Shown here: positions 1-64,000 of the stretch, piece by piece | Layout of the letters: every line of letters begins with the position of its first letter | Numbering within the stretch: position 1 is the stretch's first letter | DNA from: Bradyrhizobium arachidis | Lineage (GTDB): Bacteria > Pseudomonadota > Alphaproteobacteria > Rhizobiales > Xanthobacteraceae | Length of the DNA: 64,000 nt | Assembly: GCF_015291705.1 (NCBI RefSeq) | Contig: NZ_CP030050.1 | Span: 8,494,001 to 8,558,000, forward strand | Direction: 5' to 3' | Position numbers and translations under genes: made by a program | Notes under the pieces: model-generated | What the model was told of the DNA's origin: nothing | Database searches by the model: none | What the model saw: the letters and a program-made list of their open reading frames with translations, nothing else

Positions 1-453
1 AAAGCCGCGAAAATAGTCCGTCATCATGCTCTGCTCGCGCGCGTAGAAATGATCGGCGAATTTGGCGCGGATGCCGGGCACGCGGTTGCGTTCGGCGGTG
101 ATCACCTTCTGGAACTGGTGCTCGCGCGGGTCGGACCATTGCTCGACGAGGTCGAGCGCGAACTGCCGGCAGAACGCAGCGGGCTGGCGCGCGAGCTGCT
201 TGTAGCGCGGCTCCTCCAGCCGGCTCGCTGAGCTTGCGGGGCCGTGCTCGCTGACGATCGCTTCCAGGATCGCGGCCTTGCCCGAAAAATGATTGTAGAG
301 GCTGCTCTCGCGGATGCCGACGCGGCGGGCGAGCTCGCGCATCGAGGCGCCGCCATAGCCGCTCTGCGCGAACAAATTCAGCGCTTCAGACAGGATGCGC
401 TCGCGGGTCGTGGGCGCAGCCGCTTCCGCCGCGCTGGAGGTGTGGACAGCCAT
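1..453 (-). CDS. TetR family transcriptional regulator (3' end beyond left edge)
   Basis: The minus strand reads open for 151 codons from an ATG at 453 to the window edge, so the C-terminal ligand domain is incomplete. Residues about 16-60 form a typical TetR N-terminal DNA-binding domain: TTRERILSEALNLFAQ, then the helix-turn-helix around GGASMRELARRVGIRESSLY followed by NHFSGKAAIL. Such proteins are usually dimeric, ligand-released repressors. The gene diverges from the binding-protein operon starting at 622, and a 30-bp near-perfect palindrome begins 7 bp upstream of its start. Autoregulation and control of the divergent operon are therefore likely. The ligand is not predictable from the visible part. 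Confidence 0.9.
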   Translation of the reverse strand, partial: MAVHTSSAAEAAAPTTRERILSEALNLFAQSGYGGASMRELARRVGIRESSLYNHFSGKAAILEAIVSEHGPASSASRLEEPRYKQLARQPAAFCRQFALDLVEQWSDPREHQFQKVITAERNRVPGIRAKFADHFYAREQSMMTDYFRGF

Positions 454-459
454 GACGGC

Positions 460-489
460 TTGACTAACGAACGATCGTTCGCTAGTCAA
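460..489. promoter_or_regulatory. 30-bp near-perfect palindrome, probable TetR operator
   Basis: Positions 460-489 form an inverted repeat with only one mismatched pair (467/482). Its centre is the 14-bp perfect palindrome CGAACGATCGTTCG at 468-481. Both ends read TTGACT outward on their strand, resembling -35 hexamers. It lies between the divergent TetR gene and the operon from 622, as expected for a dimeric TetR repressor site. Confidence 0.75.
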
Positions 490-494
490 CCGTG

Positions 495-508
495 CGAACG
501 ATCGTTCG
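495..508. promoter_or_regulatory. Second copy of the TetR operator core
   Basis: An identical 14-bp palindrome, CGAACGATCGTTCG, lies 27 bp (centre to centre) from the core of the palindrome at 460-489. Two equal half-site arrays in one divergent promoter suggest two dimers bind. The flanking bases are not palindromic here, so this may be the weaker site. Confidence 0.65.
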
Positions 509-621
509 TTTCGCCAGTCTGGCGGCAACGGTCGCGGCCCGCAAGTCTACTTCGGGCGCTGTTCTCGCGTTTCAACTCCGCACCAATGAGAGGCGGAGAG
601 CAAATTTGGGGAGACGACGTC

Positions 622-1833
622 ATGGCGCGCTTTGCCCGCCTTCGCTTGTCCGCGGCCTGCATCCTGTTGCCGCTGCTCGCGGCCAGCACCGCGTCTGCTC
701 AAACCGCGAAATACGATCCCGGCGCCGACGACAAGACCATCAAGATCGGCACCACCGCACCGCTGAGCGGCCCGGTGTCGGCCTTCGCCCAGATCGCAAA
801 ATCCGCCGAAGCCTATTTCCGCAAGGTGAACGACGACGGCGGCGTCAACGGGCGGCGCATCCAGATGATCATTGCGGATGATGCCTACAGCCCGCCGAAG
901 ACGGTGGAGCAGACGCGCAAGCTAGTCGAGAGCGACGAGGTGCTGCTGATCTTCGGCGGCGTCGGCACGCCGACCAACAGCGCCGTGCACAAATATCTCA
1001 ACGACCGCAAGGTGCCGCAGCTCTTCCTCGGCTCGGGCGCGGCGAAGTGGGACGACCCGAAGAATTTCCCCTGGACCGTCGGCTGGCAGCCGACCTATCG
1101 CGACGAGGCGATCGCCTACGCCAGATACATCAAGGCGAGCCACGCCACTGCGAAGATCGGCGTGCTCTACCAGAACGACGATCTCGGCAAGGACTATCTG
1201 AAGGCGCTGGAAGAAGGGCTCGGCGGCGGCGAGGCCATCGTCGCGCGCGCGGCTTACGAGACCTCGGCACCGACGGTCGACACCCAGATCCTGCAACTGA
1301 AGACCGCGGGCGCCGATGTGGTGCTGGTGGCGGCGACGCCGAAATTTGCGGCGCAGGCGATCCGCAAGATCGGCGAGATCGGCTGGAAGCCCACGACCAT
1401 CATCTCCAACGTCTCCGCCTCGATCAGCGGCGTGCTGGAGCCGGCCGGCAAGGACAATGCCACCGGTGTCATCTCCAGCCAGTACCTGAAGGACGCGACC
1501 GATCCGGCAAACAAGGATGACCCCGGCTACAGGGAATGGCTGGCGTTCATGGACAAGTACCTGCCGGACGCCAACAAGAGCGACTGGCTCAATGTCTATG
1601 GCTACACCATCGCCCAGACGCTGGTGACGGTGCTGAAGGCCTCCGGCAACGACCTCACCCGCGCCAATGTGATGAAGCAGGCGACGTCACTCAAGGACGT
1701 GCACCTGCCGATGCTGATCAACGGCACCGCCGTGAACAACTCGCCGGAGCGCTATACACCGATGACGAGCCTGCAGCTGATCCGTTTCGACGGCTCGCGC
1801 TGGGTGCCGTTCGGCGACCTCCTGAAGAATTGA
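622..1833 (+). CDS. ABC transporter substrate-binding protein (branched-chain amino acid/LivK type)
   Basis: 403-aa periplasmic binding protein of the Leu/Ile/Val-receptor family (Peripla_BP_6). The ATG at 622 is chosen because it has a GGGGAG ribosome site 9 bases upstream and gives a clean signal peptide (MARFARLR, hydrophobic core, cleavage near ASTASAQ). The mature protein begins with the family pattern TIKIGTTAPLSGPVSAFA and continues through NGRRIQMIIADDAYSPPKT, the first-lobe ligand loop. It is followed after 4 bases by a metallo-hydrolase and then by an unrelated Bug-family binding protein. No permease or ATPase is adjacent, so it must borrow membrane partners from elsewhere or act in sensing. 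Ligand unknown. Confidence 0.9.
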   Translation: MARFARLRLSAACILLPLLAASTASAQTAKYDPGADDKTIKIGTTAPLSGPVSAFAQIAKSAEAYFRKVNDDGGVNGRRIQMIIADDAYSPPKTVEQTRKLVESDEVLLIFGGVGTPTNSAVHKYLNDRKVPQLFLGSGAAKWDDPKNFPWTVGWQPTYRDEAIAYARYIKASHATAKIGVLYQNDDLGKDYLKALEEGLGGGEAIVARAAYETSAPTVDTQILQLKTAGADVVLVAATPKFAAQAIRKIGEIGWKPTTIISNVSASISGVLEPAGKDNATGVISSQYLKDATDPANKDDPGYREWLAFMDKYLPDANKSDWLNVYGYTIAQTLVTVLKASGNDLTRANVMKQATSLKDVHLPMLINGTAVNNSPERYTPMTSLQLIRFDGSRWVPFGDLLKN

Positions 1834-1837
1834 GCCG

Positions 1838-2731
1838 ATGCGGCAGGTGACAATCGGCAGCATGCGGGTGGATCTCGTCAGCGAGATCCCTTCGCTCGCC
1901 TTCGACAAGACATGGCTGTTCGCCAACGTCACCGACGAGGTGATCGCCGAGAACCGGAGTTGGCTCGACCACCGCTATATCGAGCCGGAGACCGGCCGCT
2001 TCATCCTCAGCCATCACTCCTATCTCGTGCGCACGCCGCGCTGGACCGCCATCGTCGACACCTGCTGCGGCAATCACAAGCACCGGCCCCGCGTGCCGGC
2101 GTGGAACAATCTGAACCAGCCTTACCTGGAGAACATGCAGGCGCTGGGCGTGAAGCCCGGAGAGGTCGACTTCGTGATGTGCACGCATCTGCATGTCGAT
2201 CACGTCGGCTGGAACACGCGCCTCCTCGACGGGCGCTGGGTGCCGACCTTCCCCAATGCGCGCTACCTGATTGGCCGCGAGGAGTACCGGCATTTCGAGG
2301 CCGCGCACAATGCCGCGCCGAAGAGCCCGGTGAACCATGGCTCGTTCGAGGATTCCGTGCTGCCGGTGGTCGCCGCAGGCCTTGCCGAGCTGGTCGAGAC
2401 CGATCATCGCCTGTTTGGGGATCGCGACGCCGCCCTGCGCTTCGCGCCGGCGCCGGGCCACACCGCCGGCAATATGCAGATCCATCTCAATGGCGGCCAT
2501 GATCACGCGGTGATGTCCGGCGACGTCATCCATCATCCGATCCAGTGCGCGGCGCCGTGGCTGTCGAACGCCGCCGATGTCGATCCGGCTGCCGCGGTCG
2601 CGACGCGGATGGCGCTGCTCGAAGAGCTTGCGGACACGCCGAGCTATCTGCTCACCGGCCATTTTCCGGCCCCGACCGCGGGCCGTGTGATCAGGCACGG
2701 CGATGCCTACAGATTTCGTTTCGAGGATTAG
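1838..2731 (+). CDS. MBL-fold metallo-hydrolase
   Basis: 297-aa metallo-beta-lactamase-fold hydrolase with no signal peptide, hence cytoplasmic. Metal-binding residues are all present: the HxHxDH motif H117-L-H-V-D121-H122, H208 in APGHTAGN, and D229 in SGDVIHH. The sequence resembles the group that includes quorum-quenching lactonases and other carboxylic ester/lactone hydrolases, but the substrate cannot be read from sequence. It starts 4 bases after the stop of the upstream binding protein and is followed 11 bases later by a second binding protein. It is therefore translated from the same TetR-controlled message and may process the imported compound. Confidence 0.9.
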   Translation: MRQVTIGSMRVDLVSEIPSLAFDKTWLFANVTDEVIAENRSWLDHRYIEPETGRFILSHHSYLVRTPRWTAIVDTCCGNHKHRPRVPAWNNLNQPYLENMQALGVKPGEVDFVMCTHLHVDHVGWNTRLLDGRWVPTFPNARYLIGREEYRHFEAAHNAAPKSPVNHGSFEDSVLPVVAAGLAELVETDHRLFGDRDAALRFAPAPGHTAGNMQIHLNGGHDHAVMSGDVIHHPIQCAAPWLSNAADVDPAAAVATRMALLEELADTPSYLLTGHFPAPTAGRVIRHGDAYRFRFED

Positions 2732-2742
2732 GGAATGCCATT

Positions 2743-3711
2743 ATGATGCTGCGCACCGTCACGCTTTCGTTTCTCGCATTGCTGTCGGCGACGTTGCCGT
2801 CGCATGCCGAAGACCCTGCCGCCTACCCCACCCGCAAGATCCGCATGCTGCTGCCTTACGCGGCCGGCGGTGGCGGCGACGTGATCGGCCGGCTGCTCGC
2901 CGACAAGATGGGCAAGACGCTCGGGCAGAGCATCTATATCGAGAACCACACCGGTGCTGCCGGCACGCTCGGCACGCAGATGGTCGCGACATCAGCGAAT
3001 GACGGCTACACCATCACCGTCGGCGGCATGACCACGCACGTGCTGGCGCCGGCGATCTATCCAAAGCTGCCCTACGATTCGATCAAGGACTTTACGACCA
3101 TCGGCCGCATCGGTACGTCCTCGATCATGCTGGTGGCGGCCAAGGACTTTGCCGCCAACGACATCAAGGGGCTGATTGCCCTTGCGAAGAAGGGCGAGCC
3201 GATCCAGTACGGTAGCTGGGGGATCGGATCGACCGGGCAATTTTGCGCGGAGATCCTGATGCAGCAGACCGGCATCAAGATGGAGCACGTGCCGTTCAAC
3301 GGCATCGCCAAGCTCGCCGGCGATTTGCTCGGCGGTCATATCTCGCTGGCGACGCTCGACATGGCGACCGCAACGCCGCTGGTGAAGGACGGCTCGATCA
3401 AGGCACTGGCCGCCTGCGGCGAGCGCTCGCCGAGCCTGCCGGATGTTGCAACCTACCAGGAGCAAGGCGTACCGTTCGACCGCAGCCTGTCGTGGGCGAT
3501 GTATGCGCCCGCGCGCCTTGCGCCGCCGATCGCCGCGAAGCTGTCGGCGGCGCTCAAGGACGCGCTCGGCGATGCCGAGGTGAAGGAGAAGCTCTTGGGC
3601 CTCGGCATCACGCCGCAATTCGTGCCCGGCGACGAACAGCGCGACATCAACGCCCGCGACATCGCGGCCTGGAAGCAGGTTGCCAAGGACGCCGGCATCG
3701 AGGTGAAGTGA
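2743..3711 (+). CDS. Bug-family (TctC) tripartite tricarboxylate transporter substrate-binding protein
   Basis: 322-aa periplasmic solute-binding protein of the Bug/TctC family. The start is the first of two adjacent ATG codons (2743, 2746), preceded by AGGG. It gives a signal peptide ending at SHA-ED. The mature N-terminus YPTRKIRMLLPYAAGGGGD matches the family signature, in which the PxxxGGxxD loop binds carboxylates. Proteins of this family normally feed TctAB membrane pairs, but no tctA or tctB is nearby. It sits third in the operon with an ABC-type binding protein and an MBL hydrolase. Confidence 0.9.
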   Translation: MMLRTVTLSFLALLSATLPSHAEDPAAYPTRKIRMLLPYAAGGGGDVIGRLLADKMGKTLGQSIYIENHTGAAGTLGTQMVATSANDGYTITVGGMTTHVLAPAIYPKLPYDSIKDFTTIGRIGTSSIMLVAAKDFAANDIKGLIALAKKGEPIQYGSWGIGSTGQFCAEILMQQTGIKMEHVPFNGIAKLAGDLLGGHISLATLDMATATPLVKDGSIKALAACGERSPSLPDVATYQEQGVPFDRSLSWAMYAPARLAPPIAAKLSAALKDALGDAEVKEKLLGLGITPQFVPGDEQRDINARDIAAWKQVAKDAGIEVK

Positions 3712-3758
3712 ATAGCAAAGCTATTGCATGTGAAGACAAACGTGACGGGAGACTCGCG

Positions 3759-3882
3759 TGCGGCCATCCTTCGAGACGACCGCTACGCGGTCTCCTCAGG
3801 ATGAGGTCCCGTTGTGCGGCGGGATATCAGACCCTCATGGTGAGGAGCCCGCAAGGCGGGCGTCTCGAACCATGCAGGCCCC
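3759..3882. repeat. Composite palindromic intergenic repeat, family B copy 1
   Basis: A non-coding block with two hairpin halves that mirror each other: CGAGACG at 3772-3778 pairs with CGTCTCG at 3861-3867. CCTCAGGATGAGG-like and CCTCATGGTGAGG-like elements lie between. A related block occurs at 44801-44907. It lies between the TetR-linked operon and the VOC gene and could end transcription as a structured RNA. Confidence 0.75.
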
Positions 3883-3953
3883 GCTCGTCCAGCGGCCTCC
3901 CGCTGTCACATGCGATAGCCTAGAGTGACTAGGTTGAGAACAGGAGCGCGGGC

Positions 3954-4490
3954 ATGAGCCGCATCTTTGGCGCGGTGCGCCAGAACGGATATGTGGTGCG
4001 GGACATCCAGGCCGCGATGAAGCACTGGATCGAGGTGATGGGCGTCGGTCCCTGGTACTACATGGACCGCGTCAAGACCGACTGGTTCCGCCATCGCGGC
4101 CAGGATTCCGCGGTGGAGATGAGCATTGCGCTGGCGAACTCAGGCGATCTCCAGATCGAGCTGATCCAGCAGCGCAACGACGCGCCCTCGCTCTACAAGG
4201 AATTCCTCGACGCCGGCCACGAAGGCCTCCAGCACATGTCCTACTGGAGTCACGACTATCAGTCGCTCTACGACAAGGCGATCGGGCTCGGCTACAGGAT
4301 CGGCCACGAGGGTCAGATCGGCGGCGACAAGGGACACTTTGCCTATTTCGACACGCAGGCCCATCCGGGAACGATCATCGAGATCTCCGACATCAGCGGC
4401 ACCAAAGGGCCGTTCTTCGAAAAAGTCCGGCAGGCGGCGTTGAGCTGGGACGGTACGCGGCCGATCCGCGAGGTCGTAGCAAGATCGTAG
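3954..4490 (+). CDS. VOC family protein (glyoxalase-like)
   Basis: 178-aa protein of the vicinal-oxygen-chelate fold, in the group resembling methylmalonyl-CoA epimerase and other Glyoxalase_4 proteins. The N-terminal module opens with NGYVVRDIQAAMKHWIEVMG and its end carries LQIELIQQ with a likely metal-ligand Glu. The second module contains HMSYWSHDY and ends with GTIIEISDISG, again with a ligand-type Glu. ATG at 3954 has AGGAG at 3942-3946. It is monocistronic, flanked by a repeat upstream and a methyltransferase 93 bases downstream. The reaction is unknown. Confidence 0.85.
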   Translation: MSRIFGAVRQNGYVVRDIQAAMKHWIEVMGVGPWYYMDRVKTDWFRHRGQDSAVEMSIALANSGDLQIELIQQRNDAPSLYKEFLDAGHEGLQHMSYWSHDYQSLYDKAIGLGYRIGHEGQIGGDKGHFAYFDTQAHPGTIIEISDISGTKGPFFEKVRQAALSWDGTRPIREVVARS

Positions 4491-4583
4491 GCGCTTTCGC
4501 CGGCGGGGTCACCTCGCTGCTGGCGCGGTAGAGCGCAATCTGTGGTACATCAGCCTCGTGTCCGAACCTTCAGCGAGGCAAGC

Positions 4584-5396
4584 ATGTCCAGCACTGACAA
4601 GGTTTTTGCCGGATCGATTCCAAAAATCTACGACGAATATCTGGTCCCGATGATCTTCTCCGTCTATGCGGAGGACATCGCAAGACGCGTCGCGGCGCGC
4701 TCGCCCTCCGTGCTGCTCGAGATCGCCGCGGGCACCGGTGCGGTCACGCGCGCAGTCGCGGCGGCGCTGCCGCGCGGCATCCGTTATGTCGCGACCGATC
4801 TGAACGAGCTGATGCTCGCGGTCGCGGCGAAGCGGCAAGGCGACGATGACCGCATCACCTGGCGCCAGGCGGACGGCATGGCGCTGCCCTTTGGCGATGC
4901 CGAGTTCGACGTGGTCTGCTGCCAGTTCGGCGCGATGTTCTTTCCGGACCGCGTCAAGGCCTACGGCGAAGTGAAGCGCGTGCTGAAGGACGACGGCACG
5001 TTCGTGTTCAACGTGTGGGACCGCATCGAGGACAATGTGCTCAGCGACGAAGCAACGGCCGCGCTCGCCAGGATGTTTCCCGACGACCCGCCCCGTTTCA
5101 TGAGCCGAACGCCGCACGGCTATCACGACAAGGCGCTCATCAGATCCGACCTCGAGCGTGCCGGCTTTCGCGACATCTCGATCGAAACGCGAACTGAAAC
5201 CGGCCGCGCGCCGTCGGCGGAATATGCCGCGACCGCGCTCTGCCAGGGCACGCCGCTGCGAAGCGAGATCGAGGCCAGGGATGCGAGCAAGCTGCAGGCC
5301 GCGACGGATCTCGTTGCCGCAGAACTCCGGTCGCGCCACGGCTCCGGCGCGGTTGACGGCAAGATCCAGGCGATCGTGATCGAAGCGCGGACGTAG
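4584..5396 (+). CDS. Class I SAM-dependent methyltransferase
   Basis: 270-aa methyltransferase of the UbiE/Methyltransf_11 type. The ATG at 4584 has GAGG upstream; longer in-frame extensions look non-coding. Motif I is LLEIAAGTGAVTRAVA (residues about 46-61), followed by the acidic loop YVATDLNELML that should hold the SAM ribose. The post-I segment WRQADGMALPFGDAEFDVV and the beta-4 segment VCCQFGAMFFPD are also typical. There is no signal peptide. It is convergent with the GlxA-type regulator (10-base gap). Small-molecule methylation is expected; the substrate is not predictable. Confidence 0.88.
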   Translation: MSSTDKVFAGSIPKIYDEYLVPMIFSVYAEDIARRVAARSPSVLLEIAAGTGAVTRAVAAALPRGIRYVATDLNELMLAVAAKRQGDDDRITWRQADGMALPFGDAEFDVVCCQFGAMFFPDRVKAYGEVKRVLKDDGTFVFNVWDRIEDNVLSDEATAALARMFPDDPPRFMSRTPHGYHDKALIRSDLERAGFRDISIETRTETGRAPSAEYAATALCQGTPLRSEIEARDASKLQAATDLVAAELRSRHGSGAVDGKIQAIVIEART

Positions 5397-5406
5397 GCGC
5401 GGACCG

Positions 5407-6372
5407 TCAGCGCAGGTTCGCACGAAGCTCGCGCACGCCGCGTCCGAGGCGCTCCCGCAACAGCGTCCGGAGCGTCGCGCCATCCTCGTAACCGACCTCG
5501 GCGGCGATCGCATCGACATCGAGACTGCTGCCATGGAGCAGCGACTGCGCGCGCTCGACCCTGAGGTCCTGGAAGTAGGACAGCGGAGACTTGCCGAGCA
5601 CCGCCTCGCAGCGGCGCTGCAAGGTTCGCGCGCTGGTCGCAAGTGCGCTTGCGGCCTCCTGCAACGAAAAACCCTGCTTCAGATGCTCGCGGGCCCAGCG
5701 TTCGAATCGCTGGATGAGCGGATCGGCCTGCGCCAGATGATTGGGAATGATGAACGGCGCCTGCAGGGAGCGCAGGTCGGCCAGCAAATAACGCGACACC
5801 ACGGCGGCAAGCTCGGGACTGGCCTGACGTATGAACCACAGCGCGAGATCGAGATGCCCCATGGCAGCGCCCGCCGTGACGACGCGATCCGACGTCACCA
5901 GCATGCGTTTCTCATCGAGCCTGACGTTCGGATAGCGCTGACGGAACAGCGGTGACAGCCACCAGGTGGTCGTCGCTCCCTGTCCATCGAGCAGCCCCGC
6001 CTCCGCAAGCACGAACGTCCCGATGCAGGACGCGGCGATGCGCGCGCCATTGGCGTACCAGGACTGGAGCTGCTCCACCGCCTGCCTGACGTCGCGGCGG
6101 TCAAGCGCCGGAATCAACTGTTCCGGCCGACTTGTATTCAACGCCGGTACGATGACCCAGTCCGGCTTCAGGTCGGGCGTCACGGGTTTGACGGGGAGCG
6201 CAAAGCCCTGCCCGGAGCGGACTTTTCTCCGCACGCCGACGATCGACACGTCGAAATGGGGCGCACCACCCGCCTGGGCGGCCGCGAAATTGTTGGCGAT
6301 CGTGAATGCATCGAGCGTCACGGTCAGCCCGGTGTCCCAAAATCCCTCGAGGGCGAGCAACGCGATGTGCAT
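5407..6372 (-). CDS. GlxA-family AraC-type transcriptional regulator (DJ-1/PfpI + HTH)
   Basis: 321-aa regulator with an N-terminal DJ-1/PfpI amidotransferase-like domain (about 1-190) and a C-terminal AraC DNA-binding domain (about 215-318). The nucleophile-elbow region reads GARIAASCIGTFVLAEAGLL. The two HTH motifs fall in FSLQEAASALATSARTLQRR and SLDVDAIAAEVGYEDGATLR. Members of this family respond to nitrogenous metabolites and usually activate nearby genes. It diverges from the paralogous pair at 6639 and 7061, its probable targets. A 16-bp palindrome sits 20-35 bases upstream of its ATG. Confidence 0.92.
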   Translation of the reverse strand: MHIALLALEGFWDTGLTVTLDAFTIANNFAAAQAGGAPHFDVSIVGVRRKVRSGQGFALPVKPVTPDLKPDWVIVPALNTSRPEQLIPALDRRDVRQAVEQLQSWYANGARIAASCIGTFVLAEAGLLDGQGATTTWWLSPLFRQRYPNVRLDEKRMLVTSDRVVTAGAAMGHLDLALWFIRQASPELAAVVSRYLLADLRSLQAPFIIPNHLAQADPLIQRFERWAREHLKQGFSLQEAASALATSARTLQRRCEAVLGKSPLSYFQDLRVERAQSLLHGSSLDVDAIAAEVGYEDGATLRTLLRERLGRGVRELRANLR

Positions 6373-6391
6373 GGCGGAAATGCTCTCAAAG

Positions 6392-6407
6392 TTGTCGTTT
6401 ACGACAA
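6392..6407. promoter_or_regulatory. 16-bp palindrome upstream of the GlxA-type regulator
   Basis: TTGTCGT-TT-ACGACAA is a perfect inverted repeat with 7-bp arms, placed in the divergent region 20 bases before the regulator start. It is a candidate autoregulatory or promoter site. A caution is that 13 bases (GTTGTCGTTTACG) also occur inside the repeat at 7506-7518. Confidence 0.45.
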
Positions 6408-6638
6408 TACCGCTGATGCGGAGGGCGGCTTAGCTTGGTCCCCATCGGCGCTCGGTCCGAAGCCCACACCGCGAGCGAGAGATAGTCGTAGCAATCTGAG
6501 AAAACAACGTTTTTGCGGACGATCGGCACGATTATCGATGGCGTAAATGCCTCCAAAGATGGCGTTTTCGCCCCTCTTTGCGGAGCCTTCGGACTGGACG
6601 CCGCCCCTTGACGAGCACCAATCCAAAAGGAGAGCCCC

Positions 6639-6932
6639 ATGAAAATCATCGCCATCGGCAACATCACCAAAGCGCCGACGCCGGAGCAGCGGCAGCAGAT
6701 CATGCTGCGGGAAGTGCCGGCTACGTTGAAGCATTATCTCGACGGGAAGATCGAGCAGTTCTGGTTTCGCCAAGACAAGCCCGGCGTGGTCTTCCTGATG
6801 AACGTCGAGTCCCTCGAACAGGCCAAGGCGACCGTGGAGGCACTGCCACTCGTGACCGACGGTTTCTGCACCTACGAGCTGATGCCGGTCGGCCCGCTCG
6901 CGCCGCTGGGTCTTCTGATCCAGGGCAAGTGA
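6639..6932 (+). CDS. Small cytosolic protein, paralogue of the exported protein downstream
   Basis: 97-aa protein without signal peptide, start supported by AAGGAG at 6628-6633. The pattern MKIIAIGNITKAPTP...LREVPATLKHYLDGKIEQFWF...PGVVFLMNV...YELMPVGPL looks like a dimeric alpha-beta barrel of the muconolactone-isomerase/YCII kind, but no catalytic residues can be assigned. It is clearly homologous, over its whole length, to the protein encoded at 7061-7465 (IAIG..., YLDGKI/YLEGKI, MPVGPL/IPLGPL). It diverges from a GlxA-type regulator. The function is unknown. Confidence 0.8.
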   Translation: MKIIAIGNITKAPTPEQRQQIMLREVPATLKHYLDGKIEQFWFRQDKPGVVFLMNVESLEQAKATVEALPLVTDGFCTYELMPVGPLAPLGLLIQGK

Positions 6933-7060
6933 ATCAAGGCAAGTGACCACGCGCCGGACCTGCGCCTGACATTCGAGCCTGCATCGCCGCCGCGCGGCGG
7001 CGATGCAGCACGCACTCTATGTGGTTGAACAGCGTAAACCTCAGGGCAAGGAGAATACGA

Positions 7061-7465
7061 ATGAAGCCTACGCTCGCTGCCGTCTTGGTGACTTTGATCC
7101 TCTGCCTGGCATCCGCGGTCCCGGGACGCGCGCAGTCACCGACACCGCCGACACCAACCACCCGAATTCTTGCGATCGGCACGATCAACCCCGGCGCCGA
7201 TGCCGCCGCCGCGCGCGCGATCCTGCCGAAGGAAGTGCGGGAGACGGTGAAGCTCTATCTCGAGGGCAAGATCGACCAGTGGTACTCGCTGCAAGATCGC
7301 GTCGGCGTCGCGTTCATCCTGAACGTCACGGATGTCGCGGCTGCTCACGACATGCTCGAAAAGCTGCCCTTGGGCGAAGCTCATCTCATGCGCTTCGAGC
7401 TGATCCCGCTCGGCCCGCTCAATCCGCTTCGACAGCTGCAGGGCATGTCGACGGGGTCACCCTAA
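7061..7465 (+). CDS. Exported paralogue of the small alpha-beta barrel protein
   Basis: 134-aa protein starting at ATG 7061 with AAGGAG at 7048-7053. Residues 1-26 are a classical signal peptide (hydrophobic LAAVLVTLILCLASAV, cleavage near GRAQS). A short Pro/Thr linker (SPTPPTPTTR) precedes the same fold as the upstream gene: ILAIGTINPG, VKLYLEGKIDQWYS, GVAFILNVTD, FELIPLGPLNPL. The pair therefore places one copy in the cytoplasm and one in the periplasm. The stop codon abuts a palindromic repeat that may terminate the transcript. No function is known. Confidence 0.8.
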   Translation: MKPTLAAVLVTLILCLASAVPGRAQSPTPPTPTTRILAIGTINPGADAAAARAILPKEVRETVKLYLEGKIDQWYSLQDRVGVAFILNVTDVAAAHDMLEKLPLGEAHLMRFELIPLGPLNPLRQLQGMSTGSP

Positions 7466-7562
7466 AGCGCGATGAGATTTGGATGAATTCATCATCGCGC
7501 TTCAGGTTGTCGTTTACGCATGATCTTTCCGGAAAACAGCTTCGCACTTTTCAGGATCATGC
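7465..7562. repeat. Palindromic intergenic repeat, GATCATGC family copy 1
   Basis: Two nested parts. AAGCGCGATGA (7465-7475) pairs perfectly with TCATCGCGCTT (7492-7502). GCATGATC (7518-7525) pairs with GATCATGC (7555-7562). The second part is closely similar to the element at 33837-33885. It lies between convergent genes and may act as a bidirectional terminator. Confidence 0.8.
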
Positions 7563-7576
7563 TTTAGAGCGCTCTG

Positions 7577-9145
7577 CTACCAGAAGCTCCGCGGCATCGG
7601 CTGCGCCGGCTGATAATATTGATACTGGCCGCGGCGACGCGGATTGACGGGCTGCGGGTTCGGCTGCTGGAAGAAGAAGCCGAAACCGTTGCCGCCGTTG
7701 CCGCCATTGTCCCAGTAGCCGTCATCGCTGGCAACGGCCATCGGCGGCGCGGTCGGCTTGCGCGTGATGAAGCCGCCCTGCGGATGGTTGCTCAGCACCG
7801 CGACGAACTCGGTGCGGTAGTTGGTCTCGCTGCTCAGCGGCTCGTCCGAGATGATGATCGACGAGCGCGGCAATGCGGTCGGCCCGATGCGATCCCACAC
7901 CTCCTGCGGGATGGTGATGCGGTCGAGCGCGTTTTTGGCATTGTCGCCGTCGTCGATCGTGACCACGCTCCAGCGCAGGCCGGTGCCGTTCCTCGCCATC
8001 GACGTGAAGATGTGCGTGCCGAGCGGCTGGTCGGGATTGCGGATCGTGACGGGGACCTCGATGCTGGTGTCGAACACCTCGCCGCCGCCGTCCGGCGCCG
8101 GCTTGTGCGTGTTCCGCCGCACATAGAGTTTCTGCGTCGAGCGGCTGATGTAGACCGAGACCGGTTCGAGCGCGAGCTTTGCGTCGAGTTCCGCCTTGAC
8201 GGCATCGGCCTTCCTGGCCGCCGCGACCTTCGCGGCTTCCTTGGTGGCGGCGGCGGCATCGCGCTTCGGCTGCGCGGCGGCCTTGGCGGCATCGAGCTGG
8301 GTTGCCGCATCGGCAGCCTTGGCAGCCACCTTCTGCTTCAGTTCCTCGGCCTTTGCCTTGGCCTGGTCGGTCTTGGCATTCGCAATCAGCTTGTCGGCAT
8401 AAGCGTTCTCACCGTCGGCGCGGGTCTTCTGCTGCTCAAGCTTGCGCAGCGTCGCCGGAAGCGATTGCGCCTCTTTCGCCGCTGCGGTGGCGGCCTTTTT
8501 GGTCTCGTCGGCAGCGCGCGTCGCCTCCTCGGCTTCAGCGGAGAGCTTGCCGATACGGCCTGGGGCCGCCGCGATGGCCTCCGGCTTCGGCACGAACAGC
8601 GAGGGGTGGGAGAAATCGACCGGGGCTGCGTCGTTCGGCGAGATGATCACCCGCATTCCGATGTTGGTCTTGTCGAACAGGCCCTCGGCGAAGTTGAAGG
8701 GCATGCGTACGCAGCCGTGCGAGGCGGCATAGCCGGGCAGTGGCCCGCCATGCAGCGCGATGCCGTTCCAGGTGATGCGCTGCATGTTCGGCATCCAGGC
8801 ATCGTCATACATGGTCGAATGGTGGTCCTTGTCCTTCTCGATGATGGCGAAGACGCCGGCCGGCGTCTCGCGGCCGGTGGTGCCGGTCGAGACCGGCGCG
8901 CGCAGGATCCAGCCGTCCGCATCGTAGAAGGTGACCTGCTGGCTCTTGATCGACACGATCGCCATGATCGGCTCGCCGGCCTCGCGCGGCGCCACCGCCT
9001 CGGCCACCTGGCGGGCCTGCTTGGCCGCGTCGGCGCTGGCAGTCAGCCCGGTCAGGGCGGCGATCGTCGCGAGCGCAACAAGTCCGGGAGTCCGCCAACG
9101 CCGCGTCGCCATCGTGGATTGCGCCGTCGTCATCTGGTCTTTCAT
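7577..9145 (-). CDS. L,D-transpeptidase (YkuD) with coiled-coil and second degenerate domain
   Basis: 522-aa envelope protein. An N-terminal export segment (about 17-41, ending TASADAA) is followed by a YkuD catalytic domain (about 58-175). Its active site is complete: H132 in ALHGG and the SHGCVRMP motif with nucleophile C145. YkuD enzymes form 3-3 cross-links in peptidoglycan or attach proteins to it. Residues about 200-325 are an Ala/Lys/Glu-rich probable coiled coil. Residues about 333-450 resemble a second YkuD half (VYISRSTQKLYVRRN, PVTIRNPDQPLGTHIF) but lack the HGC motif. The C-terminus is Gly/Asn/Pro/Gln-rich. It is monocistronic. Confidence 0.9.
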   Translation of the reverse strand: MKDQMTTAQSTMATRRWRTPGLVALATIAALTGLTASADAAKQARQVAEAVAPREAGEPIMAIVSIKSQQVTFYDADGWILRAPVSTGTTGRETPAGVFAIIEKDKDHHSTMYDDAWMPNMQRITWNGIALHGGPLPGYAASHGCVRMPFNFAEGLFDKTNIGMRVIISPNDAAPVDFSHPSLFVPKPEAIAAAPGRIGKLSAEAEEATRAADETKKAATAAAKEAQSLPATLRKLEQQKTRADGENAYADKLIANAKTDQAKAKAEELKQKVAAKAADAATQLDAAKAAAQPKRDAAAATKEAAKVAAARKADAVKAELDAKLALEPVSVYISRSTQKLYVRRNTHKPAPDGGGEVFDTSIEVPVTIRNPDQPLGTHIFTSMARNGTGLRWSVVTIDDGDNAKNALDRITIPQEVWDRIGPTALPRSSIIISDEPLSSETNYRTEFVAVLSNHPQGGFITRKPTAPPMAVASDDGYWDNGGNGGNGFGFFFQQPNPQPVNPRRRGQYQYYQPAQPMPRSFW

Positions 9146-9369
9146 GCCATACCCCGGTCCAATGCCAGTCCGTGCCTGTGTGTCGATCGCATGTCAGATT
9201 GCGATCTGTGGATTAAGAATTCGCGGCCACCTTGCGTTCCGTATCTGGCGATATTCGGTCCGGTCCGGCGGCAAATCTCTCATATACGACGGCCCGGAAA
9301 GGCGGAAGATGGCCCGGGGCCGGGGCTGGTCCGGGGCTGGCGTCGAATCACTGCGGCAGAATGTCCGGG

Positions 9370-9588
9370 CTAATGGGTCCGGCGTCCGATCAGCCGGGTC
9401 ATTGCAGCGCCGAACTGGCCGAACAGCGCAAAGACCATGAGCGGCAGAGCACGCGCTGCGGCCTGCGCAGCCGGCTCATGCTGCATGATCAGCAGCACTG
9501 CGAACACGGTGAGGCTCAGGAGCGCGCAGATGAGAGCTGCGGCAAGACCCAGCTTGCGCAAAACGGAGGCAAAGTCGGTGACGGTCAT
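9370..9588 (-). CDS. Small two-helix membrane protein
   Basis: 72-aa protein with ATG at 9588. Two hydrophobic stretches (about 12-34 and 48-66) are joined by a short polar loop (MQHEPAAQAAAR), and the end is basic (RLIGRRTH), suggesting both termini are cytoplasmic. No family is recognised. A CRP/FNR-like palindrome lies 58-73 bases upstream of the start. It is separated from the L,D-transpeptidase gene and from livF, so it is probably its own transcription unit. Confidence 0.6.
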   Translation of the reverse strand: MTVTDFASVLRKLGLAAALICALLSLTVFAVLLIMQHEPAAQAAARALPLMVFALFGQFGAAMTRLIGRRTH

Positions 9589-9645
9589 GACCTGAACCGG
9601 GCGAAGGTGAACACATCTGTGCTAGCCCCGCTGGAGGCCGCACGA

Positions 9646-9661
9646 TGTGACCCTCATCACA
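9646..9661. promoter_or_regulatory. CRP/FNR-superfamily-like site TGTGA-N6-TCACA
   Basis: The 16 bases match the classical CRP palindrome exactly (TGTGA, CCCTCA, TCACA). The site is 58 bases upstream of the small membrane protein gene that starts at 9588 and reads leftward. A class III nucleotide cyclase gene is in this window, but cAMP dependence here is only an inference. Confidence 0.45.
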
Positions 9662-9744
9662 CAGAGCTGTGTCATACGGCTGCCATGCCGGCAGCCCGGG
9701 TACTCGCTATCGGAACGCCAGCGGATGTCTCGTCCTGTGGGGCG

Positions 9745-10440
9745 TCAGACTTCGAGCCACTCTTGCCGCACGGCGGCGTTGGCTTTGAGCTCATCGGGCG
9801 TGCCTTCGAAGACGACGCGGCCGTGGCCCATGATGTAGACGCGCTTCGAAATCCGCATCGCGATCGACAGCTTCTGCTCGACGAGCAGGATCGCGACACC
9901 GGCCTGTGCGATGCGCGCGATGAGATCACCGACCTGCTGCACGATCAGCGGCGCGAGGCCTTCGGTCGGCTCGTCGATCATGATGAGATCCGGATCGCCC
10001 ATCAGCGTGCGGCAGGTCGTGAGCATCTGCTTCTCGCCGCCGGACAGCACGCCTGCGGCCGTATCAGCCCGCGCGGCGAGATTGGGGAACATGTCGAGCA
10101 TGTCCTGCAGCCGCCACTTGCCGGGACGGCGCGTGTCCTTGACCCCGAGCAGCAGGTTCTGGCGAACCGTCAGGCTCGGAAAGATGTCGCGATGCTCAGG
10201 GACATAGCCGAGGCCGAGCCGCGCGATCTTGTAGCTCGGAAGACCCGCGATGTCCTTGCCCTTGAAGCGGATCGTGCCTTGCGGCGCGACCTCGCCCATG
10301 ATCGCCTTGACCGTGGTGGAGCGGCCGACGCCGTTGCGGCCGAGCAGGCTCACGACCTCGCCGGCGGCGACGTCGAGATCGACACCCTGGAGAATGTGGC
10401 TCTTGCCGTAATAGGCGTGGAGATCCCTGACCTCGAGCAT
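9745..10440 (-). CDS. livF: Branched-chain amino acid ABC transporter ATP-binding protein LivF
   Basis: 231-aa ATPase, last gene of the liv operon, starting at an ATG that overlaps the livG stop by one base. It has the LivF layout: LEVRDLHAYYGKSHIL, Walker A region GRNGVGRS (34-41), signature LSGGEKQML and Walker B LIMIDEPTEGL. The Walker A lysine is replaced by arginine (R40, codon 10321-10323 on the minus strand). I recall this substitution from related alphaproteobacterial LivF proteins, but cannot check it here. The partner ATPase LivG has a canonical lysine. It acts on the cytoplasmic face of LivHM. Confidence 0.95.
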   Translation of the reverse strand: MLEVRDLHAYYGKSHILQGVDLDVAAGEVVSLLGRNGVGRSTTVKAIMGEVAPQGTIRFKGKDIAGLPSYKIARLGLGYVPEHRDIFPSLTVRQNLLLGVKDTRRPGKWRLQDMLDMFPNLAARADTAAGVLSGGEKQMLTTCRTLMGDPDLIMIDEPTEGLAPLIVQQVGDLIARIAQAGVAILLVEQKLSIAMRISKRVYIMGHGRVVFEGTPDELKANAAVRQEWLEV

Positions 10441-11210
10441 CAGTGCGCTTCCTCGCCGAGATAGGCTTCCTTGACCTTCGGGTCGCGCCGGATCTCTTCC
10501 GGCGTGCCCGAGGCGATGATGTGGCCGTAGACCAGCACGGAGATGCGGTCGGCCAGACCAAACACGACGCTCATGTCGTGCTCGACGATGACGAGGGTCT
10601 TGCCCTCGGTCAGCCGGCGGATCAGCGACACCGCGCGATCGGTTTCGGCATGGCTCATGCCGGCGGTCGGCTCGTCCAGCATGACGACCGTGGCGCCGCT
10701 CGCGATGGTGATGCCGATCTCGAGCTCGCGTTGCTCGGCGTAGGTGAGAAGCCCAGCCGGAACGTCGCGCCGATGCGTCAGATGGATGTCGTCCAGGATC
10801 TGCGCGGTACGCTCGCGCACCTCAGGCAGGCTGTCGACGTTCTTCCAGAAGGCGTAGCGATGCCCCGTCGCCCATAGCACGGCGCAGCGGACGTTCTCCC
10901 AGACCGACATCCGGGCAAATACGTTGGTCACCTGGAACGAGCGCGACAGGCCGCGCCGGTTGATCTCGAAGGGCCGTAAGCCCGAGATCAGGTCGCCATT
11001 CAGCCTCACCTCGCCCGCGGTCGGCTTGATGTGGCCGCTGATCAGGTTGAACGTCGTGGACTTGCCGGCGCCGTTCGGGCCGATGATGGCATGACGCTCG
11101 CCTTGGGCGACGCTGAGGTTCAGGTCGCGGATGATGCCGACATTGCCGAAGCGCTTTTCGACGGCGCGGACTTCGATGGCTGCGCGCTTTCCAGATACCG
11201 CTCCGCTCAT
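10440..11210 (-). CDS. livG: Branched-chain amino acid ABC transporter ATP-binding protein LivG
   Basis: 256-aa ATPase with Walker A GPNGAGKST, Walker B VVMLDEPTAGM and H-loop VIVEHDMSVV. The signature region reads LLTYAEQRELEIG, the LivG-type relaxed version of LSGGQ. The C-terminal PEEIRRDPKVKEAYLG is diagnostic of LivG. It overlaps livM upstream by 4 bases (ATGA) and livF downstream by one base, so the operon is translationally coupled. Confidence 0.95.
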   Translation of the reverse strand: MSGAVSGKRAAIEVRAVEKRFGNVGIIRDLNLSVAQGERHAIIGPNGAGKSTTFNLISGHIKPTAGEVRLNGDLISGLRPFEINRRGLSRSFQVTNVFARMSVWENVRCAVLWATGHRYAFWKNVDSLPEVRERTAQILDDIHLTHRRDVPAGLLTYAEQRELEIGITIASGATVVMLDEPTAGMSHAETDRAVSLIRRLTEGKTLVIVEHDMSVVFGLADRISVLVYGHIIASGTPEEIRRDPKVKEAYLGEEAH

Positions 11211-12499
11211 GCGAGATACCCCCGGTCACGGGCGACCGTCGCAGCCCTGTCCCACGCGTCCGCGATTCGCCGCCAGGTCAGCCGCGCGACGAAGGCGCCG
11301 CCGATCACGAGAACCGCGGCAGCGACCCAAGTCACCGGTGATGTCGGCTTGAAGCCGATCCCGAACAGGTTGATGACTTCCCCGCCCGAATAGCGCGCGA
11401 TGGTCTCGATCGTGAGAATGATTCCGCAGGCGAGTGCCACGGTCGGCACGACAGCGACGAGATAGGACGGGATCACCGTCCACAGCGTTCCGGCGCGCAC
11501 CAGCGGACGGTGCATCATCACCAGGCCCGCGATACCGCCCGGCGAGAACATCACGATGCCGATGAAGATGATGCCGAAATAGAGCTGCCATACGCTGGTG
11601 ACACTGGTCAGCCCGAGCTGGAGGTACGTCACCAGGATCGCGCCGAGGATCGGGCCGAAGAAATAGGCGGTGCCGCCGATGAAGGTCGAGAACAGCACGA
11701 GGCCGGACTGGATCGCGCCGAGATAGGCGGAGTTGGCGATCTCGAAATTGATCGCGGCAAGACTGCCCGCGACGCCGGCAAAGAATCCGGCAAAGCAGAA
11801 GGCGAGATAGCGGACGACGTGCGGATCATAGCCGATGAACTGGACGCGCTCCGGATTGTCGCGGACGGCATTGCTGATCCGGCCGAGCGGCGTCCGGGTC
11901 AGCGCGTACATCGCGATCGCCGACAGCACCAGCCAGAACGCGATGAGGTAGTAGACCTGAAGCTGCGGCCCGAACGACCAGCCGAACATTTTTGGCAGCG
12001 CGGTGCGGTCCGTGGTGATGCCAGACTCGCCGCCGAACACCGAGCGCAGGATCAGCGAGGACGATGCGACCAGCTCGCCGATGCCGAGCGAGATCATCGC
12101 AAAGACAGTGCCGGCGCGCTTGGTCATCACCCAGCCGATGATGATCGCAAAGACGAGGCCGCCGAGCCCGCCGAACAGCGGAATGAACGGCAGCGGGATC
12201 GGCCAGCCGTGCGAGACCACGGCGTTCATCATGTGGCAGGCGGCGAAACCACCGAGGCCGTAATGCACGGCATGGCCGAATGACAACAGCCCGGTCTGGC
12301 CGAGCAGGATGTTGTAGGACAGCGCAAAGACGATCGCGATGCCGATCAGGCTGAACGACGTTAGCGAGCCGCCGGAGGAGAAGACGATCGGCAGGACGAT
12401 CAGCGCGGCAATGCCGATCAGCCAGACGCCGTAGAAGCGCAGGCCGTCGCCGGCGGGCTTGTCTGCAATCTTGGATGTCGAGGTCTTCGTGGTGGTCAT
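11207..12499 (-). CDS. livM: Branched-chain amino acid ABC transporter permease LivM
   Basis: 430-aa polytopic inner-membrane permease. It contains the LivM pattern ALSYNILLGQTGLLSFGHAV and the later TRTPLGRISNAVRDNPERV cytoplasmic loop that couples to the ATPases. It is longer than typical LivM (about 320-400 aa) through an N-terminal polar tail and a C-terminal extra helix region (PTVALACGIILTIETIAR and VTWVAAAVLVIGGAFVARL). It overlaps livH by 4 bases upstream and livG by 4 bases downstream. Confidence 0.93.
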   Translation of the reverse strand: MTTTKTSTSKIADKPAGDGLRFYGVWLIGIAALIVLPIVFSSGGSLTSFSLIGIAIVFALSYNILLGQTGLLSFGHAVHYGLGGFAACHMMNAVVSHGWPIPLPFIPLFGGLGGLVFAIIIGWVMTKRAGTVFAMISLGIGELVASSSLILRSVFGGESGITTDRTALPKMFGWSFGPQLQVYYLIAFWLVLSAIAMYALTRTPLGRISNAVRDNPERVQFIGYDPHVVRYLAFCFAGFFAGVAGSLAAINFEIANSAYLGAIQSGLVLFSTFIGGTAYFFGPILGAILVTYLQLGLTSVTSVWQLYFGIIFIGIVMFSPGGIAGLVMMHRPLVRAGTLWTVIPSYLVAVVPTVALACGIILTIETIARYSGGEVINLFGIGFKPTSPVTWVAAAVLVIGGAFVARLTWRRIADAWDRAATVARDRGYLA

Positions 12500-13443
12500 G
12501 ACTCGCGCGTCCCCATCAGGCCCATGGGGCGTACGATCAGAATGATCACCAGCAGAAGGTAAGGCACGATCGGCGCGACCTGGGCGATCGTGACGTTCCA
12601 GACGTCGGTGAGGACGGACGGCCCCGCCGACGGATCGAGCGGGCCGAAGGCGCTGGCGAGCGAGCCGTTCAGCGCGACAGCAAAAGTCTGCACCAGGCCA
12701 ATCACCAGTGAAGCGACGAAGGCGCCGGGCAAGGAGCCGAGGCCACCGAACACGATGACCACGAACAGGATCGGCCCTAACGCCGCGGCCATGTCGGACT
12801 GCGTCACCAGGGCGGGACCGGCGATGACGCCGGCAAGGCCGGCGAGCGCGCTGCCGACGCCGAATACCACCATGAACACACGGCCGACGTTGTGGCCGAG
12901 ATGCCCGACCATGTGCGGATGGGTCAGCGCCGCCTGCACAATCAGGCCGACGCGGGTGCGCTTGAGCACGATCAGCAGCGCGATGAAGATCACGACCGAC
13001 ACGGCCAACATGAAGAGCTTGTAGGCGGGATAGTTGGTCGAAAAGATCGTGAAGGCGGGGAAATCGAGCAGCGACGGCACGCGGTAGTCGACCGGGCTCT
13101 TGCCCCAGATCATCGACACGATCTCTTCGATCGCGAACGCGAGACCGAAGGTCAGCAGCAGTTCGGCGACATGGCCGTGCTTGTGGGTATTGCGCAGGCC
13201 GTAACGCTCAACGGCCATGCCGATGGCGCCGACCAGCAGCGGCGCCAGCACCAGTGCCGGCCAGAAGCCGATCCACTTGGTGAGCTGGAAGCCGAAGAAG
13301 GCGCCGAGCATGTAAAAGCTGGCATGGGCGAAGTTGAGGACGCCCATCATGCTGAAGATGACGGTGAGCCCGCTCGACAACAGGAAGAGCAGCATGCCGA
13401 ACAGCACGCCGTTCAGGGTCGAAATGACAATGAGTTCAAGCAC
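12496..13443 (-). CDS. livH: Branched-chain amino acid ABC transporter permease LivH
   Basis: About 315-aa inner-membrane permease with the LivH pattern LLSSGLTVIFSMMGVLNFAH and the coupling loop LKRTRVGLIVQAALTHPHMV. I place the start at the GTG at 13443 (VLELIVISTLNGVLFGM), which begins just before the first helix as in relatives. The frame stays open to a TTG at 13494, a less likely start. The ribosome site is weak, which leaves the start uncertain. It follows the binding protein gene by 119 bases. Confidence 0.93.
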   Translation of the reverse strand: MLELIVISTLNGVLFGMLLFLLSSGLTVIFSMMGVLNFAHASFYMLGAFFGFQLTKWIGFWPALVLAPLLVGAIGMAVERYGLRNTHKHGHVAELLLTFGLAFAIEEIVSMIWGKSPVDYRVPSLLDFPAFTIFSTNYPAYKLFMLAVSVVIFIALLIVLKRTRVGLIVQAALTHPHMVGHLGHNVGRVFMVVFGVGSALAGLAGVIAGPALVTQSDMAAALGPILFVVIVFGGLGSLPGAFVASLVIGLVQTFAVALNGSLASAFGPLDPSAGPSVLTDVWNVTIAQVAPIVPYLLLVIILIVRPMGLMGTRES

Positions 13444-13562
13444 AGCGCACTCATGGATATCCGGGGCCTGATGACCCCGGTGAACATCGCCCAATCAAGA
13501 ATCGTCCGGCTGCCGTCACCCCGCAGCCCATGATGGCCGCGGGACAACGACAAGCTCAGTGA

Positions 13563-14795
13563 TTACGGCCGCGCCATCTTGCAGGTGGTGGAGACCATCG
13601 CCTGCGGCGTGTCGATCTTCGACACCAGATGCCAGCCCCAACCGGTGCTCTCCTCGTCGAACGGCTCGCTCTCGGTCAGCTTGCCGAAGGAGGAGATGTA
13701 GATCGGCTGCAAGAACTGGTGGTCGTCCTTGCGCATGATGCCCTGGCCACCATCGAGGACCTCGAACTTCAGATCCTCAAGCGCCGCTGCGACCTTCACG
13801 GGGTCGATCGAGTTGGCCTTCTCGGCCGCCGCCTTGAACATGCGCATCTCGTTGACTGCGCGCGGATACCACAGCGACAGATTGACCTTGGCGCGGAACG
13901 CCTTCTCATAGTCCATCGCAGCCTTGTTGCCGGAATTCGCAAAGCCTTCGGTGATCTGGAAGACCTGATGATCCAGACCGGTCTGCTTGACGGCAGTTGG
14001 ACCGCCGGCGCCACCGGCATAATAAGTATACCAGTTGACCTTCAGACCGGCATCAGCCGCGGCCTTGAGCAGCAGCGCAAAATCCTGGCCCCAATTGCCG
14101 GTGACGACGCTGTCGGCGCCGGACGCCTTGATCTTGGCGATATAGGGCGAGAAATCGGTGACCTTGAGCAGCGGATGCAGCTCGTCGCCGACGATCTGGA
14201 TATCAGGACGCTTGGCGCCCAGCATCTTGCGCGCATCGGTGCGTACCGACTGGCCGAACGAATAGTCCTGGTTGATCAGGTACACCTTTTTGATCGACGG
14301 GGTGTCCTTCATGTAGTTGGTGAGCGCTTCCATCTTGATGTCGGAGCTCGCATCCCAGCGGAAATGCCAGTAGCTGCACTTCTCGTTGGTCAAGCTCGGA
14401 TCGACGGCGGCGTAGTTGAAGTACAGGACCTCCTTGCCGGGATTGCGCGTATTGTTCTTGGTGACGAAGTCCGAGAGCGCGGCGGCGACGGACGAGCCGT
14501 TGCCTTGCGTGATGTAACGCACCCCGGCATCGATCGCCTTCTGGGCCTGCACCAGGCTCTCCTGCGGATTGGTCTTGTTGTCGAGCCCGATGATCTCGAT
14601 CTTCTTGCCGAGGATGCCGCCCTTGGCGTTGAGCTCGTCGGCCAGATACTGGAAGGTCTTCAGACCACCCTCGCCGACGCTGGCACCGCCGCCGGAGAGC
14701 GGATCGATATAGCCGATCTTGATGGTGTCCTCGGCCGACGCTGGTTGACCGAGCATCGGGGCGATCACGGCAATGGCCAATGTGAGCTTGCGCAT
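13563..14795 (-). CDS. Branched-chain amino acid-type ABC transporter substrate-binding protein
   Basis: 410-aa periplasmic binding protein, first gene of the liv operon. The signal peptide (MRKLTLAIAVIAPMLGQPASA) is followed by EDTIKIGYIDPLSGGGASVG, the Peripla_BP_6 N-terminal pattern, and by a serine-containing ligand loop (TQGNGSSVAAALSDF). Unlike the binding protein at 622 it is linked to its own permeases and ATPases. The high sequence divergence between the two suggests different ligands, perhaps amides or aromatic acids here. A perfect 16-bp palindrome lies 20 bases upstream of its start. Confidence 0.93.
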   Translation of the reverse strand: MRKLTLAIAVIAPMLGQPASAEDTIKIGYIDPLSGGGASVGEGGLKTFQYLADELNAKGGILGKKIEIIGLDNKTNPQESLVQAQKAIDAGVRYITQGNGSSVAAALSDFVTKNNTRNPGKEVLYFNYAAVDPSLTNEKCSYWHFRWDASSDIKMEALTNYMKDTPSIKKVYLINQDYSFGQSVRTDARKMLGAKRPDIQIVGDELHPLLKVTDFSPYIAKIKASGADSVVTGNWGQDFALLLKAAADAGLKVNWYTYYAGGAGGPTAVKQTGLDHQVFQITEGFANSGNKAAMDYEKAFRAKVNLSLWYPRAVNEMRMFKAAAEKANSIDPVKVAAALEDLKFEVLDGGQGIMRKDDHQFLQPIYISSFGKLTESEPFDEESTGWGWHLVSKIDTPQAMVSTTCKMARP

Positions 14796-14815
14796 TGTTT
14801 GTTTCCTCGCTGGCT

Positions 14816-14831
14816 ATCGACTTTAGTCGAT
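14816..14831. promoter_or_regulatory. 16-bp palindrome in the leader of the liv operon
   Basis: ATCGACT-TT-AGTCGAT is a perfect inverted repeat with 7-bp arms, 20 bases upstream of the binding-protein ATG. It could be an operator or a short RNA hairpin near the ribosome site. No regulator gene is adjacent. Confidence 0.45.
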
Positions 14832-15040
14832 GGGCTTTTTGCGCATGTTGCAGCGCAATTTCAAACCCCTAATGAGCAGAACGAACTTTGCTTTTCAAGC
14901 GCGACAGGGCATGGCTCCGGCCGCCGCTATGAAATGTGATCCGGCCGGCCAACCCGTCCTCAGCATTCCGCGACAAGGAATAGAACGCAAGGGGAAACTC
15001 GCATGCGGCGGACGGCGGTACCGCGGAAGATGCTCTCCAC

Positions 15041-15415
15041 CTAAAGCCGGTCGATCGGATCCGTGCTGTCCGGCACATCCGTCCCTGTCGCCAGAATGGA
15101 GCAGGCAACCGCCGCGAGCGGCGCGGCTAATCCGAATGTCCAGGCTCCGAACCCTCCAAAGACAATGGCCAATGCCAGGCTCGATGCGACGAGTGCGCTG
15201 ATCCCGGCGACGACCGCACGCTCCCAGGCGCGCGCATCCTTCAGCGCGCCGTCAATGACGGCGCAAAGAAGAAATGGCAGCAGTTCGACGAGATAGATCG
15301 CAGGCTGCGGCCACCACCACCTTTCGGCATGTCTCACAAGCAAATAGAAGCCGAGATGCGTCGCCGCGGGACCGAGCAGACCGAAGATCGCAATCCGGAT
15401 CACATATCGTCGCAT
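15041..15415 (-). CDS. Small four-helix membrane protein, function unknown
   Basis: 124-aa protein with about four membrane segments (around residues 6-26, 38-56, 66-87, 90-110) and an acidic tail (GTDVPDSTDPIDRL). The ATG at 15415 lies 34 bases after the stop of the flippase gene on the same strand, so the two are probably co-transcribed. No family is recognised. It may assist the adjacent glycan export system, but this rests on position only. Confidence 0.7.
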   Translation of the reverse strand: MRRYVIRIAIFGLLGPAATHLGFYLLVRHAERWWWPQPAIYLVELLPFLLCAVIDGALKDARAWERAVVAGISALVASSLALAIVFGGFGAWTFGLAAPLAAVACSILATGTDVPDSTDPIDRL

Positions 15416-15449
15416 GCGTCAGATCTGCCTCCGGTTGCCATGAGCCCGG

Positions 15450-16910
15450 CTAGACCCCCAGCGCTTTCCGGTTGAACGTCCGCACGAAGCGCAGCGACAG
15501 CGTCCGCACGAAGCGCAGCGACAGCGTCCGCACATTGGCGACGTTCAGCAGCCAGGCCGTCGCGGCATAGGCAAGGCCGCCGGCGAGACTGACGATGATG
15601 AGAGAGACGGGGCCGGTGCCGCCGGCTTGCGATCGCGCGATAAGGATTGCAGCGGCCATTACGGCGGCGGAGGCGGCAACGCCGGCGAGGCGGTTGAAGT
15701 CGAACGGGACCGGATGGGCGCGGCGCATCAGCACGACGGCGACGAGGAAGCCGACGGCCTCGGTCACAAGCGTCGCCAGTGCCGCACCGTAGAGGCCGTA
15801 GCCGGCGACCAGGACGAACATCAGCGCTACGCTCAGAACGAGCGTAAGGAAGGACTGCGCCGCCAGCATGAACGGCCGCTCGGCGAGCTGGAAGCTGATC
15901 TGGACATAGAACTGGTTGGCGATGCCGAAGAAGCGCGCGAGCACGAGGGTCGGCAGCAACGCCGACACGCCGGCGCGGAAGTCGACGCCGACGAGCGTGC
16001 CGGCGACCTGGTCGGCCGCGAGCGCAAGCCAGACCGCGACCGGCGCGACGACGACAAGCAGCAGCTCGAGACTTTCGGTCAACCGCTCCCGCGTCGTCTC
16101 CTTGTTGTTCTCGGACAGTGACCGGAACACCAGCGGTACGGTCGCCGCGGCAACGCTGGAGGCGATCATGACCATGAACTGACGCGGCAGATCGGCGGCG
16201 ACGCCGAAAATGCCGGCAGCGTCCTTGCCGAGGAGATAAGCCACAATGAGTCGGTCGCAGGCGGAATAGACCGCGACGGACAGTCCGGCCAGCGTCAGCG
16301 GCAGCCCGTAGCGCGCCAGCTGCATGAACTGGCTGCGCTGGAAGCCTGCGATCTTGGTGCGGTCGCCGACAAGGTTGAGAATGATGCCGGTGAGCGAACC
16401 GAGGCCGAAGGCCGCAAGCAAGCCGAGGCCGCCCCAGCCGAGCCAGATGCCGACGAGGCCGAAGCCGACGCTGGAGACGCTGCGCACGATCGAGATCGCG
16501 GCGAACCGATAGGGGCGCAGCTTGGCGCGCTCGAACTCCTGGCCGACATCGACTGCATTGGCCATGATCGCGACGAACATGCTGGCGAGCAGCAGCTCGA
16601 CGCTGAGATCGCTGCGGAACAGGAACACCAGCGGCGTGGTGGCGCAGAGCACCGCTGCCGTCAGCGCAAAAGCGACCATCGCCGTGCCGCGGAAATCCAC
16701 CTCCGCCGACATCGCCTGATAGCGCGACACCGACAGCTTGATCCAAGCGAAGAAGATCGCGCCCAAAATGCCGGCCAGGCTGATGCCGACGACATAGACA
16801 CCGTATTCCGCAGGCGTCAGCAGCCGCGTGTAGGCCGTGACGGCAAAGAAGCCCACCGCCGCAGGCAGGATATAGGCGACGAGATAGATCGAGAAATGGC
16901 GGTTCAGCAT
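15450..16910 (-). CDS. Oligosaccharide flippase family protein (Wzx/MATE-like)
   Basis: 486-aa polytopic membrane protein of the polysaccharide-biosynthesis (MOP) superfamily. It begins LNRHFSIYLVAYILPAAVGFFAVTAYTRLLTPAEYG, the typical first helices and TPxEYG loop of Wzx-like exporters, and has about 12-14 hydrophobic segments. Such proteins flip lipid-linked oligosaccharides to the periplasm. The C-terminal tail holds a recent in-frame tandem duplication (24-bp unit at 15477-15524) encoding a repeated RTLSLRFV. The divergent neighbour is a Tat-exported GH10 enzyme. Confidence 0.9.
   Translation of the reverse strand: MLNRHFSIYLVAYILPAAVGFFAVTAYTRLLTPAEYGVYVVGISLAGILGAIFFAWIKLSVSRYQAMSAEVDFRGTAMVAFALTAAVLCATTPLVFLFRSDLSVELLLASMFVAIMANAVDVGQEFERAKLRPYRFAAISIVRSVSSVGFGLVGIWLGWGGLGLLAAFGLGSLTGIILNLVGDRTKIAGFQRSQFMQLARYGLPLTLAGLSVAVYSACDRLIVAYLLGKDAAGIFGVAADLPRQFMVMIASSVAAATVPLVFRSLSENNKETTRERLTESLELLLVVVAPVAVWLALAADQVAGTLVGVDFRAGVSALLPTLVLARFFGIANQFYVQISFQLAERPFMLAAQSFLTLVLSVALMFVLVAGYGLYGAALATLVTEAVGFLVAVVLMRRAHPVPFDFNRLAGVAASAAVMAAAILIARSQAGGTGPVSLIIVSLAGGLAYAATAWLLNVANVRTLSLRFVRTLSLRFVRTFNRKALGV
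15477..15540. repeat. 24-bp direct tandem repeat inside the flippase gene
   Basis: Two identical 24-bp units (15477-15500 and 15501-15524) are followed by the first 9-10 bases of a third (from 15525). The unit is a multiple of three, so the reading frame is kept and eight residues are duplicated at the cytoplasmic C-terminus. Confidence 0.9.
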
Positions 16911-17253
16911 TGCAGGACCGTTGGGATGATGACGGCCGTTAAATCAATGGGCCTTGCGGGGCGAATGAATTGCGCCGCAGCATCTCGCAAGAGTGTCACA
17001 TAAGTCTGGAGATCGGGCGGCGAATGAGGGTTTGACACCGCTTTCACCCGTTAGCGTTAAATTTGCCCTTTCGCTGAAGCGGTTTTCGCCATCACGAATG
17101 AAACCATGATCCAGGCTGGCACATCGGCCCCAGCGTCACGTGCATCGACGCAACAGGCATCCGGCAAGGGTTAACCCAACAACAGGAAATCCCCGGCGTC
17201 GCAGGGCGACGCTTGGTACCATAGCGCGTTGGTTCCCAAAGGAAGATTCCGAC
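16911..17253. other. Divergent intergenic region with two inverted repeats
   Basis: 343 bases without a supported gene, between the flippase and the GH10 gene. It is locally less GC-rich around 17035-17100. It holds GGGTTAACCC at 17168-17177 and GCGTCGC-AGG-GCGACGC at 17196-17212, both upstream of the GH10 start and possible operator or leader hairpins. An open frame from 17140 extends the GH10 gene upstream, but it is arginine-rich and lacks export features. Confidence 0.6.
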
Positions 17254-18321
17254 GTGACCAGGCTCGACAGACGCGAATTTCTTCTCGGCGGCGCCGCAGC
17301 ACTGGCGGCGGGTGCAACGGCATCGGCCGCGCCGGCGTCAAAGCTCGCCCAGCGCCGTCCCGGCTATGGCGCAGCCGCGACACTGTGGGACCTGCAAGCC
17401 GATCCGCGGCTTGGCGAGGCCATCAGCACCTATTGCACCCAGGTGGTGCCGGTGCTCGAGCTGAAATGGCCGATGATGCGGCCGGATGCGCATACGTTCG
17501 CGTTCGAACGCGCCGACGCCATCTATGAATTCGCGCAGAAGAACGATCTGACCATGCGCGGCCACGCCCTCGCCTGGTATCACGACATTCCGGACTGGAC
17601 CAAGCAGATCAAGGACGCCAAAGGCGTCGAGCGCGCCTATGTCGATCACATCGGCACCGTCGTCTCCTATTACAAGGACAAGCTGACGTCGTGGGACGTC
17701 GTCAACGAGCCGATCCCCGACAATCCCCGCAGTGTGAAGGACCGGCGCGACACGTTCTGGACGCAGCATCTCGGCGAGCGCTGGATCCCGCTGGCCTTCC
17801 GCACGGCGGCCGCGGCCGATCCCTTCGTCAAGCTCGCGATCAACGAATACGACATCGAATCGGCGAAGGACTCGTTCATCGCCAAGCGCGCGGCGTACCG
17901 CACCCTGATCATGGACCTGCTCGACCAGGGCGTGCCGCTGCATGCAGTGGGCCTGCAATCGCATCTGCATGCCGAGCTCGAGATCGATACGCACGGCCTC
18001 GCCGAGTTCGTCACCGAATTGCGCTCGTGGGGGCTCGAGGTGTACGTCACCGAGCTCGACGTCGACGATCAGAAGCTGGCGGGCAGTCCGGCAGAGCGCG
18101 ATGCCATCGTCGCCAAACGCGTCGATGATCTCCTGACGGCGATCTCGACCAGCGGCCCGGTGCGCTCGATCCTGACCTGGGGCATATCCGACCGCTACAG
18201 CTGGATCAACGGCGTCTTCGCCCGCAAGGACAAGCAGCCGAACCGGCCCTTGCCGCTCGACGGCGAGTTCAAGCCAAAACCGTTCATGGACGTCATCAGC
18301 AAGTTCACGAAGGAAGTTTGA
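17254..18321 (+). CDS. Tat-exported GH10 family glycoside hydrolase (endo-1,4-beta-xylanase-like)
   Basis: 355-aa secreted glycosidase. The GTG at 17254 is chosen because AAGGAAG lies 8 bases upstream and the product opens with a twin-arginine signal (DRREFLLGGAAALAAG). Family GH10 is shown by MRGHALAWYHDIPDW, by the acid/base in WDVVNEP (E152) and by the nucleophile in VYVTELDVDD (E267). The ending TWGISDRYSWI is also family-typical. GH10 enzymes are retaining endo-xylanases. Beside a flippase and a glycosyltransferase-like gene, a role in trimming the cell's own exopolysaccharide is as plausible as plant xylan attack. Confidence 0.92.
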   Translation: MTRLDRREFLLGGAAALAAGATASAAPASKLAQRRPGYGAAATLWDLQADPRLGEAISTYCTQVVPVLELKWPMMRPDAHTFAFERADAIYEFAQKNDLTMRGHALAWYHDIPDWTKQIKDAKGVERAYVDHIGTVVSYYKDKLTSWDVVNEPIPDNPRSVKDRRDTFWTQHLGERWIPLAFRTAAAADPFVKLAINEYDIESAKDSFIAKRAAYRTLIMDLLDQGVPLHAVGLQSHLHAELEIDTHGLAEFVTELRSWGLEVYVTELDVDDQKLAGSPAERDAIVAKRVDDLLTAISTSGPVRSILTWGISDRYSWINGVFARKDKQPNRPLPLDGEFKPKPFMDVISKFTKEV

Positions 18322-18336
18322 GGGCGGCGGCAGCGC

Positions 18337-19287
18337 TTAGCGCGTCTTCGGCACTTCGAATTCCGCCGCATCGCCGATGTGATCCGGCGACAGACTCGGG
18401 CCGCGGCGATCGCGCGAACTGAAGCAGAACACGTCGCGGATGTCGTCGATCGAGGTCGACGAATAGGACTGGATGCACAGCGCAACCTGCTCCGGCGAAG
18501 CGGCCCGCATCATCGCTTCGATCGCGGCGCGGTCGAGGCAGGTGTCGTCCCAATGCGAGACGGCGATGCTGTCCTCGGTGACCTGATGCCTCGCCAGATG
18601 TTCCGGCGAGTTCGCGACGAAGTTTCCGTAAAGCAGGTATTCGGAGAACTTCTTCTTCCGGCACAATGCCAGCGCCCAGCTCAGGCCCGTCGCCGACTTG
18701 ATGGCGGCGGTCATCGCCCGCGCGCTGTCCTTGTCCCAGACCAGCGCGTTGCCGACATAGTCGTCTGCGGGGAAGGACCGGTCCTTGATGCCGAGGAGCA
18801 GGTCGACGGTGCGCAGCCACAGCACATGCAAGGGGTGACTAGCGTCGATCCCTTTGCGCGTGACGAACAGCGGCGTCTTCTCGCCGCCGGCATACTGGCC
18901 GACGTCGAATTCGCGGAAGAACAGATTGTCGGAGTCCAGAATGCAGACGCGCTGCTCGGGCGCGTTGAGGACGCCGGCGATCTTCAGGATCTGCTGGATG
19001 TGCCAGCCGTGCACGGGCGACGATAGCAGCGACAGCCAGACCCTGCGGCTGCTGATGAACTGAAGCGCTGGCGGCAGCGCGAACAGCCATTTCGGCAAAT
19101 AACGTGAGGCCGGAACGATGACGCGCTTGTCGGACGCGAACCGTTCGAACAGCGGCACGTCCTCATCGTTAACAAGAACATAATGCCGCGTGTATCCCGT
19201 CAGCCACGTGTCGATGCTCTCGCTGAGCAGCGAGAAGCGTTCGATATCCTTGGCATAGCTGGCAGTCAGCAGTGCAACGGAATGCAT
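18337..19287 (-). CDS. Glycosyltransferase-like protein (DUF6492-type)
   Basis: About 316-aa soluble protein. From ATG 19287 it begins MHSVALLTASYAKDIERFSLL, which looks like the first strand of a GT-A nucleotide-sugar fold. The sequence VCILDSDNLFFREFD supplies a DxD-like motif (DSD), as in glycosyltransferases that bind a metal and sugar nucleotide. I recognise it as resembling the DUF6492 family, but this is from memory. Other starts exist at ATG 19308 and TTG 19359. It is convergent with the GH10 gene (15 bases). A function in surface glycan assembly is inferred. Confidence 0.8.
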   Translation of the reverse strand: MHSVALLTASYAKDIERFSLLSESIDTWLTGYTRHYVLVNDEDVPLFERFASDKRVIVPASRYLPKWLFALPPALQFISSRRVWLSLLSSPVHGWHIQQILKIAGVLNAPEQRVCILDSDNLFFREFDVGQYAGGEKTPLFVTRKGIDASHPLHVLWLRTVDLLLGIKDRSFPADDYVGNALVWDKDSARAMTAAIKSATGLSWALALCRKKKFSEYLLYGNFVANSPEHLARHQVTEDSIAVSHWDDTCLDRAAIEAMMRAASPEQVALCIQSYSSTSIDDIRDVFCFSSRDRRGPSLSPDHIGDAAEFEVPKTR

Positions 19288-19382
19288 GGAGTGCGCCCGA
19301 ATGGCCATCAAGCCGCAGTCATACAAGCGGTGCGAGACATTGGAAACTTGGATTCGCAATCAAGGTAAAATGAAACGAATTG

Positions 19383-20177
19383 TTAGCCATCCGAGGGCAG
19401 TCCCTGCTCTATCCTCCGAAACCGCAGCGGCGAAAGCGCGGAGGCGCGCTGCCACCAGTCCGCGACGCGGTCGTCGAGCGCGGTCATACCTCGGCCCAGG
19501 CCGGGATAGATCCGAATCTGCTGCACCGCCTCGGCTTCGAAGCCTTTGCCCTTGCGCGTGATCTTGATCGCGGCACCTTCGCGGTCCCGCTGGGTCAGCG
19601 GCACCAGGAGGCGGCCACGCGGGCGGAGCGACTGGAGCCAGAGCGGATGCGGATGCGAGAAACCGGCGTGGATGATGATCACGTCAGCTGGTTCACGGAT
19701 CTCCTCGCAACCGTCGCCATGAAACACGATGACGTTGTGATAGCGGCGCAGGAAGCTCGCAGCGCGGTACGCCAGAACCTTATCGCAATCGACCGCCATC
19801 ACGCGCCCTTTCGGGCCGACCATCTTCGACAGTATCGCGGAGTAATAGCCGAGCCCGCAGCCGATCTGCACGACGCGGTCCTTCTCCTTGATGTCGAGCA
19901 CGTCGATGAAATGCGCCCACAGGCTCGGCAGACCCACGTCCAGCTTGCGGCGCGCGTCGATCGCGACCAGCACATTGTCATAGAGATGAACCGGATCGGC
20001 ATCGGGCGTCAGCCGGTAGCTCCGCGCTGCCTCGCTCTTGACGCGCCACGGCCCTCTGGCCAGAAAATCCTCGCGCGGGACGGCAGCCAGTGCTTCGAGC
20101 AAGCGCGGTGAGGAAATCCGCTCGCGCTTCGCAATCATCGCGACGTAACGCGCACGCGCGGCGGCAAGGTCATTCAT
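19383..20177 (-). CDS. Protein-L-isoaspartate O-methyltransferase-like protein
   Basis: 264-aa SAM-dependent methyltransferase of the PCMT fold. The N-terminal ALAAVPREDFLARGPW matches the VPRExF region of isoaspartyl methyltransferases. SAM motif I is VVQIGCGLGYYSAIL, and the acidic loop is VMAVDCD. The family's catalytic region is weakly conserved, and the C-terminus lacks the usual LVxPVG strand apart from RLLVPLTQ. It may therefore methylate another substrate. Its ATG overlaps the stop of the upstream cyclase gene (ATGA), so the two are translationally coupled. Confidence 0.83.
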   Translation of the reverse strand: MNDLAAARARYVAMIAKRERISSPRLLEALAAVPREDFLARGPWRVKSEAARSYRLTPDADPVHLYDNVLVAIDARRKLDVGLPSLWAHFIDVLDIKEKDRVVQIGCGLGYYSAILSKMVGPKGRVMAVDCDKVLAYRAASFLRRYHNVIVFHGDGCEEIREPADVIIIHAGFSHPHPLWLQSLRPRGRLLVPLTQRDREGAAIKITRKGKGFEAEAVQQIRIYPGLGRGMTALDDRVADWWQRASALSPLRFRRIEQGLPSDG

Positions 20178-23100
20178 CGCACGGGATCAGCCGGTTCGCG
20201 CACGGGTACGTCCGCGCCGAGCTCGTTGACGAGCTGCATCGCCTGCTTCAGGTCGGGCGTATAAAAGCCCTCGCTGAACTTGCCGACGATCGGCACGAGC
20301 AGGAGGCTTGCATGCTCGCGCTTGCCGGCCTCGTGCGACAGGCGCGCGAGGCTGACGGCGGTGCGGAGCTCCCAGGACAGCGCGCCCTGCTTGCGCGCGG
20401 TCTCCAGCGACAGCGCGAACAGATCCTCGGCCTCCTGCACCGAGGCCGGGTCGCGGTCGAGCAGCGTGATCTCGCCTTGCAGGCGGTAGACCTCGGCGAG
20501 GTAGGAGTGATCGCCGGTCCGCCGCGCGGTCGCGAGCGCGCCGTCCAGCGCGCGCAAGGCGGCCTCGCGCATCCCGACCTTGGCATAGGCTTCCGCCAGC
20601 AGGCAGCGGAACCAGCAGCCGGCGAGCCAGGAATCCATCGCCTCGTATTCGTCGAGGCCGAAGCGCATCTGGCTGATGCCTTCGTCGGCCTCGCCGAGCT
20701 GCGCCAGCGCCCAGCCGCGCAGGATCGCGGCCTGCTGCTTCCAGTGCAGGAAATTGTGCTCGGTGGCGATGATCATGGCGCGGTTGGCATAGTCGCGCGT
20801 GCCCTCGATATCGCGCAGATGCTGGCAGAGATAGGCGCCGAACACGAGCGCGAAGGCGAGCGAGAAGGGATGGCGGATCTTCTCCGCATGCAGGATCGCC
20901 TGCTCGCTGTGCTGGCGCGCCGCGTCGGGCCGGCCGAGGAACCACAGGAGGTAGCCGAGATAGGACAGCGAGACGACGCCGGGATCGGTGCCGTGCCGCT
21001 CCATCAGATCGGAGTGCAGGTCGGGGCTGTAGAGGTTGATGCAGCGGTGCAGATGATGCTGGGACGCGGCAAAGCGGCCGCGATAGAGCATGGTCATCGC
21101 GATCGAGCGGTGCGCCTCGATCAGATAGCCGGTCTGCTGCGCCGGGTGGGTCCGGTCGTTGAGCCGCTCGCGCTTGGCGAATTTCAACAGCTCGACGCTG
21201 AGATCGTGCGCGCGGGTGAGGTCAGCGCGGATGAAGTGACACACCCAGAGGCCGCGCGTGGCGGCGAAGGCCTTTTCCTCGTCGTCGAGCTGCTGGCCGA
21301 GCTCGAGCGCGCGGGTGTAGTTCTCCTCGACCTCCTGCACCGCATAGCCCTTGGCCGCGATCAGCGCGTTGCCGAGCGCGATGCGCAGCTCGAGCTCCAT
21401 CTCGTCGGCGCCCTGCATGCGCGCATTCGCCTGCACGACGCTGAGGCCGCGCCGGAGATGGCCGATTGCCTCCAGATTGGCGCCGCTCTTGGCCGCCTGC
21501 TTGCCGGCCTTGAGCCAGAAGCTGGCGGCGCCCTCGCTCTGGCCCGATTCGGTCAGGTGGTGGGCGAGCAGCTCCGGCTCGCGCTCGGTCTTCTCCGGAT
21601 ACATTTCGCCCAGCACCTGCGCGATGCGGGAATGCAGCTTGCGCCGCTCGCTGTGCAAGAGGCTCGCATGCGCGGCGTTCTGGATCATCACATGCTTGAA
21701 GGAGTAGAGCGCATCGGGCGGATGGCCGCGGCGCATGATCAGCCCCGCTTCTTCCAGATGATTGAGCGCGGCCTCGATCTGCTCGGCCGGCGTATTGGCG
21801 ACCGCGTGCAGCGTCTCGTAGGAGAACTCGCGGCCGATGGTGGCGCCGATCTGCGCGATCCGCTTGAACGGCCCCATCCGGTCCAGCCGCGCCATCAGCG
21901 AGTCGGTCAGCGTTGCCGGGATCGCGAGCTGCCGCCACGGGCCCGACAGCACGTAGCGTCCGTGCCGTTCGGTCAACAGGTTGGATTCGAGAACGGTCTT
22001 GGTCAGCTCCTCCAGGAACAGCGGTACGCCGTCGGTCTTGACGATGATCTCCTCGACGACCTCCTTGGGAAGCTCCCTGCCGGCGACGCGCTCAACCAGC
22101 GTCGTGCGGAGCTGGCGGCTCAGGCGGTTCAGCACCAAGGTGGTGATATGCGAATGCGCGTTCCAGCTCGGCTGGAATTCGGAGCGCGCGGTGATGATGA
22201 CCAGGACCGGCCGGTTCTGCACCCGATCGACCAGAAGGTCGATCACCTCGCGCGAGGTCGGATCGATCCAGTGCAGATCCTCGAACGCGATCACCAGCGG
22301 CATCTCGCGCGCAAGGCCAAGGAAGTGATTGACCAGCGCCGCGACCGTCGCGTCCTTCTGCTGCTGCGGCGACAGCTCGAGCGGGGGATAGCGATCGCCG
22401 GTCGGAATCGACAGCAGCCCGGCGAATAGCGGCGTGACCTGCTCGATGTCGCCATGGGCGGCGGCGATCGCGGTCTCCAGGTTCGCGAGCGACAGCGCGG
22501 AAGCATCCTCGCGGTCGAGGCCAAGCGAGAATTTGAGCTGCTCGGCAAACGGATAGAACGCGGTGGAGGTGTAATAGGGCGAGCACTGGAACGAGACCTG
22601 GCCATGGCGGTCGCCCGAGATCCGTTCGAAGATCTCCTGGATGATGCGCGACTTGCCGATGCCGGGCTCGCCGAACTTGACCACGACCTGGCCGTCGCCG
22701 TCCTTGGCCTGCTGCCAGCGGCCCATCAACAGCGCGATCTCCTCCTCGCGGTTGACGAGCGGCGTCAGCCGGCCGCCCATGGCGGCGGCAAAGCGGGTCT
22801 CCACCCGCGTGGCGCGCACCACGTGCCAGGCCTGCGCCTTCTCCGAGATGCCCTTCAGGACATGGACGCCGAGATTGCGGTAGTCGAATTTCCCCTTCAG
22901 CAGCGAATGGGTGGAGGAGGAGATCACGACGCCATTGGGCGGCGCCAGGGCTTGCAGGCGCGCGGCGAGATTGACGGTCTCCCCGACCGCGGAGTCGCGC
23001 TCCTCGGTGCCCTGTCCGACGAGGTCGCCGACCACGACGAGCCCGGTCGCGATGCCGATGCGGACGGCGGGCGAGTGGGTGAGCGCCCCGCGCGGCTCGA

Positions 23101-23644
23101 TCGCGCGCGCGGTCGAGAGCACGCGCACGATCTCGAGCCCGGCACGCACCGCGCGCTCGGCGTCGTCCTCATGCGCGGTCGGATAACCGAAATAGACCAG
23201 AATGCCGTCGCCGACGAAGCGTGCGGCGAAACCTTCGTAATGCTTCACCACGCGGACGCAGGTTTCGCGAAAACTCGCGATCATGTCGCGCACGTCTTCC
23301 GGATCGAACTGCACCGAGAGCGAAGTTGAATCCACCATGTCGCAGAACATGGTGGTGAGCTGGCGCCGCTCGGCGCCGACTTCCGTCCGTGCTTGCGGGC
23401 GCGCCGCTGGCGCCGGCGTCTCCGCGGTTTCCGCCTTGAACAGCGCGGCCATCGCCCGCTGGAGCCGCTTGCGATCGCCGAGCGGCAATCCGAGTCCGAC
23501 CAGATCCGATTCGGTCAGATCCGGCATGACATCGAGATCGAGGCGGTGCTGCGCGAAGAGATCGCTGTAATGGCCGAGGCCAATGGCCTCGAGCCAGCGC
23601 TTCAGCCCGCCTTCCGCCCCGATGTCCGGCTCGTTCTCCAGCAT
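20174..23644 (-). CDS. SAM domain-class III adenylate/guanylate cyclase-AAA ATPase-TPR protein
   Basis: 1156-aa multidomain signalling protein. Order: sterile-alpha-motif domain (about 13-68, LKRWLEAIGLGHYSDLF); class III cyclase (about 94-280) with metal-binding D102 (FCDMVDST) and D146 (FVGDGI) and the NxxxR pair N225/R229; ATPase of the STAND/AAA type with P-loop GEPGIGKSR (325-333) and a later Walker B-like IAFEDLHWID; then a long C-terminal helical repeat (TPR-like) region. ATG 23644 is preferred over the upstream GTG at 23698. The cyclase could make cAMP or cGMP when the TPR part senses a partner. It is coupled to a methyltransferase and diverges from the NRPS gene. Confidence 0.92.
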   Translation of the reverse strand: MLENEPDIGAEGGLKRWLEAIGLGHYSDLFAQHRLDLDVMPDLTESDLVGLGLPLGDRKRLQRAMAALFKAETAETPAPAARPQARTEVGAERRQLTTMFCDMVDSTSLSVQFDPEDVRDMIASFRETCVRVVKHYEGFAARFVGDGILVYFGYPTAHEDDAERAVRAGLEIVRVLSTARAIEPRGALTHSPAVRIGIATGLVVVGDLVGQGTEERDSAVGETVNLAARLQALAPPNGVVISSSTHSLLKGKFDYRNLGVHVLKGISEKAQAWHVVRATRVETRFAAAMGGRLTPLVNREEEIALLMGRWQQAKDGDGQVVVKFGEPGIGKSRIIQEIFERISGDRHGQVSFQCSPYYTSTAFYPFAEQLKFSLGLDREDASALSLANLETAIAAAHGDIEQVTPLFAGLLSIPTGDRYPPLELSPQQQKDATVAALVNHFLGLAREMPLVIAFEDLHWIDPTSREVIDLLVDRVQNRPVLVIITARSEFQPSWNAHSHITTLVLNRLSRQLRTTLVERVAGRELPKEVVEEIIVKTDGVPLFLEELTKTVLESNLLTERHGRYVLSGPWRQLAIPATLTDSLMARLDRMGPFKRIAQIGATIGREFSYETLHAVANTPAEQIEAALNHLEEAGLIMRRGHPPDALYSFKHVMIQNAAHASLLHSERRKLHSRIAQVLGEMYPEKTEREPELLAHHLTESGQSEGAASFWLKAGKQAAKSGANLEAIGHLRRGLSVVQANARMQGADEMELELRIALGNALIAAKGYAVQEVEENYTRALELGQQLDDEEKAFAATRGLWVCHFIRADLTRAHDLSVELLKFAKRERLNDRTHPAQQTGYLIEAHRSIAMTMLYRGRFAASQHHLHRCINLYSPDLHSDLMERHGTDPGVVSLSYLGYLLWFLGRPDAARQHSEQAILHAEKIRHPFSLAFALVFGAYLCQHLRDIEGTRDYANRAMIIATEHNFLHWKQQAAILRGWALAQLGEADEGISQMRFGLDEYEAMDSWLAGCWFRCLLAEAYAKVGMREAALRALDGALATARRTGDHSYLAEVYRLQGEITLLDRDPASVQEAEDLFALSLETARKQGALSWELRTAVSLARLSHEAGKREHASLLLVPIVGKFSEGFYTPDLKQAMQLVNELGADVPVREPADPVR

Positions 23645-23780
23645 GGTGATTTCTGCCCGACCCTCACTCCGTCGAAGGGCTTTGGGTCCCTCAACCACAG
23701 ATTTTGGGGCCCGAACTTCACCTCAGACTGGACGCGTTCCCTAAGTCTTGGGAAGAATAGCCCAATCAGATCAAAAGGGA

Positions 23781-26700
23781 ATGGCGTTGTCCGACATTGC
23801 ATCCGGAGCGGGAGAGGGATCGGACGGCGAAAGTGCCGAAACCGGAACCTTTGCCCATATCGGCGGTCTTCTCGAGCATTATGCGCGGAAGACGCCATCA
23901 GCACCGGCCCTTCTCGCCCCTGGCCGGCCGGCCCTCACCTATGCCGGACTGGACGAGCTGATCCGGCATCTGATCCGTAACCTGCGCGGGTCTGGCATCG
24001 GCCCTGCCGACCGCATCGCCGTTGCATTGCCGCGCGGTGCCGACAGCGCGCTGGCGCTGATCGCGGTCGCATCAAGCTGCACCTGCGTTCCCGTCAATCC
24101 CGATCTGACCGCGGACGAGCTGCAGCGCTATTTCAGCGAACTGGAGCTGACCGCGCTCGTCACCCGGGCCGACATGAACTCACCGAGTCGTGACGTCGCC
24201 AGGGCGCTCGATATCGCGGTGATCGATTTCGTGCCGGGACCGAAAGACAATCTCGGCGGCTGCGCATTCATCGGCCCGACGATCGGTCCGGCCAGCAGCA
24301 GCGGCGCTTCGCGCGGCGACGACGATGCGTTCATTCTGCTCACGTCGGGCACGGCGGCGCGGCCGAAAATGGTGCCGCTGACACAGCGCAATGTGTGCCT
24401 CTCCGCGCGCAATGCCGGCCGCGTGCTGTCGCTCGCGCCGAACGACCGCCTGCTCAACGTTCTGCCTCTGTTTCACGCCCATGGCCTGATCTCCGGCCTG
24501 CTGACGGCGCTGGCCGCAGGCTCCAGCGTGATCTGCACCGAGGGTTTCGATGCCGCGTCCTTCTTCGGCTGGATGCGGGAGCTGCAACCGACCTGGTACA
24601 CGGCGGTGCCGACCATCCATCGCGCGCTGCTGACGGCGGCGGAAGCCGACCCGGACCGCGCCCGCTCGTCGTCGGTGCGCGTGATCCGTTCGGCCTCCGC
24701 CTCGCTCGCGCCCGCGATCCTGAACGGATTGGAAGCGACGTTCGGCGTTCCCGTGCTCGAGACCTACGGCATGACCGAAGCGGCCTCGCAGATCGCGGCC
24801 AATCCGTTCGAGTTGCGCAAGGTCGGATCTGTGGGGCGCGCCGCAGGCCCCGAGATCGCGATCATGGACGAGACCGGCCGGCTGCTTGCGAGCGGCGAGC
24901 GCGGCGAGATCATGCTGCGCGGCCCCAACATGAGCCGTGGCTATTACAATGACGAGGCGGCGACGCGGGCCGCGTACCGCGACGGCTGGTTCAGGACCGG
25001 CGATCTCGGCTATCTCGATGCCGACGGCTACCTCTTCATCGTCGGGCGCATCAAGGACGTCATCAACCGCGGCGGCCAGAAGATCTCGCCGCTCGAAGTG
25101 GAAGAGATCCTCTTGAGCCATCCCGCGGTGCTGGAGGCCGGCGTGTTCGCCGTCCCGCACCCAAAGCTCGGCGAGAACGTCGCCGCCGTCGTGGTGCTGC
25201 GGCCGAATTCAGAGGCGACCTCGGACCAGCTGCGCCAGTTCGCGCGCAAGCGCCTCGCCGCCTACAAGGTGCCGAGCCTGATCCGCAGCGTGGCGGCGCT
25301 GCCGAAAGGCGCCAGCGGCAAGGTCAAGCGCAATGCGCTGGCCGAGCTGATCGCGACGGCAAAGGACGCCGACGAGGAGCAACTGCCGCGGAACATGCTG
25401 GAGACCCAGCTCGCGGAGATCTGGGCCGGCCTGCTGGAGCTGTCGCAAGTCGGTATCGATCAGGACGTCTTCGCGCTCGGCGCGGATTCGCTTGCGGTGA
25501 CGCAGATGCGCTCGCGCCTGCGGGAGCGCTTCAATGTCGACTTCTCGTTCGAGGACATCTTCGATTGCGCCACGGTCACTGCGCTTGCGGCGCGGATCGA
25601 GACCGCCGCAAGCCGTCGTGAAGCGGCACTCCCGGCCTGGCGCCAGGCCAGAGAAACCGACGCGCCGCTGTCGTTCCAGCAGCAACGGATGTACGTGCTC
25701 TCGCGGCTCGATCCGACGCACTACAACTATAATGTCGTCGAAGTCGCGCTGCTGAAGGGGCAGGTCGACGTCGCCGCGCTGTCTGCGGGGCTCACCGCGA
25801 TCTGCGCGCGCCACGAGGCGCTACGCTCAGTTTTCGTCGAGCAACAGGGCGAGCCGGCACAGCGGGTACTGCGATCGCCCCCTCGATTCGATCGGGTCAA
25901 GCTCAAGCCTTGCCCTGCCGGCAAGCGGGCCAAGGTCATCAGGCGCGAGGCGCTCAAGCTCGCGCAATATCCGTTCGATCTGTCGCGCGAGCCGCCGCTG
26001 AAGGTCACGCTGCTGTCGTTCGGCGCATCCAGCCACGTGCTGGTGGTCAATGTGCATCATCTCGTCACCGACGGCTGGTCGCAGCGGCTGTTCTGGGAGG
26101 AGCTTGCCGCCCATTACAGTGCCGCGCGCAAGAAGAGCGTAGCGGCGCTTCCCTCGCCCACCTTCCAGTATCGCGACTTCGCGCTGTGGCAGCAGAGCTG
26201 GGCGCAGACGCCGGCGGCAAAACAGCAACTCGATTACTGGAAAAACCAGCTCGACGGCGTCACCACGCTGCCGCTACGGACCGACCGGCCGAGGCCGGAG
26301 ATTTGGAGCGGTCACGGCGCCCGTCATTATTTCGAGTTCTCCACGCCGCTGTCGGGCGATATCCGCGCGCTGAGCCAGGACCAGGGCGTCACGCCGTTCA
26401 TGACGCTGCTCGCGGCGTTCCAGTGCCTATTGTCCCGCCACACCGGGCATGAGGACGTCGCGACCGGATCGCTGATCGCCAACCGTAACCAGATCGAGAG
26501 CGAGCGCCTGATCGGGCTGTTCGCCAACACGCTGATCCTGCGCAACGATTTCAGCGGCGATCCGAGCTTTGGCGGAATGCTGCGGCGGGTGCGGCAGGTC
26601 ACGCTCGATGCCTACCGCAACCAGGACCTTCCGATCGAGGAGGTGCTGCGCGCCTTTCAGGTGGCGCGAAGGACGGATGGCAATCCGCTGTTCCGGATCA

Positions 26701-29700
26701 TGTTCATCCTCCAGAATGCCTCGATCGAGGCGGCGCGCTTCCCCGGCCTGTCGACGCGGCGGATCGAGATCGATCCAAAGGTCGCGCGCTTCGACATCAC
26801 GCTCGAGCTGGTCGAGGCCGACGGCCTCTTCACCGGCTTCTTCGAATACGCGACCGATCTGTTCGACGCGGCGACGATCGAAGGCATGGCTGCGCAATTC
26901 AAGACCCTGCTCAAGGCCGCCATCGCCAACCCGGAGCAGCACATCTCGCGCCTGCCGCTGCTGGCTGAGGCCGAACGCCGGCAGTTGCTGGCGCAAGGCC
27001 GCGGAGCCCGCGTCATTTTTGGCAAGCGCGGCAAACTCAGCGAACGCTTCGATGCCCTAGCGAGGAAGACACCGAACGCGATCGCCGTGTCCGATGGTCG
27101 AACGTCCGTGACCTATCGCGAGCTGGCGCGCCGCAGCGAGGCGGTAACCGGCTGGCTGGCGCGCGAAGGCATCGGTGCCGAGAGCGTGGTTGCCCTGCTT
27201 GCAGAGCGCGGGCCCGACTTGCTGGCCGCGATGATGGGTGCGCAACGCGCCGGCGCGGCGTTCCTGAATCTCGATCCCGAGCAGCCGCCGGCGCGGCTCG
27301 CGACCATTTTGGGATCAAGCTGCGCCCGGATGCTGCTGGCCGGTCGCGCGCAATCGCCGATGGTCGAGGCGCTGCTCGAACCGCTGGTCGCGCGCATCCA
27401 TGTGGCCGAGCTCGAAGACGCGATCGCGCCAGGCGCGACCAAGCCGGCCCGTGCCGCGCGGCGCGACGCCGCAAGCCTTGCCTATCTCGTCTACACCTCC
27501 GGCTCCTCCGGCGCGCCGAAGGGCGTCATGATCGAGCAGCGCGGACTGTCGAACCATCTGGCCTCGCTCATCGCCGAGCTCCGCCTTTCGGCCAGGGACG
27601 TGATCGCCCAGACCGCACCGCAGAGTTTTGTCATCTCGGTCTGGCAGTTCCTCGCCGGCCCCATGGTCGGCGCGCGCGTCCATGTCTGTGCCAATGCGGT
27701 CGTGCAGGACCCGATCCGGCTCGCGCAGGAGATCACGCGCGAGGGCATCACGGTGCTGGAGATCGTGCCGTCACTGCTGCGCGTGATCCTCGATCGCATG
27801 GACGAGGCGCAGATCCGGCGCGCCTTCGCAAAACTGCGGCTACTGATCTCGACCGGCGAGCCGCTGCCGGTCGATCTCTGCCGCGCCTGGTTCGACCGCT
27901 GCCCGAAAGTGCCGCTGGTCAACGCCTATGGCGCGTCGGAATGCTCCGACGACGTCTCCCTGCATCGCCTGACCAAGGCGCCGCCGACCGCGACGAGCAA
28001 CGTCGCGGTCGGCGCGCCGCTGCCGAACACGCAGCTTTACGTGCTCGACGCAAATCTCGAGCCGCAGCCGGTCGGCGTCGTCGGCGAGCTCTGCATCGGC
28101 GGCGCCGGCGTCGGCCGCTTCTATGTCAACGATCCCGCACAGAGCCGGCAGCGTTTCCTGCCCGATCCGTTTGCGCGCCAGGCCGGCAGCCGTCTCTACC
28201 GGACCGGCGACCTCGCCCGCCGCCGCAGTGACGGCACGATCGAGTGCCTCGGCCGCGCCGACCAACAGGTCAAGGTCCGCGGCTACCGTATCGAGCTCAA
28301 GGAGATCGAGGCCGCGCTGGCCGAGCATCCGGCATTGCGCGCCGGCATCGTCGAGCCGCGCCGCGAGGCGAGCGGCGATGTCAGGCTGATCGCCCATATT
28401 GTCGCAAAACCGGGCAGCCGGAGCAGCGCCAGCGAGCTGCGCGAGTTCCTTAAGAGCCGGCTACCGGTCCACGCCATCCCGTCGGCGTTCCTGTTCCTGG
28501 AGCAAGTGCCGCTCAATGCCCACGGCAAGATCGACCGGTCTGCGCTGCTGGCACCCGCCCAGGTGGACGCGTCCGGACCGGATGCGGCCGTGCCGGCGCG
28601 GCGCTTCACCGAAAAGGTGCTGTCGGACATCTGGACCGATTTACTGAAAGTCGAGAGCATCGGTGTCACCGACAATTTCTTCGACCTCGGCGGCCATTCG
28701 CTGCTGGCGGGCCAGGCGATGGCGCGCGTCGCCCGTGCGCTCGGGGTGTCGCTGCCGATCAAGACCATCTTCGAGGCACCGACGATCGAAGAGCTCGCCC
28801 GGCGGGTCGACGAGGCCGTGGCGGCAAAGCCGCGCAAGCCTGCTGCAACGGCGCCGCTCCTGACCGAGCGCGGACCTCCGACACTCTCGGTCGCGCAGGA
28901 CCAGATGCTGCGGATCGAGCAGAACCTGCCGGGACTCCCACTGTTCAACCTGCCCTTTGCCTTCCATCTCCAGGGCCCGCTCGATCCGGCCGCCCTGGCG
29001 CAGGCGATCGATGATGTCGCAGCCCGGCACGAATCGCTGCGGACCACGTTCGGCTGGAACGGCGAGGAGCCGACCAGCCGCATCATTCCGCCCGGCAAGC
29101 TCCGCCACCTGGTGACCGTCGAGACGATCGGCGACGGTCATCCCCACAACAATAAGCGCCGCAAGGCCCTGGAGCTCAGGAAGATCGACCTCCTGATCGA
29201 ACAGGAGACGTACACCCCGATCGACACCACACAGGCACCGCTGCTGCGAGCCCGGTTGTTGCGGCTCCACGCGAACGATCACGTGCTGCTGCTGACGTTG
29301 CATCACGCCATCGTCGACGGCTGGTCGATCGGCGTGCTGTTCGAGGAATTGTCGAGCCGTTATGCGGCGCTGGCCGGATATCCGTCGGTGCCGCTGCCGA
29401 AATCGCCACCGGCTTTCGCGGATGTCGCACGCTGGCAGCGCTGGTGGTGCGGCACCGACGCCGCCCGCCGCCAGGCCGCCGACTGGACCGAGAATCTGCG
29501 CGGCGCGGTCGCTCTGTTCGACGGCGAATCAAGCCCGAGCCCATCCACCGGCCATCATCCGGTCAATCTCGAGCCCGACCTGATCGCACGGCTCACAGCC
29601 TTTGCCGGCCAGCACAATGGCACCTTGTTCATGTGCCTCCTCACCGGCCTGAAGGCCCTGCTGCTGGCGCGAACCGGCCGTAGCGACATCGCAGTCGCCA

Positions 29701-30224
29701 CCGCCATGGCCAATCGTGCCCAGCCGGACACCGACCGAATCGTCGGCCCGTTCGAGAATACGGTGATCGTCCGCACGAAAATCACGCCGGAGCTGTCGTT
29801 CGTGGAAGCCCTGGCCCGGGTGCGCCAGAGCGTGCTCGATGCGCATGCGCGGCAGGAGCTGCCGTTCAACCTCGTGGCCGACCATCTGGAGCAGGAGGGG
29901 ATCGATACCGCCGCCCTGCTCCAGGTTTATTTCACACTGCAAAATCCGCTGCGCCAGCCGCTCGACCTGCCCGATCTCATCACCGCCTCGATCGGCAACA
30001 TCGCGCGCGAAGGCCAGCCGGTGCTGCCGATCGACCAGACTTGGCTGTCGCTGATGCTCAAGGAGCGCCCAACCGGAATCACGGGGTCATGCAATTACAA
30101 AAGCGAATTGCTCGACGGCGGTATGGTCGGCGAATGGATGGAGGATCTCGTCGCGCTGCTGGTGGCCGCTAGCGCCCAACCCAACGCACCGCTCGGCCGA
30201 TTGCTCGCGCGCCGGGCGGCATGA
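23781..30224 (+). CDS. Non-ribosomal peptide synthetase, A-PCP-C-A-PCP-C
   Basis: 2147-aa megasynthetase. Domains: A1 (about 28-535; LLTSGTAARPKMV at 187-199, FRTGDLGYLD near 404-413, catalytic K514 in ASGKVK); carrier 1 (S570 in LGADSL); condensation 1 (about 627-1060; HHLVTDG 759-765); A2 (about 1084-1600; YTSGSSGAPKG from 1238, YRTGDL near 1473, K1583 in HGKIDR); carrier 2 (S1640 in GGHSLL); condensation 2 (about 1701-2140; HHAIVDG 1841-1847). No thioesterase, reductase or epimerase follows. A1 resembles oxalyl-/acyl-CoA ligases (AAE3/Pcs60 type) more than amino-acid domains. The A2 pocket lacks the usual Asp. ATG 23781 directly follows AAAAGGGA, an unusually tight ribosome site; a TTG at 23748 is the alternative. 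Confidence 0.95.
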   Translation: MALSDIASGAGEGSDGESAETGTFAHIGGLLEHYARKTPSAPALLAPGRPALTYAGLDELIRHLIRNLRGSGIGPADRIAVALPRGADSALALIAVASSCTCVPVNPDLTADELQRYFSELELTALVTRADMNSPSRDVARALDIAVIDFVPGPKDNLGGCAFIGPTIGPASSSGASRGDDDAFILLTSGTAARPKMVPLTQRNVCLSARNAGRVLSLAPNDRLLNVLPLFHAHGLISGLLTALAAGSSVICTEGFDAASFFGWMRELQPTWYTAVPTIHRALLTAAEADPDRARSSSVRVIRSASASLAPAILNGLEATFGVPVLETYGMTEAASQIAANPFELRKVGSVGRAAGPEIAIMDETGRLLASGERGEIMLRGPNMSRGYYNDEAATRAAYRDGWFRTGDLGYLDADGYLFIVGRIKDVINRGGQKISPLEVEEILLSHPAVLEAGVFAVPHPKLGENVAAVVVLRPNSEATSDQLRQFARKRLAAYKVPSLIRSVAALPKGASGKVKRNALAELIATAKDADEEQLPRNMLETQLAEIWAGLLELSQVGIDQDVFALGADSLAVTQMRSRLRERFNVDFSFEDIFDCATVTALAARIETAASRREAALPAWRQARETDAPLSFQQQRMYVLSRLDPTHYNYNVVEVALLKGQVDVAALSAGLTAICARHEALRSVFVEQQGEPAQRVLRSPPRFDRVKLKPCPAGKRAKVIRREALKLAQYPFDLSREPPLKVTLLSFGASSHVLVVNVHHLVTDGWSQRLFWEELAAHYSAARKKSVAALPSPTFQYRDFALWQQSWAQTPAAKQQLDYWKNQLDGVTTLPLRTDRPRPEIWSGHGARHYFEFSTPLSGDIRALSQDQGVTPFMTLLAAFQCLLSRHTGHEDVATGSLIANRNQIESERLIGLFANTLILRNDFSGDPSFGGMLRRVRQVTLDAYRNQDLPIEEVLRAFQVARRTDGNPLFRIMFILQNASIEAARFPGLSTRRIEIDPKVARFDITLELVEADGLFTGFFEYATDLFDAATIEGMAAQFKTLLKAAIANPEQHISRLPLLAEAERRQLLAQGRGARVIFGKRGKLSERFDALARKTPNAIAVSDGRTSVTYRELARRSEAVTGWLAREGIGAESVVALLAERGPDLLAAMMGAQRAGAAFLNLDPEQPPARLATILGSSCARMLLAGRAQSPMVEALLEPLVARIHVAELEDAIAPGATKPARAARRDAASLAYLVYTSGSSGAPKGVMIEQRGLSNHLASLIAELRLSARDVIAQTAPQSFVISVWQFLAGPMVGARVHVCANAVVQDPIRLAQEITREGITVLEIVPSLLRVILDRMDEAQIRRAFAKLRLLISTGEPLPVDLCRAWFDRCPKVPLVNAYGASECSDDVSLHRLTKAPPTATSNVAVGAPLPNTQLYVLDANLEPQPVGVVGELCIGGAGVGRFYVNDPAQSRQRFLPDPFARQAGSRLYRTGDLARRRSDGTIECLGRADQQVKVRGYRIELKEIEAALAEHPALRAGIVEPRREASGDVRLIAHIVAKPGSRSSASELREFLKSRLPVHAIPSAFLFLEQVPLNAHGKIDRSALLAPAQVDASGPDAAVPARRFTEKVLSDIWTDLLKVESIGVTDNFFDLGGHSLLAGQAMARVARALGVSLPIKTIFEAPTIEELARRVDEAVAAKPRKPAATAPLLTERGPPTLSVAQDQMLRIEQNLPGLPLFNLPFAFHLQGPLDPAALAQAIDDVAARHESLRTTFGWNGEEPTSRIIPPGKLRHLVTVETIGDGHPHNNKRRKALELRKIDLLIEQETYTPIDTTQAPLLRARLLRLHANDHVLLLTLHHAIVDGWSIGVLFEELSSRYAALAGYPSVPLPKSPPAFADVARWQRWWCGTDAARRQAADWTENLRGAVALFDGESSPSPSTGHHPVNLEPDLIARLTAFAGQHNGTLFMCLLTGLKALLLARTGRSDIAVATAMANRAQPDTDRIVGPFENTVIVRTKITPELSFVEALARVRQSVLDAHARQELPFNLVADHLEQEGIDTAALLQVYFTLQNPLRQPLDLPDLITASIGNIAREGQPVLPIDQTWLSLMLKERPTGITGSCNYKSELLDGGMVGEWMEDLVALLVAASAQPNAPLGRLLARRAA

Positions 30225-30366
30225 CCAGCTATACAGCACGGACGAATACGGGTTCACTCGCCAAAGCTGTGAATGGGCAAGTTGCATCTTGATTATTTGA
30301 CGCCACCGCGCAAGATTATTCCCGCGTTTTGATTTGGACGATCATTTTCAACCGGGGGAGTGTGTT

Positions 30367-30537
30367 ATGGGTTTCATCAAATTTGCCAAGGGTACCTCGT
30401 TGAGCGACAAGGACCGAAAGGCCCTGCAAAAGCTGCTGAGCAACGAGAAGAAGAAGCTCCAGGCCGCGCTGAAGGACGTCGACGCCAGCCTTTCGGTGCT
30501 GGGCGGCGCGAAGAAGGCCAAGAAGAAGAAGAAGTAA
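30367..30537 (+). CDS. Small lysine-rich protein in the NRPS cluster
   Basis: 56-aa protein with a strong ribosome site (GGGGGAG at 30354-30360) and ATG at 30367. It consists of a short start (MGFIKFAKGTSLSDKDRK), a probable amphipathic helix (ALQKLLSNEKKKLQAALKDV) and a polylysine tail (KKAKKKKK). It is very basic, so nucleic-acid or membrane binding is possible. It lies 142 bases after the NRPS stop on the same strand. Whether it belongs functionally to the cluster is unclear. No family is recognised. Confidence 0.75.
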   Translation: MGFIKFAKGTSLSDKDRKALQKLLSNEKKKLQAALKDVDASLSVLGGAKKAKKKKK

Positions 30538-30769
30538 GGATCCTCGGCCGGGAGGCCGCACGAATCTTCAGGCTTCATTTACGGAAATCGGCCGCTCGCG
30601 CGTCGAGTTGGGGTCTCGCACAAGCTTGCGCCTGTAAACCGGCCTGCAAATCGACAAGAATTTGCCCGGGTGGACCGTTACAAGCGGTCCGCTCAGTTGA
30701 TTCTTGCTCAGTTGTTTCTTCCGTCGGGACCGGCAATCCAGCCTCCGCCCGATGCCAAAGGCCCAATTG

Positions 30770-31501
30770 ATGGCAGACGACAAAATTGAACTGTTTGTCG
30801 GATTGATCGAGACCATTGACGCGCCGGGCGCCGCCGATGCGTGCCGTCGCCTACTCTCGGTCGACGAACGGGTCCGCGCCGACCGCTTCGTGTTCGAGCG
30901 GCACCGGCGGCAATATATTTTCGCGCACGCGATGCTGCGCCTGGCGCTGTCCCAGGTCGCGCCAAACGTCGCGCCCTCCGACTGGTCGTTTGGTGCCGGG
31001 CGATACGGACGGCCGTATGTCGCAGCGCCGAAGACCTCGACCGCACTGCATTTCAGCCTGTCACATGCCGACGGCTGCGTCGCCTGCGTCGTGTCCCGGC
31101 ATGAGGCCGTCGGTGTCGACGTCGAAACCGTATCGCGGCGGGTTGCGCCACTGTCGACCGCGCTTCGCTTCTTCGCGCCGGAAGAGGTCGAAACCTTGCG
31201 CGGGCTCCCGGAACCTGCGGCGATCGAGCGCTTCTTCGATTACTGGACGCTCAAGGAGGCCTATCTCAAGGCCAGGGGGTTTGGCCTCAATCTGCCGCTC
31301 GACGCCTTCGCGATGCAGGTTTCGCGCGAGGCGATCGAGATCAGCTTCAAGCCCGATATTGCCGATGATCCCCAGGGCTGGCGCTTTTCGCTGTGCTCGC
31401 CCTCCCCCTCGCATCGCCTTGCGATCGCCGACGGCTCCCGTGCGGACGGCGGCCTTCCCATCAGCCGCAACGCCTGGCCGTTCCAGGAAGCGGCGGAATG
31501 A
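30770..31501 (+). CDS. 4'-phosphopantetheinyl transferase (Sfp type)
   Basis: 243-aa enzyme that transfers phosphopantetheine from CoA to a carrier-protein serine, here most likely S570 and S1640 of the neighbouring NRPS. Sfp-family motifs are present: FSLSHADGCVACVVS, the magnesium site AVGVDVE, and FDYWTLKEAYLKARGFGL. Length fits the Sfp group rather than AcpS. ATG 30770 is preferred because AAGG lies 8 bases upstream; ATG 30752 is the alternative. The stop overlaps the next ATG (ATGA), so the flavin monooxygenase gene is translated with it. Confidence 0.93.
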   Translation: MADDKIELFVGLIETIDAPGAADACRRLLSVDERVRADRFVFERHRRQYIFAHAMLRLALSQVAPNVAPSDWSFGAGRYGRPYVAAPKTSTALHFSLSHADGCVACVVSRHEAVGVDVETVSRRVAPLSTALRFFAPEEVETLRGLPEPAAIERFFDYWTLKEAYLKARGFGLNLPLDAFAMQVSREAIEISFKPDIADDPQGWRFSLCSPSPSHRLAIADGSRADGGLPISRNAWPFQEAAE

Positions 31502-32478
31502 CGCTACCGCGGCTGCGCGTCTTTCCGGCGATCTCGCGCAACCGCGACCCTAAAAAATATGTCGGCGAGCTGATGGGCGTGGCGCAGTTCGCCGACCGCA
31601 ACGGCTTCGAAGGCATTCTGCTGTTCGAAGGCAACGACGTGTTCGTCGAGCCCTGGGCGATGGCCCAGCACATCATGGCGGAAACAGCGCGGTCTTCGCC
31701 ACTGATCGCGGTCAACCCGGTCTACATGCACCCGTTCACGGCGGCGAAGTTCGTCTCCTCCTTCGCGCAGCTCTACGGCCGCAAGGTCTATCTCAACATG
31801 ATCACGGGGACCGCAGTCAGCGACTTGCAGGGGCTGGGCGACGAGCAGTCGCATGGCGATCGCTATATCAGGCTCGGCGAGTTCGTCGCGCTGATGCGCC
31901 AGCTGCTCTCGAGCCCGCGCCCGGTGACTATCGAGGGCCGGTTCTACCGCGCCAGCAATTTGCAACTGCGTCCGCGCCTGCCGGCGGAGCTGATGCCGGA
32001 ATTTTTGATCGCAGGCCAGTCCGAGGCGGCGCAGCGCGTGGCAAGGGAGACAGGCTGCATCAAGATGCAGATGCTGCCGCCCGATCTCGATCACGGTCTC
32101 GATGCGCCGGGCATGAACTTTGGGATTTTCGCCCGCGAGAGCCGCGACGAGGCGCGGCGGGGGGCGAAGGCGCGCTTTCGCGATAATGTCGATGATCGCA
32201 AGCTGCTGGCGCTCACGGTCGAGAACAGCGACTCCGTGTGGAAGCGGCGGCTGTATGAAGGACAAAGCGGCGAGCTTCAGGACAATGGCTATTGGCTGTT
32301 GCCGTTCCTGACCTTCCAGGCCGACTGCCCCTATCTTGTCGGCAGCTACGCGGAGATCGGCGCGAAGCTGAAAGCGTTCGCCGCGAAGGGCCTGACCACG
32401 ATCATGCTCGACATGGTCGCGGATGAGAGCGAGATGCAGCACGTCTGCAAGGCGCTCGCGGCGAGCGGGATGTTTTAG
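31498..32478 (+). CDS. LLM-class (luciferase-like) flavin-dependent monooxygenase
   Basis: 326-aa TIM-barrel flavoprotein of the bacterial luciferase/alkanesulfonate monooxygenase (SsuD) superfamily. Seen are FADRNGFEGILLFEGND, the SsuD-like run KFVSSFAQLYGRKVYLNMITG, a loop with HGDRYIRLGEFV, and PEFLIAGQSEAAQRVA for FMN phosphate binding. It overlaps the phosphopantetheinyl transferase gene by 4 bases. In peptide clusters such enzymes often hydroxylate or decarboxylate carrier-bound intermediates, so a tailoring role is likely, though sulfonate oxidation cannot be excluded. Confidence 0.88.
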   Translation: MTLPRLRVFPAISRNRDPKKYVGELMGVAQFADRNGFEGILLFEGNDVFVEPWAMAQHIMAETARSSPLIAVNPVYMHPFTAAKFVSSFAQLYGRKVYLNMITGTAVSDLQGLGDEQSHGDRYIRLGEFVALMRQLLSSPRPVTIEGRFYRASNLQLRPRLPAELMPEFLIAGQSEAAQRVARETGCIKMQMLPPDLDHGLDAPGMNFGIFARESRDEARRGAKARFRDNVDDRKLLALTVENSDSVWKRRLYEGQSGELQDNGYWLLPFLTFQADCPYLVGSYAEIGAKLKAFAAKGLTTIMLDMVADESEMQHVCKALAASGMF

Positions 32479-32486
32479 AAGTTGCC

Positions 32487-32653
32487 TTTTCTCCCTCTCC
32501 CCGTTCTTACGGGGGCGCGACGAGCTTCGCTCGCGCTGAGAGGGTTGGGATGAGGGTCCTCTCTCCGCGCACGAGATATTCGTGAGACCTGTACCCCCTC
32601 ACCCGGAATTTGCTTGCGCAAATTCCGACCTCTCCCCGCAAGCGGGAAGAGGT
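32487..32653. repeat. Multi-hairpin intergenic repeat after the NRPS cluster
   Basis: A block of successive palindromes, including CGGAATTTGC (32604-32613) pairing with GCAAATTCCG (32618-32627) and the flanking CTCTCCCCG/CGGGAAGAGG type elements. It resembles the long composite repeats common in Bradyrhizobium. It separates two convergent genes and may work as a terminator in both directions. Confidence 0.75.
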
Positions 32654-32666
32654 TAAAAAAACCATC

Positions 32667-33692
32667 TCACCTTGCCTCTTCAAACCCCGCCAGCACCGAG
32701 GTCAGGTTCGCGCCCAGAATATCGGAGAGATAGCCGCCTTCCTGCACGAACACGGTGGGCAGGCCGAGCTTGGCGATGGCCTGGCCGATGCGCCGGAAGC
32801 CGGGCGTGGTGACGGCGAGGCCGCGCAGCGGATCGTGCTCGGAGGCATCGAGGCCGAGCGCGATGACGAGGGCGCCGGGCGCAAAGGACTCGATCGCCTT
32901 GCGCGCAACGTCCATCGCCTGGATGTAGTCGTCATCGCCGGTGCCGATGGCGAGGGGAATGTTCAGATTGGTGCCGAGGCCCGGGCCCTCGCCGCGCTCA
33001 TGGGCATAGCCCCACACGAAGGGATAGTACGCAACGGGATCGGCGTGGATCGAGATCGTGTAGACGTCCGGCCGTGCGTAAAAAATGCCTTGCGTGCCGT
33101 TGCCATGATGGACGTCGACGTCGAGGATCACGACGCGCTCGTGCTTGAGCCGCAGATGTGCGGCTGCGATCGCGCTGTTGTTGAGGAAGCAGAAGCCGCC
33201 GGCCATGTCGCGATAGGCGTGATGGCCGGGCGGACGGCAGAGCGCATAGGTCGCATCCTCGCCGTCCATCACCATCTGCGCCGCGGTGACAGCAACGTCG
33301 GTCGCAGCGCAGGCCGCGGCCCAGGTGCCGGGACCGATCGGCGCCGCGGTGTCGGCGGTGTGCCAGCCGAGCTTGCCGACGATATGGGTCGGATAGGTCG
33401 CGGCATGGCGCACGGGATGGATGTTGCCGATCATCTCCGGACCGGAATCGCCGAGCGCGGTCCAGGCGTCCCAGGCTTCGCTGAGGAATGTCAGGTATTC
33501 CGGGCTGTGGATGCGTGCACGCGGCCCCTGCCCGAATCCCTTGGGTTCGACCAGTTGATGCTTGCCGTCCTTCAGTCCCTTGAGCAGGCGGTCGGCGCGC
33601 TCGGGTTGCTCGGTGGTGCGCTTGACGACGCCGCGAACCAGGAAGAATTGCGGATCGTGGCTACGATGCAGTTCGGTATGGACGGCTTTCAC
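32667..33692 (-). CDS. Histone deacetylase family protein, acetylpolyamine amidohydrolase-like
   Basis: 341-aa zinc hydrolase of the arginase/deacetylase fold. The catalytic motifs are CRPPGHHAY (paired histidines) and VILDVDVHHGNGT (zinc-binding Asp-His), with the later zinc Asp in LGLDASEHD and the transition-state Tyr region QEGGYL. The start is GTG 33692 with GGAG 8 bases upstream. The opening KAVHTELHRSHDP and the length match bacterial acetylpolyamine amidohydrolases, which remove acetyl groups from acetylated putrescine, spermidine or related amines. It is convergent with the NRPS cluster across a repeat. Confidence 0.9.
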   Translation of the reverse strand: MKAVHTELHRSHDPQFFLVRGVVKRTTEQPERADRLLKGLKDGKHQLVEPKGFGQGPRARIHSPEYLTFLSEAWDAWTALGDSGPEMIGNIHPVRHAATYPTHIVGKLGWHTADTAAPIGPGTWAAACAATDVAVTAAQMVMDGEDATYALCRPPGHHAYRDMAGGFCFLNNSAIAAAHLRLKHERVVILDVDVHHGNGTQGIFYARPDVYTISIHADPVAYYPFVWGYAHERGEGPGLGTNLNIPLAIGTGDDDYIQAMDVARKAIESFAPGALVIALGLDASEHDPLRGLAVTTPGFRRIGQAIAKLGLPTVFVQEGGYLSDILGANLTSVLAGFEEAR

Positions 33693-33836
33693 TCAAACAC
33701 TCCGTGGCGTGCGCTCTTGGAATAGTGCCACAGCTGTCTTGATCGCTGCGGCGGCCGGATGCAAGCAAGAAGAATGCCGCCCTTGCCGCGCCGCTCTGCG
33801 CCGGAAGCAGAGCGCCCGTGAGATGCGCTTTTATTT

Positions 33837-33885
33837 GAGCATGATCTTTTCGGAAGACCGCTGCACGCTTGTCCGGATCATGCTC
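33837..33885. repeat. Palindromic intergenic repeat, GATCATGC family copy 2
   Basis: GAGCATGATC (33837-33846) pairs perfectly with GATCATGCTC (33876-33885). The stem and the intervening TTTTCGGAAGACCGCTGCAC resemble the element at 7518-7562. An additional hairpin GCTCTGC/GCAGAGC lies at 33793-33813. The repeat end overlaps the stop codon of the SMP-30-like gene. Confidence 0.8.
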
Positions 33886-34825
33886 AGCAGCGCCCGCGCT
33901 GGAGGCAGTGCTCGCGACCCTGCTGGTCGGTGCGGAAGGCCTCGATGAAGCCGCCCTGGCGCTGGGTGACGAAGACGGTCTTGCCGTCGCTGCCGCCGAA
34001 GGCGAGGTTGGTCGGCTCCTTGGCCCTCAGCGCGATCTCGCGCTCGACCGCGCCATTGGGCTTCATCACCGCGATGGTGCCCTTGAGGATGCGCGCGACG
34101 AAAAGGCGGCCGGCGACATCCGTGCGCAGCCCGTCGACGGTGTCAGGCTGGAATGCCTTGACCATCTTCGCACCGGTGAGCTCGTTGCCGTTGATCGCAT
34201 AGGACCAGATCTGGCCGCTGCTGGATTCCCCGACATAGAGCGTCTTGCCGTCGGGGCTGAGGTCGATGCCGTTGGTGGTGCCCATGGCACGCGGTGCCGA
34301 CATCACCTGCCCCTGCACCGAGCCATCGGCGGCCTTGGCGATGCGCCAGATGTGGCCCTCCCTGCCCTTCCAGTTCGGATCGCTCGCATAGATCGAGCCA
34401 TCGCGCGCGACCGTGATGTCGTTGGGCTGGTTCATCTCGTCGGAGTGAAACCAGACGGCGGGCTCGCTCGCGCCCTTCGGGATCACGAAGATGTTGTGCT
34501 TCTTGTAGTCGGCGATGAACATGGTGCCGCTGCGATCGAAGCGGATGGCGTTGCCGACGCTGCCCTCGGGCAGCGCCGTGAACAGTACCGACGCCGCGCC
34601 ACCTGCCGGCAGCCTGCCGATGGTGCCGGGCTTGCCGAGATTGACCACGAAGAGATTGCCATCGAGATCGGCGGCGGGCCCTTCAATGCCGAAAGTGTAT
34701 TCACCTGAAGGCGTCACCTGCACGCTTTCGAACAGTTTTGTCTCCGCTTGCGCGGACGCCGTCGCGATGACGAGGACAATGCTACTGCACAGGCACCAGA
34801 AATTCCTGCCGGATGTAATAGCCAT
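33884..34825 (-). CDS. SMP-30/gluconolactonase-like secreted beta-propeller protein
   Basis: About 313-aa protein. From ATG 34825 it has a signal peptide (SSIVLVIATASAQA) and then a six-bladed beta-propeller of the SMP-30/Gluconolactonase/LRE-like type. Repeats include EGPAADLDGNLFVVNLGKPG, NDITVARDGSIYASDPNW and NGIDLSPDGKTLYVGES. Conserved E (GIEGPAAD), N (PND, NGID) and D (SPDG) residues are the usual calcium and active-site ligands. The start overlaps the end of the upstream cytochrome gene by about 44 bases (an ATG at 34846 also exists), so the two are co-translated. Periplasmic lactone hydrolysis is plausible. Confidence 0.85.
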   Translation of the reverse strand: MAITSGRNFWCLCSSIVLVIATASAQAETKLFESVQVTPSGEYTFGIEGPAADLDGNLFVVNLGKPGTIGRLPAGGAASVLFTALPEGSVGNAIRFDRSGTMFIADYKKHNIFVIPKGASEPAVWFHSDEMNQPNDITVARDGSIYASDPNWKGREGHIWRIAKAADGSVQGQVMSAPRAMGTTNGIDLSPDGKTLYVGESSSGQIWSYAINGNELTGAKMVKAFQPDTVDGLRTDVAGRLFVARILKGTIAVMKPNGAVEREIALRAKEPTNLAFGGSDGKTVFVTQRQGGFIEAFRTDQQGREHCLQRGRC

Positions 34826-36851
34826 CGTCGTCGCTGCACTCGCCATTCAGATAGGGATCGGCCGGCCGGAAGAACCGGCTGAAGCCGGATTTGTCTACAG
34901 CGCTCCTTTGTGTCACGACGACGACCTTGCCGGCCGGTATTTCGCCGCATTCCTTGTTGGTTTTGCCAAAGAACTTGCGTTGCGGCGGACCGGCCTTGAT
35001 CCGCATGCGCGTGCCCGGAACCATTTTCGCAACCAGCAAATCCGCGGTATCGAGCAGGCGCGTGTAGCCGGGCTCGGTCTTCGGCAGGCTCTCGCCGCCG
35101 GGCGGCATCAGCTTCTCGGCGCCGATACCGCGCAGGCGCGTGCGCAGCCGGCCGGACTCGGGGTCGCCGGGATAGATCCAGTCGTCCTGCGATAGCATGA
35201 AGCGCAGCACCGTCACGTCCTTCCCCGAGTCCGACTGTCCCGCCTTCAGGCCGAAATCGGAGTGGCATCCGACGCAGTGTTTTTCGACGAGGCCCTTGCG
35301 AAGCGTGGTGAGACGGATGCTGTTCTGCGCGTCTCTGGCAACGAACGCTGCGAGCTGGTCGATCATCGCCTGGCTGCGCGTGTCGCAGGGCAGCGGCTGA
35401 GGCGCTTCACCCGCGGCACGATCGATGCGGATCACGGTCTGGTTCTTGTCCTCGACCAGCCAGATCGCACCGTCTTCGGCGACCGTCATGCCGACCGGCG
35501 CGCCTTGCGGCCGCGCGCCGTTGACGCGGTGCCAGCCCGCGATCAGCTCCTCGAACGGCGCGGCGGCGACCTCGCCGGCCTCGGTCTGGAAGCTGTGGGT
35601 CGGATCGGCGGCGCAGCTGACATGGTAGCGCACCGGTGGCGGGCTCGGCTGGGGAAAGCCGTGGTCGTCGACGTCGTAGACGATGACGCGGCTGCCGGTC
35701 GGGCGATAGCCGTGCAGGCCGACCAGCAGCTTGCCCTCGAGCTCCGGAAATTTTGCGCCGTGATAATAGAGCATCGCGAGCGGCGCGCCGTGCGGCGGCA
35801 GCAGCGAGAACGGCGGCTTGTAGAGCGCATTGGCGGTGCAGAGCGATTTGTAGACACCCGACTGCAGCACGAATTTGAATTCGGGGCTTGGCGTCGAGAG
35901 GTCGTAGCAATAGGGCCAGCCATAATGCCTGCCCTGCTCGATCGCGTTGATCTCCTCGTTCGGCTTGAAGATGTCGGGCAGGTCGCGGCCGTTCTCGCCT
36001 TGCAGGAAGGCGTAGCCGGCGTCGGGAAAGTTTGGATGCAGAGCCAGCGCCATCGAGTTGCGCAGGCCGCGCGCGTAGACGATGTGCGGCGGGTCGGGAT
36101 CCTTCGGTGTCAACGCCGGAAAGACCCCATTCGCGGGCGGCGTGAACAGCCAGATCGACGCCATCGCGGAGGCGCCCTCGGCCGCCGCGCAGGGCTTTGT
36201 GATCGGCGCCGGCGTGATGCAATCGTCGCTGTGCGAGCCGACATTGACGAACAGCCGACCATTTTTATCAAAAGCGAATTGCTTGAGCGGATGCGCGCTC
36301 TCGTCGAGACTGGTGCCGTCGGGCAGCTTGATCCGCCGGCCGGGCATGTGCCGGATGATAGTCTCGACCGTGCTGCGCGGATTCTCCGCCAGCGGATCGA
36401 ACCGGAAGATCGCCTCCGCGGACGAGGCATAGAGCTTGTTGTCGGGGCCGATCACGAGGCCGAATGGATATTCGATCCCGGTCAGCAGCTCCTTGAAACG
36501 CTGGCCCTGCGGCGCGCGCGGATCGAGCAGCAGCAGCCGGCCATCGGTGTGGCCCCAGCCGCCCATGTCGGCGACCACGAACAGGTCGCGTCCCGGCACC
36601 TGGACGATCGAGCGCGGAAATTTGAGATGGTCCTCCTCGCTGGCGACGAGGCCGGCGCAGAATCCCGCCTTCATGTCGATCTGGATCCTGGGAAAGGCGA
36701 GGTCCCCGCTGCCGCAGAGGTCCGTGCCGATCGCATAGCCGCTTTTCCTCACCGGTTCGGAGGAGGCGGCGGGCGCGACGCCAAGCAGCACGCCGGCGAG
36801 GACCGCCGCCAACCAGCGCCGGCATTTGCGCGACAATGTGAGCTGATTCAC
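34782..36851 (-). CDS. Beta-propeller sugar dehydrogenase-like protein with C-terminal cytochrome c domain
   Basis: 689-aa periplasmic protein. The GTG start at 36851 gives a signal peptide (RRWLAAVLAGVLLGVAPAASS). The central part (about 60-470) resembles PQQ-dependent soluble glucose/L-sorbosone dehydrogenases: LVIGPDNKLYASSAEAIFRF, YARGLRNSMALALHP, YGWPYCYD, APVGMTVAEDGAIWLVED. One haem site, KHCVGCHSDFG (about residue 530), follows, with a probable axial Met in KLMPPGG. The fusion would pass electrons from substrate to the respiratory chain. Length exceeds single-domain relatives because of the haem module and a C-terminal tail. It is operonic with the SMP-30-like gene. Confidence 0.85.
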   Translation of the reverse strand: MNQLTLSRKCRRWLAAVLAGVLLGVAPAASSEPVRKSGYAIGTDLCGSGDLAFPRIQIDMKAGFCAGLVASEEDHLKFPRSIVQVPGRDLFVVADMGGWGHTDGRLLLLDPRAPQGQRFKELLTGIEYPFGLVIGPDNKLYASSAEAIFRFDPLAENPRSTVETIIRHMPGRRIKLPDGTSLDESAHPLKQFAFDKNGRLFVNVGSHSDDCITPAPITKPCAAAEGASAMASIWLFTPPANGVFPALTPKDPDPPHIVYARGLRNSMALALHPNFPDAGYAFLQGENGRDLPDIFKPNEEINAIEQGRHYGWPYCYDLSTPSPEFKFVLQSGVYKSLCTANALYKPPFSLLPPHGAPLAMLYYHGAKFPELEGKLLVGLHGYRPTGSRVIVYDVDDHGFPQPSPPPVRYHVSCAADPTHSFQTEAGEVAAAPFEELIAGWHRVNGARPQGAPVGMTVAEDGAIWLVEDKNQTVIRIDRAAGEAPQPLPCDTRSQAMIDQLAAFVARDAQNSIRLTTLRKGLVEKHCVGCHSDFGLKAGQSDSGKDVTVLRFMLSQDDWIYPGDPESGRLRTRLRGIGAEKLMPPGGESLPKTEPGYTRLLDTADLLVAKMVPGTRMRIKAGPPQRKFFGKTNKECGEIPAGKVVVVTQRSAVDKSGFSRFFRPADPYLNGECSDDDGYYIRQEFLVPVQ

Positions 36852-37058
36852 GGCGGCCCCCCGGACTTTCCCGTAAAGCTTGTTCCATGCCGCCCATACG
36901 CCGTCCAGTCGATCATCACCCGCCTGTGATTAAACCCGTAACGACCTTGGAGCCGACCAATCTCCGTAAATTCCCTTACCGGGCTCGCCCCGAATGTTTC
37001 GCGAAGGCCTCGGGTGGTATCGGTTTGCCGTCCCAATCGCTCCCAATAGGAGACGCAT

Positions 37059-37292
37059 ATGGTCCAGGTCTATTTTCACTGCTCCAACACCGAGGGCACG
37101 CTGATCGATCGCAGCGGCGCCGCCGTGGCCAACCTGACCGAAGCGCGCGACCGCGCCGCCCAGATCATGAGTTCGATGATCCTGACGCCTGGTGCCGAAG
37201 ACTGGCGCGACTGGGTGATCCACGTCAGCGGCTCCGATGGCGAGGATCTGTTCGATCTCCCCTTCACCGCCATGCTCGGCAAGCCGCATTGA
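37059..37292 (+). CDS. DUF6894-type small protein
   Basis: 77-aa cytoplasmic protein, ATG 37059. The pattern VYFHCSNTEGTLIDRSGAAVANLTEARDRA (a beta-hairpin with a D-x-x-G-x-x-xxDLxEAR core) matches a small rhizobial family I recall as DUF6894. Its function is unknown. A second short reading frame follows after 9 bases, suggesting a two-gene transcript. Confidence 0.75.
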   Translation: MVQVYFHCSNTEGTLIDRSGAAVANLTEARDRAAQIMSSMILTPGAEDWRDWVIHVSGSDGEDLFDLPFTAMLGKPH

Positions 37293-37301
37293 GGTGATGC
37301 C

Positions 37302-37472
37302 GTGCTGTCACTGAGCCTCATCCGCCAGCCGCTGAGCTTCGTCGCCGCCAAATGGCAGAAGCTGGTGCGGATCGCCGGCAACCCCTATCGCCCCGAGCTT
37401 CACTACATGCGCGGGCCCGGCCCGAAATGGCACGCCAAGTACCAGGCCAGCCGGCTGAACCGCGGGCTCTGA
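37302..37472 (+). CDS. Small hypothetical protein downstream of the DUF6894-type gene
   Basis: A 56-aa frame from GTG 37302 to TGA 37470-37472, with GAGGTG 6-11 bases upstream. The product (LSLIRQPLSFVAAKWQKLV, then HYMRGPGPKWHAKYQ) is basic and not obviously a shadow of another gene, as no other gene covers this stretch. GC-rich third positions fit coding. No homologue is recognised; it could still be spurious. Confidence 0.5.
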   Translation: MLSLSLIRQPLSFVAAKWQKLVRIAGNPYRPELHYMRGPGPKWHAKYQASRLNRGL

Positions 37473-37500
37473 GGGCTGGTTCGCAGAATTCCACTGGTCT

Positions 37501-37592
37501 TCGTCGTCATGGCCGGGCTTGTCCCGGCCATTCACGTTTTAGGGCGCGGATACGAAGACGTGGATGCCCGGGTCAAGCCCGGGCATGACGTG
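37501..37592. repeat. Double-hairpin intergenic repeat
   Basis: Two perfect 9-bp stems: ATGGCCGGG/CCCGGCCAT (37509-37517, 37523-37531) and ATGCCCGGG/CCCGGGCAT (37564-37572, 37578-37586). It lies between convergent genes. This resembles a common rhizobial intergenic mosaic element and may terminate transcription. Confidence 0.8.
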
Positions 37593-37611
37593 GGAGGAAG
37601 CGGCCCCTACC

Positions 37612-38385
37612 TCACTTCCCACTAAACTTCGCCTTGCGCTTCTCGACGAAGGCGTTGCGACCTTCGATCGCGTCCGCGCTCTTGCGGATGCTGGCCTGAA
37701 GCTCGATCTCGCGGCGGAACTGCGCCTCGTAGGTCGCGTGCTCGCTCTCCTCGACCAGCGCGCGGGTTGCGACCAAAGCACGCGTCGGGCCGTCGGCGAG
37801 ACGGCGCGCCAGCGCGAGCGCCTCGTCCATTAGCCTCTCATCGTCGACAACCTGCCGCACCAGGCCGATCTCCTGAGCGCGCTCGGCCGTCAGCGGCTCG
37901 TTCAGCAGCATCAGTTCGAGCGCGCGCTGCCGGCCGATCAGGCGCGGCAGCAGCCAGGTCGAGCCGAGATCGGGCACCAGCGCGATGCGGCTGAACACCT
38001 GGATGAAGCTCGCCGACCGCGCCGCAACAATGATGTCGCCGGCCATCGCGAGGCTGAAGCCGCCGCCGGCCGCGACACCGTTGACGGCAACGACGACAGG
38101 CACGCGGCATTCGCGCAATGCCTTGAAGGCCGGCCAGTAGAAACGCATCACGCCGGCCGCGATGTCCTCGCCGAGCGCTTCCGACGCCTTCAAATTCTGT
38201 CCTGAGCAGAATCCACGCCCGGCGCCAGTGAGGACCAGCGCGCGGACCTCCTCATCCCCAGTCATCTCGGCGACAGCGGCGGCAAGCGCGCCAAGCAGGT
38301 CCGGCGTCATCGCGTTCAGGCTTGCGGGCTCATCGAGCGTCAGGATTCCGACCGCGCCATCCCGCGCCTGTTTCACACCTGCCAT
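37612..38385 (-). CDS. Enoyl-CoA hydratase/isomerase family protein
   Basis: 257-aa crotonase-fold enzyme. ATG 38385 has GGAGGAG upstream; the frame opens further but without coding character. The oxyanion-hole segments are LVLTGAGRGFCSGQNLKA and VNGVAAGGGFSLAMAGDIIVAA. The position of the second catalytic Glu is occupied by the SRIALVPDLGSTWLL region, where D replaces the usual E. This fits PaaG/isomerase-like members rather than classical hydratases. It acts on acyl-CoA substrates in the cytoplasm. It is monocistronic and divergent from the gamma-glutamyltransferase gene. Confidence 0.9.
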   Translation of the reverse strand: MAGVKQARDGAVGILTLDEPASLNAMTPDLLGALAAAVAEMTGDEEVRALVLTGAGRGFCSGQNLKASEALGEDIAAGVMRFYWPAFKALRECRVPVVVAVNGVAAGGGFSLAMAGDIIVAARSASFIQVFSRIALVPDLGSTWLLPRLIGRQRALELMLLNEPLTAERAQEIGLVRQVVDDERLMDEALALARRLADGPTRALVATRALVEESEHATYEAQFRREIELQASIRKSADAIEGRNAFVEKRKAKFSGK

Positions 38386-38501
38386 GTCGCTCCTCCGTTT
38401 GTTCTCGTTGACGGCAATGTGCCATCCTCCGCGCGCCCCGCCAATGCTGAGCTTCCGCGCCAGCGCCACAAATCAAGAACAACAGAGATCAAGACGACAT
38501 C

Positions 38502-40091
38502 ATGCCTCATCAGTTCAGCCTTAACCAAGCCGTCCGCAAGCCCGCCGTCACATCCAAGGGCGGCATCGTCGCCTCGCAATCGCGGCGGGCGGCCGAAGTC
38601 GGGGCGCAGGTGCTGGCGGCGGGCGGCGACTGCGTGGACGCGATCGTCGCGACCACCTTTGCGCTGAACGTGCTGGAGCCCTGGAACAGCGGCATCGGCG
38701 GCGGCGGCGCGATGGTGCTCTACCGCGCCAGGGAAAATCGCACCGAGGTGATCGATTACGGCATGAGCGCGCCGCAGAGCCTGCGCACCGCCGACTATCC
38801 GCTCAGCGGCGAAGGCGCCGCGTCGGACCTTTTCCCCTGGCCGCGGGTAAAGGACGATCGCAACATCCACGGCCCCGGTTCGATCGCCGTGCCCGGCGTC
38901 GTCGCCGGCATGGAGGAGGCGCATCGCCGCTACGCCAAGATGCCGTGGAAGGATCTGGTCGCGCCGGCAGCCAGGCTCGCCGGCGAAGGCCTGCTTGCCG
39001 ATTGGTGGACGACGCTGACGATCGCGGGCTCGGCGGCCGATCTCAGGCGCTATCCTGCGAGTGCGGCGGCATATCTGAAGGATGGCCTGCCGCCGAGCGC
39101 GCCATGGGGCATCAAGTCCGAGACGCGGCTGCCGCAGGATTCGCTCAAGGCGACGCTATCGCATCTCGCCGACGCAGGGCCGCGCGATTTCTATCAGGGC
39201 GATCTCGCCCGGAGCATCGCATCCGACATCAAGGCCGACGGCGGCTCGCTGTCGGTCGAGGACCTCGCCGCGTTCCGCGCGCATCCGCGCGAGCCGCTGG
39301 CGATCCCCTATCGCGACGGCAAGGTTTACGCGACGCCGGAGCTGACGGCCGGCCCGACCATGGCACATGCGCTGCGCCTGTTGCAGCAGAGCCTGAAGCC
39401 GGCGGACGCGCCGGATGCTGCCGCCTATGTCGAATATGCGCTCGCGCTGCAGGGGGCCTTCCGCGAGCGGCTCAAGGACATGGGCGATGCGGACGGCAAG
39501 CGCTCGCTCGGCGCCGAATATCTGGCGCCCGCCTGCACCACCCATTTCTCCGTGGTCGACCGGCACGGCAACATCGCGGCGGTGACGCAGACCCTGCTCT
39601 CGTCCTTCGGCTCGAAATACGTGACGCCGCATAGCGGCATCACCATGAACAACGGCATCATGTGGTTCGATCCGACGCCGGGCACCACAAACTCGCTCGC
39701 ACCCGGCAAGCGCTGCCTGTGCAACTACACGCCGGTTATCGCCGAGACGAAGAACGGCAAGCGTCTCGCCGTCGGCGCCTCCGGCGGCCGCCGCATCCTG
39801 CCCTCGGTGATGCAGCTCGTCTCCTTCGCGATGGATTTTGGCATGGACCTGGACACTGCCATCCACCAGCCGCGTATCGACGCGAGCGAAGGCGCGATCG
39901 TGATTGGCGATGCCAGATTGCCGGCGGACGTGCGCAAGACCCTGGCCGCGCGCTTCGACTATGAGGAAAGCCGGGTGCAGGCCGTGCCGCAAAAATTCGC
40001 CTGCCCAAGCGTGGTGATGCGCGAGGGCGGTACCAATTCGGGCGCGGTCGAGATCTTCCAGCCTTGGGCTGATGCTGTGGCCGAATCCTGA
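38502..40091 (+). CDS. Gamma-glutamyltransferase family protein
   Basis: 529-aa Ntn-hydrolase proenzyme. The autocatalytic cleavage site is TTHFSVVDRHGN, with the first Thr (T346) the predicted nucleophile after self-processing into two subunits. N-terminal GGIVASQSRRAAEVGAQVL and GGGGAMVLY are typical of the family. The large-subunit substrate Arg lies in a region that differs from E. coli Ggt. There is no signal peptide, so it is probably cytoplasmic and may act on other gamma-glutamyl amides or cephalosporin-like acyl groups. It lies between an acyl-CoA gene and the amine catabolism region. Confidence 0.9.
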   Translation: MPHQFSLNQAVRKPAVTSKGGIVASQSRRAAEVGAQVLAAGGDCVDAIVATTFALNVLEPWNSGIGGGGAMVLYRARENRTEVIDYGMSAPQSLRTADYPLSGEGAASDLFPWPRVKDDRNIHGPGSIAVPGVVAGMEEAHRRYAKMPWKDLVAPAARLAGEGLLADWWTTLTIAGSAADLRRYPASAAAYLKDGLPPSAPWGIKSETRLPQDSLKATLSHLADAGPRDFYQGDLARSIASDIKADGGSLSVEDLAAFRAHPREPLAIPYRDGKVYATPELTAGPTMAHALRLLQQSLKPADAPDAAAYVEYALALQGAFRERLKDMGDADGKRSLGAEYLAPACTTHFSVVDRHGNIAAVTQTLLSSFGSKYVTPHSGITMNNGIMWFDPTPGTTNSLAPGKRCLCNYTPVIAETKNGKRLAVGASGGRRILPSVMQLVSFAMDFGMDLDTAIHQPRIDASEGAIVIGDARLPADVRKTLAARFDYEESRVQAVPQKFACPSVVMREGGTNSGAVEIFQPWADAVAES

Positions 40092-40183
40092 GCGTCACGA
40101 CTCCTCCGCATTTGCGCGCGACATCGCGATCGATGTCGGTTCGTCGAACGGACAGATGCGTGCCTAACAAGAGAGGATTTCGG

Positions 40184-40414
40184 ATGAAGAAGCTCGCGCT
40201 CGCCGCAACAGTGATCATCACTGCCGGCTTGACCATGCCCAGCGTGGCATTGGCCAAAGGCGGTCATGGTCATAGTCACGGCCATGGCCACGGCCATCAT
40301 GGCGGATACCATGCGCATCGCCATGGAACTCCGCCCGGATGGCATCATGGACGCAAGGTCGGCTGGCGCGGTCACGGGTGCCCGCCCGGGCTGTGGAAAC
40401 AGGGCCGCTGCTGA
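40184..40414 (+). CDS. Histidine-rich secreted small protein
   Basis: 76-aa protein with GAGAGGA at 40171-40177 and ATG 40184. A signal peptide (MKKLALAATVIITAGLTMPSVALA) is followed by a Gly-His repeat region (GGHGHSHGHGHGHHGG). The C-terminal segment is PPGWHHGRKVGWRGHGCPPG with one Cys. It probably binds metal in the periplasm. It lies 92 bases after the gamma-glutamyltransferase gene on the same strand. Confidence 0.8.
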   Translation: MKKLALAATVIITAGLTMPSVALAKGGHGHSHGHGHGHHGGYHAHRHGTPPGWHHGRKVGWRGHGCPPGLWKQGRC

Positions 40415-40471
40415 CGAGCCTAGCTGCAAGTCTTGCAAGGCGTCGCTCCTGACCGGGCGGCGCCTTCTTCT

Positions 40472-41758
40472 TTAAATCCCCAGCCGGTCGCGCACGCGGC
40501 CTGCGATCACGGCGGTCGTCACGCCGACCGGCCAGAACGCATGCATCGGGATCGGCTTGATGCCTGATATCGGCATGTCGATCTCAGCCTTGGCGCCGCC
40601 GATCAGGCGACGCGCGAGCTGCGCGCCCATCGCAGTCGAGAGCGCGACGCCGCGGCCGTTGCAGCCGAGCGAGACCAGGATGTTCTCTGCGGGCTCGTGC
40701 ACATGCGGATAATGATCCCCGGTGATGGCGAGGCGGCTGTTCCAGCCATGGGTCCAGGTGACGCCCTTGAGCTGCGGCCACAGCCGCTCCGCATAACGCA
40801 TGAGATAGGCGACGTCGTGCGGCGAGTTGATCCAGCGCATCGGGCCGCGGCCGCCCATCAGGAGGCGGTTCTGCTGGTCGATGCGGTAATAGACGGTGAT
40901 ATGGCCGCTCTCGTAGAGCACCGGGCGCGTCGGCATGATCGAGCGGGCAACCGCATCCGACAGCGGCGCGGTGGCGGCGATCGAGGAAAACACCGGCACG
41001 ATGGTGCGGCGGAGCGCGGGCCAGAGATCGTCGGTAAAGCCGTTGGTGGCGAGCAGGACCTTGTCGGCATGCACCACCGCGCGCAGCGTCTCGATACGCC
41101 AGCGGCTGCCGTCGCGACGCAGCGACAGCGCTGGCGTTTCGCCGTGGACCTTCGCACCCGCCGAGATCGCGGCGCGCGCGAGGCCGCGGGCGTAGCTGAG
41201 GGGATGCAGATCGCCGCCGCGCGTGTCGAGCATCGCACCGATATAGCGGTCGGTGCCGGTCATCTCGCGCAACTGTTCGCGATTGAGGTAGGTCACCGGC
41301 ATGCCGCGGCGGATGCATTGCTGCGCCGTGCTCTCGATCGCGGCGGCGCTGGCCTCGTTATAGGCAGCGCGCAGCGTGCCGTTCTGCCGCGCCTCGCAGG
41401 GGAGCTGGTAGCGGCGGATCAGGTCGTGCGTGAAGTTCGTCGTACCGTAGGAGAACGCGATCATGCGGCGGCCGAGCTCCGCGCCGAAATCGGCCTCGAT
41501 CTGATCAGGATCGTGCTTCAGGCCGGGATTGGTGTGGCCGCCATTGTTGCCGGACGCGCCCCAGCCCGGCTCCTGCGCTTCCAGCACCAGCGCGTCGACG
41601 CCCTGCTCCGCCAGATGCAGCGCGGTGGAGAGGCCCGTGTAGCCGCCGCCGATGATCGCAACGGAAACGCTCTTGTCCGTATCAAGCGGCGGCGTCGCCA
41701 CCGGCGCGACGGCGGTGTCGGCATAAAGCGAGGGCGGCAGAGGCAGGCGCGTCATCAT
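40472..41758 (-). CDS. FAD-dependent amine/amino acid oxidoreductase (DAO family, PuuB-like)
   Basis: 428-aa flavoprotein. The start is the first of two ATGs (41758, 41755). The Rossmann motif SVAIIGGGYTGLSTALHLAE is followed by EPGWGASGNNGGHTNPG, the GASGxNxG pattern of gamma-glutamylputrescine oxidase-like enzymes. The C-terminal region has GCNGRGVALSTAMG. Such enzymes oxidise secondary or primary amines with oxygen. It starts 11 bases after the ABC ATPase stop and so closes an operon that imports a substrate and oxidises it. Confidence 0.9.
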   Translation of the reverse strand: MMTRLPLPPSLYADTAVAPVATPPLDTDKSVSVAIIGGGYTGLSTALHLAEQGVDALVLEAQEPGWGASGNNGGHTNPGLKHDPDQIEADFGAELGRRMIAFSYGTTNFTHDLIRRYQLPCEARQNGTLRAAYNEASAAAIESTAQQCIRRGMPVTYLNREQLREMTGTDRYIGAMLDTRGGDLHPLSYARGLARAAISAGAKVHGETPALSLRRDGSRWRIETLRAVVHADKVLLATNGFTDDLWPALRRTIVPVFSSIAATAPLSDAVARSIMPTRPVLYESGHITVYYRIDQQNRLLMGGRGPMRWINSPHDVAYLMRYAERLWPQLKGVTWTHGWNSRLAITGDHYPHVHEPAENILVSLGCNGRGVALSTAMGAQLARRLIGGAKAEIDMPISGIKPIPMHAFWPVGVTTAVIAGRVRDRLGI

Positions 41759-41768
41759 GAGAGTCCGG

Positions 41769-42500
41769 TCAGAGCGGATGCAGCACGCGGCGCAAGAAGT
41801 CCTGCGTGCGCGGGTGCTGGGGTTGGTTGAGCAGCGCCTTGGCCGGCCCCTGCTCGACGATGACGCCGCCGTCGATGAACAGCACGCGATCGGCGACGTC
41901 GCGGGCAAAGCCCATCTCATGGGTGACGACGACCATGGTCATGCCCTCGTCGGCGAGCTTGCGCATCACGCCGAGGACGTCACCGACGAGCTCGGGATCG
42001 AGCGCCGAGGTCGGCTCGTCGAACAGGATCGCCTTGGGCTGCATCGCCAGCGCCCGCGCGATCGCGACGCGCTGCTGCTGGCCGCCGGAGAGTTGCGGCG
42101 GATGCACGTCGGCCTTCTCCGCAAGCCCGACCCGGGCGAGCAACGCGCGGCCGTGCTCGTACGCCTGCGCGCGCGGCTCCCTCTTCACGAACAGCGGGCC
42201 TTCGACCACGTTCTCCAGCGCGGTGCGGTGCGGAAACAGGTTGAAGCGCTGGAACACCATCGAGACCTGGGTACGGATGTTCACGATCGACGGCGCGTCG
42301 CGGTCGACCTTCAGGCCCTCGACGCTGATCTCGCCGCGGTCGTAGCTTTCGAGGCCGTTGATACAGCGCAGGATGGTGGACTTGCCGGAGCCCGAGGGGC
42401 CGATGATGCAGACCACCTCGCCCTTCTCGACGTTCGCCGTGATGCCCTTGAGGACCTCGACCTTGCCAAAGCTCTTGTGGACGTCGTTCAGCTCGATCAT
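41769..42500 (-). CDS. Polar amino acid ABC transporter ATP-binding protein
   Basis: 243-aa ATPase of the GlnQ/HisP type. It begins [20 protein letters not shown], with Walker [11 protein letters not shown]-loop [11 protein letters not shown], signature LSGGQQQR and Walker [14 protein letters not shown]. The frame continues upstream through the permease gene, but only the part from ATG 42500 has family homology. The ATG overlaps the permease stop (ATGA). It is operonic with the permease and the DAO oxidoreductase. Confidence 0.94.
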
Positions 42501-43150
42501 TTCTTGCCGGCCCGCTTCTCGAAGTGACGGACCAGCAGGATCAGCGGAATGCTCATGGTGAGGTACATCAGCGCGACCAGCGTGAACACGCTGGTGTTCT
42601 TGAAGGTGGATGACGCGATCAGCTTGCCCTGCAGCGCAAGCTCGGCGACCGTGATGGTCGAGGCTTGCGAAGAATCCTTCAGCATCATGATCATGACGTT
42701 GCCATAGGGCGGCAACACGATGCGCACCGCCTGCGGCAGCACCGCGCGGCGCATGGTCAGCCACCAGCCCATGCCGATCGACTGCGCCGCCTCGATCTGG
42801 CCCTTGTCGATGGCCTCGATGCCGGCGCGGAAGTTTTCCGCCTGATAGGCCGAATAGGCGATGCCGAGGCCGAGGATCGCGGCCTGCAACGCGCTGAGCC
42901 TGACGCCGAGATCGGGCATGACGAAGTAGAGGTAGAACAGCAGTACGATGATCGGGATGCCGCGGATCACGTTGATCAGGCTGGCGCTGAGCATCGACAG
43001 CGCCTTGATCCCGGAGACTCGCATCATCGCCCAGATCAGGCCGAGCACCGTCGAGAGCAGCAGCGAGCCGATGGTGACGATGATCGTCAGCGCGACGCCA
43101 TTCATCAGGATCGGGAAGAACTCGACGGTGTCGTGCCAAAAACCTTTCAT
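42497..43150 (-). CDS. Polar amino acid ABC transporter permease
   Basis: 217-aa inner-membrane permease of the HisMQ/GlnP type, about five helices. The family coupling loop is [21 protein letters not shown], and the N-terminal half has [18 protein letters not shown]. Only one permease is encoded, so it should act as a homodimer. It lies between the binding protein (34 bases upstream) and the ATPase (4-base overlap). Confidence 0.94.
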
Positions 43151-43184
43151 CGGGCAGCCTTCAATGACGCGCTATCAGCCTCTA

Positions 43185-43943
43185 TCAACCTTGGGCCTTC
43201 AAGCCCCATTTATCGAGGATCTTGTCGATGGTGCCGTTGGCCTTCAGCTTCGCCAGTGACGCGTTGATCTTGCCGAGCAGCGCGGTCTCGCCCTTGCGGA
43301 CGCCGATGCCGACCGAGCCGACGGTGACCGGCTTGTAGCCGTCGACGAGGCGCACATCGGGGAAGCCGCCCTGCTTCAGATTGTAGGCGAGGATCGGATA
43401 GTCGGCGTAGCCGGCCTTGAGACGGCCGGTGTTCACGTCGCGCAGGATGTCGGGGATGGTGTCGTAGGCCTTGACCTCGGCGAACAGGCCGGTCTTCTTC
43501 AGCGCATCGACGAAGGCGGTGCCGACCTGGGCGCCGACGGTCTCGCCCTTCAGATCATCCTGCGTGGCATAGGCCTTGGTGTCGCTCTTCGGTACCACAA
43601 GGCCTTCACCATAGGTGTAGATCGGATCGGAGAAATCCACGACTTCCTTGCGCGGCGCGGTGATGAACATCGCTGCGGCGATGATGTCGATCTTGCTCGA
43701 CGTCAGCGACGGGATCAGCGCCGAGAACTGCATCGGCTCGATCTGCACATTGAAGCCGGCATCCTTGCCCACTTCGGTGACGAGATCGACCATGATGCCC
43801 TGGATAGTGTTGGTCTTGGTATCGAGGAAGGTGAAGGGAATGCCGGTCGGCGTCGAGCCGACCTTGAGCACCTGCTGCGCCGAAGCCGGCGTTATCGCTG
43901 CAATTGCGAATGCCGCGACCGCGGCCAGACCAAAACGCTTCAT
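43185..43943 (-). CDS. Polar amino acid ABC transporter substrate-binding protein
   Basis: 252-aa periplasmic protein of the SBP_bac_3 family. A signal peptide (FGLAAVAAFAIAAITPASA) is followed by LKVGSTPTGIPFTFLDTKTN and GIMVDLVTEVGKDAGF. The ligand loop FITAPRKEVVDFSDPIYTYG contains the Arg that binds the ligand alpha-carboxylate. It is the first gene of the transport/oxidation operon. Divergent from it is an XRE-cupin regulator, and paired palindromes lie between the two genes. Confidence 0.94.
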   Translation of the reverse strand: MKRFGLAAVAAFAIAAITPASAQQVLKVGSTPTGIPFTFLDTKTNTIQGIMVDLVTEVGKDAGFNVQIEPMQFSALIPSLTSSKIDIIAAAMFITAPRKEVVDFSDPIYTYGEGLVVPKSDTKAYATQDDLKGETVGAQVGTAFVDALKKTGLFAEVKAYDTIPDILRDVNTGRLKAGYADYPILAYNLKQGGFPDVRLVDGYKPVTVGSVGIGVRKGETALLGKINASLAKLKANGTIDKILDKWGLKAQG

Positions 43944-44025
43944 CGCATCCCCCTTTTGGGCTTGGCCGATGACGGCGCTCGCGCAGGTCGTGATCAGACG
44001 TTGCGGGCCAAGCCGTTTCGGCCTA

Positions 44026-44043
44026 TTTTCACCAATATGAAAA
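44026..44043. promoter_or_regulatory. Operator candidate TTTTCA-N6-TGAAAA, copy 1
   Basis: The palindrome extends to ATTTTCA/TGAAAAT (44025-44044), perfect 7-bp arms with a 6-bp spacer. It lies in the region between the divergent binding-protein and XRE-cupin regulator genes. A second site with the same half-sites and spacing is 50 bp away. Confidence 0.6.
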
Positions 44044-44075
44044 TTTGGTCACACTTTCGCGGTCGATGCAAGCGG

Positions 44076-44093
44076 TTTTCATGCACATGAAGG
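44076..44093. promoter_or_regulatory. Operator candidate TTTTCA-N6-TGAAGG, copy 2
   Basis: TTTTCA at 44076-44081 and TGAA at 44088-44091 with a 6-bp spacer (TGCACA), matching the arrangement at 44026-44043. It overlaps the ribosome site of the regulator gene (AGGAAG at 44091-44096), so binding there would favour autorepression. Confidence 0.55.
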
Positions 44094-44105
44094 AAGCGGT
44101 TTGAC

Positions 44106-44768
44106 GTGAGCGGTGGCAAAAGAATGCGCAAACCGGCCGCCGCAAAGCCGGCCAGGAAGGTGAAGGGCAAGACGACCGCCAAGCCGGCCGAGCCGGCGAT
44201 GGACGTCGCAGTCGGCCGCCGCATCAGGGATCTCAGGCGTGTCAGGCAATTCTCGCTCGAAACGGTGGCGGCGCGCACGGACCTCTCGATCGGCTTCCTC
44301 AGCCAGATCGAACGCGGCCTGTCGTCGCCGTCGTTGCGCGTCCTCGCCACGCTCGCCGACGTGCTCGGCGTCGGCATCGCCGCGCTATTCGGCGCCAGCC
44401 CGAGCGCCGACGGCGCATCGGATCAGGTGGTGACGCGCGGATTGCAGCGGCCCGAACTGAAGCTTTGGCGCACCGGCGTGTCGAAGCAGTTGCTGAGCCC
44501 GGCGAGCACCGACAACCGGCTCAACCTGTTCCTGGTGCATCTGGAGCCCGGCGGCTCGACCGGCGACGAGCTCTACACCCATGACGGTGAGGAAGCCGGC
44601 CTCGTGCTCGAAGGCGAGTTGATGCTGACGGTAGACAGCGAGACGTGGTCGCTGAAGACGGGCGACAGTTTTAGATTTGCCAGCCGCAGGCCGCACCGGT
44701 TTTCGAATCCAGCGAATGACGCGAAGGCCGTGGTGCTGTGGGTGAACTGCGTGACGGGAGCGGGATAG
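44106..44768 (+). CDS. XRE-type transcriptional regulator with cupin domain
   Basis: 220-aa regulator, GTG 44106 with AGGAAG 9 bases upstream. The first 38 residues are Lys/Ala/Pro-rich. The HTH follows (GRRIRDLRRVRQFSLETVAA, RTDLSIGFLSQIERGLSSPS), then a C-terminal cupin (about 130-215) with FLVHLEPGGSTGDE, HDGEEAGLVLEGE and FASRRPHRFSNP. Relatives control amino acid or polyamine uptake and degradation. It diverges from the polar amino acid transport operon and probably binds the paired TTTTCA-N6-TGAA sites. Confidence 0.92.
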   Translation: MSGGKRMRKPAAAKPARKVKGKTTAKPAEPAMDVAVGRRIRDLRRVRQFSLETVAARTDLSIGFLSQIERGLSSPSLRVLATLADVLGVGIAALFGASPSADGASDQVVTRGLQRPELKLWRTGVSKQLLSPASTDNRLNLFLVHLEPGGSTGDELYTHDGEEAGLVLEGELMLTVDSETWSLKTGDSFRFASRRPHRFSNPANDAKAVVLWVNCVTGAG

Positions 44769-44800
44769 CTTCTTTTCGCGCGGCGAGCACAATTCTAATC

Positions 44801-44907
44801 CCGTCATCCTGAGGTGCTCGCGCAGCGAGCCTCGAAGGATGCACGGCCCCGATGCAGCCGGGCCGTCGCCCTTCGAGGGCCGCTTCGCGGCCACCTCAGG
44901 GTGACGG
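44801..44907. repeat. Composite palindromic intergenic repeat, family B copy 2
   Basis: The outer stem CCGTCATCCTGAGGTG (44801-44816) pairs with CACCTCAGGGTGACGG (44892-44907), 15 of 16 positions. Internal hairpins include GGCCGC/GCGGCC near 44878-44892. It resembles the block at 3759-3882 and separates convergent genes. Confidence 0.8.
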
Positions 44908-44933
44908 TGATGGTTCGATGACGAGAAGAGCGC

Positions 44934-46199
44934 CTAGCCAAACCGATGCATATACCGCTCCACCGTCAGCGCGCTGACATCGACATCCGGCTTCTTGCCC
45001 GACAGCATGTCCGCGAGCACCCGCCCCGAGCCGCAGGACATGGTCCAGCCGAGCGTGCCGTGGCCGGTGTTGAGGTGGAGGTTGGCGTATTGCGTCGGGC
45101 CGATCACGGGCGGGCCATCCGGCGTCATCGGGCGCAGCCCGCTCCAGAACGTCGCCTTGGAGAGATCGCCGCCGCGCGGGAACAGGTCGGTCAGGGAATG
45201 ATCGAGCGTGGCGCGGCGCGCGTCGTACAGCTTGCTCGAATAGCCCGAAATCTCCGCGGTGCCGCCGACGCGGATGCGATTGCCGAGGCGGGTGATCGCG
45301 ACTTTGTAGCTCTCGTCCATCACGGTGGATTCCGGCGCGCCGGAGGCGTCCTTGATCGGCACCGTGATCGAATAGCCCTTCACCGGATAGACCGGCAGCG
45401 AGATGCCGAGTGGCGCAACGAGCCGCGACGACCAGCTGCCGAGCGCGAGCACATAAGCGTCGGCCTGCAGCATCCCCGCGCTGGTCGCAACACCGCTGAC
45501 GCGCGCACCATCCGTAACGATGCGGTCGATGCCGGTGTTGAACATGAAGCGAACGCCGAGCGCCTGGGCATGCTTGGCCAGCGCTTGCGTGAACATGTGG
45601 CAGTCACCGGTCTCGTCCTGCGGCAGGCGAAGCCCGCCGGCGAACTTCTCCTTCACGCCTGATAGCGCCGGCTCGACTGCGATGCAGCCCTCGCGGCTCA
45701 GCACCTCGAAAGGCACGCCGTACTGCTTGAGCACGGCGATGTCTTCGCCGGTGCCGTCGAGCTGGGCCTGGTAACGGAACAGCTGGAGCGTGCCCTGCGA
45801 ACGCTCGTCATATTGGATGCCGATGTCGCGGCGCAGGTCGCGCAGGCAGTCGCGGCTGTATTCCGCGATCGGGATCATCCGGCTCTTGTTGACCGCATAG
45901 CGCGCGCTGGTGCAGTTGCGCAGCATCTTGAGCAGCCAGACCCACATGACGGGATCGAGCTTCGGCCGGATCACTAGCGGGCCGTGCTTCATCAACAGCC
46001 ACTTGACCGCCTTCACCGGCACGCCGGGGCCGGCCCATGGCGAGGAATAGCCGGGCGACACCTCGCCGGCATTGGCAAACGAGGTCTCCAGCGCCGGCTC
46101 TGGTTGACGGTCGACGACCGTCACTTCGTGGCCGGCGCGTGCGAGGTAGTAGGCGGAGGTGACACCGATGACACCGCTGCCGAGGATCAGAACTTTCAC
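44934..46199 (-). CDS. dadA: D-amino acid dehydrogenase
   Basis: 421-aa FAD enzyme, GTG start at 46199. The N-terminal [20 protein letters not shown] and [26 protein letters not shown] are hallmark DadA sequences, and the C-terminus has [17 protein letters not shown]. It deaminates D-amino acids (for example D-Ala) to oxo acids, passing electrons to the quinone pool. No alanine racemase gene (dadX) follows. It lies 70 bases downstream of the class III aminotransferase on the same strand, probably in one transcript. Confidence 0.93.
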
Positions 46200-46269
46200 G
46201 CTTGGTCAAACTCCCGCGGCATCACGCGCGCCGCTGCAAGATAAAACCCTGCAGCGGCGAGAGCAATTA

Positions 46270-47598
46270 TCAGGCCACCTTCTTGATGGCGTCGCCGAGG
46301 ATCGAGACGATCTGGTCGATGTGGCTCTTCTCGACGATGAGCGGGGGCGACATCGCGAAGCTGTCGCCGCTCATGCGCAGGTAAAGGCCGGTGTTGAAGC
46401 AGTCGACCATCACGTCGTAGCCGCGCGCACCGACGACACCGTCGCGCGGCGCCAGCTCAACCGCACCCATCAGGCCGCAATTGCGGATGTCGACGACGTT
46501 GGGCAGGCCCTTCAGCGAATGCAGCGCATCGCGCCAGTATTCGGCCATCGTCGCACCGCGCGTCAGCAGGCCCTCGTCCTTGTAGATGTCGAGCGTGGCG
46601 ATACCCGCGGCGCAGGCGGTCGGATGCGCCGAATAGGTGTAGCCATGGAACAGCTCCATCTGGTTCTCCGGGCCGACCATCATGCCGTCATGCACCTTGC
46701 GGCTCGCGAACACCGCGCCGCAGGGGATGGTGCCGTTGGTGATGCCCTTGGCGGTCGTCATCAGGTCCGGCGTGACGCCGAAGAAGTTGGCGGCGAACGG
46801 CGTGCCGAGGCGGCCGAAGCCGGTGATGACTTCGTCGAAGATCAGGATGATGCCGTGCTTGTCGCAGATCTCGCGCAAACGCTGCAGATAGCCCTTCGGC
46901 GGCGGCAGCACCGCGGTCGAGCCCGGCACCGGCTCGACGATGACGGCGGCGATGGTCTCGGCGCCATGCAGGCCGACCAGACGCTCGAGATCGTCGGCGA
47001 GCTCGGCGCCATGCTCGGGCTGATCCTTGGCGAAGGCGTTGCGGGAGAGATCATGGGTGTGGCGGATGTGGTCGACGCCCGGCAGCAGGGTCGCGAAGGC
47101 GCGGCGGTTGGCAACCATGCCGCCGACCGAGGTGCCGCCGAAACCGACGCCGTGATAGCCGCGCTCGCGGCCGATCAGACGGGTGCGGCTCGACTGACCG
47201 TTGGCGCGGTGATAGGCGAGCGCGATCTTCAGCGCGGTGTCGACCGACTCGGAGCCCGAATTGGTGAAGAAGACGCGGTCGAGGCCCTTCGGCGCGATCT
47301 CGGCGAGGCGCTCGGCGAAGTCGAACGCGAGCGGATGGCCCATCTGGAACGTCGGCGCGAAGTCCAGCGTCATCAGCTGCCGCTCGACCGCAGCCGCAAT
47401 CTGCTTGCGGCCGTGGCCGGCATTGACGCACCACAGGCCGGCGGAGCCGTCGATCACCTTGCGGCCGTCGACGGTGCTGTAGTGCATGCCCTCGGCCGAG
47501 GAGAACAGGCGCGGCGCCTTCTTGAACTGCCGGTTGGCCGTGAACGGCATCCAGAACGAGTCGGTCTTGATAGTGTTCGGAATCTGATGAAGGGTCAC
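46270..47598 (-). CDS. Class III aminotransferase (omega-amino acid--pyruvate type)
   Basis: 442-aa PLP enzyme. GTG 47598 is preferred because AAAGGAG lies 7 bases upstream and the product begins TLHQIPNTIKTDSFWMPFTA as in omega-amino acid:pyruvate aminotransferases; an ATG at 47643 is further upstream. The fold is shown by FFTNSGSESVDTALKIA, HGVGFGGTSVGGM, ILIFDEVITGFGRLG and the PLP-lysine in LMTTAKGITNGTIPCGAV. Substrates are probably beta-alanine or terminal amines. It diverges from a PuuR-like regulator. Confidence 0.92.
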   Translation of the reverse strand: MTLHQIPNTIKTDSFWMPFTANRQFKKAPRLFSSAEGMHYSTVDGRKVIDGSAGLWCVNAGHGRKQIAAAVERQLMTLDFAPTFQMGHPLAFDFAERLAEIAPKGLDRVFFTNSGSESVDTALKIALAYHRANGQSSRTRLIGRERGYHGVGFGGTSVGGMVANRRAFATLLPGVDHIRHTHDLSRNAFAKDQPEHGAELADDLERLVGLHGAETIAAVIVEPVPGSTAVLPPPKGYLQRLREICDKHGIILIFDEVITGFGRLGTPFAANFFGVTPDLMTTAKGITNGTIPCGAVFASRKVHDGMMVGPENQMELFHGYTYSAHPTACAAGIATLDIYKDEGLLTRGATMAEYWRDALHSLKGLPNVVDIRNCGLMGAVELAPRDGVVGARGYDVMVDCFNTGLYLRMSGDSFAMSPPLIVEKSHIDQIVSILGDAIKKVA

Positions 47599-47708
47599 GG
47601 CCGCGCTCCTTTGCTGACCTTCTAGCAGAGCCACGGCTTCCATAGCGCAACAAGTCCTTTTCTGGTGACCTGCAAACCATTGATTTCACTGGGGCAGCCG
47701 GTCCATAT

Positions 47709-47723
47709 TTGCGCGATCCGCAA
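47709..47723. promoter_or_regulatory. Palindrome TTGCG-N5-CGCAA before the PuuR-like gene
   Basis: A perfect 5-bp-arm inverted repeat with spacer CGATC, ending 23 bases before the regulator ATG in the divergent promoter region. A plausible autoregulatory site, but short arms make it weak evidence. Confidence 0.35.
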
Positions 47724-47746
47724 CACTTGCAACACGGGACCAGGGC

Positions 47747-48295
47747 ATGAGCGTCGACATCGGTGGACGGCTGCGATTCATCCGGGCGCGCCACAAGCTG
47801 TCGCAGCGCGAGCTGGCAAAGCGCGCCGGCGTCACCAATTCGACCATCTCGCTGATCGAATCCAACCAGATGAACCCGTCGGTCGGCGCGCTCAAGCGCA
47901 TCCTCGACGGCATCCCGATGGGGCTCGCCGAGTTTTTCGCACTGGAGCCGGAGTCCAGGCGCAAGATCTTCTACCGCGCCGAGGAGCTGACCGAGGTCGG
48001 CAAGAAGCCGATCTCGTATCGCCAGGTCGGCGACAATCTGTTCGGCCGCAGCCTGCAGATTTTGAAGGAGCGCTACGAACCCGGCAGCGACACCGGACGC
48101 GTGCATCTCGTCCATGACGGCGAGGAAGGCGGCATCGTGATCTCGGGCAAGCTCGAGGTCACCGTCGAGGACGAGCGCCGCATCCTCAATCCCGGCGATG
48201 CCTATTATTTCGAGAGCCGCCGCCCGCATCGCTTCCGCTGCGTCGGCGGCAAGGCTTGCGAAGTGATCTCGGCCTGCACGCCGCCGACGTTCTGA
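47747..48295 (+). CDS. PuuR-like XRE-cupin transcriptional regulator
   Basis: 182-aa regulator. HTH residues about 8-62: GRLRFIRARHKLSQRELAKR, AGVTNSTISLIESNQMNPSV, GALKRILDGIPMGLAEFF. The cupin domain (about 105-180) contains HDGEEGGIVISGKLEV and GDAYYFESRRPHRF. This closely resembles PuuR, the repressor of putrescine use. It diverges from the omega-aminotransferase gene, so control of amine or beta-alanine catabolism is likely. It is much closer to the PuuR type than is the regulator at 44106, which has an N-terminal basic extension. Confidence 0.92.
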   Translation: MSVDIGGRLRFIRARHKLSQRELAKRAGVTNSTISLIESNQMNPSVGALKRILDGIPMGLAEFFALEPESRRKIFYRAEELTEVGKKPISYRQVGDNLFGRSLQILKERYEPGSDTGRVHLVHDGEEGGIVISGKLEVTVEDERRILNPGDAYYFESRRPHRFRCVGGKACEVISACTPPTF

Positions 48296-48440
48296 CGCGC
48301 GATCAGCGTTATCCGGGATCCTACGGGAGTGCCCCGGTGTCTTACGGAGCTTGATGCATCTCAATTTCCAAGCGCCGATCCTCTATATGATGCGAGCCGC
48401 AGCCGAGAGACATTCCGGCGCCGCTTCATAAGGCTCGCAG

Positions 48441-48593
48441 ATGAAGATCACGCTCGCCAATGCAGAGGCTGCGCTCGACGAAGTGCAGCGCGATGCCGAC
48501 AAGCTCCATTCGCGGGAGCTGCGCAAGGCGATTGCCGAATACATCGAGACGCAGCGAGCGGCGCTCAAAGCGGTCCGCAAGAAGCTGCATTAA
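48441..48593 (+). CDS. Small helical hypothetical protein
   Basis: A 50-aa frame from ATG 48441 to TAA 48591-48593. The product is charged and probably fully helical (ANAEAALDEVQRDADKLHSR, ELRKAIAEYIETQRAALKAV). No overlapping gene explains the stretch, and codon choice is like its neighbours. The ribosome site is weak. No family is recognised. Confidence 0.55.
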   Translation: MKITLANAEAALDEVQRDADKLHSRELRKAIAEYIETQRAALKAVRKKLH

Positions 48594-48635
48594 AGGTGCG
48601 CGGCGGAGCGAGACGATCTCGCCCCGCCTTTTGCC

Positions 48636-50897
48636 TCAACGCTGCGTCAGCAATTCCTCGATCCTGATCGGGAAGCGACGCACGCGCACGCCCGTCGCAT
48701 GCCAGACCGCATTGGCAACCGCGCCGGCGCTGCCGGTAATGCCGATCTCGCCGACACCCTTGATGCCGAGCGCATTGACGTGCGGATCGTGTTCCTCGAC
48801 CGTGATCACGTCGAGCGGCGGCACGTCGGCATTCACGGGGATGTGGTACTCGCCGAGATTGGCGTTCATGATCCGCCCGCTGCGGCGATCGGTGATGGCC
48901 TCCTCGTGCAGCGCGAAGGACATGCCCCAGATCATGCCGCCGAACAGCTGGCTCTTCACCAGATGCGGATTGACGATGCGCCCCGCCGCGAAGGCGCCGA
49001 CCATGCGGGTGACGCGGACCTGGCCGAGCTCGGGATCGACCTTCACCTCCGCGAACACCGCGCCGTGGGCATGCATCGCATATTCCTGCATCGCCGCAGG
49101 GTTCGGCGCGCCCGCGCCGCGGGCCTCGACCTCGGCGACGCCGGCACGCGCCAGGATCTCGGCATAGCTCTCGCTGCGGCTCTCGTCGTCGCGACGGACC
49201 AGTCTGCCATCGCGCGCGATCACGCCGGCATTGCCAGCGCCGAACAGCGGCGAGCGCTCGTCGCCGGTCGCGAGATCAGCGAGCTTTGCGATCACGGCTG
49301 CGCCGGCGCTGTGGATCGCAGCACCTGCGGTCGCCGTGTGCGCCGAGCCGCCGGCGATACCGGCATCGGGCAGATCGGATGTACCGGCCTTGAAGTCGAC
49401 ACGGTCGATGTCGAGGCCGACCGCATCAGCCGCGATCTGGGCAAGCGCCGTCCAGGCGCCCTGCCCCATGTCATGCGCGCCGATCTCGATGGCACCTGAG
49501 CCGTCGCGGCGGATCACCGCGCGCGCCTCGGCCTGGAACATCAGCGCCGGAAAGGTCGCGGTGCCCATGCCCCAGCCGACCAGCAGGCCGGCATCGTCGC
49601 GCATCTGCCGCGGCTGAAGCGAGCGCTTCGACCAGCCGAAGCGCGCCGCGCCCTGCTCGTAGCAGGCCCGCAGCGCCTTCGAGGAGAAGGGTCGTCCCGT
49701 CATCGGCTCGACCTCGGCATAGTTCTTCAGGCGGAAGGCGAGCGGATCCATGCCGCAGGCCCAAGCCATCTCGTCGATCGCGCTTTCGAGCGCGATCGAG
49801 CCGGTCGCCTCCCCTGGCGCGCGCATGAACAGCGGCGTGCCGGTGTTGACGCGCACGGCGTCATGCGAAGTGCGGATCGCCGGCGCCGCGTAGAGCGTGT
49901 GCGAGGCATCAGCCGCGGGCTCGTAGAAATCGTCGAACGTGCTCGACACGGTCCGCGCATGATGATCGAGTGCGGTCAGGAGCCCCTCGCCGTCGGTGCC
50001 GATGCGCAGGCGCTGGCGCGTCGGCGCGCGATGGCCGACCGGGCCGTACATCTGCTCACGGCGCAGCACCAGCTTGACCGGCTTGCCGACGAGCTTGGCC
50101 GCCATGATGCCGAGGACCGGGGGACCGGCCATCAGCCCCTTGGAGCCGAAGCCGCCCCCAAGGAACGGGCTGCGGATGTGGATCTTGTCATGCGCAATGC
50201 CGAACAGCTCGGCAACGCGCGCCAGCGACAGCATCAGGCCCTGCGTCGGCATGTCGATCCGGAGATTGTCGCCGTCCCAGTGCGCGACGATCGCGTGCGG
50301 CTCCATCGCGTTGTGATATTGCGGCGGCGTCTCGTAGATCGCGTCGATCTGCTTCTCCGCCGCGGCAAGCCCCGCCTCGACATCGCCGCGGTGGCTTTCC
50401 GTGGGATTGCCGACGCCGACGACCGGCGGGACGTAACTTTCGCCGGCATCGAGGCCGACCAGCGCGGGCAGCGTCTCGTAACGCGGCGCCAGCAATGCGG
50501 CGCCTTCGGTGGCGGCTTCCAGCGTTTCCGCGATCACGACGGCGATCGGCTGGTTGGCGTAGCGGACCTCATTGCTCTGCAACACCTCCATCCGGAACAC
50601 GAATGGATTGGTCTTGATCTCGGGATCGATCGCGAGCGGCGGTTTGTGGTCCGGCGTCATGACGTCGACGACGCCGGGATGACGTTTCGCGGCAGCGACA
50701 TCGAGCGAGGTGACCCGGCCATGCGCGATGCTGGCGACCGCCATCACCGCGAACAGCATCCCCGGCGGGTGGTTGTCGGCGGCATAAGTCGCGCGGCCCG
50801 TGACCTTGAGCATGCCGTCGCGGCGGGTCAGCGGCTGGCCGATGTTCGAGCCGTGGCGCAGATGGGCGGGAGCGCTGGTGAGATTGAGCTCAGGCAT
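48636..50897 (-). CDS. Xanthine dehydrogenase-family molybdopterin-binding subunit
   Basis: 753-aa catalytic subunit of a molybdenum hydroxylase. ATG 50897 overlaps the upstream FAD subunit stop by 8 bases. The N-terminal GQPLTRRDGMLKVTGRATYA is typical, followed by the cofactor loop FLGGGFGSKG and the active-site Glu region GVGEIGITGSAGAVANAV near the C-terminus. The CoxL motif of CO dehydrogenases is absent. It probably oxidises an aldehyde or N-heterocycle. The subunit order 2Fe-2S, FAD, Mo matches heterotrimeric enzymes. Confidence 0.93.
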   Translation of the reverse strand: MPELNLTSAPAHLRHGSNIGQPLTRRDGMLKVTGRATYAADNHPPGMLFAVMAVASIAHGRVTSLDVAAAKRHPGVVDVMTPDHKPPLAIDPEIKTNPFVFRMEVLQSNEVRYANQPIAVVIAETLEAATEGAALLAPRYETLPALVGLDAGESYVPPVVGVGNPTESHRGDVEAGLAAAEKQIDAIYETPPQYHNAMEPHAIVAHWDGDNLRIDMPTQGLMLSLARVAELFGIAHDKIHIRSPFLGGGFGSKGLMAGPPVLGIMAAKLVGKPVKLVLRREQMYGPVGHRAPTRQRLRIGTDGEGLLTALDHHARTVSSTFDDFYEPAADASHTLYAAPAIRTSHDAVRVNTGTPLFMRAPGEATGSIALESAIDEMAWACGMDPLAFRLKNYAEVEPMTGRPFSSKALRACYEQGAARFGWSKRSLQPRQMRDDAGLLVGWGMGTATFPALMFQAEARAVIRRDGSGAIEIGAHDMGQGAWTALAQIAADAVGLDIDRVDFKAGTSDLPDAGIAGGSAHTATAGAAIHSAGAAVIAKLADLATGDERSPLFGAGNAGVIARDGRLVRRDDESRSESYAEILARAGVAEVEARGAGAPNPAAMQEYAMHAHGAVFAEVKVDPELGQVRVTRMVGAFAAGRIVNPHLVKSQLFGGMIWGMSFALHEEAITDRRSGRIMNANLGEYHIPVNADVPPLDVITVEEHDPHVNALGIKGVGEIGITGSAGAVANAVWHATGVRVRRFPIRIEELLTQR

Positions 50898-51945
50898 GGA
50901 CGGCTCCCGACATGGAGGCAAAGGGAGAGGCCGGCAGTGCGGGAATACGCGCGGGCGTACCGGCAGCGGCGAGGGTCAGCGCGCGCACGACGATGCGGCG
51001 CGCAAGCTCGATCTTGAAGGCGTTATCGCCAGACGGCTTTGCGTCGGTGAGCGCGCGCCAAGCGGCTTCCTGGAAAGCGTCGGCCGTGGGTGCCACGCCC
51101 TTGAGCACATCTTCCGCCGCGCGGGCGCGCCAGGGCTTTGCGGCGACACCGCCGAGCGCTAGCCGCGCTTCGGCGATCTTGCCGTTCTCGATCCGCAACG
51201 CAGAAGCGGCCGAGACCACGGCAAAGGCGTAAGACGTCCGCTCGCGAACCTTGAGGTAACGCGCATGGGCGGCAAAGCCGCGCGCCGCAGGCGGCAAACT
51301 AACGGCGACGATGAGGTCGCCGGGCTCGAGCGCGGATTCACGCTCGGGCGTATTGCCGGGCAGGCGATGCAACTCGTCGAGCGCGATCTCGCGACGGCCG
51401 TTCCTGCCCTCGATCTCGACGACGGCGTCGAGTGCGACCAGCGGCACGCAGAAATCGGACGGGTGCGTAGCGATGCAGCTCTCGCTCCAGCCGAGCACGG
51501 CGTGGCCGCGGTTCTCGCCATCGCGGGCATCGCAGCCGGACCCGGCCTCGCGCTTGTTGCAGCGGCTGGCGGTGTCGTAGAAATACGCACAGCGCGTCCG
51601 TTGCAGCAGATTGCCGCCGACGGTCGCGGCATTGCGCAATTGAGCCGACGCGCCGGAGAGCAGCGCTTCAGCCACCGCAGGATACGAGCGGGCGAACTCC
51701 GCGTCGTGCGCGAGATCGGCGTTGCTCACCAGCGCGCCGATGCGTAACGATCCGTCAACGAGGGTCTCGATCTGGTCGAGCCCGTCGAGATGCGTGACGT
51801 CGACCAGGCGATCCGGCCGGCTGACGCCGCCCTTCATCAGATCGAGCAGATTGGTGCCGGCGGCGAGATAAACAGCGCCCGGCTGGGCGGCCGCAGCGAC
51901 GGCTTCGGTGACCGTGGCCGGCCTGACATAATCGAACTGTTTCAT
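50890..51945 (-). CDS. FAD-binding subunit of the molybdenum hydroxylase
   Basis: 351-aa protein of the CO dehydrogenase flavoprotein fold. FAD contacts are the ALVSNADLAHD region and ATVGGNLLQRTRCAYFYD. An insert after this (TASRCNKREAGSGCDARDGE) carries two extra cysteines, together with C in RTRC. This matches YagS-type subunits, which bind an additional 4Fe-4S cluster. It overlaps the 2Fe-2S subunit gene upstream and the catalytic subunit gene downstream by 4-8 bases. Confidence 0.93.
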   Translation of the reverse strand: MKQFDYVRPATVTEAVAAAAQPGAVYLAAGTNLLDLMKGGVSRPDRLVDVTHLDGLDQIETLVDGSLRIGALVSNADLAHDAEFARSYPAVAEALLSGASAQLRNAATVGGNLLQRTRCAYFYDTASRCNKREAGSGCDARDGENRGHAVLGWSESCIATHPSDFCVPLVALDAVVEIEGRNGRREIALDELHRLPGNTPERESALEPGDLIVAVSLPPAARGFAAHARYLKVRERTSYAFAVVSAASALRIENGKIAEARLALGGVAAKPWRARAAEDVLKGVAPTADAFQEAAWRALTDAKPSGDNAFKIELARRIVVRALTLAAAGTPARIPALPASPFASMSGAVHA

Positions 51946-52439
51946 GCGGAGCGCCTCTGGTTGGTTTCATCCATGCCGGCCTGCGCCTCCAGCACGGCAT
52001 CGACGATGCCGGCATAGGCACCGCAGCGGCACAGATTGCCGCTCATGCATTCGCGGATGCGCTCGGGATCGTTGCCGGCTTGCGCCTCCTGCATCATGCC
52101 GATTGCGCTCATGATCTGGCCAGGCGTGCAGAAGCCGCACTGGAATCCGTCATGGGCGATGAAGGCGGCTTGCACCGGATGAAGCTGGTCGCCACGCGCG
52201 ACACCTTCGATGGTGAGGATGTCGGCGCCGTCATGGCTGATGGCGAGCGCGAGGCAGGAATTGATGCGCTTGCCGTCGACCAGAATCGTGCAGGCGCCGC
52301 ACTGGCCGCGGTCGCATCCCTTCTTGGTGCCGGTGAGATGGAGGCGCTCACGCAGGAGATCGAGCAGCGTGACGCGCGGATCGTCGAGGACGAAGTCGCG
52401 CCGCGCACCGTTCACGGTGAGGCTGATGGAGTGGTTCAT
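51942..52439 (-). CDS. 2Fe-2S subunit of the molybdenum hydroxylase
   Basis: 165-aa ferredoxin-type subunit. The N-terminal cluster motif is GCDRGQCGACTILVDGKRIN (with a following C in SCLA). The C-terminal cluster has QCGFCTPGQIMS and CMSGNLCRCGAY. No Tat signal is present, so the enzyme is probably cytoplasmic. It is the promoter-proximal gene and diverges from a TetR regulator 239 bases away. Confidence 0.94.
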   Translation of the reverse strand: MNHSISLTVNGARRDFVLDDPRVTLLDLLRERLHLTGTKKGCDRGQCGACTILVDGKRINSCLALAISHDGADILTIEGVARGDQLHPVQAAFIAHDGFQCGFCTPGQIMSAIGMMQEAQAGNDPERIRECMSGNLCRCGAYAGIVDAVLEAQAGMDETNQRRSA

Positions 52440-52514
52440 ACAAGGCTCCGATCAGATATGGACATAAGTCATCGGCCAGCGCGCCACCGCCGTGGCCGCC
52501 GTCGATATCGCGTG

Positions 52515-52533
52515 GGCCGGGCGGAACCCGGCC
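52515..52533. promoter_or_regulatory. Hairpin/operator candidate between the hydroxylase and TetR genes
   Basis: GGCCGGG (52515-52521) and CCCGGCC (52527-52533) form a perfect 7-bp stem with loop CGGAA, 76 bases upstream of the 2Fe-2S subunit start. It could be a leader hairpin or a repressor site. The GC-only content lowers its weight. Confidence 0.35.
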
Positions 52534-52678
52534 AACATCAGCGAAGATACGGAGGCACCCTCCGCTTAACAAGGGCTGCGCAAAAATATTTGGAAATCGT
52601 CAAAAGCCCATGCGCATACAACGCGATGCGGCCAGCTAAGGGTTCAATCTAACCAATTCGTGATCTACATTGCCTGAT

Positions 52679-53308
52679 ATGGACGACCATACCGACCACA
52701 CCCGCAAGCCCCGCGCCGATGCCGTGCGCAATCGCGAGCGCGTGCTCGAGGCTGCAAAGGTCGTCTTCAATGCAGGCGGCCCTGAGGCGAGCCTAGAGGC
52801 CGTGGCCAAGCGCGCCGGCGTCGGGATCGGCACGCTCTACCGGCATTTCCCGACGCGCGAGGATTTGTTCGAGGCGGTGTACCGGCGCGAGGTCGAGCAG
52901 CTCAGCGAGCTTGCCGAGCAGTTGAAGAATGCCAAGGATCCGGTCGATGCGCTCAGGCGCTGGCTGCGCTCAGGTGTCGAATTCGTCGCCACCAAGAAGG
53001 GCATGGTGGCAGCCTTGGCGCTTGCGGTCCAAAGCGGTTCCGAGCTGCACGCCTTCTCGTTCGATCGGCTGACGAAGGCCATCGGCTCGCTGCTCGACCG
53101 CGCAGTCGCTGCCGGCGAGATGCGCGCTGATATCAGTCCCGAGGATTTGCTGCGCGCGTTCTTCGGCATGTGCTACATGCACGACCAGCCAGGCTGGCAA
53201 TCGTCGGTACTGCGGATGCTCGACGTGTTCGTCGACGGGCTGCGGGTGCAGACGGCCGCCAAGGCCAAGGCGCGCACGGCCAAGCCCGCAGTGAAACGGA
53301 AGCGATAG
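52679..53308 (+). CDS. TetR family transcriptional regulator
   Basis: 209-aa regulator. ATG 52679 is preferred to the TTG at 52670. The DNA-binding domain (about 14-60) reads ADAVRNRERVLEAAKVVFNA, with HTH AVAKRAGVGIGTLYRHFPTR. The C-terminal half has the helical TetR_C pattern ending in a Lys/Ala-rich tail (KAKARTAKPAVKRKR). It diverges from the molybdenum hydroxylase operon and probably represses it in the absence of an aldehyde or related inducer. Confidence 0.92.
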   Translation: MDDHTDHTRKPRADAVRNRERVLEAAKVVFNAGGPEASLEAVAKRAGVGIGTLYRHFPTREDLFEAVYRREVEQLSELAEQLKNAKDPVDALRRWLRSGVEFVATKKGMVAALALAVQSGSELHAFSFDRLTKAIGSLLDRAVAAGEMRADISPEDLLRAFFGMCYMHDQPGWQSSVLRMLDVFVDGLRVQTAAKAKARTAKPAVKRKR

Positions 53309-53374
53309 CACGCCCGTATTTCCTGGAGGTCGTGCTAGGATCGGCACCGCCGGGATTTCAACGCGGAGCCTGTC

Positions 53375-53785
53375 ATGCGCATCGCCGCCTTGCTGGTCGC
53401 TCTCACTTTTGCCCTTCACGCCGTCCCAGCGCTGGCCGGCGATGTCGTCTCGACGGCGCAGGGCGTCATCCGCGCCCAGGAGCAGGCCTTTGCGCGCGAC
53501 GATGCGGCCGCGGCCTATTCCCACGCCGCGCCGGCGATCAAGGAGATTTTTCCGGCACCCGACATCTTCATGTCGATGGTGCAGAACGGCTACGCACCGG
53601 TCTACCGGCACAAGAGCTTTGAGTTCGGCGAGAGCAAGAGCGAGGGCAACTGGATCGCCCAGCACGTCCATATCGTCGATGCCAATGGCGAGGCCTGGGA
53701 GGCGCTCTACACGCTCGAGCAGCAGGCCGACGGCAGCTACAAGATCACAGGCTGTTCGCTGCTGAAGGTTGGACAGGAAGCTTAG
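53375..53785 (+). CDS. Secreted DUF4864 domain protein
   Basis: 136-aa exported protein. The signal peptide (MRIAALLVALTFALHAVPALA) is followed by STAQGVIRAQEQAFARDDAA, DIFMSMVQNGYAPVYRHKSF and DGSYKITGCSLLKV, the pattern of DUF4864 (NTF2-like fold). The function is unknown. Its stop codon overlaps that of the convergent MFS gene by 3-4 bases (53782-53785), so there is no room for a separate terminator. Confidence 0.85.
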   Translation: MRIAALLVALTFALHAVPALAGDVVSTAQGVIRAQEQAFARDDAAAAYSHAAPAIKEIFPAPDIFMSMVQNGYAPVYRHKSFEFGESKSEGNWIAQHVHIVDANGEAWEALYTLEQQADGSYKITGCSLLKVGQEA

Positions 53786-55047
53786 GTCGCGAAGCCCGGA
53801 TCGGCCTTCGTCGCGCTCATCCGCGAGCGGATCAGCAGCAGCACGACGATGCCGATATTGAGCGCGTTCCAGGCGACGCCGTTGGCGAAGGCCGCGCCGT
53901 AGGATCCGGTGGCATCGAAGATGACGCCCGACACCCAGCCGCCAAAGGACATGCCGAACACCGAGGCGAAGATCACGATGCCGACACGGGTTGCGGCTTC
54001 GCTCGCCGGCATCGCCTCGCGCACGATGATGGCGTAGCTCGGCACGATGCCACCCTGGAACAGGCCGAACATCGCCGAGATGATGTAGAGCGAGGCGAGG
54101 CTGTCGAAGAACAGGTAGAACACCAGCGCAAAGCCTTGCGCCAGCGACCCCACCAGCAGCGTGCGGATGCCGCCGATCTTGTCGGCGAGATAGCCGGATC
54201 CGATGCGGCTGACGATGCCGCAGGCCATCATCAGCGACAGCATCTCGGCACCACGCGCCACGCCATAGCCGAGGTCGCCGCAATAGGCGACGATATGGAC
54301 CTGCGGCATCGCCATGGCGACGCAGCAGGAGATGCTGGCAATCGAGAGCAGCACGGTCAGCGTGTTGGTCGAGAGCTTGAGGTCGACCCGCGGCGGAGGT
54401 GCCTTGGCGTGGTCATGGACCGTGTCATTGCCCATCTGCGCGCGCAGGACCAGAACCAGGATGGTCATCAGGCCCACGCAGACGAGCCCGATGCCGATAT
54501 GGGTGGTGCGCCAGCCGATCGTCTGCATGCCCCAGTTCACGAGCGGCGGCCACATCGTGCCGGCGACATAATTGCCGCTGGCGACGATGGTCACGGCTAG
54601 GCCGCGATAGCGCTCGAACCAGTGCGAAGCCTCCGCCATCAGCGGTGCGAAGGTCGCGGACGTGCCGAGCCCGATCAGGAAATAGGCCGCGACGAACTGC
54701 CAGAGCTGGGCCGAGAGGCCCGCGAGCGTATTGGCGACGCCGAGGAAGGCGATGCTGATCGCCATCGCCGGGACGATACCGAACCTGTCGGTGATCTTGC
54801 CCGCGATCACGCCGCCGAGCCCGAAACCGAACATCATCACGGTAAAGGCCAGCGACACCGCGCCGCGCGTGGCGGCGAACTCGGCCTGCACCGCGGGAAT
54901 CATCACCACGATCGCCCACATGCCGACGCCCCCGATCGAGCCGATCACGAGCGCGAGCAGCAGTCGTACCCAGGCCTGACGGGAATCGGGAGTGAAAGAA
55001 GGCGGTCTTTGTTCTGGATGATTTGGCGCGTGCACGGCGCGGACCAT
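53782..55047 (-). CDS. MFS transporter (OFA/monocarboxylate-like)
   Basis: 421-aa carrier with about 12 membrane segments. ATG 55047 precedes a 20-residue polar tail and the first helix. The first-half loop is GVIAGKITDRFGIVPAMAIS (the MFS GxxxDRxG motif), and the second-half loop is GSGYLADKIGGIRTLL. The helix with EASHWFERYRGLAVTIVASG is typical of organic-anion and monocarboxylate carriers. Substrate unknown. It is the only gene of its transcription unit. Confidence 0.9.
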   Translation of the reverse strand: MVRAVHAPNHPEQRPPSFTPDSRQAWVRLLLALVIGSIGGVGMWAIVVMIPAVQAEFAATRGAVSLAFTVMMFGFGLGGVIAGKITDRFGIVPAMAISIAFLGVANTLAGLSAQLWQFVAAYFLIGLGTSATFAPLMAEASHWFERYRGLAVTIVASGNYVAGTMWPPLVNWGMQTIGWRTTHIGIGLVCVGLMTILVLVLRAQMGNDTVHDHAKAPPPRVDLKLSTNTLTVLLSIASISCCVAMAMPQVHIVAYCGDLGYGVARGAEMLSLMMACGIVSRIGSGYLADKIGGIRTLLVGSLAQGFALVFYLFFDSLASLYIISAMFGLFQGGIVPSYAIIVREAMPASEAATRVGIVIFASVFGMSFGGWVSGVIFDATGSYGAAFANGVAWNALNIGIVVLLLIRSRMSATKADPGFAT

Positions 55048-55197
55048 GTTCGCTGAACGCCTCGCGGTCAAGCATCGTGCCGCGATAATGGGCATGCGCG
55101 GTGCACTGCGGTAAGAAGGAGCTTGGCGAAACCGCGCTTTGCCATTAGTTTGCAATCTGCGTGTGCAACGTTGCCGCGCAAAGAGCATGTCGGCGGA

Positions 55198-55641
55198 ATG
55201 TTGTTGCGATTGACACGATCGATGCGGGTCAGGGTGGGGCGCCTCATTGCCCTCGCCTATCTGTTCTGCGTGCTCGCGCCGGCAGCCGCCCTTGCCTGGG
55301 GCAGTGGTCCAGCGCCATGCCTCGACGACGCGCGTCTTGCCGACCTCGTTCCGGCACATCACCAGATGGCCGCGAATCATGCGCACGGCGACGTGTCGCA
55401 TGATCACGCAGGACCGCACGCGCATCACCAGACCGCCGCACAGGACGCACCCGCGTCGCATCATCATGACGGCAAGGGCAAGGTTGGCCCGTGCTGCGCG
55501 ATGATGTGCGTGAGCGCGCTGCCGGCCGATCTGCCCGGCGTCGCAAAGCCGCTTCAGCCCGTCTCCGCCTGCGCGCCCGAGATCGTGGCCAGCCTGCACA
55601 GCGCAGCGCCGCCCCGGCACTACCGCCCTCCCATCGCCTGA
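55198..55641 (+). CDS. His/Cys-rich exported protein at the head of the copper cluster
   Basis: About 147-aa protein. From ATG 55198 an N-terminal basic segment and hydrophobic stretch (LIALAYLFCVLAPAAALAWG) form a signal peptide or anchor. The middle is rich in His (HAHGDVSHDHAGPHAHH, SHHHDGKGK) and precedes PCCAMMCVSALP, with three Cys and two Met. This is a metal-binding profile fitting periplasmic copper capture, similar to small proteins placed ahead of copper-resistance genes. An upstream TTG at 55123 and ATG 55222 are alternative starts. Confidence 0.72.
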   Translation: MLLRLTRSMRVRVGRLIALAYLFCVLAPAAALAWGSGPAPCLDDARLADLVPAHHQMAANHAHGDVSHDHAGPHAHHQTAAQDAPASHHHDGKGKVGPCCAMMCVSALPADLPGVAKPLQPVSACAPEIVASLHSAAPPRHYRPPIA

Positions 55642-55718
55642 TCTGACACGCGACGACGTCAGGCCGCGCGCATCCGCGCGCGCGGACCTGTGGTCTCCAG
55701 ACAGATCAGGAATAATTT

Positions 55719-56003
55719 ATGCTTACGCTTTCCGGGGCGAGATCCGCCGCCGCATCCGCGGCGCGTGGAGGACACTTTCTATTCAATTGGCCATTGCTGG
55801 CCTTGGCTGCATTGGCGCTGTCCGGCTGCATGCCGGCAACGACGCAAATTGCGAGCGCGGATCCCGCCGATCCCGCGGCAAAGGTCGCGCGCGCCGGCTA
55901 TCGGTCGACGATCGCGCCCTACACCAGCCTGCGGCCGGCGGCGCCGGCCCCATGGCGCAAGCACAACGACCGCGCCGCGCCACAGCCGAAGCAAGACCAG
56001 TAG
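55719..56003 (+). CDS. Small lipoprotein of the copper cluster
   Basis: 94-aa protein with a long leader and the lipobox ALALSGC (Cys37), so an outer- or inner-membrane lipoprotein. The mature part is Ala/Pro-rich without recognisable domain (TSLRPAAPAPWRKHNDRAAP). AGGAA precedes the ATG. The stop (56001-56003) lies within the ribosome site of the TolC gene, so translation is coupled. Function unknown. Confidence 0.75.
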   Translation: MLTLSGARSAAASAARGGHFLFNWPLLALAALALSGCMPATTQIASADPADPAAKVARAGYRSTIAPYTSLRPAAPAPWRKHNDRAAPQPKQDQ

Positions 56004-56012
56004 GAGCGCGCC

Positions 56013-57437
56013 ATGGCACACCATTTTGCGCGAAGCCTGCTCGCTGTTGCCGCCTTCGGTCTCTCCGGCTGCGCCGCGTTCTCGCCCGACAGCGGCATGA
56101 GCACGGTCTCGGAGCTGACGAGCCAGACCATCAACAAGGACGTCGCCTTCGTGCGCACGGCGGAGGGAGCCGGTGCGATCGATGTGCGCGTTCGCGAGTT
56201 GCTGTCGCGGACGCTCAGCGCAGATACGGCCGTTCAGGTCGCGCTGCTCAACAACAAGGGGCTGCAAGCCGCCTATAACGAGCTGGCGCTGGCCGAGACC
56301 GATCTGGTCGAGCAGAGCCTGCCGCCCAATCCCGTGTTCTCGGTCTCGCGCATCTCGGGCAATGGCGCCAGCGAGATCGAGCGCCAGGTGGTCGGCGACA
56401 TCCTCGCGCTCGCCACCCTGCCGTTCCGCTCCGACATCGCCCGCGAACGTTTTCGTCAGGCGCAATTGCGCGCGGCGCTGGCGACGCTGCGGCTCGCCGC
56501 TGACGTGCGCCGCGCTTACATCGGCGCGGTCGCCGGCAACGAGATGGTGGTGCTGCTCACCGACGCGAAGGCAACGGCGGAATCGACCGCGCAGCTTGCC
56601 ATAAAACTCGGCGAGACCGGCTCGCTCAACAAGCTCGACCAGGCCCGCGAGCAGGTGTTTTACGCCGAGACGACGGCCGACCTCGCCACCGCGCGGCAGG
56701 CAGCGACGAGCGCACGCGAAAGGCTGGCGCGGCTGATGGGGCTGTGGGACGGCGGCCTCGATTTCCGCCTGCCCAATCAGTTGCCGCCGCTGCCGCGCCG
56801 GCCACAAGCGCTGCCCTCGATCGAAGCCGATGCGGTGTCCCATCGCATCGACTTGCAGATCGCGCGGCTGGAGCTGACGGCGCTGGCGAAATCGCTGAAC
56901 CTCACTGAGGCAACCCGCTTCGTCACGCTGCTCGATCTCGCCGGCATCTCCCGCCGCACCCAGGATCCGGAAGGGCCGCCGTTCCGCGAGCGCGGCTTCG
57001 ATGTGCAGTTCCAGATCCCGATCTTCGACGGCGGCGAGGTGCGCGTACGGCAGGCGGCAGAGACCTACAATTTCGCCTTCAACCGCCTGACCGAGCGCGC
57101 CGTGAACGTCCGCTCGGAAGCGCGCGACGCTTATCGCGTCTATCGCTCCAGCTACGACATCGCCAGCCACTACCAGCGCGAGATCCTCCCGTTGCGAAAG
57201 ATCATCACCGAGGAGATGCAGCTGCGCTTCTCCAGCATGCAGGTCGACATCTTCGCGCTGCTGACCGAGGCGCGGCAGCGCCTGGCCTCGCTGCGCGGCG
57301 CGATCGACGCCAGGCAGAGATTCTTCCTCGCCCAGTCCGAGCTGCAGACCGCCGTCAATGGCGGCGGCGTGCCCGCATCCGGCGGCGAGACTTCAACCAC
57401 CTTCGCCGCGGCAGCGCCTGCCGATGGCGGCCACTGA
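56013..57437 (+). CDS. TolC family outer-membrane efflux protein
   Basis: 474-aa lipoprotein-type TolC homologue: lipobox FGLSGC (Cys20), then the repeated coiled-coil/beta-barrel arrangement. Seen are SADTAVQVALLNNKGLQAAY (helical repeat 1) and FDVQFQIPIFDGGEVRVRQA (strand plus helix of repeat 2, the FxxPIFDGG signature). AGGAG lies at 56002-56006. Members of this group work with RND or other inner-membrane pumps for metals, but no such pump is adjacent. The next gene, a multicopper oxidase, starts 13 bases after its stop. Confidence 0.9.
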   Translation: MAHHFARSLLAVAAFGLSGCAAFSPDSGMSTVSELTSQTINKDVAFVRTAEGAGAIDVRVRELLSRTLSADTAVQVALLNNKGLQAAYNELALAETDLVEQSLPPNPVFSVSRISGNGASEIERQVVGDILALATLPFRSDIARERFRQAQLRAALATLRLAADVRRAYIGAVAGNEMVVLLTDAKATAESTAQLAIKLGETGSLNKLDQAREQVFYAETTADLATARQAATSARERLARLMGLWDGGLDFRLPNQLPPLPRRPQALPSIEADAVSHRIDLQIARLELTALAKSLNLTEATRFVTLLDLAGISRRTQDPEGPPFRERGFDVQFQIPIFDGGEVRVRQAAETYNFAFNRLTERAVNVRSEARDAYRVYRSSYDIASHYQREILPLRKIITEEMQLRFSSMQVDIFALLTEARQRLASLRGAIDARQRFFLAQSELQTAVNGGGVPASGGETSTTFAAAAPADGGH

Positions 57438-57450
57438 GATGGAGACCAGC

Positions 57451-58782
57451 ATGTTTTCCCGCCGAGGATTTTTGGGCACGGCCGCGCTCGCCAGCGCATC
57501 CGTCGTCAGCGGCCGCGTGCAGGCGGCCTCGATTCCGGAAGCCCCGCACATGGACAAGGTGGTGATGCAGCCGCCGCTGCACCCCATCAGCGGGCCAGAT
57601 TATCGCCCCGTGGTCACGCTGAACGGTTGGTCGCTGCCGTTCCGCATGAACGGCGACTGGAAGGAATTCCATCTCGTCGCCGAGCCCGTGGTGCGCGAAT
57701 TCGCCGAAGGCATGAAGGTGAACCTGTGGGGCTATAACGGCCAGTCGCCGGGCCCGACCATCGAGGCGGTCGAGGGCGACAAGGTCCGCATCTTTGTCAC
57801 CAACAAGCTGCCCGAATACACCAGTGTGCACTGGCACGGCATGATCATCCCCAGCGGCATGGACGGTGTCGGCGGGCTGACCCAGCCGCACATCCAGCCG
57901 GGAAAGACCTTCGTCTACGAGTTCGAGATGAAGAAGAGCGGCACCTTCATGTACCACCCGCACTCCGACGAAATGGTGCAGATCGCGATGGGCATGATGG
58001 GCATGGTCGTGGTGCACCCGCGCGATCAGGGCTTCCGCCCCGTCGACCGCGACTTCGTCTTCGTGATGAGCACCTATCGCGTCGATCCCGGCACCTATCT
58101 GCCGCAGGTCAACGAGATGACCGATTTCAACATGTGGACCTGGAATGCGCGGGTGTTTCCCGGCATCGATCCCTTGGCCGTCCGGCTCGGCGACAAGGTG
58201 CGCGTGCGGATCGGCAATCTCAGCATGACCAACCATCCGATCCATCTGCACGGCCACAGCTTTGCGGTGACCTGCACCGACGGCGGCTGGATTCCCGAGA
58301 GCGCGCAATATCCGGAGACGACCACCGACGTCCCGGTCGGTGCGATCAGAGTGTTCGACGTGCTCGCCGACAATCCGGGCGACTGGGCATTTCATTGCCA
58401 CAAGTCGCATCACACAATGAATGCGATGGGCCACGACATGCGCAACCTGATCGGGGTGTCGCGCAAGGACCTCGCCAAGGCCGTCGGCAAGCTCGCGCCG
58501 GATGCGATGGTGATGGGGCAATCCGGCATGGCGATGGGCAACATGGAGATGCCGGCGCCCGACAACACGCTGCCGATGATGTCAGGCACCGGCCAGTTCG
58601 GCCCGATCGAGATGGGCGGAATGTTCACGGTAATGAAGATCCGCGAGGACCTTGCGCGTGACGATTATCGCGATCCCGGCCCCTATCAATTCCCCAAAGG
58701 CACCGTCGCCTACGAGGTCGCAGCACCAGCTACGGAGCCGGCGAGGCAACCCGGCGCGCCCGCGCACAAGATGAAGATGTGA
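57451..58782 (+). CDS. Two-domain multicopper oxidase, Tat-exported
   Basis: 443-aa copper oxidase; ATG 57451 with GGAG 7 bases upstream (ATG 57439 is the alternative). A twin-arginine signal (SRRGFLGTAALA) is followed by cupredoxin 1 with H127-W-H129-G and H169-P-H171. Cupredoxin 2 has H262-P-I-H-L-H-G-H269 and H315-C316-H317 with a later H321 and axial M326. Spacing matches small two-domain laccases with the type 1 site in domain 2. Residues about 345-443 are Met-rich, as in copper-detoxifying oxidases. It probably oxidises Cu(I) in the periplasm. Confidence 0.93.
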   Translation: MFSRRGFLGTAALASASVVSGRVQAASIPEAPHMDKVVMQPPLHPISGPDYRPVVTLNGWSLPFRMNGDWKEFHLVAEPVVREFAEGMKVNLWGYNGQSPGPTIEAVEGDKVRIFVTNKLPEYTSVHWHGMIIPSGMDGVGGLTQPHIQPGKTFVYEFEMKKSGTFMYHPHSDEMVQIAMGMMGMVVVHPRDQGFRPVDRDFVFVMSTYRVDPGTYLPQVNEMTDFNMWTWNARVFPGIDPLAVRLGDKVRVRIGNLSMTNHPIHLHGHSFAVTCTDGGWIPESAQYPETTTDVPVGAIRVFDVLADNPGDWAFHCHKSHHTMNAMGHDMRNLIGVSRKDLAKAVGKLAPDAMVMGQSGMAMGNMEMPAPDNTLPMMSGTGQFGPIEMGGMFTVMKIREDLARDDYRDPGPYQFPKGTVAYEVAAPATEPARQPGAPAHKMKM

Positions 58783-58814
58783 AGATTTCGATGAACCATC
58801 AACTGGAGAACAAG

Positions 58815-59267
58815 ATGAAGACGATCAAACTCGCTCTCGCGCTGGCTGCGCTGTCGATCGCGCCGGCCTTTGCCCATGAGCAGCACGGGCACGAGTCCTT
58901 TTCGGCCGGGGAGCCCGGCAATCCCAAAAAGCCCGCGCGCACCATCGAGATCCTGATGAACGAGATGGACTACACGCCCGCCAAGATCGAGGTCAAACGC
59001 GGCGAGCAGATCCGCTTCGTGCTGCGCAATGTCGGCAAGGAGGACCATGAATTCCTGCTCGCCACTACCAAGGAAAATCTCGCGCATGCCGAGGTGATGA
59101 AGAAGCATCCGCACATGGAGCACGACGATCCCAACGGCGTGCGCCTCGCACCGAGCAAGACCGCCGAGATCCTCTGGAAATTCAGCAAGGCCGGCACGTT
59201 CGAATTTTCCTGCCTCATTCCCGACCACCGCAACTACGGCATGGTCGGCCACGTCACCGTGAAGTAA
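58815..59267 (+). CDS. Periplasmic cupredoxin domain protein
   Basis: 150-aa protein. ATG 58815 has GGAG 6 bases upstream and gives the signal peptide TIKLALALAALSIAPAFA. The His-rich N-terminus (HEQHGHESF) precedes a plastocyanin-like fold: ILMNEMDYTPAKIEVKRGE, VGKEDHEFLL (first copper His) and TFEFSCLIPDHRNYGMVG with the Cys-x4-His-x4-Met-type ligands. A loop with AEVMKKHPHMEHDD adds Met and His. It is probably a copper carrier for the preceding oxidase. Earlier starts at GTG 58779 and ATG 58791 exist. Confidence 0.88.
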   Translation: MKTIKLALALAALSIAPAFAHEQHGHESFSAGEPGNPKKPARTIEILMNEMDYTPAKIEVKRGEQIRFVLRNVGKEDHEFLLATTKENLAHAEVMKKHPHMEHDDPNGVRLAPSKTAEILWKFSKAGTFEFSCLIPDHRNYGMVGHVTVK

Positions 59268-59284
59268 CGCGAAGGAAGACTCCC

Positions 59285-59599
59285 ATGAACCGCATCATCC
59301 GCATCGCCGCAGCGCTGGCGCTGACCGTCGGTCTTGCCACTGGCGTCTTTTCTTCTGGAGTCGTGGCTGCCGGCGCCGCCATCAGCGGCGAGGTCAAGAA
59401 GATCGACGAGAGCGCCGGCAAGATCACGCTCAAGCACGGCCCCGCCAAGAGCCTCGGCATGGAGGAGCCCATGACCATGGTCTACCGCGTCAAGGACACC
59501 ACGATGCTCAAGCAGGTGAAGGTCGGCGACAAGGTGACCTTCGAGGCCGAGGAGGCGGCGGCCGGGTACACGGTGACGAAGTTGGAGAAGGCGAAGTAG
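59285..59599 (+). CDS. CusF-like periplasmic copper-binding protein
   Basis: 104-aa protein with signal peptide (MNRIIRIAAALALTVGLATG) and a CusF/OB-fold domain: SGEVKKIDESAGKITLKHGP, then LGMEEPMTMVYRVKD. This supplies the His (KHGP) and the two Met residues (EEPMTM) of the Cu(I)/Ag(I) site, with V in the position where E. coli CusF has its capping Trp partner. It follows the cupredoxin gene after 17 bases and ends the copper operon before a long repeat. Confidence 0.9.
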   Translation: MNRIIRIAAALALTVGLATGVFSSGVVAAGAAISGEVKKIDESAGKITLKHGPAKSLGMEEPMTMVYRVKDTTMLKQVKVGDKVTFEAEEAAAGYTVTKLEKAK

Positions 59600-59610
59600 G
59601 GGCATTTTGG

Positions 59611-59709
59611 TCATTCCGGGGCGCGCGCAGCGCGAGCCCGGAATCCATTTATCTACTGGCTCCGCCGCACAATGGATTCCGGGCTCGCCCTTCGGGCGCC
59701 CCGGAATGA
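59611..59709. repeat. Long nested inverted repeat after the copper operon
   Basis: The outer stem TCATTCCGGGGCGC (59611-59624) pairs perfectly with GCGCCCCGGAATGA (59696-59709). An inner 17-bp stem is formed by 59633-59649 and 59671-59687 (AATGGATTCCGGGCTCG). It has the form of a non-autonomous rhizobial palindromic element. It begins 11 bases after the CusF-like stop and would serve as a strong terminator. Confidence 0.85.
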
Positions 59710-59946
59710 CACCCCGCAGCCCCCGAATCCCCCTGCCCAGACCTCCTGCCGCACCCTCCGTTAACCCTTTGCTAACCATACACCGGGCAAAAATTGCCGG
59801 GTGAAGTCGAGTGTCGTCGGCCGCGTTAGAACGGGGGATCCCCTGTGGACGCCAGTGCGGTGCCTCACTTTCGGAACGGCGGCCCCTCGGCCGCCGCGCA
59901 GGCGTTTGGGGCGCGCGGCCGGCAGTCGCGCGGGGAGGCAGCTACC
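59710..59946. promoter_or_regulatory. flhA upstream region with imperfect palindrome
   Basis: Together with the preceding repeat this makes about 350 bases without a supported gene. CACCGGGCAA (59781-59790) and TTGCCGGGTG (59794-59803) form a 9-of-10 inverted repeat around AAA, a candidate operator. A GTG at 59845 preceded by GGGGGA would extend FlhA by 34 residues, so the true leader may be shorter. Confidence 0.5.
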
Positions 59947-62088
59947 ATGGTCGACGTCACCGCGGGACAGGGCGTAGGCGCAGCAAAGCCCGGCATCCCC
60001 TCCCTCAACGAAATCGTCAGCATCCTCAAGCGCGGCGACATCGCGCTCGCGCTCGGCATCCTCACCATCCTGGTGGTGCTGATCCTCCCCCTGCCCGCGA
60101 TCGTGCTGGACCTGTTCCTGGCGATCTCGATCACGCTCTCGATCCTGATCCTGATGACCTCGCTGTTCATCCAGGCGCCGCTCGAATTCTCGGCCTTCCC
60201 GACCATCCTCCTGATCTCGACCATGCTGCGCCTCTCGCTCAACATGGCCTCGACCCGCCTGATCCTGTCGCATGGGCACGAGGGCACGGATGCCGCCGGT
60301 CACGTCATCGAAGCCTTCGGCAGCTTCGTGATGGGCGGCAATTTCGTCATCGGCATCATCGTCTTCGCCATCCTGATCATCGTCAATTTCGTCGTCATCA
60401 CCAAGGGTTCGGGCCGTATCGCCGAAGTCGCCGCCCGCTTCCACCTCGACGCCATGCCCGGCAAGCAGATGGCGATCGACGCCGACCTCTCCGCCGGCCT
60501 GATCGACGAGAAGGTCGCCAAGCAGCGCCGCAAGGAGCTGGAGGACGAGAGCGGATTCTTCGGCGCCATGGACGGTGCCTCCAAATTCGTCCGCGGCGAT
60601 GCCATCGCCGGCCTCCTGATCGTCTTCATCAACGTCGTCGGCGGCATGATCATCGGCGTCGCGCAGCAGGGCCTCTCCTTCGCCGACGCCGGGCGCAGCT
60701 ACACGCTGCTGACCGTCGGCGACGGCCTCGTCACCCAGGTGCCGGCGCTGATCGTCTCGACCGCGGCGGGCCTGCTCGTGTCCAAGGCCGGCGTCTCCGG
60801 CGCCGCCGACAAGGCGCTGATGAAGCAGTTCTCCGGTTATCCGCAGGCGCTGGCGATGTCCTCGGCAGTCATGCTGGTGCTGGCGGCCCTGCCGGGCATC
60901 CCGACCATCCCCTTCCTCGCGCTCGGCGCCGGCGCCGGCGCGCTGGCCTGGCACGCCCGCAACCACAAGCGCACCACCGTCAAGGCCGAGGAAGCTGCCA
61001 AGGCCGCTCCTGCGGCAGGTCAGCCTGGCGCGCCGGGCACCGCTGCGGCCGAGGAGCCGATCTCCGCTGCGCTGAAGATCGACGACCTCAAGATCGAGCT
61101 CGGCTACGCCCTCTTGCCGCTCGTCAACGGGCCCGACGGCACCGACCGCCTCACCGAGCAGATCAAGGCGCTGCGCCGCTCGCTGGCGATCGAGATGGGC
61201 TTCGTGATGCCGGCGGTGCGCATCCTCGACAACGTCCAGCTCGAAGCCAACACCTACATCATCAAGATCAAGGAGGTCGACGCCGGCAGCGGCAAGATCT
61301 GGCCGAACCAGTTCATGGTCATGGACCCCGGCGGCAGCCAGGTTCAGGTGCCCGGCATCCACACCACCGAGCCGACCTTCGGCCTGCCCGCGACCTGGGT
61401 CGACGCCAGCCTCAAGGAAGAAGCCTCGCTCAAGGGCTACACCGTCGTCGACGCCGCGACCGTGCTCTCGACCCATCTCACCGAGCTGCTCAAGGCCAAC
61501 ATGTCGGACCTGCTCTCCTATGGCGAGGTGCAGAAGCTGCTCAAGGAGCTGCCGAAGGAGCAGAGCGAGCTGGTCAAGGACATCGTGCCGGGACAGGTCA
61601 CCGTGTCCGGCATCCAGCGCGTGCTGCAGCTGCTGCTGGCCGAGCGCATCTCCATCCGCGACCTCTCGACCATCCTCGAAGGCATCGCCGACTCGCTCGC
61701 CTTCTCGCGCAATCCCGCGACCATGGTCGAGCACGTCCGCGCCCGCCTGGCGCGCCAGATCTGCGCGCAAAACACCTCCTACAACGGGTATCTGCCGCTG
61801 ATCGCGCTGTCGGCGAAGTGGGAGCAGGCGTTCGCCGAATCCATCATCGGCCAGGGCGAGGAGCGCAGCCTCGCGATGCAGCCCTCGAAACTGTCGGAGT
61901 TCATGACGGCCGTGCGCGAGGCGTTCGAGCGCGCCGCCCGCGAAGGCGAGGCTCCGGTGCTGGTCACCTCTGCGGCAATTCGTCCGTTCGTACGTTCCCT
62001 GGTCGAGCGGTTCCGGGCCCAGACGACCGTGCTGTCGCAGGCTGAAATCCACCCCAGGGCGAGGTTGAAAACGGTCGGAAGCATCTGA
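59947..62088 (+). CDS. flhA: Flagellar biosynthesis protein FlhA
   Basis: 713-aa core component of the flagellar type III export gate. ATG 59947 has GGGGAGG 8 bases upstream (GTG 59845 is a possible longer start). The N-terminal half has about eight membrane helices (LALGILTILVVLILPLPAIV, FSAFPTILLISTMLRLSLN, the FHIPEP-type loop RFHLDAMPGKQMAIDADLSA). The C-terminal cytoplasmic domain reads GYALLPLVNGPDGTDRLTEQ, DPGGSQVQVPGIHTTEPTFG, VDAATVLSTHLTELLK. No other flagellar gene is adjacent in the window. Confidence 0.95.
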   Translation: MVDVTAGQGVGAAKPGIPSLNEIVSILKRGDIALALGILTILVVLILPLPAIVLDLFLAISITLSILILMTSLFIQAPLEFSAFPTILLISTMLRLSLNMASTRLILSHGHEGTDAAGHVIEAFGSFVMGGNFVIGIIVFAILIIVNFVVITKGSGRIAEVAARFHLDAMPGKQMAIDADLSAGLIDEKVAKQRRKELEDESGFFGAMDGASKFVRGDAIAGLLIVFINVVGGMIIGVAQQGLSFADAGRSYTLLTVGDGLVTQVPALIVSTAAGLLVSKAGVSGAADKALMKQFSGYPQALAMSSAVMLVLAALPGIPTIPFLALGAGAGALAWHARNHKRTTVKAEEAAKAAPAAGQPGAPGTAAAEEPISAALKIDDLKIELGYALLPLVNGPDGTDRLTEQIKALRRSLAIEMGFVMPAVRILDNVQLEANTYIIKIKEVDAGSGKIWPNQFMVMDPGGSQVQVPGIHTTEPTFGLPATWVDASLKEEASLKGYTVVDAATVLSTHLTELLKANMSDLLSYGEVQKLLKELPKEQSELVKDIVPGQVTVSGIQRVLQLLLAERISIRDLSTILEGIADSLAFSRNPATMVEHVRARLARQICAQNTSYNGYLPLIALSAKWEQAFAESIIGQGEERSLAMQPSKLSEFMTAVREAFERAAREGEAPVLVTSAAIRPFVRSLVERFRAQTTVLSQAEIHPRARLKTVGSI

Positions 62089-62382
62089 TTTGCCTTAAGA
62101 AGCCGTGTGTTTTTCGGCCACAGGCAAATGGTTTTTGAGTTCCTGGCGCCTTGTCGACCAAAGGCCGGAAAGGCGCCAGGCAAGCACATTATATCTTTGA
62201 AATAATTATATAATCGAACGATCTCGCGTCGTTTTTGATCGCGATCTTTCACGTCCTTTCACGCTCTTGTGATGGCCTCTTGGGAACGAATCCCACCAAT
62301 ACTACGTTGTTGGGCACCGGAAGCATGAACCTGCCTGAAACGGCCGGCGACTACTTCGGGTAGATGGCGGCAGGAGGCTTCC

Positions 62383-62583
62383 ATGAACCACTCGATCTAC
62401 AGCGCCGATCGCTCGACCCACTTGAAGATTGTGGTCGTGGCCCTCGTCGCAGGGATCGCGGTGGCAGGCCTCGGCATCACGGCACGCTCGGGTTCTGATG
62501 AAGGTCTGACCCAGACGGCCCGCGTCATCAAGGCCGGGAAGCCGGTCGTTATCACCAGCTCGAACGCATCCCTCGTTCGATAA
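62383..62583 (+). CDS. Small single-helix membrane protein
   Basis: 66-aa protein with GGAGG at 62371-62376 and ATG 62383. A polar start (MNHSIYSADRSTHLK) is followed by one hydrophobic helix (IVVVALVAGIAVAGLGI) and a periplasmic-looking tail (TQTARVIKAGKPVVITSS). I recall similar small proteins as common in Bradyrhizobium; their function is unknown. An AT-rich stretch near 62188-62215 upstream could hold the promoter, and a hairpin terminator follows at 62682-62710. Confidence 0.78.
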   Translation: MNHSIYSADRSTHLKIVVVALVAGIAVAGLGITARSGSDEGLTQTARVIKAGKPVVITSSNASLVR

Positions 62584-62681
62584 GGAGATCTGACGAGTTT
62601 TTTGAATTCACGCGGCTCTTTACCAGCCCCCCAAAGTCACCGCGTGGATATGTAGACGACCCCAACCCCAAGTCGACTACA

Positions 62682-62710
62682 GAAAGCGCCCGCCCCCCAC
62701 GGGCGCTTTC
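62682..62710 (+). terminator. Probable intrinsic terminator
   Basis: GAAAGCGCCCG (62682-62692) and CGGGCGCTTTC (62700-62710) make a perfect 11-bp stem with a 7-base loop. Three T residues occur inside the stem end (TTTCTC), so the U-tract is short. It lies 99 bases after the small membrane protein gene. Confidence 0.7.
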
Positions 62711-62726
62711 TCACGTCTGGGGTTCC

Positions 62727-62748
62727 CGTCATTGCGAGCGCAATGACG
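62727..62748. repeat. 22-bp palindrome CGTCATTGCG-AG-CGCAATGACG
   Basis: A perfect 10-bp-arm inverted repeat in the gap between the small membrane protein and the flavoprotein gene. It matches in form the short end pieces of rhizobial intergenic mosaic repeats and could terminate the leftward transcript from the flavoprotein gene. Confidence 0.75.
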
Positions 62749-62806
62749 GAGCAAGGCGCACAGCCGCGATCCTCCAACCAGCTCCCTGCCAAAGCGTCAC
62801 CCGATA

Positions 62807-64000
62807 CTACCGCGCCCCGTAGGTCGGCGGCGGCGCCTGCACCGTCGGCGCAGCGGCTGCGAACAGCTCGTCCTTGCTGCCCGAGAGCGGCGGATAGATC
62901 CGCTTGCAGTTGATGGTCTTCTTGGTCGCCTTCGCTGCTGCACCTGTCGTCCGCACCTCCCGGTCCCAGCCCTCGGTGTAGAGCGCGCCCCAGCCGCCGA
63001 GATCGAGCACGGTCACGTACCAGTCGATCCGCAGCGGCAGCATCGGCCGGCCCGCGAGATCGGCCACGACATTGTGGCCGGCGAAACGGCCCATCGGCCG
63101 CGCGAACTGGCAGGACATCACGGTCGGATGTAAGCCATCGACGACGCTGGAGGCGACATCGCCGGCCGCGAACACGCCGCCGACATCCGCGACCCGCATG
63201 AAGGGATCGACCAGGAGGCGCCCGAGGCGATCACGCGCATCCGGAAAGCTCGCCGCGAGACGGCTTGCACGCATCCCGGCGCACCAGATCACCGTCTGCG
63301 TCGGGATGAACTCGCCCGAGCTCAGGTGCATGCCGGCGGCCTCGACCGATGCGACACGCACGCCGAGCCGCGTCTCGACCTCGAGCGAGGCAAGCGCGGT
63401 CTCGATCACCGGTCGCGCATGCACGCCGATGGTGGCGCCGACCGCCGGATTGGGATCGACCAGGATGATACGGCGACTGCCGGTGATACCTGCACGCGCC
63501 AGCCGGTCCGGCATCTCGGCCGCGACCTCGATGCCGGTGAAGCCGGCGCCGACCACCACGACCGTCGAGCGACCCGGCGACGGCGCGCTGTGTCCGAGCG
63601 AGGTGAGATGCTCCTCGAGATTGAGCGCCGCAGCATAGGTATCGACGTCGAACGCATGCTCGGCGAGGCCCGGAATGTCGGGCCGCATCACCTCGCTGCC
63701 GAGCGCCAGCACCAGGCGGTCGTATCTCAGCGTCTCATCGCCGCGGTCGGTGACCAGCGAAATCTCACGCCGTGCCGGATCGATGGTCTCGACCTCACCG
63801 ATGCCGTGACTGACACCGATCGGATCGAGCAGTTGCGGCAGCGGGATGGCGACCTCGGAAAGATCGGCCTCGTAATTGCGCACGCGGATGTTGTGATAGG
63901 GATTGCGGTCAATGAGGCGGATCTCGATGTCGCTGACAGCACCGATCTCCTCGCGCATGCGCGCAGCACCGATGGCCGCCCACAGGCCTGCAAACCCGGC
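62807..64000 (-). CDS. NAD(P)/FAD-dependent oxidoreductase, type II NADH dehydrogenase-like (5' end beyond right edge)
   Basis: The frame is open from the right edge (398 codons visible to the stop). An ATG at 63958 is internal: 14 more codons upstream read AGFAGLWAAIGAAR, the tail of the FAD-binding GxGxxG motif, so the true start lies outside. The second nucleotide-binding motif is VVVVGAGFTGIEVAAEMPDR, and the third FAD segment is VFAAGDVASSV. Family relatives oxidise NADH with quinones or other acceptors. The C-terminal 60 residues include AAAKATKKTINCKRIYPPL. Confidence 0.9.
   Translation of the reverse strand, partial: AGFAGLWAAIGAARMREEIGAVSDIEIRLIDRNPYHNIRVRNYEADLSEVAIPLPQLLDPIGVSHGIGEVETIDPARREISLVTDRGDETLRYDRLVLALGSEVMRPDIPGLAEHAFDVDTYAAALNLEEHLTSLGHSAPSPGRSTVVVVGAGFTGIEVAAEMPDRLARAGITGSRRIILVDPNPAVGATIGVHARPVIETALASLEVETRLGVRVASVEAAGMHLSSGEFIPTQTVIWCAGMRASRLAASFPDARDRLGRLLVDPFMRVADVGGVFAAGDVASSVVDGLHPTVMSCQFARPMGRFAGHNVVADLAGRPMLPLRIDWYVTVLDLGGWGALYTEGWDREVRTTGAAAKATKKTINCKRIYPPLSGSKDELFAAAAPTVQAPPPTYGAR

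Follow-up and report, generated by a model that had tools for sequence, protein, structure and literature searches.

The question raised by this locus is how a nonribosomal peptide synthetase (NRPS) that ends in a condensation domain, with no thioesterase behind it, releases its chain, and onto what. The locus lies in Bradyrhizobium arachidis, the genome of which is a single contig of 9.87 Mb, and the window, meaning the whole stretch of 64,000 nucleotides that was analyzed, covers positions 8494001-8558000 of that contig. On the forward strand, the window encodes an NRPS of 2,147 aa (23781..30224), a basic, helical microprotein of 56 aa (30367..30537) that is a candidate partner of the terminal condensation domain, an Sfp/HetI-like 4'-phosphopantetheinyl transferase (PPTase; 30770..31501), and a luciferase-like monooxygenase (LLM; 31498..32478) with a Bac_luciferase domain and an SsuD/MsuD-like fold, the gene for which shares an ATGA overlap with that of the PPTase. 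This cassette sits between two genes on the reverse strand, a divergent one for a SAM-cyclase-AAA-TPR protein (20174..23698, identified with Pfam), which is a possible but not proven regulatory partner, and one for a histone-deacetylase-family (HDAC) protein (32667..33692, PF00850), which forms the right-hand border and is placed outside the system. Pfam analysis of the ORF at 23781-30224 bore out the coordinates and the A-PCP-C-A-PCP-C string given in an earlier note on this DNA, and the Sfp-type PPTase and overlapping luciferase-like monooxygenase reported there were recovered as well. The genes named in that note were right; what it overlooked was the ORF at 30367-30537 between the NRPS and the PPTase, which encodes the most tightly linked partner, and the membership of the synthetase in a genus-wide family with a shorter form. 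Elsewhere in the window, a xylanase-like protein (17140-18321) scores 99.7 bits against a bifunctional xylanase model with a cut-off of 1200.

The synthetase has the order A1-T1-C1-A2-T2-C2. Four Pfam families, PF00501, PF13193, PF00550, and PF00668 (AMP-binding, AMP-binding_C, PP-binding, and Condensation), each match two stretches of it, and no thioesterase or reductase family is among the Pfam matches of the 2,147-aa protein. Adenylation (A), carrier (PCP or T), and condensation (C) domains thus lie in one chain, as is required of an NRPS, and HHxxxDG is intact in both C domains (VHHLVTDG and LHHAIVDG). The earlier note had described the loading as acyl-ligase-like, and this is supported by a phmmer search against the PDB, in which the best structural relatives of A1 (23841..25370, borders approximate) are oxalate/oxalyl-CoA ligases: 5ie0 at 396 bits, 6qjz at 395, and 8aff at 285, with the next family at 203. 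We take these three structures to be AAE3/Pcs60 oxalyl-CoA synthetases. A1 also scores 590.6 bits against the FadD7-related model PRK05852, the cut-off of which is 650. A protein of the shorter form matches 88 genomes in a class sample of 385 (E 1e-120); in 86 of these, all but the own genome and G020, only the A1 part is matched, at 43-50% identity and mostly in ORFs of 500-660 aa, which are stand-alone ligases. One gene of this type, on a Rhodobacteraceae plasmid, has genes for an ABC transporter and a 2-dehydropantoate reductase as neighbors, from which the substrate cannot be read. As the literature searched yielded no list of oxalate-binding residues, oxalate as the substrate of A1 is a lead only.

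The first carrier domain, T1 (residues 543-606; 25407..25598, PF00550), is followed by C1 (residues 625-1070; 25653..26990, PF00668) and by the second adenylation domain, A2 (27036..28580, borders approximate), which reaches 551 bits with TIGR01733. The specificity code of A2, read at the positions of the GrsA scheme, is V-I-W-E-I-T-A-D-D-K, and it has Val rather than the Asp235 of a canonical alpha-amino-acid-activating domain. Val235 is found in 119 of 120 among the homologues listed, the remaining one not being matched, and VIW(E/Q)ITADDK recurs in five divergent homologues; Asp235 is present in the nine other A domains aligned as controls, the pattern used to find these having missed the A domains of L134 and L135. 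Lack of Asp235 in an A domain argues against an ordinary alpha-amino acid, and because of Val at this position, A2 probably chooses something else. The chain ends with T2 (28611..28850, borders approximate, the second PF00550 stretch) and C2 (28851..30221, borders approximate). The HH of the motif is kept in C1 of 119 of 120 among the homologues listed, one having QH, and in C2 of 120 of 120. The terminal C domain without a thioesterase that the earlier note had pointed out therefore stands, by Pfam and by the HHxxxDG of C2, and with the C domain last and neither a thioesterase (TE) nor a reductase (R) domain in the chain, the protein has the layout of TE-less synthetases in which a terminal C domain releases the chain onto an amine.

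This synthetase is a conserved feature of the genus. A search of genome contigs returned 67 loci, and in 65 named Bradyrhizobium loci the NRPS is matched at a best-segment identity of at least 80%; at least 120 protein homologues listed aligned at 81% or more, and the organism, where named, was always Bradyrhizobium. On these comparisons, the conservation is far beyond chance. The A1 and C2 regions, the microprotein, and the PPTase are present in all 65 named loci, the LLM in 55, the same cyclase, in divergent orientation, in 64, and the HDAC gene in 63, the one locus without the cyclase (L082) being one that begins inside the NRPS. In two strains, G045 (L136) and G039 (L137), the NRPS frame looks broken, and the microprotein, PPTase, and LLM are still there. 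Beyond the genus, eight genomes in the class sample of 385 were matched by the NRPS at E ≤1e-180, two of them Bradyrhizobium (the own genome and G020), and in the other six the matches span ~1060-1250 of the 2,147 residues; in 798 plasmid records searched, all NRPS matches were below 60% identity. Two MAG loci considered as carriers of the same architecture, L103 and L105 (33-35%), proved to encode C-A-T multimodular proteins, with no acyl-ligase start in the ORFs seen. Within the genus, the cyclase and HDAC genes of G016 are direct neighbors, and a 19.9-kb stretch there holds no match to the NRPS, microprotein, PPTase, or LLM; judged from this arrangement, the site is empty or emptied.

The ORF for the microprotein lies behind the NRPS, at a median distance of ~146 bases from the end of the C2 match in the 65 loci. 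Its dN/dS relative to the window has a median of 0.29 (65 pairs), compared with 0.69 (65 pairs) and 3.1 (32 usable pairs) for the shifted frames, which indicates that it is under coding constraint. A profile built from 12 NRPS-adjacent members, which could miss diverged copies elsewhere, matches 28 of 60 same-genus genomes (E ≤1e-4), and weaker matches (E 0.017 to 0.9; threshold E 1, 15 genomes) were counted as chance. The same 28 genomes are those with a terminal-C synthetase, in two of them apparently broken, and the 32 others, including G028, have no match (Fisher 1e-17, phylogeny ignored). The microprotein is also found behind the divergent synthetases of G036, G038, G638, G006, and G046, and in G668 it lies on the opposite strand. 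None of five members reached a Pfam cut-off, and with 12 members the best Pfam E-value was 0.0003, for a family matched by one member; MbtH was absent from the matches of the five and from the best 25 of 33 families for the 12. A PDB profile search gave weak matches, mostly to helical or coiled-coil proteins (best E 0.029), and the AlphaFold2 model is a single helix of residues 14-55 (mean pLDDT 77, pTM 0.44). From the co-occurrence, we infer that the terminal C domain and the microprotein work together. Of its 31 matches, 29 adjoin an NRPS. One exception is in the own genome, at G000:C1:7518499 (L181:7071-12438, a locus taken from 7508000-7527900), where the microprotein lies between a cyclase that is 41% identical to that of the window and a flavin monooxygenase that is 69% identical to that of G038, with no NRPS; the other, G033:C66:142, is beside a similar flavin monooxygenase at a contig end. 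Given these two copies, the partner of the microprotein might be something other than the terminal C domain.

The pairing extends to a shorter, "mini" form of the synthetase, A-PCP-C, of ~1087 aa, with an A1 that is 54-58% identical and a C domain that is 43-46% identical to C2. The mini form occurs in 11 of 265 same-genus genomes and in many proteins from metagenome sources. Among the 60 genomes, the 28 with a terminal-C synthetase comprise 25 with the full form and three with the mini form only (G049, G051, and G009); G008 has both. The 11 mini loci (L118:6646-9909, L119, L120, L121, L171, L172, and L174-L178) all combine, within the stretch fetched, the synthetase with a microprotein and an ORF that has a cyclase domain, and no LLM or PPTase homologue was found in these stretches.

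The accessory enzymes are less strictly tied to the locus. The PPTase scores 59.9 bits with PF01648 (cut-off 25) and 119 bits with the HetI model (cut-off 370). The description of the locus in the earlier note as self-sufficient, with built-in activation, was only partly right and overstated the case: the PPTase occurs without the NRPS in G010 and G015, the NRPS of G036 and of G028 has no such PPTase beside it, the own genome has three PF01648 matches, and the LLM is missing in 10 of the 65 named loci. What is left in the G010 stretch is the PPTase together with a 31-aa remnant of C2 and a microprotein that has degenerated, and in G015 (89% complete) the PPTase is on a 6.9-kb contig; at E 1e-180, the NRPS finds no match in either genome. 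The PPTase and C2 remnant without an NRPS match point to loss of the NRPS with retention of the PPTase, at least in G010, and the PPTase probably serves other pathways as well.

The claim that the LLM belongs to the pathway fared better, as the enzyme accompanies the NRPS through rearrangements. An LLM of at least 69% identity is present in 25 of the 26 genomes with an A1-C1-A2 synthetase (the exception being G058) and in none of the 34 without, and the association holds in three gene arrangements, the order differing in G038 and G028. The stretch fetched from G638, a relative of G038, has no LLM match. A flavin monooxygenase is encoded between the NRPS and LLM of G038 (L123:12298-13932) and beside the NRPS of G638 (L173:12326-13990). 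The best match to the AlphaFold2 model of the LLM (pLDDT 83.6) is MsuD, with 22% identity, and FMNH2 is therefore its likely cofactor; against the SsuD model TIGR03565, the protein reaches 73.7 bits, below the cut-off of 518.2. A distant LLM group (36-37%) in G003, G022, and G043 adjoins a stand-alone A-domain-like ORF (28% to A2), and G022 additionally encodes there a formyltransferase-like protein and what may be a carrier protein, neither of which reaches its family cut-off; no such A domain appears in the ORF table of G041. L129:9584-14857 and L130:1536-6890, in each of which a related LLM adjoins an A-domain-like ORF that stands alone, represent a different small-molecule locus; L130 further encodes a putative carrier protein and a formyltransferase-like one.

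Taken together, these features suggest a pathway in which the PPTase would prime T1 and T2, A1 would load a carboxylic acid onto T1, and C1 would join this acyl group to the block selected by A2, which would not be a standard alpha-amino acid. Since no thioesterase is present, C2, partnered or helped by the microprotein, would off-load the chain onto a soluble amine, and the LLM, by its fold an FMNH2-type monooxygenase, would oxidize the product or a carrier-bound intermediate. To this reading of the locus as a conserved cassette for a small acylated amide, which is based on sequence, we give an even chance. C2 keeps HHxxxDG and so could use a carrier-bound acceptor in trans instead of a free amine. 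The assembly line would then be split, with the locus as its opening part and the acceptor loaded on a carrier elsewhere in the genome. In G028 (L124:5575-16066), the synthetase stops at T2 (A-T-C-A-T); the LLM comes next and then a separate C-A-T-TE protein. There is no terminal C domain, and C2 would therefore occupy the place of chain extension and release. The fetched stretch of G028 has no microprotein match. In favor of a split line are the second synthetase of G028 and the further A-PCP proteins encoded in the own genome (L133, L134, and L135). However, no second synthetase would fit into the gaps between NRPS and microprotein, microprotein and PPTase, and PPTase and LLM, at most 218, 329, and 91 bases in the 65 loci, and the 11 mini stretches fetched show no further A or C domain match; the stretch between the LLM and HDAC genes reaches ~6 kb in some loci. 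We regard a split line as unlikely.

The mini form raises another doubt about C2, as its C domain has HDxxxDG rather than HHxxxDG in 120 of 120 among the proteins listed, and perhaps does not catalyze condensation. The terminal C domain could have lost the condensing role or could serve as a recruitment platform in the manner of X domains, which likewise have a mutated motif (PMC8949500), and the microprotein and the LLM or other flavin monooxygenase would then bind there and act on a carrier-bound intermediate. The recurrence of flavin enzymes at these loci fits such a role, but the HHxxxDG kept by C2 throughout the full-form homologues listed, and the lack of any other release domain among the Pfam matches of the NRPS, make it rather improbable. 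The cyclase could also be more than a neighbor, with the product of the cassette or the microprotein regulating cyclase signaling, or the reverse. Besides its near-constant place beside the full form, all 11 mini loci have a cyclase-domain ORF nearby (ten within ~2 kb, one 5.7 kb off), from three groups in all, 12-kb windows around the 40 PF00211 matches of the own genome cover 4.6% of it, and the NRPS-less locus of the own genome pairs a cyclase with the microprotein. Against this, a cyclase ortholog is present in 26 genomes (E 1e-300), one of which, G016, lacks the NRPS, and in another, G009, the ortholog lies apart from the mini locus. The fetched stretch of G028 has no cyclase match, the association was spotted post hoc, and the intergenic consensus lacks TGTGA-N6-TCACA, for which reason the idea of a CRP site was dropped. 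A true partnership is accordingly quite doubtful, and the cyclase is a possible regulator only. A further reading is that the microprotein defines a new release mechanism, in which terminal C domains of this family would need a dedicated ribosomally made helix; in its boldest form, the microprotein itself would be the acceptor of the nonribosomal acyl group. No invariant reactive residue was seen in the microprotein alignment, and with no invariant lysine, a lysine acceptor is left as a long shot; we hold the new mechanism to be very improbable, and its boldest form, if true, would amount to nonribosomal acylation of a gene-encoded protein by a synthetase.

Much of Bradyrhizobium, a genus of soil and nodule bacteria that matters to agriculture, has kept this synthetase family, and its product was not found in the literature searched. 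The co-occurrence of microprotein and terminal C domain (28/28 versus 0/32) offers a simple way to test how domains of this kind select and handle their acceptors, and the mini form with its microprotein is a small system suited to in vitro studies. The earlier note knew of no matching product, and the published literature searched contained no description of a cluster of this kind or of a known product. The NRPS gene blr2108 we take to be part of the symbiosis island. It could not be matched to the locus from the accessible parts of three B. diazoefficiens papers and is probably another gene. As far as the available text of each goes, PMC3899966 names the NRPS genes of strain ORS285 in general terms only, PMC12815270 concerns a malleobactin-type NRPS with an epimerase and a thioesterase, and PMC10708946 gives cluster counts only.

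A1 differs from its nearest solved relatives, the oxalyl-CoA synthetases AAE3/Pcs60, by fusion to a carrier protein, and the LLM shares the fold of the FMNH2-dependent MsuD/SsuD alkanesulfonate monooxygenases but, at ~22% identity, falls far below SsuD cut-offs. MbtH-like proteins are small NRPS helpers encoded next to the NRPS, and the microprotein is likewise small and NRPS-adjacent; it differs in its predicted single helix, in tracking the terminal C domain, and in having no MbtH among the matches listed. Xenortide and rhabdopeptide synthetases also have a terminal C domain, which releases the chain onto amines, but they have another loading domain, and we know of no LLM or microprotein in these systems. 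In the glidonin synthetase, the C domain of the termination module adds putrescine to the chain, a placement of a soluble amine such as we propose here for C2, although the products are dodecapeptides and the description, in the part available, includes no microprotein (PMC10587159). A C domain with HQxxxDM is described as acting on streptothrisamine (PMC11546977). The closest logic to the mini form is that of OaaA/OaaACP/OaaC, A, ACP, and C enzymes that make fatty acid amides from free amines and combine, as here, a ligase, a carrier, and a C domain (PMC13142362, a preprint available in part). According to that portion of the preprint (PMC13142362), the Oaa enzymes are stand-alone proteins with a C clade that frequently has DHxxxDS, whereas the present domains are fused, have HHxxxDG (full form) or HDxxxDG (mini form), and come with a microprotein, so that the synthetase is not of the Oaa type. 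The cassette is real, conserved, and apparently undescribed, a known enzyme class with a previously unrecognized small partner.
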